NCBI GenBank assembly: GCA_014382295.1
Contig: JACNJZ010000032.1
Span: 1 to 36,517 of the forward strand
Length of the DNA stretch: 36,517 nucleotides
Direction of reading: 5' to 3'
Origin: Candidatus Desulfobia pelagia
Lineage (GTDB): Bacteria; Desulfobacterota; Desulfobulbia; Desulfobulbales; SURF-16
The position numbers were made by a program, and so were the translations under genes. The notes beneath the pieces are model-generated. The model saw only the letters and a list, made by a program, of their open reading frames with translations. It was not told the origin of the DNA and did no database searches. Numbering within the stretch: the stretch's first letter is position 1; each line of letters opens with the position of its first letter. This document shows positions 1 to 36,517 of this stretch, one piece after another.

Positions 1-1353
1 GATAATATAGAAATTATTTCCTGCTGCGGTAGCTTCATATCCTACTTGCCCGCCATGGATTTCGATGACCTGTTTGACAAAACTCAAGCCATGTCCTGTG
101 CCCGGCTGCTGCGCACTATTTTTACCACGATATCCTTCAGTAAAAACAGCTTCTGCTTCGGACTCACTGAGATGAGGACCACTTGAAAAGACATTGAGCT
201 TTATACCGTGATGACCGGGACTGAAATGATTGTCAATCACTTCCCGACCATAGGCGACAAACTTGCGATGTTGGCCATCCGGAGTAATGGTATCAGTAGT
301 ATACCTTACAGCATTGGAAAACAGGTTGGCATACACCTGGGAGAGAAGTCCCACATCAACACTTAAAGGAATCTCCTCCTCGAGCATATCTGCAGGCCTC
401 TCAATGACTATACCTTTGGAAGCGAGACGGCTTGCATAATGGGCTAGCTGTGGAGCGATAATCTCTTTGTCCACCAGACATTTTTTAGGCCGCAGGACCA
501 GATGCCCCTTTTCAAAATGATCACGGCGAAACAGGCTTTCCAGAAAAAGACTGCTGTTCCTGTGATGTTTCAACATCTCCTCATGGATCTCAAGAAGGGA
601 CTGGTGCAGACTGGAAAGCTGATGAAACATCATCTCAAACAAGGTCTCATTATTCCCTGTTTCTTTTCTGATAAAACGGAGTGTTTCCTCAAGCTCACTG
701 AGTATGCGTATTCTCTTTCGCAATTTATTGAAAAGATGCCGAAAATACATATTCGGCACAATTACGTTGTGCTCAATATCGACAACAAGATTTTGAATAA
801 ACTTGAGATGAGATCTGTGTTGGCGAAAAATTATGCGATTATGGAGATTATAGCCGATACGGCTGGCGAATTTGTTCAGGAAAAATTTCTCCTGATCGGA
901 TAAGGGCGCTAGAGGAATAATTTCAAGCATTCCCCGTACTGTATTCTCGTATACACCAGACTCACTGATTGTTGCCTTCTTTGAACAAATAGGCGCAACA
1001 AATGACTTCCCCGCCTCGTACATTTTTCCCAGTAAAACAATATATGCAGGCGGGATTTCTGGCGATTCCAGCAACCCTCTTGTGCTGTCACAAATCAACT
1101 CGAGACCTTCTTCCGCCTGACCCAGAAGATAAAGCCGGACCTCTACATTCATGAAAGCACATGGAACCGTTACACATATACGATAAAAACTGTCAAGAGA
1201 ATCATATTCCTGGGACAAATCAAAAAAGGTCTTCAGCATATCATTCTGAAGAGGAGTAAAGTCATACCTCCGGTAATCAGCCTGTTTTTGTTCAACACGC
1301 TGCTTTATTTTTTCCAGATCCAGTCCGCATTTATTATTTTTCGAAACAGACAT
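1..1353 (-). CDS. Sensor histidine kinase, C-terminus truncated by the window edge
   Basis: Hand translation of the minus strand from ATG at 1353 stays open to position 1. The C-terminal part reads ...GTGHGLSFVKQVIEIHGGQVGYEATAAGNNFYII, a HATPase_c G-box. An upstream DIEHNVIVPN segment is compatible with a DHp region. Not in the ORF track because it runs off the window. Confidence 0.88.
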   Translation of the reverse strand, partial: MSVSKNNKCGLDLEKIKQRVEQKQADYRRYDFTPLQNDMLKTFFDLSQEYDSLDSFYRICVTVPCAFMNVEVRLYLLGQAEEGLELICDSTRGLLESPEIPPAYIVLLGKMYEAGKSFVAPICSKKATISESGVYENTVRGMLEIIPLAPLSDQEKFFLNKFASRIGYNLHNRIIFRQHRSHLKFIQNLVVDIEHNVIVPNMYFRHLFNKLRKRIRILSELEETLRFIRKETGNNETLFEMMFHQLSSLHQSLLEIHEEMLKHHRNSSLFLESLFRRDHFEKGHLVLRPKKCLVDKEIIAPQLAHYASRLASKGIVIERPADMLEEEIPLSVDVGLLSQVYANLFSNAVRYTTDTITPDGQHRKFVAYGREVIDNHFSPGHHGIKLNVFSSGPHLSESEAEAVFTEGYRGKNSAQQPGTGHGLSFVKQVIEIHGGQVGYEATAAGNNFYII

Positions 1354-1449
1354 CTGCACCTCCCCGGGAAAACACTATCGAACCAGCATCACTTTATAAT
1401 ATCACTGTACATATTGCTGTTATAGGGATGATAGGTTCCACACAAAAAA

Positions 1450-1989
1450 TTATGACTCGATAATGACTTCATCTTCCCCATTTTTTTCCGCCAGAAGGAC
1501 ATGGATATGGTCAGTAATACTCTCCAGGATATCCATGCCCATATAATTTGGCATAATGGGCAGTTCACGGCCGCATCCCCGATTAATGAGCACCGCGAGC
1601 TGAATGGATCGAGGCCGACCCATATCCATGATGGCATCCAGGGCGGAACGAATAGTTCGACCGGTGTAAAGAACATCATCAACGAGAACCAGAGTGACAT
1701 CCTCAACAGAAAAAGGGATCGATGTCGTTTTGACGATGGGATTCTGCGAGGCCAGGCTCCAGTCATCACGATAAAGAGTAATATCAAGGGATCCAACAGG
1801 AAGATCACCCCCTGCAGGGGTATGAATAATTCTTCGCAGACGTTCAGCCAGGTGACCCCCGCCGGTATGAATGCCAACAAGGCCGAGTTTTTTCACATCC
1901 CTGTTGTCTTCCATAATCTGGAGAGCCATACGGGTTAACGACCGTTCAATATCCTGAGCCGTCATAACGATATTTCGCTGAGTAGTCAC
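1450..1989 (-). CDS. pyrR: Bifunctional pyr operon regulator/uracil phosphoribosyltransferase PyrR
   Basis: 179 aa with a PRPP-binding loop (LVLVDDVLYTGRTIRSALDA) and GLVGIHTGGGHLAERL, typical of PyrR. Confidence 0.93.
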   Translation of the reverse strand: MTTQRNIVMTAQDIERSLTRMALQIMEDNRDVKKLGLVGIHTGGGHLAERLRRIIHTPAGGDLPVGSLDITLYRDDWSLASQNPIVKTTSIPFSVEDVTLVLVDDVLYTGRTIRSALDAIMDMGRPRSIQLAVLINRGCGRELPIMPNYMGMDILESITDHIHVLLAEKNGEDEVIIES

Positions 1990-2065
1990 TGCTGTATCCT
2001 TTAAATTTTATCGACTATACAGTTGAGGCCGAAGAGTAAACCCGGCAGCAAACTGAACAATTCCT

Positions 2066-2632
2066 TTATTTCCAGAAATAATCTATTCCTTTCTCATGAA
2101 TCTTATTAATGGCATCCGGAAAAGCCTCACATTCAGCATCAAAAACCTTATGGGCAATATCATCAGGGGTATCGGTATCAGCCAGTGAAACACATTTCTG
2201 GACAACAATGGGACCGTCATCATAAATCTCGTTAGCAAAATGAACCGTACAGCCGCTAACTTTCACACCCTTGGCATGGGCTGCCCGGTGAACACGCATT
2301 CCATAAAAACCATCACCGCAGAATGAAGGAATCAGGGCCGGATGAATATTAAGAACACACTTTTTCAAGTTTTCAGGAGGGGTATACAGTTTGAGATACC
2401 CTGCCAAAAGCACGAGGTCGACATCATAGTCAGCAAGAATCCTGTTAATGGCATCATTGTCTGGTGCATAAAAAGCCTGATAGCCATATTTCTTTGCCTT
2501 TTCCAGGCCAAGCACTCCCTCAACGTTGGAAATGACGACCTCAATAGAACCCTGCATGGATCCTGCTTGAATTCTCTCATAAAAATTATCCAGGGTTCGA
2601 CCGGTGCCGGACAGCAATACTGCCATTTTCAT
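2066..2632 (-). CDS. purN: Phosphoribosylglycinamide formyltransferase
   Basis: 188 aa; MAVLLSGTGRTLDNF..., LLAGYLKLYTP, NIHPALIPSFCGDGFYG, CTVHFANEIYDDGPIV match the GART/PurN formyltransferase fold. Confidence 0.9.
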   Translation of the reverse strand: MKMAVLLSGTGRTLDNFYERIQAGSMQGSIEVVISNVEGVLGLEKAKKYGYQAFYAPDNDAINRILADYDVDLVLLAGYLKLYTPPENLKKCVLNIHPALIPSFCGDGFYGMRVHRAAHAKGVKVSGCTVHFANEIYDDGPIVVQKCVSLADTDTPDDIAHKVFDAECEAFPDAINKIHEKGIDYFWK

Positions 2633-2692
2633 AATAAAACCTCGATCATCTGGTGAAATTGAAAATGAATGGGCTCATATCCATTAAAAATG

Positions 2693-2754
2693 GACCACGA
2701 AGAAAAGATTAATACTCTTTTTAAAACTTCGTGCCCTTCGTGTTCTTCGTGGTC
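2693..2754. repeat. CACGAAG-family hairpin repeat, copy 1
   Basis: Perfect 12-bp inverted repeat GACCACGAAGAA (2693-2704) / TTCTTCGTGGTC (2743-2754), with internal CTTCGTGCCCTTCGTG. Related to copy 2 at 30806-30880. Confidence 0.8.
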
Positions 2755-2787
2755 AAAAAAGTGTTTTTGTTACTTATAAACCTGTCT

Positions 2788-3402
2788 TTATTTAAAATAC
2801 GGATCAGAATCAACATCAACCTTGTTAAGCCATGCGGCTATTGTTGTATCATACGTACTGGTAAGTTCAAAAACTTTGACGGCAAGACGAAAACGGGTCT
2901 TCAATGTTGTATGGCCATGCTCCTTCAGTTCGGCAATTACTGTCGGATAATCAGCCGGATCAACAATGACGGTGACATCCTGAAAGTTCTTTGCTGACGA
3001 ACGCAGCATTGTCGGTCCACCTATATCAATATTCTCAATGGCATTTCCCAGGGTGCAGGACGGATCGGCCACTGTCTTCTCAAAGGCATAGAGGTTGACA
3101 GCAACAATATCAATAGCTTCCAAACCATGCTGCTTCATCTGGGCAACATGATCCGGATTTGTTTTCTGGGCAAGAATACCACCGTGTACTTTCGGGTGCA
3201 GTGTTTTCACCCTGCCGTCGAGCATCTCTGGAAACCCGGTAAATTCGGATACATCTTTTACAGCAATACCGCTCTCACGCATTTTTTTTGCTGTGCCGCC
3301 GGTGGACAGTATTTCGATTCCAAGTGCCTCAAGCTCTTTGGCAAATCCTTCAATTCCTGACTTATCAGTCAAACTGATTACAGCTCTTTCTGCTTTTTTC
3401 AT
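2788..3402 (-). CDS. purH: IMP cyclohydrolase (stand-alone PurH N-terminal domain)
   Basis: 204 aa; [66 protein letters not shown]. Stops just after the IMPCH/MGS-like domain with no AICAR transformylase domain. Confidence 0.9.
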
Positions 3403-3450
3403 GATTTCTCCTGGCTAATCTAAAATATAAATGAATTCGTAACATCCCCA

Positions 3451-3476
3451 AACTTGAAACTTGAAACTTGAAACTT
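3451..3476. repeat. Heptanucleotide tandem repeat (AACTTGA)3-AACTT
   Basis: Read directly: aacttga aacttga aacttga aactt, between hslR and purH. Confidence 0.9.
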
Positions 3477-3493
3477 TTTCACCATGCTATGTA

Positions 3494-3904
3494 TCACTTT
3501 TTCCGTGTAAAACTGCGAATCAGTCGCCGGTCTCTTTTCCCGGGCCTTTTAGGTGGGGCAAGAGCTTGTCCCATCCTGACCAGACGATTTTCTTCCCGTT
3601 TCGTATCGCGAGCCGCAATACTTTCCGGTGTTTCTTCGTAAAGAGTCTGGGCCACAACTGCCGGCCCGCGACGTTCTGACAAAGCCTGAATAATAACGGT
3701 AAACTCAGTTTCATTACGAGTGATACGCAGTTGATCTCCAACCACGACTCCCCTGGCAGCCTTGACTCTGGCTCCATTCAAATGGACATGCCCACCTGCG
3801 ACAGCCTTAGCCGCCATCGATCGTGTTTTAAAGAAACGGGCGGCCCAGAGCCACTTGTCAATTCGGACCTTTGTATCAACTTGATTCTCCATGATAACCT
3901 GCAC
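3494..3904 (-). CDS. hslR: S4-domain RNA-binding protein, Hsp15/HslR-like
   Basis: 136 aa; VRIDKWLWAARFFKTRSMAAKAVAGGHVHLNGARVKAARGVVVGDQLRI is a classic Hsp15 S4 domain with a basic C-terminus. Confidence 0.88.
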   Translation of the reverse strand: MQVIMENQVDTKVRIDKWLWAARFFKTRSMAAKAVAGGHVHLNGARVKAARGVVVGDQLRITRNETEFTVIIQALSERRGPAVVAQTLYEETPESIAARDTKREENRLVRMGQALAPPKRPGKRDRRLIRSFTRKK

Positions 3905-3945
3905 TCTTCATTACCATAATTCTTGCCTTCCGCAAAGAGGTAAAG

Positions 3946-4731
3946 GTGGCAAGAAACCTGTTGGCGATTAGGCCAAAAAAAGGTACATTCCCGGCCATGA
4001 AGCTGAAAACCGTAGGCATAAAAAACATTCGCTATCCGGTCCAGGTCCGTGAAAAATCTGGCGGTCTCCAGGCAACTGTTGCAAGCATTAACGTCCAGGT
4101 TAACCTTCCCCGGAAATATCGGGAGACATGCGTCAATACATTCCTGACGGTCCTCAACAGATACCAGGATGACATGAGCGCCGAAATATTCTCGGAACTA
4201 CTGAAAGAAGTTAAAGAGAGAATGCAGGCTCACTCCGCCCTTCTTGAGATGACCTTCCCCTATTTTATTGAGAAAAAAGCTCCTGTCACAGGCACTGCCG
4301 GACTCATGGAATATACCTGCCGCTTTACCGGTGAGATTGGCGAGGGGGGAAGTTTTATCCTGTCCGTCTGGGTTCCAGGTACCACACTCTGTCCATGCTC
4401 AAGGGAAATCAGTGATTTTGGCGCCCATAACCAACGCGCGGAAATTAACCTCAATGTCAAATTCAATGGTTTTATCTGGGCCGAAGACGTTATTAATCTT
4501 GTGGAAACAGGCGCCTCCTGCGAAGTATACTCACTGCTCAAAAGACCCGACGAGAAATACGTTACCGAAAAGGCCTACGAAAATCCCATGTTTGTTGAGG
4601 ATGTCGTGCGCAAAGTCGCCGAACTGGCCCAGCAGCACCCTGACATCACCTGGTTCTCTGTTGGTGCTGAAAGTTTCGAATCAATCCATAAACACAGCGC
4701 CTATGCCTTAGTTGACAGCGATGACATGTAA
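3946..4731 (+). CDS. folE2: GTP cyclohydrolase FolE2 (type IB)
   Basis: 261 aa; TLCPCSREISDFGAHNQRAEINLNV, NLVETGASCEVYSLLKRPDEKYVTEKAYENPMFVEDVVR. The ORF start at 3946 is GTG; ATG at 3997 (MKLKTVGIKNIRYPVQV) is an equally plausible start. Confidence 0.93.
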   Translation: MARNLLAIRPKKGTFPAMKLKTVGIKNIRYPVQVREKSGGLQATVASINVQVNLPRKYRETCVNTFLTVLNRYQDDMSAEIFSELLKEVKERMQAHSALLEMTFPYFIEKKAPVTGTAGLMEYTCRFTGEIGEGGSFILSVWVPGTTLCPCSREISDFGAHNQRAEINLNVKFNGFIWAEDVINLVETGASCEVYSLLKRPDEKYVTEKAYENPMFVEDVVRKVAELAQQHPDITWFSVGAESFESIHKHSAYALVDSDDM

Positions 4732-4854
4732 ATGTCCACACTCATTCCCAATCCCATCAAACTACCATCGCTATCAAGAGCGAAATCAGTAATCAATAAT
4801 CAATCTTTGCGTCAAAGGCCCCTTCTCAATCAAAATAATCCTTTGGAAAACATT

Positions 4855-5316
4855 ATGAAAAAACTACTGCCCTTTACCCTTTTATTTTTACTGATATGCC
4901 ATCCTGTCCTGGCAAATGATATCAGCCTTGGTGAAAAATTAATTCTAGATAAGAAAACACTTGTTTCCGAGATCAATGACGAACCTGAAAAGTATCTTGG
5001 AAAGCGGGTCCGGATAGAAGGGATTATTATTGAAGTATGTGCCGCCCGCGGCTGCTGGGTTGAAATATCAAGTGATGTGCCTTTTCAAAAAATCCAAGTG
5101 AAAGTTGTTGACGGTGAAATTATTTTCCCCATGGAGGCAAAAGGAAGAACCGCAGCCGTTGAAGGTCTGGTGGAAAAACTGGAACTGAGCCATGCCCAGT
5201 CACTTGCCTATGCTCGCCACAAAGCAGATGAACAGGGCAAAGAATTTGATCCTTCCCAGGTTACTGGGCCGACCAAAATATACAGGATCAGGGGCCTCGG
5301 AGCGGTAATTAAATAA
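4855..5316 (+). CDS. Exported DUF4920-domain protein
   Basis: From internal ATG at 4855: MKKLLPFTLLFLLICHPVLANDIS... signal peptide, then YLGKRVRIEGIIIEVCAARGCWVEISS, a DUF4920-like Cys motif. The ORF track start at 4732 would hide the signal peptide. Confidence 0.75.
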   Translation: MKKLLPFTLLFLLICHPVLANDISLGEKLILDKKTLVSEINDEPEKYLGKRVRIEGIIIEVCAARGCWVEISSDVPFQKIQVKVVDGEIIFPMEAKGRTAAVEGLVEKLELSHAQSLAYARHKADEQGKEFDPSQVTGPTKIYRIRGLGAVIK

Positions 5317-5868
5317 ATGAAATGGCGAAGGATCAATTACGTTCTGCACAGAGATATCGGGTATCTCTGTATCGGCCTGACATTGATCTATGCCATCAGC
5401 GGGGTGGTATTAAATCACATAAGTCATCAGTTTAATCCCAGCTATAATATTAAAAAATCCGAGACGTACATAAAACCATTTCCTGCCGGCACAGAGCCCG
5501 ACATGACTCTTGTTGACGATATTCTTTCCCAACTTAATGAAACAGGCGCATTCAAAAATGTTGCGATGCTCTCACCGGGAAATATACGGATATTTGTTGA
5601 AGGAAACACTCTGGATGTTCAGCTTGCGACCGGGAAAACCCTGCAGGAAAAGGTAACCAGGCGACCCTTGCTCTTTGAAGTCAACTATCTGCATCTCAAC
5701 AAAGCCAAAGGTGTCTGGACGTATCTTGCCGATATCTATTGTGTATTACTGGGACTTCTTGCCATTACTGGATTTCTCATGATTCGCGGCAAAGTTAAAA
5801 CACGAGGGATCATCCTAACTTTATTGGGATTCATAATCCCGATAATTTTTCTAACCTACTCCCTATAA
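5317..5868 (+). CDS. PepSY-associated TM (PepSY_TM-like) membrane protein
   Basis: 183 aa; N-terminal RRINYVLHRDIGYLCIGLTLIYAISGVVLNH and two C-terminal TM segments. ATG directly follows the preceding stop (taaATG). Confidence 0.72.
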   Translation: MKWRRINYVLHRDIGYLCIGLTLIYAISGVVLNHISHQFNPSYNIKKSETYIKPFPAGTEPDMTLVDDILSQLNETGAFKNVAMLSPGNIRIFVEGNTLDVQLATGKTLQEKVTRRPLLFEVNYLHLNKAKGVWTYLADIYCVLLGLLAITGFLMIRGKVKTRGIILTLLGFIIPIIFLTYSL

Positions 5869-6516
5869 AATATCCCGGGCATACAAACTCTTCGCCTGGA
5901 TATACTCTATCACAGCTGGAGGTACCATCTCCTCAACAGCTTTGCCGTTACGCAAGAGTTCCCTGATTTCTGTTGATGAAACAGCAACCGGATCCATTAC
6001 CAGACGATATACTGTCGATCCGTTTTCGTTCCTCCAGCACCCTTCCCCTGAAGCGCTATAGCCATGAAGTTCTGTGCAGACAATCTCTTCGCAGGTTTTA
6101 TTATCATGGGAGGGCCTGTCAATAACAACAAAAGATACTTCGCTCAGAAGCAGTTGATATTGTTTCCAGGTGGAAATTTCGGCAAAGGCGTCAAGACCAA
6201 TAACATAGAAGAAGGTCACATCACCTTTAAAACGGCGGCGAAGAATAGTGAGGGTGTCAATGGTATAGGATAGCCCTTGCAGCTCTGCTTCAATCGGAGA
6301 AACAGAGAAGCCATGATCCTCACCAATGGCTAATTCCAGCATTGCCAACCGGTGATAAAATGGGGTGATTTTGTCGCTTTGTTTATGGGGAGGTGATGGA
6401 GCCGGGATAAATATGAGGCTATCGAGATCAAGCTGTTCCAGAGCAGCCTTTCCTACGGCCAGATGACCATAGTGAACAGGGTCAAATGTGCCGCCGAACA
6501 GGCCGATCTTCTGCAC
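5863..6516 (-). CDS. nadD: Nicotinate-nucleotide adenylyltransferase
   Basis: 217 aa; KIGLFGGTFDPVHYGHLAVGKAALEQL, FIPAPSPPHK, ISSTEIRELLRNGK-like region (AVSSTEIRELLRNGK). Confidence 0.95.
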   Translation of the reverse strand: MQKIGLFGGTFDPVHYGHLAVGKAALEQLDLDSLIFIPAPSPPHKQSDKITPFYHRLAMLELAIGEDHGFSVSPIEAELQGLSYTIDTLTILRRRFKGDVTFFYVIGLDAFAEISTWKQYQLLLSEVSFVVIDRPSHDNKTCEEIVCTELHGYSASGEGCWRNENGSTVYRLVMDPVAVSSTEIRELLRNGKAVEEMVPPAVIEYIQAKSLYARDIL

Positions 6517-7773
6517 TTATTCCCTCACCTGGCCTTCACCAAAGACAATAAATTTCTTCGTGGTCAGCTCTTTCAAGCCCATTGGGCCATAAGCATGCAA
6601 TTTGGTCGTACTGATGCCGATCTCAGCGCCAAGTCCAAACTGGCCGCCATCACTGAACCGGGTAGAGGCATTAATCATCACAGCCGACGCATCCACCTCT
6701 CGAAGGAAACGCTGAGAGTTAGGATAACTCGATGTAATTATTGATTCTGTATGCTGAGAGCCATGCAAAACAATATGATCCATAGCCTCGTCAAGATCTT
6801 TTACAACTTTCACTGCCAGGATGAGATCCAGGAATTCCATGCCCCAATCTTCATCTGCTGCTTTCACGGCATCTGCAAGGAGCGCGCATGTTTTCCCGCA
6901 ACCGCGGATTTCAACGCCTGCCTTCATAAGCTCTGCGCCGACTTGCGGTAAAAACTCAGGGGCTGCAGCCTCATGGACCAACAACGTTTCCAGGGCATTA
7001 CAGACGCCAGGGCGCTGCACCTTGGAATTCATGACAATATTAGTTGCCATTTCAAGGTCTGCACTTTCATCGACAAAGACATGACAGACTCCCTTGTAAT
7101 GCTTCAGTACAGGAATCCGAGAATTCTCGGCAACAAACCGGATTAACCCTTCCCCACCCCGCGGAATTATAAGATCAATCTGCTCTTCCAGCCCAAGCAG
7201 ATAGGTAACCGCCTCTCTATCTGTTACTGGAATAACCTGAATAGCAGCAGCATCAATATTTTCTGCGGACAAGGCATCTTGGAGAACTTTGGACAGAGCA
7301 AGATTGGAGTGAATAGCCTCAGATCCGCCTCGCAGCAGAATTGCATTTCCTGCTTTAAGACAGAGGGCGGCGGCATCAACGGTTACATTTGGCCGGGATT
7401 CATAGATCATCCCTATAACACCCAGAGGAATACGCATTCTGCCGACAACAATTCCACTCGGCATCTTGTTCATTTCAGTCACTTCACCAACAGGATCAGG
7501 AAGGGCGGCAACCTCTTTAAGTCCGGCTATCATGGAGGACATCACTTTTTCAGAGAGATGCAGACGATCAAGCATTGCCGAAGACAGTCCTTTTTCACGC
7601 CCGGCTGCGAGATCCTTCTCATTTTCCTGGGCAATAAACTCTTTCTGATCTTCCAGTGCCTTGGCCATCCGTAAAAGTACACTGTTTTTCTGTCGGGTCG
7701 AAAGACTCGCCATGCCGCGGGAAGCCCTCTTGGCCTGAATTGCCATATCTTTAACAGTTTCCTGAATACTCAT
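6517..7773 (-). CDS. proA: Glutamate-5-semialdehyde dehydrogenase (gamma-glutamyl phosphate reductase)
   Basis: 418 aa; PLGVIGMIYESRPNVTVDAAALCLKAGNAILLRGG, VQRPGVCNALETLLVH. Confidence 0.97.
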   Translation of the reverse strand: MSIQETVKDMAIQAKRASRGMASLSTRQKNSVLLRMAKALEDQKEFIAQENEKDLAAGREKGLSSAMLDRLHLSEKVMSSMIAGLKEVAALPDPVGEVTEMNKMPSGIVVGRMRIPLGVIGMIYESRPNVTVDAAALCLKAGNAILLRGGSEAIHSNLALSKVLQDALSAENIDAAAIQVIPVTDREAVTYLLGLEEQIDLIIPRGGEGLIRFVAENSRIPVLKHYKGVCHVFVDESADLEMATNIVMNSKVQRPGVCNALETLLVHEAAAPEFLPQVGAELMKAGVEIRGCGKTCALLADAVKAADEDWGMEFLDLILAVKVVKDLDEAMDHIVLHGSQHTESIITSSYPNSQRFLREVDASAVMINASTRFSDGGQFGLGAEIGISTTKLHAYGPMGLKELTTKKFIVFGEGQVRE

Positions 7774-7847
7774 CGTCTACTCCTATTCTCTTTATCCTCA
7801 CAAAGGGTGCTGCCCTTAATGGAAAATCGTCAATCCAAAATACCAAA

Positions 7848-9005
7848 TCACAGTATCACAAGATTATCCCTGTGGATCACCTCGTCACTGTCCTTATACC
7901 CAATAACACTTTCAATCTTGGAAGTATGTACTCCCTGGATGCGGGTAATTTCTACAGAATCATAATTCACGAGACCAGCGGCAATGACGCGTCCATCGCC
8001 ATCCAGACAGTGGACAGGATCACCGACTCCAAACCTTCCCCGAACCTCAGTTATGCCCGAGGGCAACAAACTTTTCCCTTTCGTTGTAAGGGCCTGGCAG
8101 GCGCCATTATCGAGAACAAGAAACCCCTTGGGCCTCAAAGTATAAGCTATCCAATGTTTTCTGTTCTGTAATTTTTCCTGATTAGGAAGGAAAAAAGTCC
8201 CAACGGGCTCACCAGCAAAAAGCCTCCGGAGAATTCCGGGCTCGCGGCCAGGACCAATAAAAGAACAGCCGCCCCGGGCAGACACCATTTTTGCGGCCAG
8301 AATCTTACTGCGCATCCCCCCCGTTCCCAGGCTCGAGCCACAGAGATTGCCCGCCATTTTTTCAACGGTGTCATCAACATTGACAATGGTGTTCACAAGA
8401 CTTGCTGCGGGATCATTACAGGGATTGCCGGTATACAGGCCGTCTACATCAGTCAGGCAGATCAGCATATCAGCATCAATGAGATTGGTTACCATGGCGC
8501 CAAGTGTATCATTATCTCCAAAACGCAGCTCTTTTACAGATACCGTATCGTTTTCGTTAATGATTGGCAGAATCCCCCATTCAAAGAGGGTGAACATGGT
8601 GTTTCGAATATTCAGATATCGATCACGGTGGGAAAGGTCATCATGGGTAAGAAGCACCTGGGCGACTTTCTGGCCACGCTGCTCGAATACATCTTCATAG
8701 GATCCCATGAGGCTGGACTGACCGACTGCTGCTGCGGCCTGTTTTTCCCTCAAGGTTAATGACGGTGAAGTGAGTTCCAGTTTTTTTCGACCAGCTGCAA
8801 CCGCTCCGGAGCTGACCAGAATAACCTCGCGGCCGCTTTTACTCAAAAAAGTCAACTCTTCAGCCAGATTATCAAGAACCGTAAAATTAAGTCCCTTGCT
8901 GGTGGTTAAGACGGCACTGCCAACTTTAACAACCACACGCCGAACCATTTCAAGATATTCCTGCCTGAGTACCAGTCCTTTTTCTTTAGCAATCTGAAAG
9001 GCCAT
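7848..9005 (-). CDS. proB: Glutamate 5-kinase with C-terminal PUA domain
   Basis: 385 aa; RRVVVKVGSAVLTT, ILVSSGAVAAGRKKL, INENDTVSVKELRFGDNDTLGAMV, GTGGMRSKILAAKM; C-terminal PUA-like region. Confidence 0.96.
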   Translation of the reverse strand: MAFQIAKEKGLVLRQEYLEMVRRVVVKVGSAVLTTSKGLNFTVLDNLAEELTFLSKSGREVILVSSGAVAAGRKKLELTSPSLTLREKQAAAAVGQSSLMGSYEDVFEQRGQKVAQVLLTHDDLSHRDRYLNIRNTMFTLFEWGILPIINENDTVSVKELRFGDNDTLGAMVTNLIDADMLICLTDVDGLYTGNPCNDPAASLVNTIVNVDDTVEKMAGNLCGSSLGTGGMRSKILAAKMVSARGGCSFIGPGREPGILRRLFAGEPVGTFFLPNQEKLQNRKHWIAYTLRPKGFLVLDNGACQALTTKGKSLLPSGITEVRGRFGVGDPVHCLDGDGRVIAAGLVNYDSVEITRIQGVHTSKIESVIGYKDSDEVIHRDNLVIL

Positions 9006-9028
9006 TTTTTCTCTCTCAGTAAACTGAT

Positions 9029-10090
9029 CTATAATGGTTCTTCTGTATCCAAGCTCTTAGAATATTCTTCGGGAATCACATCTTTTTCCTCAATCATTTC
9101 TTCAAGAATAGATTCCATTTTGTCTTTCAAATCATCCAGCCCCTGTCCCGTAAGTGCAGAAACAGGCAGAGGATCAATCCCTTCACTGCGAAACTTCTCT
9201 ATAAGAGTATCGAGTTCCGCTTGCGAGGAAAAAACATCAATTTTATTTAACAGAACGATTCTCGGCCGTGAAACCAGCTCTTCTTTATAGCGTTCCAGCT
9301 CTTTCTCGAGAATATGATACTGCTCCAGGGGATCTTCTTCAAGTCCTGATCCGTCAATAACATGAATCAGAATCCTGGTCCGTTCGATATGACGCAAAAA
9401 TTTATGCCCTAACCCAAGACCTTCATGGGCTCCTTCAATAAGACCGGGAATATCGGCTATGATACATTGATCAAAAGAATCGAATTGCAGGACACCAAGT
9501 TGCGGTTCCAGAGTAGTAAAAGGATAGGCCGCCACTTTAGGATTCGCAGCAGAAAGTTTGGAGAGCAGAGTTGATTTTCCGGCATTGGGGAGGCCGACAA
9601 GACCGACATCCGCCAGGAGCTTAAGTTCTATCTTCAGCCAAAGTTCTTCACCTGGCTTGCCCTTTCCGGCTATTCGGGGAGCGCGATGCCTGGAAGTGGC
9701 ATAATGGACATTTCCACCACCACCTTGACCTCCCCGGGCAGCGATGAAGCTGTCATCCTCGTGAAGGAGGTCGGCAAGTACTTCCCCGGTTTCCGCATCT
9801 TTAATAATAGAACCAACGGGAACATGGAGAACAAAGTCTTCACCCTTCTTGCCGTGTTTCTTTTTCCCCAGACCATGGGAACCATTCTTGGCAATAAAGT
9901 GAGACCGATAACGAAAGTCCATAAGGGAGTGAAGACGCTTGGAAACACGGATGATGACCGAACCACCGCGACCTCCGTCGCCGCCGTCCGGCCCTCCTTT
10001 GGGAACAAATTTTTCACGCAGAAAGCTGACACAGCCTTTTCCACCGTCGCCAGCTTTTACAAAAAACTTGGCTTCATCAATAAAAGCCAT
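9029..10090 (-). CDS. obgE: Obg-family GTPase ObgE/CgtA
   Basis: 353 aa; MAFIDEAKFFVKAGDGGKGCVSFLREKFVPKGGPDGGDGGRGGSV, GLVGLPNAGKSTLLSKLS, DIPGLIEGAHEGLGLGHKFLRHIER. Confidence 0.98.
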   Translation of the reverse strand: MAFIDEAKFFVKAGDGGKGCVSFLREKFVPKGGPDGGDGGRGGSVIIRVSKRLHSLMDFRYRSHFIAKNGSHGLGKKKHGKKGEDFVLHVPVGSIIKDAETGEVLADLLHEDDSFIAARGGQGGGGNVHYATSRHRAPRIAGKGKPGEELWLKIELKLLADVGLVGLPNAGKSTLLSKLSAANPKVAAYPFTTLEPQLGVLQFDSFDQCIIADIPGLIEGAHEGLGLGHKFLRHIERTRILIHVIDGSGLEEDPLEQYHILEKELERYKEELVSRPRIVLLNKIDVFSSQAELDTLIEKFRSEGIDPLPVSALTGQGLDDLKDKMESILEEMIEEKDVIPEEYSKSLDTEEPL

Positions 10091-10115
10091 TGTATGCTCG
10101 TAATGAGTTATTAGA

Positions 10116-10137
10116 AGTTCGTATTTGAGAACGAACT
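10116..10137. other. Small hairpin between rpmA and obgE
   Basis: Perfect 7-bp stem AGTTCGT (10116-10122) / ACGAACT (10131-10137), 8-nt loop; no T-tract. Confidence 0.4.
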
Positions 10138-10139
10138 AC

Positions 10140-10409
10140 TTATGCATTGACTGCATCGACAGGATAAACACTCACCCTTTTTTTCTTCTGGCCAAAGTCC
10201 TCATATGTAACTACACCATCCACCTTTGCAAAGAGGGTATAGTCACGCCCCAGACCAACATTGCTGCCAGGGTGAATTTTTGTGCCAAGCTGACGAACGA
10301 GGATATTGCCGGCCCGAACTACCTGGCCGCCAAATCTTTTTACACCCCGTCGCTGGGAATTACTGTCTCTACCGTTCTTTGAACTACCGCCTGCTTTCTT
10401 ATGTGCCAT
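10140..10409 (-). CDS. rpmA: 50S ribosomal protein L27
   Basis: 89 aa; [31 protein letters not shown]. Confidence 0.99.
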
Positions 10410-10427
10410 GATACAAACCTATTTAAG

Positions 10428-10751
10428 TTACGCTGAGATCTCTTTAATTTCCAAAGCAGTAAACTGCTGACGATGGCCCTGTTTGAGCCTGTAGCCTTTG
10501 CGTCGTTTTTTCTTAAAAACGACGATTTTCTTCTCTTTACCCTGCTCAACAATCTGTGCTGTTACTTTCGCACTGTCGACAACAGGCTGGCCGATTTTTA
10601 CATTTTCCCCATCAGCAACCAGAAGAACATCATCTATCTCAACAGTGTCCCCTATATCTCCGGCAAGTTTTTCAACACGAAGTCTGTCTCCGGCTGCCAC
10701 CTGGTATTGCTTACCACCGGTACGGATTATTGCGTACATATTTTCCTCCAA
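10428..10751 (-). CDS. rplU: 50S ribosomal protein L21
   Basis: MYAIIRTGGKQYQVAAGDRLRVEKLAGDIGDTVEIDDVLLV...KKRRKGYRLKQGHRQQFTALEI. Start probably at 10739 (MYAII). Confidence 0.98.
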   Translation of the reverse strand: MEENMYAIIRTGGKQYQVAAGDRLRVEKLAGDIGDTVEIDDVLLVADGENVKIGQPVVDSAKVTAQIVEQGKEKKIVVFKKKRRKGYRLKQGHRQQFTALEIKEISA

Positions 10752-10796
10752 AACCTTTATACGAGAATGTCTATAATTTGCAAACTGAAACAGTGA

Positions 10797-10824
10797 TAAA
10801 TACCACGGGAAAATAATTTGTCAA
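10797..10824 (-). promoter_or_regulatory. Candidate sigma70-type promoter for rplU-rpmA
   Basis: Minus strand TTGACA (10819-10824), 16-nt spacer, TATTTA (10797-10802), about 45 bp upstream of rplU. The -10 is weak. Confidence 0.4.
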
Positions 10825-10948
10825 GACAAACCACCATTACTTTTGGTGAAGAATATAAATTCTGCTTGTATCTATTTATTCGGAAACCTCAAACCTCTTT
10901 ATACTGACCGTATACACTCCGGTTTCAAGGTCCCTTTATAAAACAGCC

Positions 10949-12475
10949 TTAATCTTCCCAGGTAATATCATATCTTTCCATGTGAAGATCCCGGCATGGA
11001 ATAATGGTAATACTTTTCCCAAATTCATCCTCAAGGTTGTTAATAGTTACAGCCTCTTCCTTGAGCATCATGTCTGCCACCTTGGGATGAACCTTTACAG
11101 TTACCTTGTTACCATGAACACCTGAGGCATTACGCACAATCTTTCTAAAAATCTCATAGCAGAGTGTAGGACTCGACTTCAGCATGCCCTCACCATTACA
11201 ATAACAGCATGGTTCACACATTATCCGGGTGAGATCTTCCCGACTGCGCTTTCTGGTTATCTGAACAAGACCAAACTCGGAGACCTTCAAGATATTTATC
11301 CTGCTTTTATCCTTCTTCACTGCTTCAGTAAGCGCCCTGAACACCTCTTCACGGTGCTCCTCGCTTTCCATGTCAATAAAATCGACTATAATAATTCCGC
11401 CGATATTCCGCAGACGGAGCTGATAGGCAATTTCCTTTACAGCCTCCATATTTGTCTTGAATATGGTTTCTTCAAGATCATTTTTCCCTACATAACGTCC
11501 GGTATTGACATCAACAACAGTAAGAGCCTCGGTGGCCTCAATAATGATATATCCGCCGCACCGCAACCATATTTTTTTATCAAGGGCCCTGTTGATTTCA
11601 ACCTCTACACCATACACATCAAAAATAGGCTTCGAATCCTTATAATGGTGGACCTTACCGCTTAGATGGGGCACAAAAGTTTCAAGGAAACGCAGAACAC
11701 GCTCATATGTTTTCCTGTCATCGACAACAACCCTGTCGACATCAGGAGAGAACACATCACGAACCACACGCAGGATTATGTCAAGATCTTCATAAACCAG
11801 ATCACGACAGGACGCTTTTGCGGCCAGATCCTGGATTTCACTCCAGAGATGGAGAAGAAATTCCATATCAGCTTCAAGATCCTCACGGGTAGCACTTTCC
11901 GCCACGGTCCTGACGATAAATCCCGTGCCGGCAGGACGAAGATTCTCAATTTCGTTGCGTAATTGCTGACGTATTTCATCTTCCTCAATTTTTCGTGAAA
12001 TCCCGATATGATCTGTCATCGGCATAAACACTAAATTACGGCATGGAAGAGTAATATGGCTTGTCAACCTTGCCCCTTTGGTGCCAATAGGTTCTTTACA
12101 TATCTGAACGAGCAGATCCTGGCCCTCGGTAAGAAGATCTTCGATATTCTTACCTGGGATTCTGCCAATAAAACCGTTTGTGGAGTCATTATGGTCACAA
12201 CAGGGCTTGTTATCGCATGAATAGAATCTCTGCTCAAATTCATCGCTCAGAATGTGAATATCATCCACATACAGGAACCCTGTTCTTTCGAGACCAATAT
12301 CAACAAAAGCGGCCTGCATGCCCGGAAGTACCCGAACAACTTTTCCCTTATAAATATTACCGACAAGTCCCTTTTCCATGGGCCTTTCAAGGAAAAACTC
12401 GACAAGATTGCCGTGTTCAACCAAAGCAATACGAATTTCAAATGATGTTGCGTTTATAACTAAATCAGTAGCCAT
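10949..12475 (-). CDS. rng: Ribonuclease G (RNase E/G family)
   Basis: 508 aa; S1 domain, GTKGARLTSHITLPCRNLVFMP, LTVVDVNTGRYVGKNDLEETIFKTNMEAVKEIAYQLRLRNIGGIIIVDFIDM, Zn-link CEPCCYCNGEG. Confidence 0.96.
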   Translation of the reverse strand: MATDLVINATSFEIRIALVEHGNLVEFFLERPMEKGLVGNIYKGKVVRVLPGMQAAFVDIGLERTGFLYVDDIHILSDEFEQRFYSCDNKPCCDHNDSTNGFIGRIPGKNIEDLLTEGQDLLVQICKEPIGTKGARLTSHITLPCRNLVFMPMTDHIGISRKIEEDEIRQQLRNEIENLRPAGTGFIVRTVAESATREDLEADMEFLLHLWSEIQDLAAKASCRDLVYEDLDIILRVVRDVFSPDVDRVVVDDRKTYERVLRFLETFVPHLSGKVHHYKDSKPIFDVYGVEVEINRALDKKIWLRCGGYIIIEATEALTVVDVNTGRYVGKNDLEETIFKTNMEAVKEIAYQLRLRNIGGIIIVDFIDMESEEHREEVFRALTEAVKKDKSRINILKVSEFGLVQITRKRSREDLTRIMCEPCCYCNGEGMLKSSPTLCYEIFRKIVRNASGVHGNKVTVKVHPKVADMMLKEEAVTINNLEDEFGKSITIIPCRDLHMERYDITWED

Positions 12476-12543
12476 TATATATATGAGTTTTGAAAGCTGG
12501 AATTGCAGATCACAGCTATACGTTTTAGGTTTTGAATTGTGAG

Positions 12544-15063
12544 TCAGGAAGCGTCAACTGAATTTTCAAGTGGCAGGCTTTCGATTTTGATAATACGGGT
12601 TTGCAGCACCTGTTCTTTAGACAAACTGAAAACAGCGGTAAGAATCTCCAGAGGTTTAAGACTGACCTTTCCTGCTTCACTTATCATTACAAGTCGAATT
12701 CGCCCGTCAGGCTCAAGACCAATAAAAGAAACCTCTTTCCTGGCATCTATCTTTCTCATCTTATTTTTTCGGAGTACTGAAACAACACAGGATTCTCCAG
12801 CCATAAAACCATCCAGCACTTGCAAGTCAACTTCACCCTGGATATCAACAAGATAAATGTTTTCGGTCCTTTGCGGCATAAAAATTTTGTCACACTGTAG
12901 TACATTTGTCACAGAAAGACCAGCAGGGAGTTGCCTGTTCATCTCAATCATCCCGCTTTCAACCTCGGAGAGAGGAGAATACAGATCCACAAAAAGAAAC
13001 TCCGCCAGACTTTCTGTGCCGAGGGGTAATGCCGGACTGAATGAAACCTTCGGTGACGGATTGTAACCCTGGGAAAAATGAAGCGGCAATCCTGCCCGGC
13101 GAAACGCACGGAAAAACACCTGAATCAACTCCAGATGACCGAGGAAACGTGCACGGTTCAGGCGATTATACTCCAGCCGATAATAATAGTGAGAAGCCGG
13201 GACGACTGTTTCTTCTGAAAGTGATTCCGTTTTGAAATGCTCCCATTCAGCATCCTGAAAAACAACAGGCTTGATTTTTTTAAAATCACACAGCCCGCAT
13301 TTCTGGCAGCCATGATACCTGCAATCCGGAGTGTATTTTTCATCCAGACCCTTTTCGTATTCCTTAACGAAAAAGTCGGAATCAACGCCGGCATCAAGAT
13401 GCGCCCATGGTAATGGTTCACTGAACTCCCTGCGTCGCAGATAATGAGCCAGGTCAACACCTGTTTTTTCAGCAGCCTGCTTCCATGTATCGATCCGAAA
13501 ATGCTCGCTCCAGCCATCCAGCCGGGCACCCATCTTCCAGGCAGCAATAATCAGTTGCGACAATTTCCGATCACCGCGGGACATCACTCCTTCAAGAAAA
13601 CTCATCCGGGGATCGGACCAGCGAAGCTGAAGCTGCTTGCTGCCCAGTTTTGATTTCAGAAAATCGATGCGCTCAAATCCTTCTTCAATACTGAGCTGCG
13701 GTTCCCACTGAAAAGGGGTATGGGGTTTGGGAACAAAGGTGCCGGCGCTCACTGTAATTCGACGCCCGCCTCCAGGTAAAACATGCAGCGCCCGCCTGGC
13801 CAGTTCAGGGATGGCTTCAATATCCTCCCAGGTTTCAGTCGGTAAGCCAAACATGAAATAAAATTTGATCAGTTTCCAGCCAAGCTCAAAAGCAGAACGG
13901 CAGGTATCAAGGAGATCCTCTTCGGTTATCCCTTTATTGATAACTCTGCGCAACCTCTCTGTTCCAGCTTCAGGCGCAACTGTAAATCCTGTTTTCCGCA
14001 CCCTTTTAATCTGATTCATAATGTCAGAGGTCAAAGTCCCAACCCGCATTGAAGGCATGGACACAGAAACGCGCTCACGGGAAAACATATCCATCAGGTC
14101 CTTCAACAACGGCCCCATACAGGAATAATCTCCCGTACTTAATGACAACAGGGCCAGTTCCTCAAAACCTGTCTCATCAATACCTTTTTTGGCGCTCTCA
14201 AGAATAGTCTGCGGACTTTTTTCCCTTACCGGGCGATAAATGATACCAGCCTGACAGAAACGGCAGCCCCGGGTGCAGCCCCGCGCCACTTCAATCCCCA
14301 TCCTGTCATGGACTATTTTATTCAGGGGAACAAGGGGAGAATGAGACAATACACTATCCAGATCTGGAAGCACTCTCCGTCGAACAGAAGGCGATGCACC
14401 GTGCAGCGATTCTACTCCGGCAAAATCGCCATCAGGGGTATACAACGGATTATATAATTGCGGAACATACACACCTTCCACAGAAGCAAGAGAGCGCACA
14501 GTCTCGTTTCGAGACAGTTTCTTGTTTTTTGCCTCAATGAGACAATCCGCCAATTCAAGAAGAGCTTCTTCACCGTCTCCAAGCAGAATGGCATCAAAAA
14601 ATTCAGCAACCGGCTCCGGATGAAAAGCGCATGGTCCTCCGCCTATAACAAGAGGGGCGTTTTCATCCCTTTTAGTTGCATAAAAGGCGATCCCGGCGCG
14701 ATCGAGAATAGTGAGAATATTTGTATAACAGAGCTCATAGGGAAGAGTAATGCCGAGGATATCGAAATCGATTATGGAATGCCTGGATTCCAGCGAAAAA
14801 AGAGGGACCTTCTCCGAGCGAAGGAGTTCTTCCATATCTACATCAGGAGCATAAACCCGTTCAGCAAGAAGATCCTGACGTTCATTTACCAGATGATAGA
14901 GAATCTGCAGCCCTTGGTGGGACATTCCGATTTCATAGAGGTCAGGAAAAGCAAGAGCTATCCGGAGCTTGACGGAATCCCATTCCTTAATGATAATATT
15001 GAATTCATTACCGCTATATCTGCTCGGCCTGCGAACAAGCGGCAACAACTGATCAGGGGTCAC
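12544..15063 (-). CDS. Radical SAM protein (TIGR03960-like) fused to DUF2344 (TIGR03936-like)
   Basis: 839 aa; GIEVARGCTRGCRFCQAGIIYRP CxxxCxxC radical SAM motif; C-terminal YRLEYNRLNRARFLGHLELIQVFFRAFRRAGLPLHFSQGYNPSPKVSFSPALPLGTESLAEF is the DUF2344 signature. Start appears to be GTG overlapping the upstream stop. Confidence 0.92.
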   Translation of the reverse strand: MTPDQLLPLVRRPSRYSGNEFNIIIKEWDSVKLRIALAFPDLYEIGMSHQGLQILYHLVNERQDLLAERVYAPDVDMEELLRSEKVPLFSLESRHSIIDFDILGITLPYELCYTNILTILDRAGIAFYATKRDENAPLVIGGGPCAFHPEPVAEFFDAILLGDGEEALLELADCLIEAKNKKLSRNETVRSLASVEGVYVPQLYNPLYTPDGDFAGVESLHGASPSVRRRVLPDLDSVLSHSPLVPLNKIVHDRMGIEVARGCTRGCRFCQAGIIYRPVREKSPQTILESAKKGIDETGFEELALLSLSTGDYSCMGPLLKDLMDMFSRERVSVSMPSMRVGTLTSDIMNQIKRVRKTGFTVAPEAGTERLRRVINKGITEEDLLDTCRSAFELGWKLIKFYFMFGLPTETWEDIEAIPELARRALHVLPGGGRRITVSAGTFVPKPHTPFQWEPQLSIEEGFERIDFLKSKLGSKQLQLRWSDPRMSFLEGVMSRGDRKLSQLIIAAWKMGARLDGWSEHFRIDTWKQAAEKTGVDLAHYLRRREFSEPLPWAHLDAGVDSDFFVKEYEKGLDEKYTPDCRYHGCQKCGLCDFKKIKPVVFQDAEWEHFKTESLSEETVVPASHYYYRLEYNRLNRARFLGHLELIQVFFRAFRRAGLPLHFSQGYNPSPKVSFSPALPLGTESLAEFLFVDLYSPLSEVESGMIEMNRQLPAGLSVTNVLQCDKIFMPQRTENIYLVDIQGEVDLQVLDGFMAGESCVVSVLRKNKMRKIDARKEVSFIGLEPDGRIRLVMISEAGKVSLKPLEILTAVFSLSKEQVLQTRIIKIESLPLENSVDAS

Positions 15064-15869
15064 TGAACACCCATCCTCTCAAAACCGGCAGGTATTGCAT
15101 AATGAAAGTCCTGTGGGGTGAAAACGGGTTCAGGAAGCCAGTCGCTCATCTTAATCGTGAGAGTGCTGCCGTGAATAAGCGAACGTACAGTAATTTCTCC
15201 AGGCGTTGGACAGGAACCGGGCTGATAAGCACCATAAGAGATATCCAGGATCTTTTCCTGCTGTTCATTAACAATGATATGCCTCATCAACACGCCCTGT
15301 GCGGCATCGAAAAGAACCAGGCTCGTTGCACCACGACCATAATCAAGTTCAAACCAGTAGCCCTCGCCTTCCTCGTCCCTGCGTACATCAGTTATTGTCA
15401 TCTTTCCGGGGTAGAGACGACCGATAATCCAGTAAAACCCGTACTCAGGCAAAAAGCCTTCCGGTGCGTATTTAGTAAAGGTTACTCCGCTCACATCACC
15501 TTCGTATCCTTTTTTTTCAGGAATCGCGACATACCGGAATGTATCGCCATTGGTGGCAAGAATTACCAATGGCATTCCAAAAGGGTTCACACCGACAAAT
15601 TTCAGGAAGGAAGGAGACATTGCCTGCAGATACCCGTTGATGGTACCGCTGTCCCAGATAGACTTAAAAGAGACAACTGCCCTGGCATCCAGGCAGCAAT
15701 GGCATTCACTCTGCTTTGTAACCATCTGCTTGAAAAGTTCCGTAACACTCACAGACTCCGGTTGTGTTACCGGAACCGAGGACGGCAGCGATGAACAGCC
15801 GTTTAGGAGAAGGCAAAAGGCAAAGGGCAAAAGGCAAAAGGATGCAAAGAAGAATTTGACACCTTTCAT
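15060..15869 (-). CDS. DUF4292-like lipoprotein
   Basis: 269 aa; lipoprotein signal MKGVKFFFASFCLLPFAFCLLLNGCSS; LolA/LolB-like beta-rich body (VVSFKSIWDSGTINGYLQAMSPSFLKFVGVNPFGMPLVILATNGDTFRY). Confidence 0.72.
   Translation of the reverse strand: MKGVKFFFASFCLLPFAFCLLLNGCSSLPSSVPVTQPESVSVTELFKQMVTKQSECHCCLDARAVVSFKSIWDSGTINGYLQAMSPSFLKFVGVNPFGMPLVILATNGDTFRYVAIPEKKGYEGDVSGVTFTKYAPEGFLPEYGFYWIIGRLYPGKMTITDVRRDEEGEGYWFELDYGRGATSLVLFDAAQGVLMRHIIVNEQQEKILDISYGAYQPGSCPTPGEITVRSLIHGSTLTIKMSDWLPEPVFTPQDFHYAIPAGFERMGVQ
15812..15841. repeat. Heptanucleotide tandem repeat (GGCAAAR)4-GG inside the lipoprotein signal-peptide coding region
   Basis: ggcaaaa ggcaaag ggcaaaa ggcaaaa gg; encodes the FCLLPFA-FCLLL segment on the minus strand. 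Confidence 0.9.
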
Positions 15870-15897
15870 TTATACTCTTTCTCCAACGTGCTTCATT

Positions 15898-17694
15898 TTA
15901 TTGGCTCTGAACATCTGTAGCCTGATTGTCTTTTTCAATCTCTTTCATTTTTAGACGCAGAATTTCCTGTTTCACCTTGTCTTTATATAATTTTACGGCT
16001 TTATCATAAAAGACAAGAGCATTCTGCAAATCACCAGCCTTGAGATAAGCATCACCAAGATGTTCATTGATGGTCGGATCATGCGGCTGCTTTGAAACTG
16101 CAGCATTCAACTCTTTCACCGCCTGCTGATACTCACCAAGCTTATACAACACCCAGCCCAGCGAATCGCGAATAAAGCCGTCATCCGGTTTGGCCGCCAC
16201 AGCTTTCTTAAGATATACAAGCGCCTGATCGAGATTCACTCCCCTGTCAGCCCACGTATAGCCGACATAATTGAGAGCATAAGGGTCATCGGCATTGATG
16301 GCCAGCACCTGTTCCATCTTCTCCAGGGCCTCATCTGTTTTTCCGGTCTGTTCAAGATAAAGACCATACTCATACAAAACTCTTGGATCATCAGGAAATT
16401 GCTGCACAGCCTGATCAAAAACACTCATTCCCACATCTACCTTGTCCTGCTTCCGATACAGTGATGCTAGATAAAAATAAAAAACAGGGCGTCGGGTTTC
16501 CTCAGACGCGATAACATTCTTCAGGATATTAACAGCTTCCGAATAATTATCCTCATCCTCGTAAATCTGGGCAAGCATCAGGATAGAATCTTCATAGCTG
16601 TCGGCCTTGGAGGAAACAGCAAGAAGCACTTTTTTTGCCGTTTTCTTATCCCCGGACTCCAGGTGTGCCATGGCAAGAAATGTACGAACCATTTCATGTT
16701 CGCTGCTCTCATCGATCATTGCCTGAAAATGAGCAATGGCCTCGGCATATCGTTTTTCATCCATCAGCAGCCTGCCGATTGTCAGATCAATTTTTGTAAT
16801 ATCCGGGCTGTAATTTTTCAATTCCTGCAGCTGGGCAATGGATTCGTCCGCCATACCCAGTTCAAGATATAACGCGGAAAGACGGCCTCGCAATTTAACA
16901 TTCGATTCATCTTCATCAAGAAGACGAAGATATATTTCGACCGCCTCATCAAATTTATTCCGGTATTCGTATAACTCAGCAGCTTCGTAGGCGAGAATAG
17001 TTACCCAGTTCAACTCAAGAGCTTTCTCATATGCGGCAAAAGCCTTGTCATAATAATGGAGTTCTCTATACAGCTTGGCGAGATAGCTGTACCCCATAAA
17101 CGACTCCTGATTTATAGATACCAGTTTTTCCAGCATTTCCTGAGCATGGGCATAATCCCGGTTTCGTGCATAGAGCGAACCAAGCAATAGCAGAGTATGC
17201 TGGTCATCCGGTTTCAGCGCGAGGATATCCTGGTAAACCTTCACAGCGTCATCATAACGCTCCAGATTGGTATAGAGATTTGCCAGAAGCGATCTGACTT
17301 CAAGATCCTCTGCATCATCAGTTATCATCTTTTCAAGAAGAAGCACTGCCGGTTCAGTTTGCCGCATATTCACCAGCAGAATTGCCAGTTTTCGACTCAC
17401 ATAATCGGCTTCAGGGTCGCATACCAGTGCTTTCTCATAAGCTTCCCTGGCTTCATCATATTTTTCTTCCAGTTCGGCGGACTTACCCCACATGAAATAA
17501 AAATAAGAACAGCCGCTGTCCACAGTTTCATCGTATATGCCAAGCTCTATATCCATGGCCATACCACCGTAATCCGGCCGTATACAGCCTGTCAGGAAAA
17601 ACGAGAGACAGAGAACCGTCATAAGCAGGTTCAGCAGGAACACCTTTGTCTTTATTTTCAGTTTGTCAGCGATTATTTTATTTACAGTAAACAC
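15898..17694 (-). CDS. Tetratricopeptide repeat lipoprotein
   Basis: 598 aa; LLNLLMTVLCLSFFLTGCIRPDYGG lipobox, then many 34-residue TPR units (e.g. DAVKVYQDILALKPDDQHTLLLLGSLYARNRDYAHAQEML). Confidence 0.9.
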   Translation of the reverse strand: MFTVNKIIADKLKIKTKVFLLNLLMTVLCLSFFLTGCIRPDYGGMAMDIELGIYDETVDSGCSYFYFMWGKSAELEEKYDEAREAYEKALVCDPEADYVSRKLAILLVNMRQTEPAVLLLEKMITDDAEDLEVRSLLANLYTNLERYDDAVKVYQDILALKPDDQHTLLLLGSLYARNRDYAHAQEMLEKLVSINQESFMGYSYLAKLYRELHYYDKAFAAYEKALELNWVTILAYEAAELYEYRNKFDEAVEIYLRLLDEDESNVKLRGRLSALYLELGMADESIAQLQELKNYSPDITKIDLTIGRLLMDEKRYAEAIAHFQAMIDESSEHEMVRTFLAMAHLESGDKKTAKKVLLAVSSKADSYEDSILMLAQIYEDEDNYSEAVNILKNVIASEETRRPVFYFYLASLYRKQDKVDVGMSVFDQAVQQFPDDPRVLYEYGLYLEQTGKTDEALEKMEQVLAINADDPYALNYVGYTWADRGVNLDQALVYLKKAVAAKPDDGFIRDSLGWVLYKLGEYQQAVKELNAAVSKQPHDPTINEHLGDAYLKAGDLQNALVFYDKAVKLYKDKVKQEILRLKMKEIEKDNQATDVQSQ

Positions 17695-17812
17695 TATGAA
17701 CCTCTAGAAAAATTCATCAAGCCTGCTTGAACGAAAATACAGATCTCCCTCACATATCTTAAAAAGAACGAATCTGCTACACGGGCATCTTACCACTCCT
17801 GCAGTCTTATTT

Positions 17813-18406
17813 CTACAGCTTTGCTTTTTTCTCTTTTTCTGACACTATATCCACTATGACTTCCACCCGGTCATCCAGAGGAATTATATGTCTGGGAACA
17901 GTCACAACCGGACAGTGAAGACGCTGGTCACAACATAAACCCTGCATCAGGATATTAAGATGCTCCATATACGCTCTGTTGAGCGCGGCCTTACCCTCTT
18001 CATGAACAAGGGGAATAGCCGGCTGCAGGATGAACAGATGAGAAAAAAGGCTGTCAGTGACCCGGAAACAATGACCCAGATACTCTTCAAGGGCCGAAAA
18101 ATCAACAGAAGACGCACCGTCAATATCGGCCAGAGTATATGCCATCATATCGATAGGAGTCCTGTCCGTGATAAATCGTTCCTGTGCCTCACTCCACACT
18201 TTTTCCGCTGCCGACACAACCTTATTCTGGATCCAGATTCTGGTGGTGAAATCCATAGGTTCAGAAGGATGCAAGCCATTCTGTGAAAAAACTTCACTGG
18301 TGGACGTCTGAATAAATTCCACCCCTGTCTTTTCTGAAATTTCCTTTGCCAGAGTTGTCTTACCAGTGCGATGGCTGCCGCAGAGTCCTATACCTTTCTT
18401 ATTCAT
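17813..18406 (-). CDS. P-loop AAA_28/NadR-like ATP-binding protein (putative nucleotide kinase)
   Basis: 197 aa; GLCGSHRTGKTTLAKEISEKTGVEFI Walker A, ERFITDRTPIDMMAYTLAD. Confidence 0.75.
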   Translation of the reverse strand: MNKKGIGLCGSHRTGKTTLAKEISEKTGVEFIQTSTSEVFSQNGLHPSEPMDFTTRIWIQNKVVSAAEKVWSEAQERFITDRTPIDMMAYTLADIDGASSVDFSALEEYLGHCFRVTDSLFSHLFILQPAIPLVHEEGKAALNRAYMEHLNILMQGLCCDQRLHCPVVTVPRHIIPLDDRVEVIVDIVSEKEKKAKL

Positions 18407-18414
18407 TTTTTCTC

Positions 18415-18565
18415 GTAAATGTTCAGGTAGGGCAACAAACTACCTAAACTCAGTAGGGTAAATGTTTAGGAGTGCCTCATATTAGTTTATTTGGGACTTC
18501 GAAGCATACTCGTGCTATTCGAGAAGGACAAAATAAGCGAAGATGGGGTGCTACTGAACAGTTAC
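18415..18565. repeat. MITE/REPIN-like palindromic element, copy B, with an extra partial end and compact hairpin
   Basis: Core 18458-18565 has imperfect inverted ends GTAAATGTTTAGGAGTGCC...GGGGTGCTACTGAACAGTTAC. An extra GTAAATGTTCAGGTAG end lies at 18415-18430 with hairpin GTTCAGGTAG/CTACCTAAAC (18421-18449). Shares GCGAAGATGGGGTGCT with copy A. Confidence 0.75.
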
Positions 18566-18572
18566 CTTTTCT

Positions 18573-19601
18573 CTATATTCGATGCATCACAATTGAAGAT
18601 GCCATATGGACAGCTGCAACAAGACTTGCAGGATCAGCTTTACCCTGACCGGCTATATCATACGCCGTTCCATGATCAACAGATGTTCTGACAATCGGCA
18701 GACCTATTGTCACATTTACCCCATCTGCAAAATGAAGCAGCTTAAAGGGAATAAGTCCCTGATCATGATACATACAGACCACAGCATCAAACATTCCGCC
18801 TGCTGCCTTATAAAATACCGTATCCGGGGGGTACGGACCATTCACATCAAACCCGACTTTCTGCATATCCTCAACGGCCGGCCCTATTAACGTTTTCTCC
18901 TCATCCCCGAACATTCCGCCTTCACCGGCATGTGGATTAAAACCTGCTACAGCAATGCGTGGTGACTTTATTCCAAAATCGTTTTTCAATGATTCGGCAG
19001 TCAAACGTATCAAATGGACAATCTTTTCAACAGACAAATCATGGGAAACCTGGGCCAGTGCCGCATGGATAGTCACCAATGTAACCCGCAGCTTTTCGCC
19101 GGCCATCATCATTGCATAACTGGAATTTCCGCACAGAGACGCCAGCATCTCAGTATGCCCTGGAAAGGAATACCCTGCGGCATTTAGCGTGCTTTTGGCA
19201 ATGGGACAGGTAACCATGCCCTGCAGACAATTGTCCTGTATCAAACCAACTGCCGCTTCAATATATCCGGCCATGGCTTTTCCGGTATGGCGATCAGGAC
19301 AGCCCCATTTGAGAGATGCACAATTGAGCCCTGAACCTTTATCCGGCTCAAAAACACACACGGCATCATCCCTGACGGCATCACCAGGATTCCAGTCCAC
19401 AATTGACACGGGGATATCCAGTAGGCGGTTAGACCATTCAAGCACAGCCCTGCTCCCAATGACAACAACAGGAAACGGCAGTAAGTCCCTGGATCGCTCT
19501 GATCCGAAGAATTTAAGTATGATCTCAGGGCCTATGCCAACGGGACAGCCCATGGTAATAGCAAGAGGGAGAGATTTATCCATAGGAGAATTCAAAGGCA
19601 T
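18573..19601 (-). CDS. pdxA: 4-hydroxythreonine-4-phosphate dehydrogenase
   Basis: 342 aa; LAITMGCPVGIGPEIILK, SFPGHTEMLA, AGFNPHAGEGGMFGDEE, GPYPPDTVFYKA, MYHDQGLIPFKLLHF. Confidence 0.96.
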   Translation of the reverse strand: MPLNSPMDKSLPLAITMGCPVGIGPEIILKFFGSERSRDLLPFPVVVIGSRAVLEWSNRLLDIPVSIVDWNPGDAVRDDAVCVFEPDKGSGLNCASLKWGCPDRHTGKAMAGYIEAAVGLIQDNCLQGMVTCPIAKSTLNAAGYSFPGHTEMLASLCGNSSYAMMMAGEKLRVTLVTIHAALAQVSHDLSVEKIVHLIRLTAESLKNDFGIKSPRIAVAGFNPHAGEGGMFGDEEKTLIGPAVEDMQKVGFDVNGPYPPDTVFYKAAGGMFDAVVCMYHDQGLIPFKLLHFADGVNVTIGLPIVRTSVDHGTAYDIAGQGKADPASLVAAVHMASSIVMHRI

Positions 19602-19947
19602 TTTTTACCAGTTCCACATGGGGAGAAGAGTGCTCAATAGTAACAGCGACCACATCAAACCGGGCTGGAGAGTCTGTAAAACCGTATCGTGCCAGGTATT
19701 CAGCCGCCACTTTTGAAATCTGCCTCTGCTTTCTGGGTGTTATCGCCTCCAGAGCGGACCCAAACATGGTATTTGACCGGGTTTTTACTTCCACAAAAAC
19801 AAGGACCTCTCTGTCCCGCGCAATAAGATCTATTTCCCCTGAACGGGTTCGATAGTTGCTTGCAACAATCTTATACCCGGACTTTTCGAGAAAAACCCTG
19901 GCTTCCTTCTCTCCCTTCTTCCCAAGCGACAGTCTCTGAGTGGTCAT
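19576..19947 (-). CDS. yraN: YraN/UPF0102 family endonuclease-like protein
   Basis: 123 aa; GEKEARVFLEKSGYKIVASNYRTRSGEIDLIARDREVLVFVEVKTRS. Confidence 0.93.
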   Translation of the reverse strand: MTTQRLSLGKKGEKEARVFLEKSGYKIVASNYRTRSGEIDLIARDREVLVFVEVKTRSNTMFGSALEAITPRKQRQISKVAAEYLARYGFTDSPARFDVVAVTIEHSSPHVELVKNAFEFSYG

Positions 19948-20567
19948 AGATCCTCACGAACGCCCCTAAACGATTTTCTATGAATGGGACAGGGGCCATG
20001 TTGCATAATGAGCTGCTTGTGTTCTTTTGTTGGATAACCTTTATGTTTACAGAAATTATACTGTGGAAACTGTTCATCCAATTCACACATCAGCCGGTCC
20101 CGGGTAACTTTAGCAATAATGGACGCAGCAGCAATTGAAGCGCTCTTCTGTTCACCTTTAATCAAAGCCTTTTGCGGAATAGATACAGGAACAGGGAATT
20201 TGCCGTCAACAAGGATATAATCGGGGATACCAGAAAGACTTTCAACGGCTCTTCTCATTGCCAAAAGAGATGCCTGCAGAATATTGATATCATCTATTTC
20301 TTCAGGACCTGCACTTCCAACTCCAATGGGAATACCCATATCATATAACACCTGATAGAGTTTTTCCCGTCTTGCAGGGGTAAGTTTTTTGGAATCCTTG
20401 AACCGGATGTAGTCACAATCATCTGGCAGAATGACTGCCGCTGCAACCACCGGCCCGGCCAATGGCCCTCTTCCTGCCTCGTCAACACCGGCAATGAGAC
20501 AGTGACCTTGACCCGCCAGCTGCCTTTCATAAAAAAAAGGATCGTGAAGTTCTGTCATAATGTACAA
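19944..20567 (-). CDS. rnhB: Ribonuclease HII
   Basis: 207 aa; IAGVDEAGRGPLAGPVVAAAVILP, DSKKLTPARRE, SIAAASIIAKVTRDRLM, KGYPTKEH. Confidence 0.97.
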   Translation of the reverse strand: MYIMTELHDPFFYERQLAGQGHCLIAGVDEAGRGPLAGPVVAAAVILPDDCDYIRFKDSKKLTPARREKLYQVLYDMGIPIGVGSAGPEEIDDINILQASLLAMRRAVESLSGIPDYILVDGKFPVPVSIPQKALIKGEQKSASIAAASIIAKVTRDRLMCELDEQFPQYNFCKHKGYPTKEHKQLIMQHGPCPIHRKSFRGVREDL

Positions 20568-20594
20568 GGAAGAAACAGGGCGAAAAAAGATACG

Positions 20595-20633
20595 AAAAAA
20601 GGCCGATGAAGGAAATCCTTTTCACCGGCCTTT
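20595..20633 (-). terminator. Rho-independent terminator downstream of rplS
   Basis: Minus strand AAAGGCCGGTGAAAAGGATTTCCTTCATCGGCCTTTTTT: GC-rich stem followed by a T-tract. Confidence 0.75.
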
Positions 20634-20710
20634 GTAATTCCGAACGACACCATGTTTGTCAGCAGTCAAGTGCTGGCAAACATAAACAGGCTGTAGACAA
20701 CGCAACCAGT

Positions 20711-21058
20711 CTATCGAATTCCTTTCTCCCTGATCCTTGCAGCCTTACCACGCAGATCGCGGAGATAAAAGAGTCTGGAGCGACGCACTCGACCACGTGT
20801 AACAATCTCTACTTTCTCAATACGGGGTGAATGCATGGGAATCGTTTTCTCGACACCTACACCATTGGAAATTTTCCGGACAGTGAAGCTAGCACCCATT
20901 GTACCTCTTTTCCTCTTGATGACGACGCCCTGGAAAATCTGAACCCTCTCCTTGGCTCCTTCAATAATACGGATATGCACTTTTACTGTATCGCCGGGAC
21001 GAAAGTCAGGAAAGTCATAACGCATATTTTCTCTTTCAATCTTCTCTAACATGTTCAT
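20711..21058 (-). CDS. rplS: 50S ribosomal protein L19
   Basis: 115 aa; [91 protein letters not shown]. Confidence 0.99.
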
Positions 21059-21153
21059 AGCAGTAACTCTTTCTATTTTGAATTTACGATTGTAAGTTTT
21101 TGGACCAAAGAATAAAGCAGTCTAATCCTAAAACATTCTTTTCACAATAAAGA

Positions 21154-21179
21154 ACGTAAAAAATAATACTATTTTACGT
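21154..21179. other. AT-rich hairpin in the gap between the RNA methyltransferase gene and rplS
   Basis: Perfect 8-bp stem ACGTAAAA (21154-21161) / TTTTACGT (21172-21179). Confidence 0.4.
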
Positions 21180-21187
21180 ATATTCAC

Positions 21188-21751
21188 CTAACCTCTATCC
21201 ACGCTCAGCAGTCTATCAAGTACAATGGAGACAGCAGATCTCACAGAGAGATGATTATAATCCCCGCCTCCGGATATGGGTGGCAGTACTGCATCAACTT
21301 CTGCCATTACCTCACTGGCCAGCCCCCAGGCTGTCCCGAATAAAACCAGAATGCGTTCGCCCTGATTTATTCTTTCTTTAACCTGTGAATATGTCCACAT
21401 GGTGCACTCACTGCTCTGAGCACTTGTCGCCAGGACAACAGGCCTTTTCCCATCTACTGCAATCTGCTCATAAAGCGCCTGCAGATCAGTACATACATGC
21501 ACTCCCCCCAGGGCCTCTTTCCTGTCAGAATTATATGTGGCCCCATAGCCGGACCGCCAATGACTGACAATTTCCTGGACAAGTTGCTGCTGGTCTTCAT
21601 ATGGAGTTACAATATAAAAAGAACCGACACCATATGTTCGGCCTGCCCTGGCAATATCATGGATATCGAGGTTGGTGACAGCAGCACCAATAATTTCCTT
21701 ATTTTTATTCAGGACCGGATAATGTATCAGGGCCAGATCAACTTGAGCCAT
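21188..21751 (-). CDS. RNA methyltransferase (Methyltrn_RNA_4/PF09936-like), adjacent to trmD
   Basis: 187 aa; LALIHYPVLNKNKEIIGAAVTNLDIHDIARAGRTYGV, LFGTAWGLASEV, GGDYNHLSVRSAVSIVLDRLL. Confidence 0.85.
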   Translation of the reverse strand: MAQVDLALIHYPVLNKNKEIIGAAVTNLDIHDIARAGRTYGVGSFYIVTPYEDQQQLVQEIVSHWRSGYGATYNSDRKEALGGVHVCTDLQALYEQIAVDGKRPVVLATSAQSSECTMWTYSQVKERINQGERILVLFGTAWGLASEVMAEVDAVLPPISGGGDYNHLSVRSAVSIVLDRLLSVDRG

Positions 21752-21762
21752 TCAGACGATAC

Positions 21763-22491
21763 TCACATAAGCCCCTGCTTTTTCAGAATCTTCATCTCCG
21801 CCTCGGAGAAGATCATCTTACTCAGCAAATCAGGTCTTCTTTCCCTGGTCACTTTTACAGATTCTATCAACCGCCATTCAGCTATCCGGGCATGATCACC
21901 GGACAGAAGAACTTCAGGAACCTCATGCCCTTCAAAAATACGCGGCCGGGTATATTGAGGATATTTCAATCCTCCCCGGCTAAAGGTATCCTTTTCTGCA
22001 GAATCAGAACAGCCGAGAACTCCCGGCAACAAACGTGTTACAGAATCGATGATAACCATGGCAGCAAGTTCGCCGCCGGTAAGGATATAATCCCCGAGGG
22101 ATATTTCCTCATCTATGAAATAGGCCCTGACCCTTTCATCAATTCCTTCATAGCGACCGCAGACAAGCACCAAGTGCTTTCTTGCCGCCAGCTCTTCAGC
22201 AACTTCCTGGGTATACGTTCTCCCCTGGGGTGACAACAGAACAACATGCCCTTTTTCTTCTCCGCCCCCTGTCTGCCTTATGGCTGCAGCAAGAGGCTCG
22301 GGTTTCATAACCATGCCCTCCCGACCGCCAAAGGGACGATCATCGGTCATGGATTGCCTGTCAACAGCAAAATCCCGGATATTTGTAATACTGACCTCAA
22401 TGGTTTCGGCCTGTATTGCCCGACGAATAATTCCTTCCTGGAGAGGAGATTCCAGCAATTCTGGGAAAATAGTCAAGATACTGAAACGCAT
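21763..22491 (-). CDS. trmD: tRNA (guanine-N1)-methyltransferase
   Basis: 242 aa; [67 protein letters not shown]. Confidence 0.97.
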
Positions 22492-22504
22492 TATAAATCA
22501 AAAA

Positions 22505-23056
22505 CTACTTTGTATTCCTGTTTATTTCGAGCAATCCCTCGGGCGGATCAATAACAATTTTGCCCTCCGCATCATTTACTTCGACAAGAAACTCTTCTTT
22601 CACAGGAATCATATATTCGTGGCCCCTTCCGGACACTACGAGAATATCGTGAGCACCTGTTGCCATCAGACTCACGACCTGGCCAAGATGGAAGCCCTTG
22701 TCGGTGTAAACATCCATCCCCTTATAGTCGTTCCAGTAGAATTCATCGTCCGCCAGCTCAGGCAACTGGTCCTCTGCAACCCAGACTTCACAGTTGACTA
22801 AATCTTCAGCATCATTTCGATTGCTGACTCCGGCAAGAATCAAAACCGCTGAACTACCCTGAACACGACTGCGGGAAAGCTTTATTTCCTGAGCACTTCC
22901 AGAAACAGTATCAACAAAAACCAGACTGCTGTATACCTCAAAACTTTCCGGATCGTCTGAATAGGAATATACTTTTATCTCACCCTTGATGCCATGAGGC
23001 TTGGTAACCTTTGCAACCAAAACGTGATGGGTCAGATCAAAATCCATCCTCGTCAT
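22505..23056 (-). CDS. rimM: Ribosome maturation factor RimM
   Basis: 183 aa; VAKVTKPHGIKGEIKVYSYSD, PELADDEFYWNDYKGMDVYTD, MIPVKEEFLVEVNDAEGKIVIDPPEGLLEI. Confidence 0.95.
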   Translation of the reverse strand: MTRMDFDLTHHVLVAKVTKPHGIKGEIKVYSYSDDPESFEVYSSLVFVDTVSGSAQEIKLSRSRVQGSSAVLILAGVSNRNDAEDLVNCEVWVAEDQLPELADDEFYWNDYKGMDVYTDKGFHLGQVVSLMATGAHDILVVSGRGHEYMIPVKEEFLVEVNDAEGKIVIDPPEGLLEINRNTK

Positions 23057-23068
23057 AACAGGACTGTT

Positions 23069-23323
23069 TTATTCCAGAATTTCCAGCCGGGCCCTTTTAT
23101 TGACTTTACCGGCCGCAGCAGTGAGAAGAGAACGAATAGCCCTGGCAGTCCGGCCCTGTTTCCCGATGACCTTCCCCAAGTCTTCCTTGGCAACACGAAG
23201 TTCTATAACAATGACATCATCCTGCTCAACTTCATCGACCACGACTGCATCAGCCTGGTCCACAAGTGAAGTTGCTATGAACCCAACCAGCTCTTTCATA
23301 CCTTTCTCTCCAGCACGCCTCAA
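23069..23323 (-). CDS. khpA: KH-domain RNA-binding protein KhpA
   Basis: 84 aa; [41 protein letters not shown], located between rpsP and rimM. Confidence 0.93.
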
Positions 23324-23353
23324 ATACAGTCAAGACACCTTAAAGACTGTATT
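23323..23353. other. Hairpin between rpsP and khpA
   Basis: Perfect 9-bp stem AATACAGTC (23323-23331) / GACTGTATT (23345-23353) with AAGACACCTTAAA in the loop. Confidence 0.5.
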
Positions 23354-23357
23354 CCCG

Positions 23358-23600
23358 TTATTCTACTGATGAACGGGAAATAAGACTCTTAACAGTATCA
23401 GTAGGCGTTGCACCCTGGTCAAGCCAGTACTGCAGTTTTTCCTGATGAATTGTAATTCCGGCCGGCTCCAGCATAGGATCATATGTTCCTACTACCTCCA
23501 GAAATTTTCCATCTCTTGGTGCCTCTGAATTTGCCGCTATAATACGATAGAAGGGTTTTTTCTTTCTTCCCATTCTTGTTAAACGAATCTTTACTGCCAT
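23358..23600 (-). CDS. rpsP: 30S ribosomal protein S16
   Basis: 80 aa; [43 protein letters not shown]. Confidence 0.99.
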
Positions 23601-23718
23601 GATGTGTTTATTCCTCCTGATAGATGGATAAGTAATATATATCTCGTTACCAGGTGCCTTGCTCTCAAAAAATGAGAATTCAAGACACCCTGAAATCTAG
23701 CACTGCAAACACCCTTTG

Positions 23719-25083
23719 TTATCGCCGGGATAACCCTTTAGGACGTTTTCGCTTTGTTTTCCCTTTAAAGACCGTGCCTGGTCCGGCCTTACCCTGCATT
23801 TTCTTCATCATTTTCAGCATTTCACTGTAACTTTTAATCACCTTGTTCACATCCTGAACCTGGGTGCCGCTGCCTTTTGCAATTCGCTGTCTTCTGCTAG
23901 CATCAATAATCTGATACTTTCTTCGTTCCTGAGCTGTCATGGAACGAATTATTGCCTCAACTTTACCAAGCTCCTTCTCATCCGGCTTGGGTACATCCTT
24001 GAGCTGCTTCATTCGATTAAGCCCCGGAATCATGCCCATGATCTGTTCAAGGCTCCCCATTTTCTTAATCTGCTGTATCTGATCAAGAAAATCCTCCAGA
24101 GTAAAAGTTGACTTCTTGAGCTTTTGGGCAAGCTTATCAGCTTTTTTCTTATCAACAACCTCCTCAGCCTTCTCAATCAGGGTAAGAACATCTCCCATGC
24201 CGAGAATTCGGGAAGCCATACGATCGGGATGAAAAACTTCCAGCGCATCAAGACCTTCGCCGGTTCCAATAAATTTAATCGGCCGTCCTGCTACCCTGGC
24301 AATGGACAGCGCAGCACCACCCCGGGCGTCACCCTCCATCTTGGTGAGAATAACACCACTGATATTCAGGTCCTGATTAAACTTGTCGGCAACCGTAACT
24401 GCATCCTGGCCAGTCATGGCGTCGGCCACAAACAGTATCTCGGCCGGCTGGACGGCAGACTTGATATTGCCAAGCTCGCCCATCAGCTCTTCATCTACAT
24501 GAAGACGACCCGCAGTATCTATAAGAAGAGTATCATAATCGCTATTCTGAGCGACAATAACTGCATTTTTACAGATCGTCACCGGGTCCTGTTCCGTCTG
24601 TGACGGGTGAACAGGAACTCCTATTGACTCACCTAATATCTGGAGCTGTTCAATTGCCGCAGGACGATAGACATCTGCCGGCACAAGATAAGGACGACGA
24701 CCCTGTTTCTTTAACAGCACGGCAAGTTTCGCGGAAGACGTTGTCTTGCCGGAACCCTGCAGACCGACCATCATGAGAACAGCCGGACTTTTCCCCTGCA
24801 GCTCAAGATATTTCGTTGACTCGCCAAGAAGAGATATCAGTTCTTCCTGGACAAGTTTAATAACCTGCTGCCCAGGAGACAGGCTGGAATGAACTTGCTG
24901 CCCCACTGCCTTCTCAGCAATAGTCGCAACAAAATCCTTTACAACCTTGAAGTTGACATCAGCTTCCAGAAGGGCCATACGCACTTCACGCAATGCATCC
25001 TGAATGTTTTTATCAGAAAGCTTGCCATGACCACGCAGGTCCTTGAAAACTTTATTTAATCTATCAGAAAGATTGTCAAACAT
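23719..25083 (-). CDS. ffh: Signal recognition particle protein Ffh
   Basis: MFDNLSDRLNKVFKDLRGHGKLSDKNI, GLQGSGKTTSSAKLAVLLKKQGRRPYLVPADVYRPAAIEQL, DTAGRLHVDEELM, C-terminal M domain. The ORF track begins at an upstream TTG (25137); homology favours M at 25083. Confidence 0.97.
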   Translation of the reverse strand: MFDNLSDRLNKVFKDLRGHGKLSDKNIQDALREVRMALLEADVNFKVVKDFVATIAEKAVGQQVHSSLSPGQQVIKLVQEELISLLGESTKYLELQGKSPAVLMMVGLQGSGKTTSSAKLAVLLKKQGRRPYLVPADVYRPAAIEQLQILGESIGVPVHPSQTEQDPVTICKNAVIVAQNSDYDTLLIDTAGRLHVDEELMGELGNIKSAVQPAEILFVADAMTGQDAVTVADKFNQDLNISGVILTKMEGDARGGAALSIARVAGRPIKFIGTGEGLDALEVFHPDRMASRILGMGDVLTLIEKAEEVVDKKKADKLAQKLKKSTFTLEDFLDQIQQIKKMGSLEQIMGMIPGLNRMKQLKDVPKPDEKELGKVEAIIRSMTAQERRKYQIIDASRRQRIAKGSGTQVQDVNKVIKSYSEMLKMMKKMQGKAGPGTVFKGKTKRKRPKGLSRR

Positions 25084-25236
25084 CTCCTGCTTACTCTCTA
25101 TATCTTCGGGCCAAAGGCATCTCTTCAGACAGACCAATTGACGCAGATTTTCAAAATTGAACAGGTAAAGTTAATTTAATAAAATTAAAATGTCAACTAT
25201 TTGCTTCTTCTGCTCTTTTTTTCTCTTTCCTAGCTC

Positions 25237-26181
25237 CTAGCGAAGGGCTTCCAGGCAATGAGATAACGTTTGCGGGCTATCAACCTGAAAACAGGAGCAT
25301 CCACTGTCTTTAGGCAAAATCTTCTTCATCAAACCGGTGAGCACTTTTTTAGGCCCAACTTCAATAAACTGAGTCACGCCGTTCTCACGCATCCGGGTGA
25401 TAATATCGTACCATTTCACCATGGAAGCAATCTGCCGGCTCATAATATCTTTAATAACAGCAGGGTCTATTTCTCTTTTAGCCGTGACATTAAACAATAT
25501 TGTCCCTGAAGGCTCGTTAAAGGGGATTTTTTCAAGAAACCTGCTAAAATCCTCCACAGCTCCAGCCATAAGCGGGCTGTGCATGGCCGCACTCACCGGC
25601 AGGGAAACAGCCCTTCCGCCTCTCTCCTCGGCAAGCGCTGCTGCCGCAGATACTGCGGCCTCCTCGCCGGAAATAACGACCTGCTGGGCTGAATTATGGT
25701 TAGCCACTACAACAATACCTTTATCGGAAGAAGACGACACAACATCCTCAACATCAGCCAGCTCAAGTTTCAATATGGCACTCATGGCGCCCGGGTTAGC
25801 CTTGCTTTCCCTGCACATAAGACGACCGCGCTCTGTCACAAGGGTAATAGCCTCCTCCGGCATCAAGACACCGGAGGCCACCAGGGCTGAATACTCGCCC
25901 AGGCTGTGGCCGGCAAAATAGGCAGCATCGACACCAGCCTTTTTTAAGGCCTGCCAGCAGATAATATTCATAACCGTCATGGCCGGCTGGAGATGTGCCG
26001 TTCGCGTTAATTCATCCATGGGACCGTCTATGGACAATTCCTGCAAAAGAAAACCGCTCCGCTCCTCCGCCATTTCCATTAACTGCCTGGCATCACTGTC
26101 TGAATCAAGAAATTCCTGCCCCATACCTATAAACTGCGACCCCTGACCGGGAAAAAGCAATGCTGTACGAGATGCGTCCAT
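25237..26181 (-). CDS. fabD: Malonyl-CoA:ACP transacylase
   Basis: 314 aa; ALLFPGQGSQFIGMGQ, YFAGHSLGEYSALVASG (GHSLGE active site), SAAMHSPLM, FIEVGPKKVLTGLMKKI. Confidence 0.97.
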   Translation of the reverse strand: MDASRTALLFPGQGSQFIGMGQEFLDSDSDARQLMEMAEERSGFLLQELSIDGPMDELTRTAHLQPAMTVMNIICWQALKKAGVDAAYFAGHSLGEYSALVASGVLMPEEAITLVTERGRLMCRESKANPGAMSAILKLELADVEDVVSSSSDKGIVVVANHNSAQQVVISGEEAAVSAAAALAEERGGRAVSLPVSAAMHSPLMAGAVEDFSRFLEKIPFNEPSGTILFNVTAKREIDPAVIKDIMSRQIASMVKWYDIITRMRENGVTQFIEVGPKKVLTGLMKKILPKDSGCSCFQVDSPQTLSHCLEALR

Positions 26182-26220
26182 TTTTTTATCCGAAAAATTT
26201 ATGGTTTATAAGATAGTTGG

Positions 26221-26246
26221 AAGTTTTAAGTTTTAAGTTTTAAGTT
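26221..26246. repeat. Heptanucleotide tandem repeat (AAGTTTT)3-AAGTT
   Basis: aagtttt aagtttt aagtttt aagtt; on the minus strand AACTT preceded and repeated as (AACTTAA)n, one base per unit different from the 3451-3476 repeat. Confidence 0.9.
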
Positions 26247-26368
26247 GGTGGATGTAACTTATTCATTTTTTCTGCTTGATTTTAACTTTCATGCTCGAAG
26301 TCTGCGCTTATCTCGTTGTTCCCGCCAGCGGGTATGGTGATTTATATGACAATAGGCAGACCTCCAAC

Positions 26369-26878
26369 TTACCTGGTGTGGCTACCGCCTTCTTCTGGCT
26401 CAGGATAAACAAAACCAGCGAGCAAAAACAGTCCTACGCCAACGACAATGGCTGAATCCGCCACATTAAAAGCCGGCCAGTGGTAACGCCCGATATAAAA
26501 ATCAAGAAAATCAACCACCGCGCCAAATCTGACCCGATCTATCAAATTTCCTATTGCCCCACCAGCAATACTGGCAAGGGCATAGGCATACAGGCTTCCC
26601 TTGTCCCGGTACTGTCTAAAAAGAAAAACAATAGCCACAAGGGCGACCAATGCAATTATGCCAAAAAACCATGGCCGCCAGCCACTTTCATTGCCAGCCA
26701 GGAAACCAAAGGCCGCCCCGGTATTCCGAATACTGGTAAGGTTAAAGAAACCTGGTATGATTATTCGGGTTTCATACAGGGAAAACTGCGCCAGAATCCA
26801 CCATTTTGTCAACTGATCCGCAACAATTACTGCTGCTGCGACAAAAATCAGGACAGAGTACGAATCAGGCTTTCTCAT
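26369..26878 (-). CDS. lspA: Lipoprotein signal peptidase (signal peptidase II)
   Basis: 169 aa; VADQLTKWWI, NTGAAFGFL, GGAIGNLIDRVRFGAVVDFLDFY, WPAFNVADSAIVVGVGL. Overlaps ileS by 4 bp. Confidence 0.97.
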   Translation of the reverse strand: MRKPDSYSVLIFVAAAVIVADQLTKWWILAQFSLYETRIIIPGFFNLTSIRNTGAAFGFLAGNESGWRPWFFGIIALVALVAIVFLFRQYRDKGSLYAYALASIAGGAIGNLIDRVRFGAVVDFLDFYIGRYHWPAFNVADSAIVVGVGLFLLAGFVYPEPEEGGSHTR

Positions 26879-29673
26879 CCCTGCTTTTCAATCTGCGACA
26901 TTACTGCTGAACATCTTTGACATATCTGCGGGTGACCCAAATCCTGCCCAACCGTATCACTGCGCATCCAGCAGCGCTCGCATTTAGGACTTGCGGCCGC
27001 CTTAACACTGATAGACATCTCCGGATACAATTCACTGGCAACAGCATCCGCACCTGCATTATCCATATTCCGCAGTGAAGAGACAATGCAGATCATCGTC
27101 AGTGTCTCCCACTTGTCAGCCAGAAAATCCTGCAGTTCACCGGATACAGTCACACCAACTTCAGCCTCTAGAGAATGACCGATAATTTTTTCCCTGCGGG
27201 CACCTTCCAACACCTTGGTTATTTCAGTTCTGACTCCCTGAAGTTTTCCCCATGTAGTATTTAATTTTTCATCTAAATACTCATCTTTTAAGGATGGGAA
27301 TCGAGCCACAAAGATATTTTCCTCCCTGCGGGAGTCTGCAGGCAAAAATGGCCATGCCTCTGCAGCGGTAAATGAAAGCACCGGACTCATGAGACGCAGG
27401 AGACCGTCAAGAATTTCATACAATACGGTCTGGGAAGCTCTCCTCTCAGGAGACACCGCGTATTCCGTATATAATCTGTCCTTGAGAATATCAAGATAAA
27501 AGGCACTCATGGTGACATTGCAGAAATAAGGGACTATCTGAAATACCGTATGAAAATCAAAATCTTCATATGCTTTGATAATTTTACGTTTTAACACCTC
27601 AAACTGCGACAGAGCCCAACGATCAAGCTCCCCCATCTCACTGTATGCAATGGAGTCTCTGGCCGGATCAAAATCACTTAAATTACCGAGTATATAGCGA
27701 GTAGTATTCCTGATTTTCCGATAGGCATCGGAAAGACGATTCAGAATCTCATCAGAAATCTTAATATCATCACGATAATCTTCCGACGAAACCCAGAGCC
27801 GCAGAATCTCAGCGCCATATTTTTTAATAATTTCCTCCGGCGCAATGACATTCCCTATACTTTTCGACATCTTTTTCCCACGGGCATCAACAACAAAGCC
27901 ATGGGTCAATACACCTTTATATGGTGGAATCCCTCGGGTCCCTATGGACGCCAGCAGAGAGCTCTGAAACCAGCCACGATGCTGATCACTTCCTTCCAGG
28001 TAAAGATCGGCAGGCGTCTCCAGTCCACGCTCTTCTAAAACAGCGGCATAACTCACCCCTGAATCAAACCAGACATCGAGGATATCTTCCTCTTTTTCAA
28101 AATCAGTGGACCCGCAGCTCGAGCAGGTAGAGTCAGCCCCCAGAAATTCTTCCAGTTCATGGGAAAACCAGGCATCAGCCCCTTCCTTGAGGAATAATTC
28201 GTCGATTTTTGCATTAATTGCGTCATTATTCTGAATATAACCGCACTTGGAACACATAATGGCCGTAATGGGAACTCCCCAGGCGCGCTGCCGGGACAGA
28301 CACCAGTCAGGCCGCCCCTCAACCATTCCATATATCCGGTCCATACCCCATCCCGGAGTCCAGGATACAGTTTTAATAGCATCAAGAGCTTTACTGCGCA
28401 GCTCATTCTTATCCATGGAAATAAACCACTGCTCCGTGGCCCGGAAAATGACCGGTTTCTTGCATCGCCAGCAGTGGGGATAACTATGGGAAAGATGGCC
28501 CATTCCAAGAAGTGCGCCGCTCTTTTTCATGTCCTCGCATATGACAGGATTTGCCTCTGTGATATGCATTCCCTCATACTGACCACCATCCTCGGTAAAT
28601 CGCCCATGATTATCCACAGGCGAAAGTACCGGCAGGTCATAACGAAGTCCGGTCAGATAATCCTCCCGCCCATGGCCGGGTGCTGTATGGACACAGCCGG
28701 TACCGCTTTCAAGGGTAACGTAATCGGCAAGAACGATCAGGGATTCACGCTCAATAAATGGATGCCTGCATTTTCTGCCTTCCAGCAGTGCAGCGGAAAA
28801 TGTGGTGAGAGTCTTATATTCACTCACATGGCAGGCTTCAAGAGCCTTTTCAATCAGTCCTTCCGCGAGAATGAGCACCTCTCCTTCTACCTCGACGGCA
28901 GCGTAGGTAAAATCAGGATGAAGGGCCACTGCAAGATTGGCTGGAAGCGTCCATGGAGTTGTCGTCCAAATAACCGCTGCCACTTTTTTCCCTTTGAGTT
29001 CCGGGATACTATCACCCAGATCATCAATCACAGGAAATTTTACAAAAATAGAGGCTGACGAATGATCATCATATTCCACCTCGGCCTCGGCCAATGCAGT
29101 AACACATGATGAACACCAGTAGACAGGCTTCTTGCTCCGGGTCACTGAGCCGTTTGACAGAAAGCGATTAAACTCCCGGGCAATTGATGCTTCATATTTA
29201 TTATTGATGGTAAGATAGGGATCGTCCCAGGCACCCAGCACCCCGAGCCTTTTAAACTCTTCCTTCTGGATTTTTATCCATTTCCCTGCATATTGACGAC
29301 AGGCATTTCGAAAAGAAAGCTTGGGGATAGTCTTTTTCTTCGCCCCCAGTTCCTTGTCAACGTTATGCTCTATTGGTAAACCATGACAATCCCAGCCGGG
29401 AATATAGGGACAGTGGAAACCGGCCATGCGTTTTGATTTAAGGATAATATCCTTCAGAACCTTGTTGAACGCTGTTCCCAGATGAATATGACCGTTTGCA
29501 TACGGAGGGCCATCATGAAGAAGGTAGAGAGGTCGACCTTCTGTCTCTTTCTGCACCTTGGCATACAACCCCTCTTTTTCCCAGGCACTCAGCATCTGAG
29601 GCTCTTTCTGGGAAAGATTTGCCTTCATTTTAAAACTTGTTTGAGGAAGATTAAGCGTCTCTTTATAGTCCAC
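26875..29673 (-). CDS. ileS: Isoleucyl-tRNA synthetase
   Basis: 932 aa; LLHDGPPYANGHIHLGTAFNKVLKD, YIPGWDCHGLPIEHNV, GKKMSKSIGNV (KMSKS), C-terminal Zn motif CERCWMRSD...CQRC. Confidence 0.98.
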   Translation of the reverse strand: MDYKETLNLPQTSFKMKANLSQKEPQMLSAWEKEGLYAKVQKETEGRPLYLLHDGPPYANGHIHLGTAFNKVLKDIILKSKRMAGFHCPYIPGWDCHGLPIEHNVDKELGAKKKTIPKLSFRNACRQYAGKWIKIQKEEFKRLGVLGAWDDPYLTINNKYEASIAREFNRFLSNGSVTRSKKPVYWCSSCVTALAEAEVEYDDHSSASIFVKFPVIDDLGDSIPELKGKKVAAVIWTTTPWTLPANLAVALHPDFTYAAVEVEGEVLILAEGLIEKALEACHVSEYKTLTTFSAALLEGRKCRHPFIERESLIVLADYVTLESGTGCVHTAPGHGREDYLTGLRYDLPVLSPVDNHGRFTEDGGQYEGMHITEANPVICEDMKKSGALLGMGHLSHSYPHCWRCKKPVIFRATEQWFISMDKNELRSKALDAIKTVSWTPGWGMDRIYGMVEGRPDWCLSRQRAWGVPITAIMCSKCGYIQNNDAINAKIDELFLKEGADAWFSHELEEFLGADSTCSSCGSTDFEKEEDILDVWFDSGVSYAAVLEERGLETPADLYLEGSDQHRGWFQSSLLASIGTRGIPPYKGVLTHGFVVDARGKKMSKSIGNVIAPEEIIKKYGAEILRLWVSSEDYRDDIKISDEILNRLSDAYRKIRNTTRYILGNLSDFDPARDSIAYSEMGELDRWALSQFEVLKRKIIKAYEDFDFHTVFQIVPYFCNVTMSAFYLDILKDRLYTEYAVSPERRASQTVLYEILDGLLRLMSPVLSFTAAEAWPFLPADSRREENIFVARFPSLKDEYLDEKLNTTWGKLQGVRTEITKVLEGARREKIIGHSLEAEVGVTVSGELQDFLADKWETLTMICIVSSLRNMDNAGADAVASELYPEMSISVKAAASPKCERCWMRSDTVGQDLGHPQICQRCSAVMSQIEKQG

Positions 29674-29753
29674 AGCTCACTCCAGATCTGTCGTTTATTT
29701 TTGGTATGTATCTCTGTTCGCCGAAGCTACTGACTTTCAGGACCCTCAGCTCC

Positions 29754-29862
29754 GTAATCGTTTACCAGTGCGCAAGATTCGCGCAAGCAGGATGGCGAAT
29801 CTATAGCCTGTCTATGTGAGCCAACCTGATCGTGCGAAGATGGGGTGCTGGTGAACGATTAC
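29754..29862. repeat. MITE/REPIN-like palindromic element, copy A (109 bp)
   Basis: GTAATCGTTTACCAGTGCGC...GGGGTGCTGGTGAACGATTAC. Outer 43-nt arms match at 32/43 positions; centre ctatagcctgtctatg is also near-palindromic. Confidence 0.78.
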
Positions 29863-29960
29863 AGATATACTAATGAGAGCGCTACAATACCAAGTTAGCC
29901 CTAACTTGCAAGTGAAAATGAAGCCAATCGCCTGTCAGCCGAGTTATTCTGCTCCCTGTA

Positions 29961-29989
29961 TTGACAGCATTATGGGGAGACAATATAGT
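29961..29989 (+). promoter_or_regulatory. Sigma70-type promoter for the cooC-like gene
   Basis: TTGACA (29961-29966), exactly 17-nt spacer, TATAGT (29984-29989), upstream of RBS aaggaga and ATG 30028. Confidence 0.72.
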
Positions 29990-29990
29990 G

Positions 29991-30006
29991 TTGTCAACAT
30001 TGACAA
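29991..30006. promoter_or_regulatory. Operator-like inverted repeat TTGTCAA-CA-TTGACAA
   Basis: Perfect 7-bp inverted repeat directly after the -10 element, overlapping the predicted transcription start. Confidence 0.5.
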
Positions 30007-30027
30007 ACCACTTAAGGAGAAAAAGTA

Positions 30028-30789
30028 ATGACACCAAAAGTAATCGCCATGGCAGGAAAAGGTGGAACAGGAAAGACCACCACATCCGCCCTCTTGATAA
30101 AATATCTTCTCGAAAGGAAAATGACGCCGATCCTCGCCGTTGATGCCGACTCCAACGCAAACCTCAATGAACTGCTGGAACTCAATGTCGATATGACCAT
30201 CGGTGAAATTCGCAAGGATCTCAAAGGGGACATGCCTTCGGGAATGACCAGGGATCAGTTCATGAACATGAAAATCCAGCAGGCAATTATTGAAGAAAGC
30301 GGTTTTGATCTTCTGGTCATGGGACAGCCTGACGGACCGGGATGCTATTGTTCAGCCAATCAATACCTTGCCATGACCATGGAACATCTGGCAGGGAATT
30401 ACCAATACATCCTGGTAGATAATGAGGCCGGAATGGAGCACCTGAGCAGAATGAACCTGCGGTCTATTGACTACCTATTGATAGTCTCTGATCCGTCAGC
30501 CCGTGGGATTCTCACGGCGCGCCGAATTGCTGAAATAACGGAGCCGCTGGGTTTGGAGGTTAAAAGCAAGCACCTTATCGTCAACCGGGCACCGGAACCA
30601 ATGACACCGGAACTTGAAGCCAAGATCAATGAAGCGGTCAAAGAAAGTGATCTCCCCCTGGGGGGCATCTTCCCGGCAAGCAATGAGCTGGTGCACCAGG
30701 AAATAACCGGCACATCATACCTGCAACTAGGCAGTGATGTACCGGTTGTCAAAACAGCTTTTGCCGCTTTTGATAAAATATTTGCATAA
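30028..30789 (+). CDS. cooC: CooC-like nickel-insertion ATPase (MinD/ParA superfamily)
   Basis: 253 aa; VIAMAGKGGTGKTTTSALLIKYLLE deviant Walker A, AVDADSNANLNELLE, MGQPDGPGCYCSANQYL (CxC metal-site motif), ILVDNEAGMEHLSR. Confidence 0.88.
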   Translation: MTPKVIAMAGKGGTGKTTTSALLIKYLLERKMTPILAVDADSNANLNELLELNVDMTIGEIRKDLKGDMPSGMTRDQFMNMKIQQAIIEESGFDLLVMGQPDGPGCYCSANQYLAMTMEHLAGNYQYILVDNEAGMEHLSRMNLRSIDYLLIVSDPSARGILTARRIAEITEPLGLEVKSKHLIVNRAPEPMTPELEAKINEAVKESDLPLGGIFPASNELVHQEITGTSYLQLGSDVPVVKTAFAAFDKIFA

Positions 30790-30805
30790 CAGCAAACAGT
30801 CTTAA

Positions 30806-30880
30806 AACCACGAAGTTCACGAAGAGCCATTTTTATATTTTCAACACAACAACTTCGTGTCCTTCGTGCTCTTCGTGGTT
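30806..30880. repeat. CACGAAG-family hairpin repeat, copy 2
   Basis: AACCACGAAG (30806-30815) / CTTCGTGGTT (30871-30880) perfect 10-bp inverted repeat with internal TTCACGAAGAG and CTTCGTGTCCTTCGTG, between convergent cooC and flgE. Confidence 0.8.
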
Positions 30881-30905
30881 CTTTCTAATTTTCAACTGCT
30901 AAATC

Positions 30906-33368
30906 TTACCTCTTGATATTGATCAGATCGTTCAGCATCTCATCGGTTGTGGTGATGATCTTTGAGTTGGCCTGAAAGGCTCTCTGTACGGTAATCAGCT
31001 TCACAAACTCCGTTCCCAGGTCGACATTTGACTGTTCCAGGGCATTAGGAGCAATAGTTCCCAAGCCATTTGTCCCGGGGACCCCGCTCACTGGGGCGCC
31101 TGAGTCTGTTGTCTCCCTGTATACATTGCCGCCCTGCTTATGCAGTCCTGCGAGACTGGCAAAGTTTGCAAGAGCAACCTGGGCTTTCTTCAACACCTGA
31201 CCATTTGAGTAATTACCGGTAATTACACCTTCCGTGTCAACAGAAACTGACTGCAGGAATCCGGAAGCAAAGCCGTTTTGATCCTGAAAAATAGTCGTTG
31301 AGCTATTGGCATATTGCGTGCTGGACAAAGCCTCTGGAGAAAAGGAAGAACTGATCACATCTCCCTGCTGACTGCCATCCTCACCGCTGATATTAGGACT
31401 AAGAGTAAGGAACCCCGAGCCTGCACTTGGAGTAAAAGGTGCTGGAACTCCTGCATCATCCCAAGGATTTGCGCCACTGCTTACCAGAGAGGATATTGCC
31501 AGCTGACTCTGATAACCTGTGGTCGCCGCCTCATCAGCTATCCTGTCAGTAAGGACAAGACGACCGGCAAAATCTATCTCCGCATCACATTCAAATGTAT
31601 CCTCCAGCCACATAAGCAAATCCGATACTGTGCCGGTATTTGTTGATGTTACTGTTGTGCTAACGGTAAACACATTTTCACCCGCGGGCAAAAAAGGCGG
31701 AACATTAACAATGGCACCATCCCCTTTCGCTCCAACAAAGGTAAAGGTGGTTCCATCAGCAATAGCTACACCTGACGCATCAAAAACATTTGTCCAGGAC
31801 GTATTGGCGGTAACAACAGGAACGGACCCTCCAGCACTTAACCCCTGCCCCTGAGATAAAATTTTCAATTTTGGCGTGGTGATATTAAGAACAGTATCAC
31901 CATTGGTCCCAGTAGCACCAAACGGGTTTGCCAGATCATGGGTGCCAAAAAAAGGCTGATCTATCGTTCCATCAACTATTACTGATGTTACATGCATTCC
32001 ACTGTTTCCAGCAATGAGGTCAGTCATTTTTAACCGGCCAGATGCATCAATACTTGCCGAACACCCAAAATCATTTTCCAACTGGTTTAAAAAAACCTGG
32101 ACCTTTTCATCACTGTTAACCTGGTATGTTGACGCGACACGTGTTCCGTCATGGGCAAATCCTGAGATTGTAATAGTATCGCCTGAGGTCGAATCACCGG
32201 AAAGCTGCAAGCCACTCTGGTCATAAACATCGCGCCAATAAGTTTCTGCTGTTATATAATTGGCCCCAGCTCCATCACTGTCCAGGGCTCCAAGCTCACT
32301 GACAATTACCTGGCGAATATCTGTTACCGAACCATTATACTGCGCACCAAGACTTAGTCGTATCTGCTGATTAACGTCAGCTCCTGTGAAGTTAGCGTCA
32401 AAGCTGTAGTAAGACTCTGTATTTTCAAGAATAACCCTATTTTCGGACCTGGCCGGATTCACTTCTCCATCCGGTGGCACATCATACGCAGTAATTGCAC
32501 TTATATTACCAGAAGTATCAAACTGGATTATGCCATACAAGAGCGCTCCTGCCCCTGCATGCTCTTCATAATTATAGGTTGTGTCCGGGGCATAGATCTG
32601 CTGCTCAACGGCAGAGAGTGTTCTCATATCTTCCGAAGGATCGCATGTTACGAGAAACTCCCATTGGTTATCCTGAGTAGTTCGGTCGAAATAAATGGCA
32701 ATATCATGACTGGCACCTTTGGCATCATATACTTTAATCGAACTGGTATATTCATAAAGCTGGGGATTAATGGGAGCTGTTGGATTCACAGCTGCAGCAT
32801 TTGTTCCATTCCACGACTCAAACAACCGAACTTCAACCGATTCATTGTCCTCCCGGGAGTCAAGATTGGCAATTACTTCGACATCAAGTGTTTCAACAGG
32901 CGGTGTTGTCGTGTCAAGTCGAAGGTCGCCAATGGTACCAGCCCGCTCCTCAGTCTGCTGATCAATAGCCCAGCCCTGAACAAAATGTCCTGTAGGGTTG
33001 ACAAGAAAACCTTCCTGGTCAAACCGAAACTCACCAGCTCGTGTATACATATCAGACTCGGCACTTCCGGCTGCACGAAGCATGAAAAATCCTTGGCCAC
33101 CGATCGCCATATCCGTTGGCGTTGAAGATGTCTCAAAAGAACCCTGGGCGAAAAGGCCATCTACCGTGCTCATTGTCACACCACGACCTACCTGAGCAGA
33201 GCCCGATGCTGTTGAAATAGACTGGGCCAGAACGTCCTGAAATGTTGTCCGGCTTGCCTTGAATGACAACGTGTTTGTATTGGCCACATTATCCCCGAGA
33301 ACTGCCATTGCATCTCCCATTGTGCTGAGACCGCTGATACTTGAATAAAGTGAACTGGAAATAGCCAT
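30906..33368 (-). CDS. flgE: Flagellar hook protein FlgE (large, 820 aa)
   Basis: N-terminal SSLYSSISGLSTMGDAMAVLGDNVANTNTLSFKASR, central MAIGGQGFFMLR, C-terminal ALEQSNVDLGTEFVKLITVQRAFQANSKIITTTDEMLNDLINIKR. Confidence 0.95.
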   Translation of the reverse strand: MAISSSLYSSISGLSTMGDAMAVLGDNVANTNTLSFKASRTTFQDVLAQSISTASGSAQVGRGVTMSTVDGLFAQGSFETSSTPTDMAIGGQGFFMLRAAGSAESDMYTRAGEFRFDQEGFLVNPTGHFVQGWAIDQQTEERAGTIGDLRLDTTTPPVETLDVEVIANLDSREDNESVEVRLFESWNGTNAAAVNPTAPINPQLYEYTSSIKVYDAKGASHDIAIYFDRTTQDNQWEFLVTCDPSEDMRTLSAVEQQIYAPDTTYNYEEHAGAGALLYGIIQFDTSGNISAITAYDVPPDGEVNPARSENRVILENTESYYSFDANFTGADVNQQIRLSLGAQYNGSVTDIRQVIVSELGALDSDGAGANYITAETYWRDVYDQSGLQLSGDSTSGDTITISGFAHDGTRVASTYQVNSDEKVQVFLNQLENDFGCSASIDASGRLKMTDLIAGNSGMHVTSVIVDGTIDQPFFGTHDLANPFGATGTNGDTVLNITTPKLKILSQGQGLSAGGSVPVVTANTSWTNVFDASGVAIADGTTFTFVGAKGDGAIVNVPPFLPAGENVFTVSTTVTSTNTGTVSDLLMWLEDTFECDAEIDFAGRLVLTDRIADEAATTGYQSQLAISSLVSSGANPWDDAGVPAPFTPSAGSGFLTLSPNISGEDGSQQGDVISSSFSPEALSSTQYANSSTTIFQDQNGFASGFLQSVSVDTEGVITGNYSNGQVLKKAQVALANFASLAGLHKQGGNVYRETTDSGAPVSGVPGTNGLGTIAPNALEQSNVDLGTEFVKLITVQRAFQANSKIITTTDEMLNDLINIKR

Positions 33369-33482
33369 CTATTTTCCTCCCTTGAATTAAAACTCAGAAT
33401 GTATAATGAGCGTTTTCGTTTTTTCTAATCTTGATAAACTCGTAAAAAAAGCCATTGCACTGCCAGTGCTGCCTCATAGAAA

Positions 33483-34151
33483 CTAATTAACGCCAACAAC
33501 TGCGCCGACATCTGTACTTATATAATTATCCATGACAAGTCGTGCTTTGCCGCTGTTAAAATCAAGCCCTGTCACCTTGCCAACCGTCTGATACTCAACA
33601 CCAATCTCCTGACCTGATATGTCATAAGCTTTCACCACATAGCCATATGCTCCGTCAGCAACATCTTCACCAAGAGAATCCTGACCATCCCAATCGAGGG
33701 TATACGTATCTGCCGACATTGATCCTAAATCCAGGGTGCGGACAAGATGCTGGCCGGAATCATAAATATCAACGACACAAGTATCTGCATTGTCCTCAAG
33801 GGTAAATTCACCAATTCCATGTTCCTCGCCATTAACCCCTATCTCATTGCCCAATATTCGGACATCCTTATCCAATAAGGTGAGAAGCTGCAGATTGTTC
33901 TGTGAAGTCTGGTAATCCAGCAGTGCTTCCATATTGTCAGCCATCTTCATAGTGGCTTCCATATTACTGAACTGGGCAAGCTGTGAAGCCATTTCATAAC
34001 TGTCCATTGGTTTCATCGGGTCCTGGTACTGAAGCTGAGTAATAAACAGGGTCATAAAATCCTGCCTATCAAGTTCGCTTTTCCCCACCGGCTCATACAA
34101 AGACGTTTCCTGAACCATCGGAATTGAAGTACTTACATTAGATACGGCCAT
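33483..34151 (-). CDS. flgD: Flagellar hook assembly scaffold protein FlgD
   Basis: 222 aa; LDRQDFMTLFITQLQYQDPMKPMDSYEMASQLAQFSNMEAT, FlgD Ig-like domain. Confidence 0.95.
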   Translation of the reverse strand: MAVSNVSTSIPMVQETSLYEPVGKSELDRQDFMTLFITQLQYQDPMKPMDSYEMASQLAQFSNMEATMKMADNMEALLDYQTSQNNLQLLTLLDKDVRILGNEIGVNGEEHGIGEFTLEDNADTCVVDIYDSGQHLVRTLDLGSMSADTYTLDWDGQDSLGEDVADGAYGYVVKAYDISGQEIGVEYQTVGKVTGLDFNSGKARLVMDNYISTDVGAVVGVN

Positions 34152-34216
34152 TTCTTTATCCTCGTGAATGAATATCTTTAATAATTATCGAAAAGTTCTA
34201 TTCTGCAGGAGCACAA

Positions 34217-36211
34217 TTAGACGAACAGGTTTAATGCGCCCTCTCTGCCACCATTCTCGTGCATATTACCCCGTAGATAGTATACATCATCCGACAGTTC
34301 ACCCGAGGCTTCCCCTTGGTGCCTCATTGTGCTGCCGGACATCATAAAACGACGCCATTCATTATCGAAATCATCTTGCTGACCAACAGACACATTGCAC
34401 TCACCAAGTGAAAACCCCTTCTGCTCCATATTTTGCCGAAATTGCTCCATATTACTTTCCAGCATTTCCTTAACCCTGCTGTTTTCCATATTAAAAGTGA
34501 TTGATATCTGATCATCTTTAACAATCATATCGACCTTCACTTCACCAAGTTCCTGGGGATACAGCCGCAACACCAGATGATGCTCCTGATTTCGAATGCC
34601 ATGCATAACAGCCGCTGAAATCTGCTGGGACACTTGAAGTTGAAGCTGCTGCGGGGTCCGGGGAATTGTATGACTCTCCTGGGCGCTGGCTATTTCCAGA
34701 GTGCCTGGAAGAACATCGGACGCCAGGGGAAACGTACTGAAAGCAGTGCCTGCATCATTTCGCGAAGGAATCGGGTTCTGCCTATTGGTGAGACTTTCAA
34801 ATGAAGATCTTGAAAAATACTCAGCAACGGAAATTGTTTTCCCTTCAAACAGCAACGGCTGCATAGCCTGCAGCTCTTCGTCAATTCCCCTGTTCTCAGC
34901 AAACATCTCGTCATTGAATCTTTTCGAAGAAACATTGAATGGAACAGTCTGGCCGATTGGATAAAAATGGTCGTCCAAGGATTTATTGACATAAAAATCC
35001 TCAACAACTGATTCAACCTGTCCTGCCGTCATCGCCCTCTGAAACACAGGTTGATCTTCTTCAATACCCGTACTTCCCTCAAGAATCATCTCCTCGGTAA
35101 ACCTTTTCCCGGCAAGTTCGACAGCATCCTGCATTTCACGGAATACAGCAGTGAGAGATTGCTGTATGACCGGAGTCCAGCCAACACTTTCGTCACTGAA
35201 TTTTGTCTGGGAAAGAACCTGCTCCAGTTCTTTCAGGAAAGCAGTAAACTGAGGTTGTGGTCTATTCTGGCTGACATCTGTTATAGCCTTGGCCAGCATA
35301 TCCTGAAGTCTTTCGAAGGAAAGATCGAAACCCTTCCTGTCTTCACCAAAAATATTTTCCAGGTATCTTTCCGGAAATAGTGCTGTTTGCAAACTTTGGC
35401 GTACTCCGGCCTGAGCCAGAATATTTTGCAGCTGTTCTAATTCCCAGTCCGTGAGTTGAATATTTTCCAGTTCACCACCCGGAGTTATCTGCTGTAACCC
35501 CTCAAGAAGCAAAATCAGATCTAGCTTTCCTTCACTTTTTACTGCATGCTGAGTTATTTCCGCCAACTCCTCAGAATTGAAACCCATTTTAGCGAGCAAC
35601 GTTTCAAGGAGAGGCAATTCCGTTTCCGGAACGGTTATCTCGGGGACATCCTGCATAGTAGTAAAGTGCTGCTCTAAAACACCTAAAAACTCAGGCAGAT
35701 TCAGCTCTCCTCCCTGCGCGGCCATTTGCTGCTGAAGAAGAGACATTTCGGATTCCGCCATACCAGCTGCAGCAGCCAATTTATGAAGAGCTGAAGGATC
35801 CGGAAGCACAGCTACCCACTCCCCCGGAGCGATATCCTTCTGAGTTGCCGTCTTCTGCAAATCATCCATAAATTGCCCCAACACATTTGCCACTGATTGC
35901 CGGGAAATTTCAGGTCCTTGTTGAATCTGCTGCTCAGGATTGACTATTATGGATGGAATTAAAAAAGAGAATACATCTTTTGCTTTCTCAACATGATCCT
36001 CTTGGCCCACAAGATTACGTGCAACATCATCAGAATCAGATTTTTTCGAGGTCTGCACTCCAAACGTATCTTTTCCTTGAATCCTTTTCTGCTCAAGCTG
36101 TCGATCAAAGTGGTCAGCGAAAGTTACATCATGCAGATTTTGCCGACGTGAAGAATCAAAATCTATATCGGGTGTTACTCTCTGGATGACCGGATGAATC
36201 ATGGGTGTCAC
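34217..36211 (-). CDS. fliK: Flagellar hook-length control protein FliK
   Basis: 664 aa; C-terminal LVLRLYPQELGEVKVDMIVKDDQISITFNMENSRVKEMLESNMEQFRQNMEQKGFSLGECNVSVGQQ is the Flg_hook domain; immediately upstream of flgD. Confidence 0.9.
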   Translation of the reverse strand: MTPMIHPVIQRVTPDIDFDSSRRQNLHDVTFADHFDRQLEQKRIQGKDTFGVQTSKKSDSDDVARNLVGQEDHVEKAKDVFSFLIPSIIVNPEQQIQQGPEISRQSVANVLGQFMDDLQKTATQKDIAPGEWVAVLPDPSALHKLAAAAGMAESEMSLLQQQMAAQGGELNLPEFLGVLEQHFTTMQDVPEITVPETELPLLETLLAKMGFNSEELAEITQHAVKSEGKLDLILLLEGLQQITPGGELENIQLTDWELEQLQNILAQAGVRQSLQTALFPERYLENIFGEDRKGFDLSFERLQDMLAKAITDVSQNRPQPQFTAFLKELEQVLSQTKFSDESVGWTPVIQQSLTAVFREMQDAVELAGKRFTEEMILEGSTGIEEDQPVFQRAMTAGQVESVVEDFYVNKSLDDHFYPIGQTVPFNVSSKRFNDEMFAENRGIDEELQAMQPLLFEGKTISVAEYFSRSSFESLTNRQNPIPSRNDAGTAFSTFPLASDVLPGTLEIASAQESHTIPRTPQQLQLQVSQQISAAVMHGIRNQEHHLVLRLYPQELGEVKVDMIVKDDQISITFNMENSRVKEMLESNMEQFRQNMEQKGFSLGECNVSVGQQDDFDNEWRRFMMSGSTMRHQGEASGELSDDVYYLRGNMHENGGREGALNLFV

Positions 36212-36283
36212 GGATCTTTCTCCCTGTTGGAAATATAAAAACTGTTCTGCTCATATTTTACGCAAGAGCATATCAGTTCTATT

Positions 36284-36299
36284 AGCAATCAAAATGCCA
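36284..36299 (-). promoter_or_regulatory. Sigma54-type (-24/-12) promoter upstream of fliK-flgD-flgE
   Basis: Minus strand TGGCATTTTGATTGCT: GG and GC doublets at the sigma54 spacing (consensus TGGCAC-N5-TTGCW), about 75 bp upstream of the fliK start. Confidence 0.68.
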
Positions 36300-36517
36300 A
36301 CACTCTTCAAAAAAAAACCAATCAGGATTTAAAAACAAAATAGTCGCAACATTAGACAGTTAAACAAATTTTCTTATGATAATATTGTTCACAACAAGAG
36401 AAGCATACGGGGAAAAATCAGGATAAAAAGATTCTGGCAGGCAAGATTTTCCTTGTTCGATTCAGAAAAGAAATATCTTGCTCAGAAAATTTACTATTGG
36501 GGAAGCATAAAACTGTT

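What the first reader, a model, noticed from the sequence alone, without database searches (positions are those of the whole stretch)
29754..29862. 109-bp near-palindromic MITE/REPIN-like element between ileS and cooC
Seen: GTAATCGTTTACCAGTGCGCAAGATTCGCGCAAGCAGGATGGC and the reverse complement of the other end, GTAATCGTTCACCAGCACCCCATCTTCGCACGATCAGGTTGGC, agree at 32 of 43 positions, so almost the whole element folds on itself. No coding capacity and no obvious target-site duplication. Together with the related copy at 18458-18565 it looks like a non-autonomous mobile repeat, possibly moved in trans by a RAYT/IS200-like Y1 transposase (inference; no transposase is in this window).
Basis: partly seen in the sequence, partly recalled or inferred. 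Interest (0 to 1): 0.6.

Follow-up and report, generated by a model that had tools for sequence, protein, structure and literature searches.

The report
IS66-type mini-transposon family in Desulfobulbales
The two hairpin sequences in this window are copies of a small mobile DNA element with no genes of its own, very probably moved by an IS66-type transposase, found in about 40 places in this genome and across its bacterial order, and its core is odd in folding far better on one strand than on the other.

Summary
The palindrome at 29754-29862 is real (z = -5.3 against shuffles) and repetitive: 41 places in this genome (model search, E <= 1e-5), and a BLAST match in 36 of 58 related genomes. Outside the order it is nearly absent. 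It is a MITE, but not a REPIN. It has ends GTAACTATTCAGC...GCTGAAYRGTTAC and 8-bp target duplications (30 of 57 database copies 8/8; shuffled pairings give 0.9 at >= 7/8). Single-ORF IS66 (ISBst12-like) insertion sequences in the same order carry the identical 13-nt ends and 8-bp duplications; one shares 20 nt with the MITE left end. The window's other copy, 18415-18565, has a 7/8 duplication (TTTTTCTC/CTTTTCTC) and splits a gene pair that overlaps or abuts in 18 of 20 relatives. Four genomes carry separate insertions in the ileS-cooC gap; the others are empty, so this is not a fixed regulatory RNA. The 29754 copy is old and its duplication is not readable. Unexplained: the 107-nt core hairpin keeps G.T wobbles on one strand (155 G.T against 28 A.C; RNA fold -60.9 against -44.7 kcal/mol), hinting at selection on a single-stranded form.

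The parts
29754..29862 (+). palindromic core of a diverged copy (short-form boundary; subfamily with GTAATCG ends); lies in the inferred 5' leader of ileS
   Evidence: model match 94.9 bits, E 4.3e-22
29708..29753 (+). possible degenerate left arm of the long form of the same copy (46 nt, 19/46 identical to the consensus arm); tentative
   Evidence: shuffle p about 0.005; no target duplication here
18415..18565 (+). second, full-length long-form copy (151 nt) between pdxA and the downstream ATPase gene
   Evidence: core 18458-18565 matches the model at 86.8 bits
18407..18414 (+). left 8-bp target duplication TTTTTCTC of the second copy
   Evidence: 7 of 8 identical to 18566-18573
18566..18573 (+). 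right 8-bp target duplication CTTTTCTC of the second copy; overlaps the pdxA stop codon by one base
29884..29911 (-). inferred sigma-70-like promoter of ileS (TTGCAA, 16 nt, TATTGT), conserved in relatives, which places the 29754 copy between promoter and start codon
   Evidence: sequence read against 15 relatives; promoter function is inference

Best explanation
Both window elements are copies of one family of miniature inverted-repeat transposable elements. The transposable unit is about 153 nt (or about 170 nt with an extra 17-nt module): an outer left end GTAACTATTCAGCGAAAAAA..., an inner second copy of that end 46 nt further in, a 107-nt hairpin core, and the right end ...GGGGTGCTGCTGAAYRGTTAC. 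It encodes nothing. It is most likely cut and inserted in trans by IS66-family transposases of the single-ORF ISBst12-like subgroup, which carry the same 13-nt ends and make the same 8-bp target duplications. Shown here: family, boundaries, duplications, empty sites, shared ends. Inferred: that these transposases act on the MITE. The 29754 copy is an old, diverged member that landed in the leader of ileS.
For: Copy number: 30 BLAST places for the window core, 56 for the consensus, 81 model hits at 41 distinct places with E <= 1e-5. Order-wide: 36 of 58 relatives; the named records are nearly all Desulfobulbales; in a phylum-wide sample of 395 genomes, 6 match and 5 of those are in the own order. 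Target duplications: own long forms 9 of 19 at >= 7/8 (shuffled mean 0.5); database copies 39 of 57 at >= 7/8 and 30 at 8/8 (shuffled mean 0.9). Two own short forms also have 8/8 duplications, L010 AAGAAAAT and L011 AAAGAAAG. Autonomous partners: 1.7-kb elements with one 483-489 aa ORF, 8/8 duplications and ends GTAACTATTCAGC (L122, six identical-scoring copies in one genome; L123) or GTAACTATCCAGC (L121); L125 begins GTAACTATTCAGCGAAAAAA, identical over 20 nt to the MITE left end. The L121 protein is IS66: PF03050 E 5.7e-47, NF033517 289.7 bits against a cut-off of 180. Literature: ISDge4, an ISBst12-group IS66 element caught transposing, has ends GTGACTACTCAGCA/GTAACTGCTCAGCA, one ORF and an 8-bp repeat (PMC12898284). 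Empty sites: pdxA and the ATPase gene overlap or abut (-7 to +1 nt) in 18 of 20 relatives but are 166 nt apart here. The ileS-cooC gap carries separate insertions in G001 (opposite orientation, duplication TTGTATTC 8/8), G003 and G011 (7/8 each), and none in the other relatives read.
Against: This genome has no transposase of that subgroup at E <= 1e-20; its only IS66 gene belongs to an element with GTAAGCG ends. MITE-rich relatives mostly lack one too. The MITE right subterminal sequence (CAGCACCCCATC) was found in no autonomous element examined. The 29754 copy has no readable target duplication. No transposition was observed.
Confidence: 0.9

Rival explanations
1. REPIN: a pair of inverted REP hairpins moved by a RAYT/Y1 transposase, without target duplication.
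For: Palindromic, intergenic, tens of copies; two Y1 transposase genes exist in the genome.
Against: Precise 8-bp target duplications; IS66-type ends shared with IS66 elements; no such ends around the two Y1 genes.
Confidence: 0.02
2. Fixed cis-regulatory RNA of the ileS leader.
For: The element lies between the inferred ileS promoter and ileS; strong hairpin with compensatory changes.
Against: Absent from most relatives at this site; where present it differs in position and orientation and has its own duplication; about 40 other places in the genome.
Confidence: 0.02
3. The MITE is a mobile unit whose 107-nt core is additionally maintained as a one-strand hairpin, as RNA or as single-stranded DNA, with a function of its own such as shielding neighbours, terminating or processing transcripts, or aiding transposition. 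(This adds to the best explanation rather than replacing it.)
For: 17 of 33 pairs have changes on both sides, covariation score 0.323 against 0.158 shuffled and 0.04-0.07 slid. G.T over A.C mismatches 155:28, G.T in excess in 26 of 27 genomes, tandem T.G/G.T at core positions 16-17 in 103 and 112 of 116 copies. RNA of the + strand is more stable in 114 of 116 copies, -60.9 against -44.7 kcal/mol. In the long form the inner left arm is not an outer end, so its pairing is not needed as a terminal repeat.
Against: No preference of orientation relative to flanking genes (++ 23, -- 35). Copies share ancestry, so cells are not independent, and part of alignment A1 was chosen by a right-end pattern. 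Short forms with 8/8 duplications show that the inner end can itself be used as an end, which could conserve a left/right difference for the transposase.
Confidence: 0.35

Closest known systems
IS66 family, ISBst12 subgroup (for example ISDge4; L121-L125 in this order)
   Same: 13-nt ends GTAACTATTCAGC (ISDge4 GTAACTGCTCAGCA), 8-bp target duplication; 20-nt identity of one left end
   Different: The MITE has no ORF, is 107-170 nt, has a second internal copy of the end and a hairpin core not found in the autonomous elements examined
ERIC / RU-1 (127-bp enterobacterial MITE)
   Same: Size, intergenic location, strong hairpin, high copy number within one order (PMC2759123)
   Different: ERIC duplicates TA and has unrelated ends; here 8 bp are duplicated and the ends are IS66-type
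REPIN / RAYT system
   Same: Non-autonomous palindromic intergenic repeats (PMC3116915)
   Different: REPINs are linked to Y1 transposases; here there is an 8-bp duplication and a DDE-type partner

Membership tests
MITE | short, non-coding, terminal inverted repeats, high copy number | tested here: met
   107-170 nt, 41 places in the genome; no ORF of at least 80 aa lies within either element
MITE | target-site duplication and empty sites in relatives | tested here: met
MITE | ends shared with an autonomous transposon | tested here: met
   13-20 nt identical with ISBst12-like IS66 elements, but in other genomes of the order
MITE | mobilised in trans by that transposase | not testable with these tools
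   needs a transposition assay
IS66 family (non-autonomous derivative) | ends beginning GTAA and 8-bp duplication | tested here: met
IS66 family (non-autonomous derivative) | internal sequence derived from an IS66 element | tested here: not met
   only the left end matches; the core and right subterminal motif were not found in the IS loci examined. So: ends of IS66 type, not shown to be a deletion derivative
REPIN | associated RAYT (Y1) gene flanked by the same repeats | tested here: not met
   two Y1 genes, no such ends nearby
REPIN | no target duplication (from general knowledge) | tested here: not met
   8-bp duplications
Rfam RNA family | match to a curated model | tested here: not met
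   no match in the window at gathering threshold

The most novel reading that the evidence does not exclude
The MITE carries a 107-nt hairpin selected as a one-strand structure (RNA, or single-stranded DNA), kept through compensatory and G.U-tolerant changes in many Desulfobulbales genomes: a structured RNA or ssDNA module spread by an IS66-type mini-transposon, with an inner second end that lets the hairpin alone move as well.
Probability: 0.35. Interest if true: 0.65.

Novelty: new member of a known kind. Interest (0 to 1): 0.42.

Why it matters
It gives Desulfobulbales an ERIC-like dispersed repeat family with a named likely mobiliser, the little-studied ISBst12 branch of IS66, and exact boundaries and duplications. 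Such copies interrupt tightly packed gene pairs (pdxA-ATPase) and leaders of essential genes (ileS), so they are candidate regulators and assembly breakers. The strand-asymmetric hairpin makes a testable case for selection on a MITE at the RNA or ssDNA level.

Tried and rejected
The IS66 element in the own genome (L031) as parent: rejected, ends GTAAGCGGTTAAGG. Y1 genes as movers: no matching ends. An autonomous element with the MITE right end among 80 named loci: no IS66 gene found near any of them. Orientation bias with the flanking genes: none. Plasmid and phage records: no match. Rfam: no match. Solved structures of the transposase: none. Papers on IS66-type MITEs or on MITEs in Desulfobulbales: nothing relevant in the held library, which is not all literature.

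Full report
Observation. The palindrome at 29754-29862 exists as described: arms of 46 nt, 74% complementary, folding z = -5.3 against dinucleotide shuffles. The second copy in the window folds with z = -6.4.

The repeat family. BLAST of the window core finds 30 places in the 3.0-Mb, 224-contig genome. A consensus made from these finds 56 matches, some on both strands because the element is palindromic. A covariance model gives 41 distinct places at E <= 1e-5 (my count). Own-genome cores are 50-97% identical to each other, median 84%, so several subfamilies and ages are present. Of 58 related genomes 36 carry matches, several with around a hundred candidates. In a phylum-wide sample only one genome outside the order matches. 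Plasmid and phage collections have none.

Boundaries. The long unit begins GTAACTATTCAGCGAAAAAACTTATAGTTTCGAAAACCACCGAACT and then continues with a second end, GTAACTGTTCAGC, which opens the 107-nt core. At the long boundaries the flanks are 8-bp duplications: 9 of 19 own copies and 39 of 57 database copies match at 7 or 8 of 8 positions, where re-paired flanks give means of 0.5 and 0.9. Some short units also carry 8/8 duplications at the inner boundary (L010, L011, L230), so the inner end can serve as an end.

The mobiliser. GTAA ends and 8-bp duplications point to IS66. The only IS66 gene of this genome sits in an element with GTAAGCG ends. Elsewhere in the order there are single-ORF IS66 elements of about 1.7 kb with ends GTAACTATTCAGC or GTAACTATCCAGC and perfect 8-bp duplications (L121, L122, L123; L124 with one end varied). 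L125 shares 20 nt with the MITE left end, but its own flanks do not match. The L121 protein is IS66 by Pfam and NCBIfam. ISDge4, an ISBst12-group element observed to transpose in Deinococcus geothermalis, has the same kind of ends and an 8-bp repeat (PMC12898284). That these enzymes move the MITE is inference from shared ends and duplication length. MITE-rich genomes mostly lack the enzyme, so most copies may be fossils, or the IS was lost or not assembled.

The two insertions of the window. At 18415-18565 the element with its flanks separates pdxA from an ATPase gene by 166 nt; in 18 of 20 relatives these genes overlap or abut, and two relatives of one genus have an unrelated 121-nt gap. The flanks TTTTTCTC and CTTTTCTC match at 7 of 8. 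At 29754 the element lies between ileS and cooC, a divergent pair kept through the family. A conserved motif that reads as an ileS promoter (TTGCAA, 16 nt, TATTGT on the minus strand, 29911-29884) places the element in the ileS leader; this is inferred from sequence. The congener G001 has its own insertion in the same gap, in the other orientation, with duplication TTGTATTC 8/8; G003 and G011 have others, 7/8 each by reading; the remaining relatives read have none. A fixed regulatory RNA is therefore excluded. The 29754 copy itself has diverged too far to show a duplication; a left arm at 29708 is tentative.

An anomaly. In the core, 17 of 33 pairs show changes on both sides and all covariation measures exceed 500 shuffles and all slid versions. 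In 116 copies taken from BLAST hits rather than from the right-end pattern, imperfect pairs are G.T on the consensus strand far more often than A.C (155 to 28, leaving out three mostly G.T positions), in 26 of 27 genomes, and the RNA of that strand is more stable in 114 of 116. Neutral decay of a DNA palindrome should give both kinds equally. Selection on a one-strand hairpin would explain it. So might a left/right distinction needed by the transposase, or strand-biased mutation, and shared ancestry inflates the counts. Orientation relative to neighbouring genes is not biased. I leave this open and rate it as the most novel reading.

Noticed in passing
window 30805-30880 and 2725-2766: Another intergenic repeat: inverted CCACGAAGTTCACGAAGAGC / AACTTCGTGTCCTTCGTGCTCTTCGTGGT just downstream of cooC, with a 93% identical copy of one arm at 2725-2753.
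   Followed up: no
L019, L021, L053, L054, L297, L299, L339 and about 170-nt copies in L151-L230: A 17-nt module GGTAAGCGCAGACTCCG recurs inside the element, in either the left or the right arm; it begins like the GTAAGCG end of other IS66 elements.
   Followed up: partly
L115 895-1881 (G049): A 987-bp element with ends GTAACAGTTTAG holding a shortened IS66 reading frame; looks like an internally deleted IS66 on the way to a non-autonomous form.
   Followed up: no
L268 and L261, pdxA-ATPase junction: Two relatives of one genus have a 121-nt gap here; in L268 it holds a different palindrome (GGTATTTAGGTTAAAGGCTGAAGG...CCTTCAGCCTAAACACC).
   Followed up: partly
L243 and L259, ileS-cooC gap: Other dispersed palindromes of the type CCACAGAGTTCACAGAGG lie in the same intergenic region, which seems to collect small repeats.
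   Followed up: no
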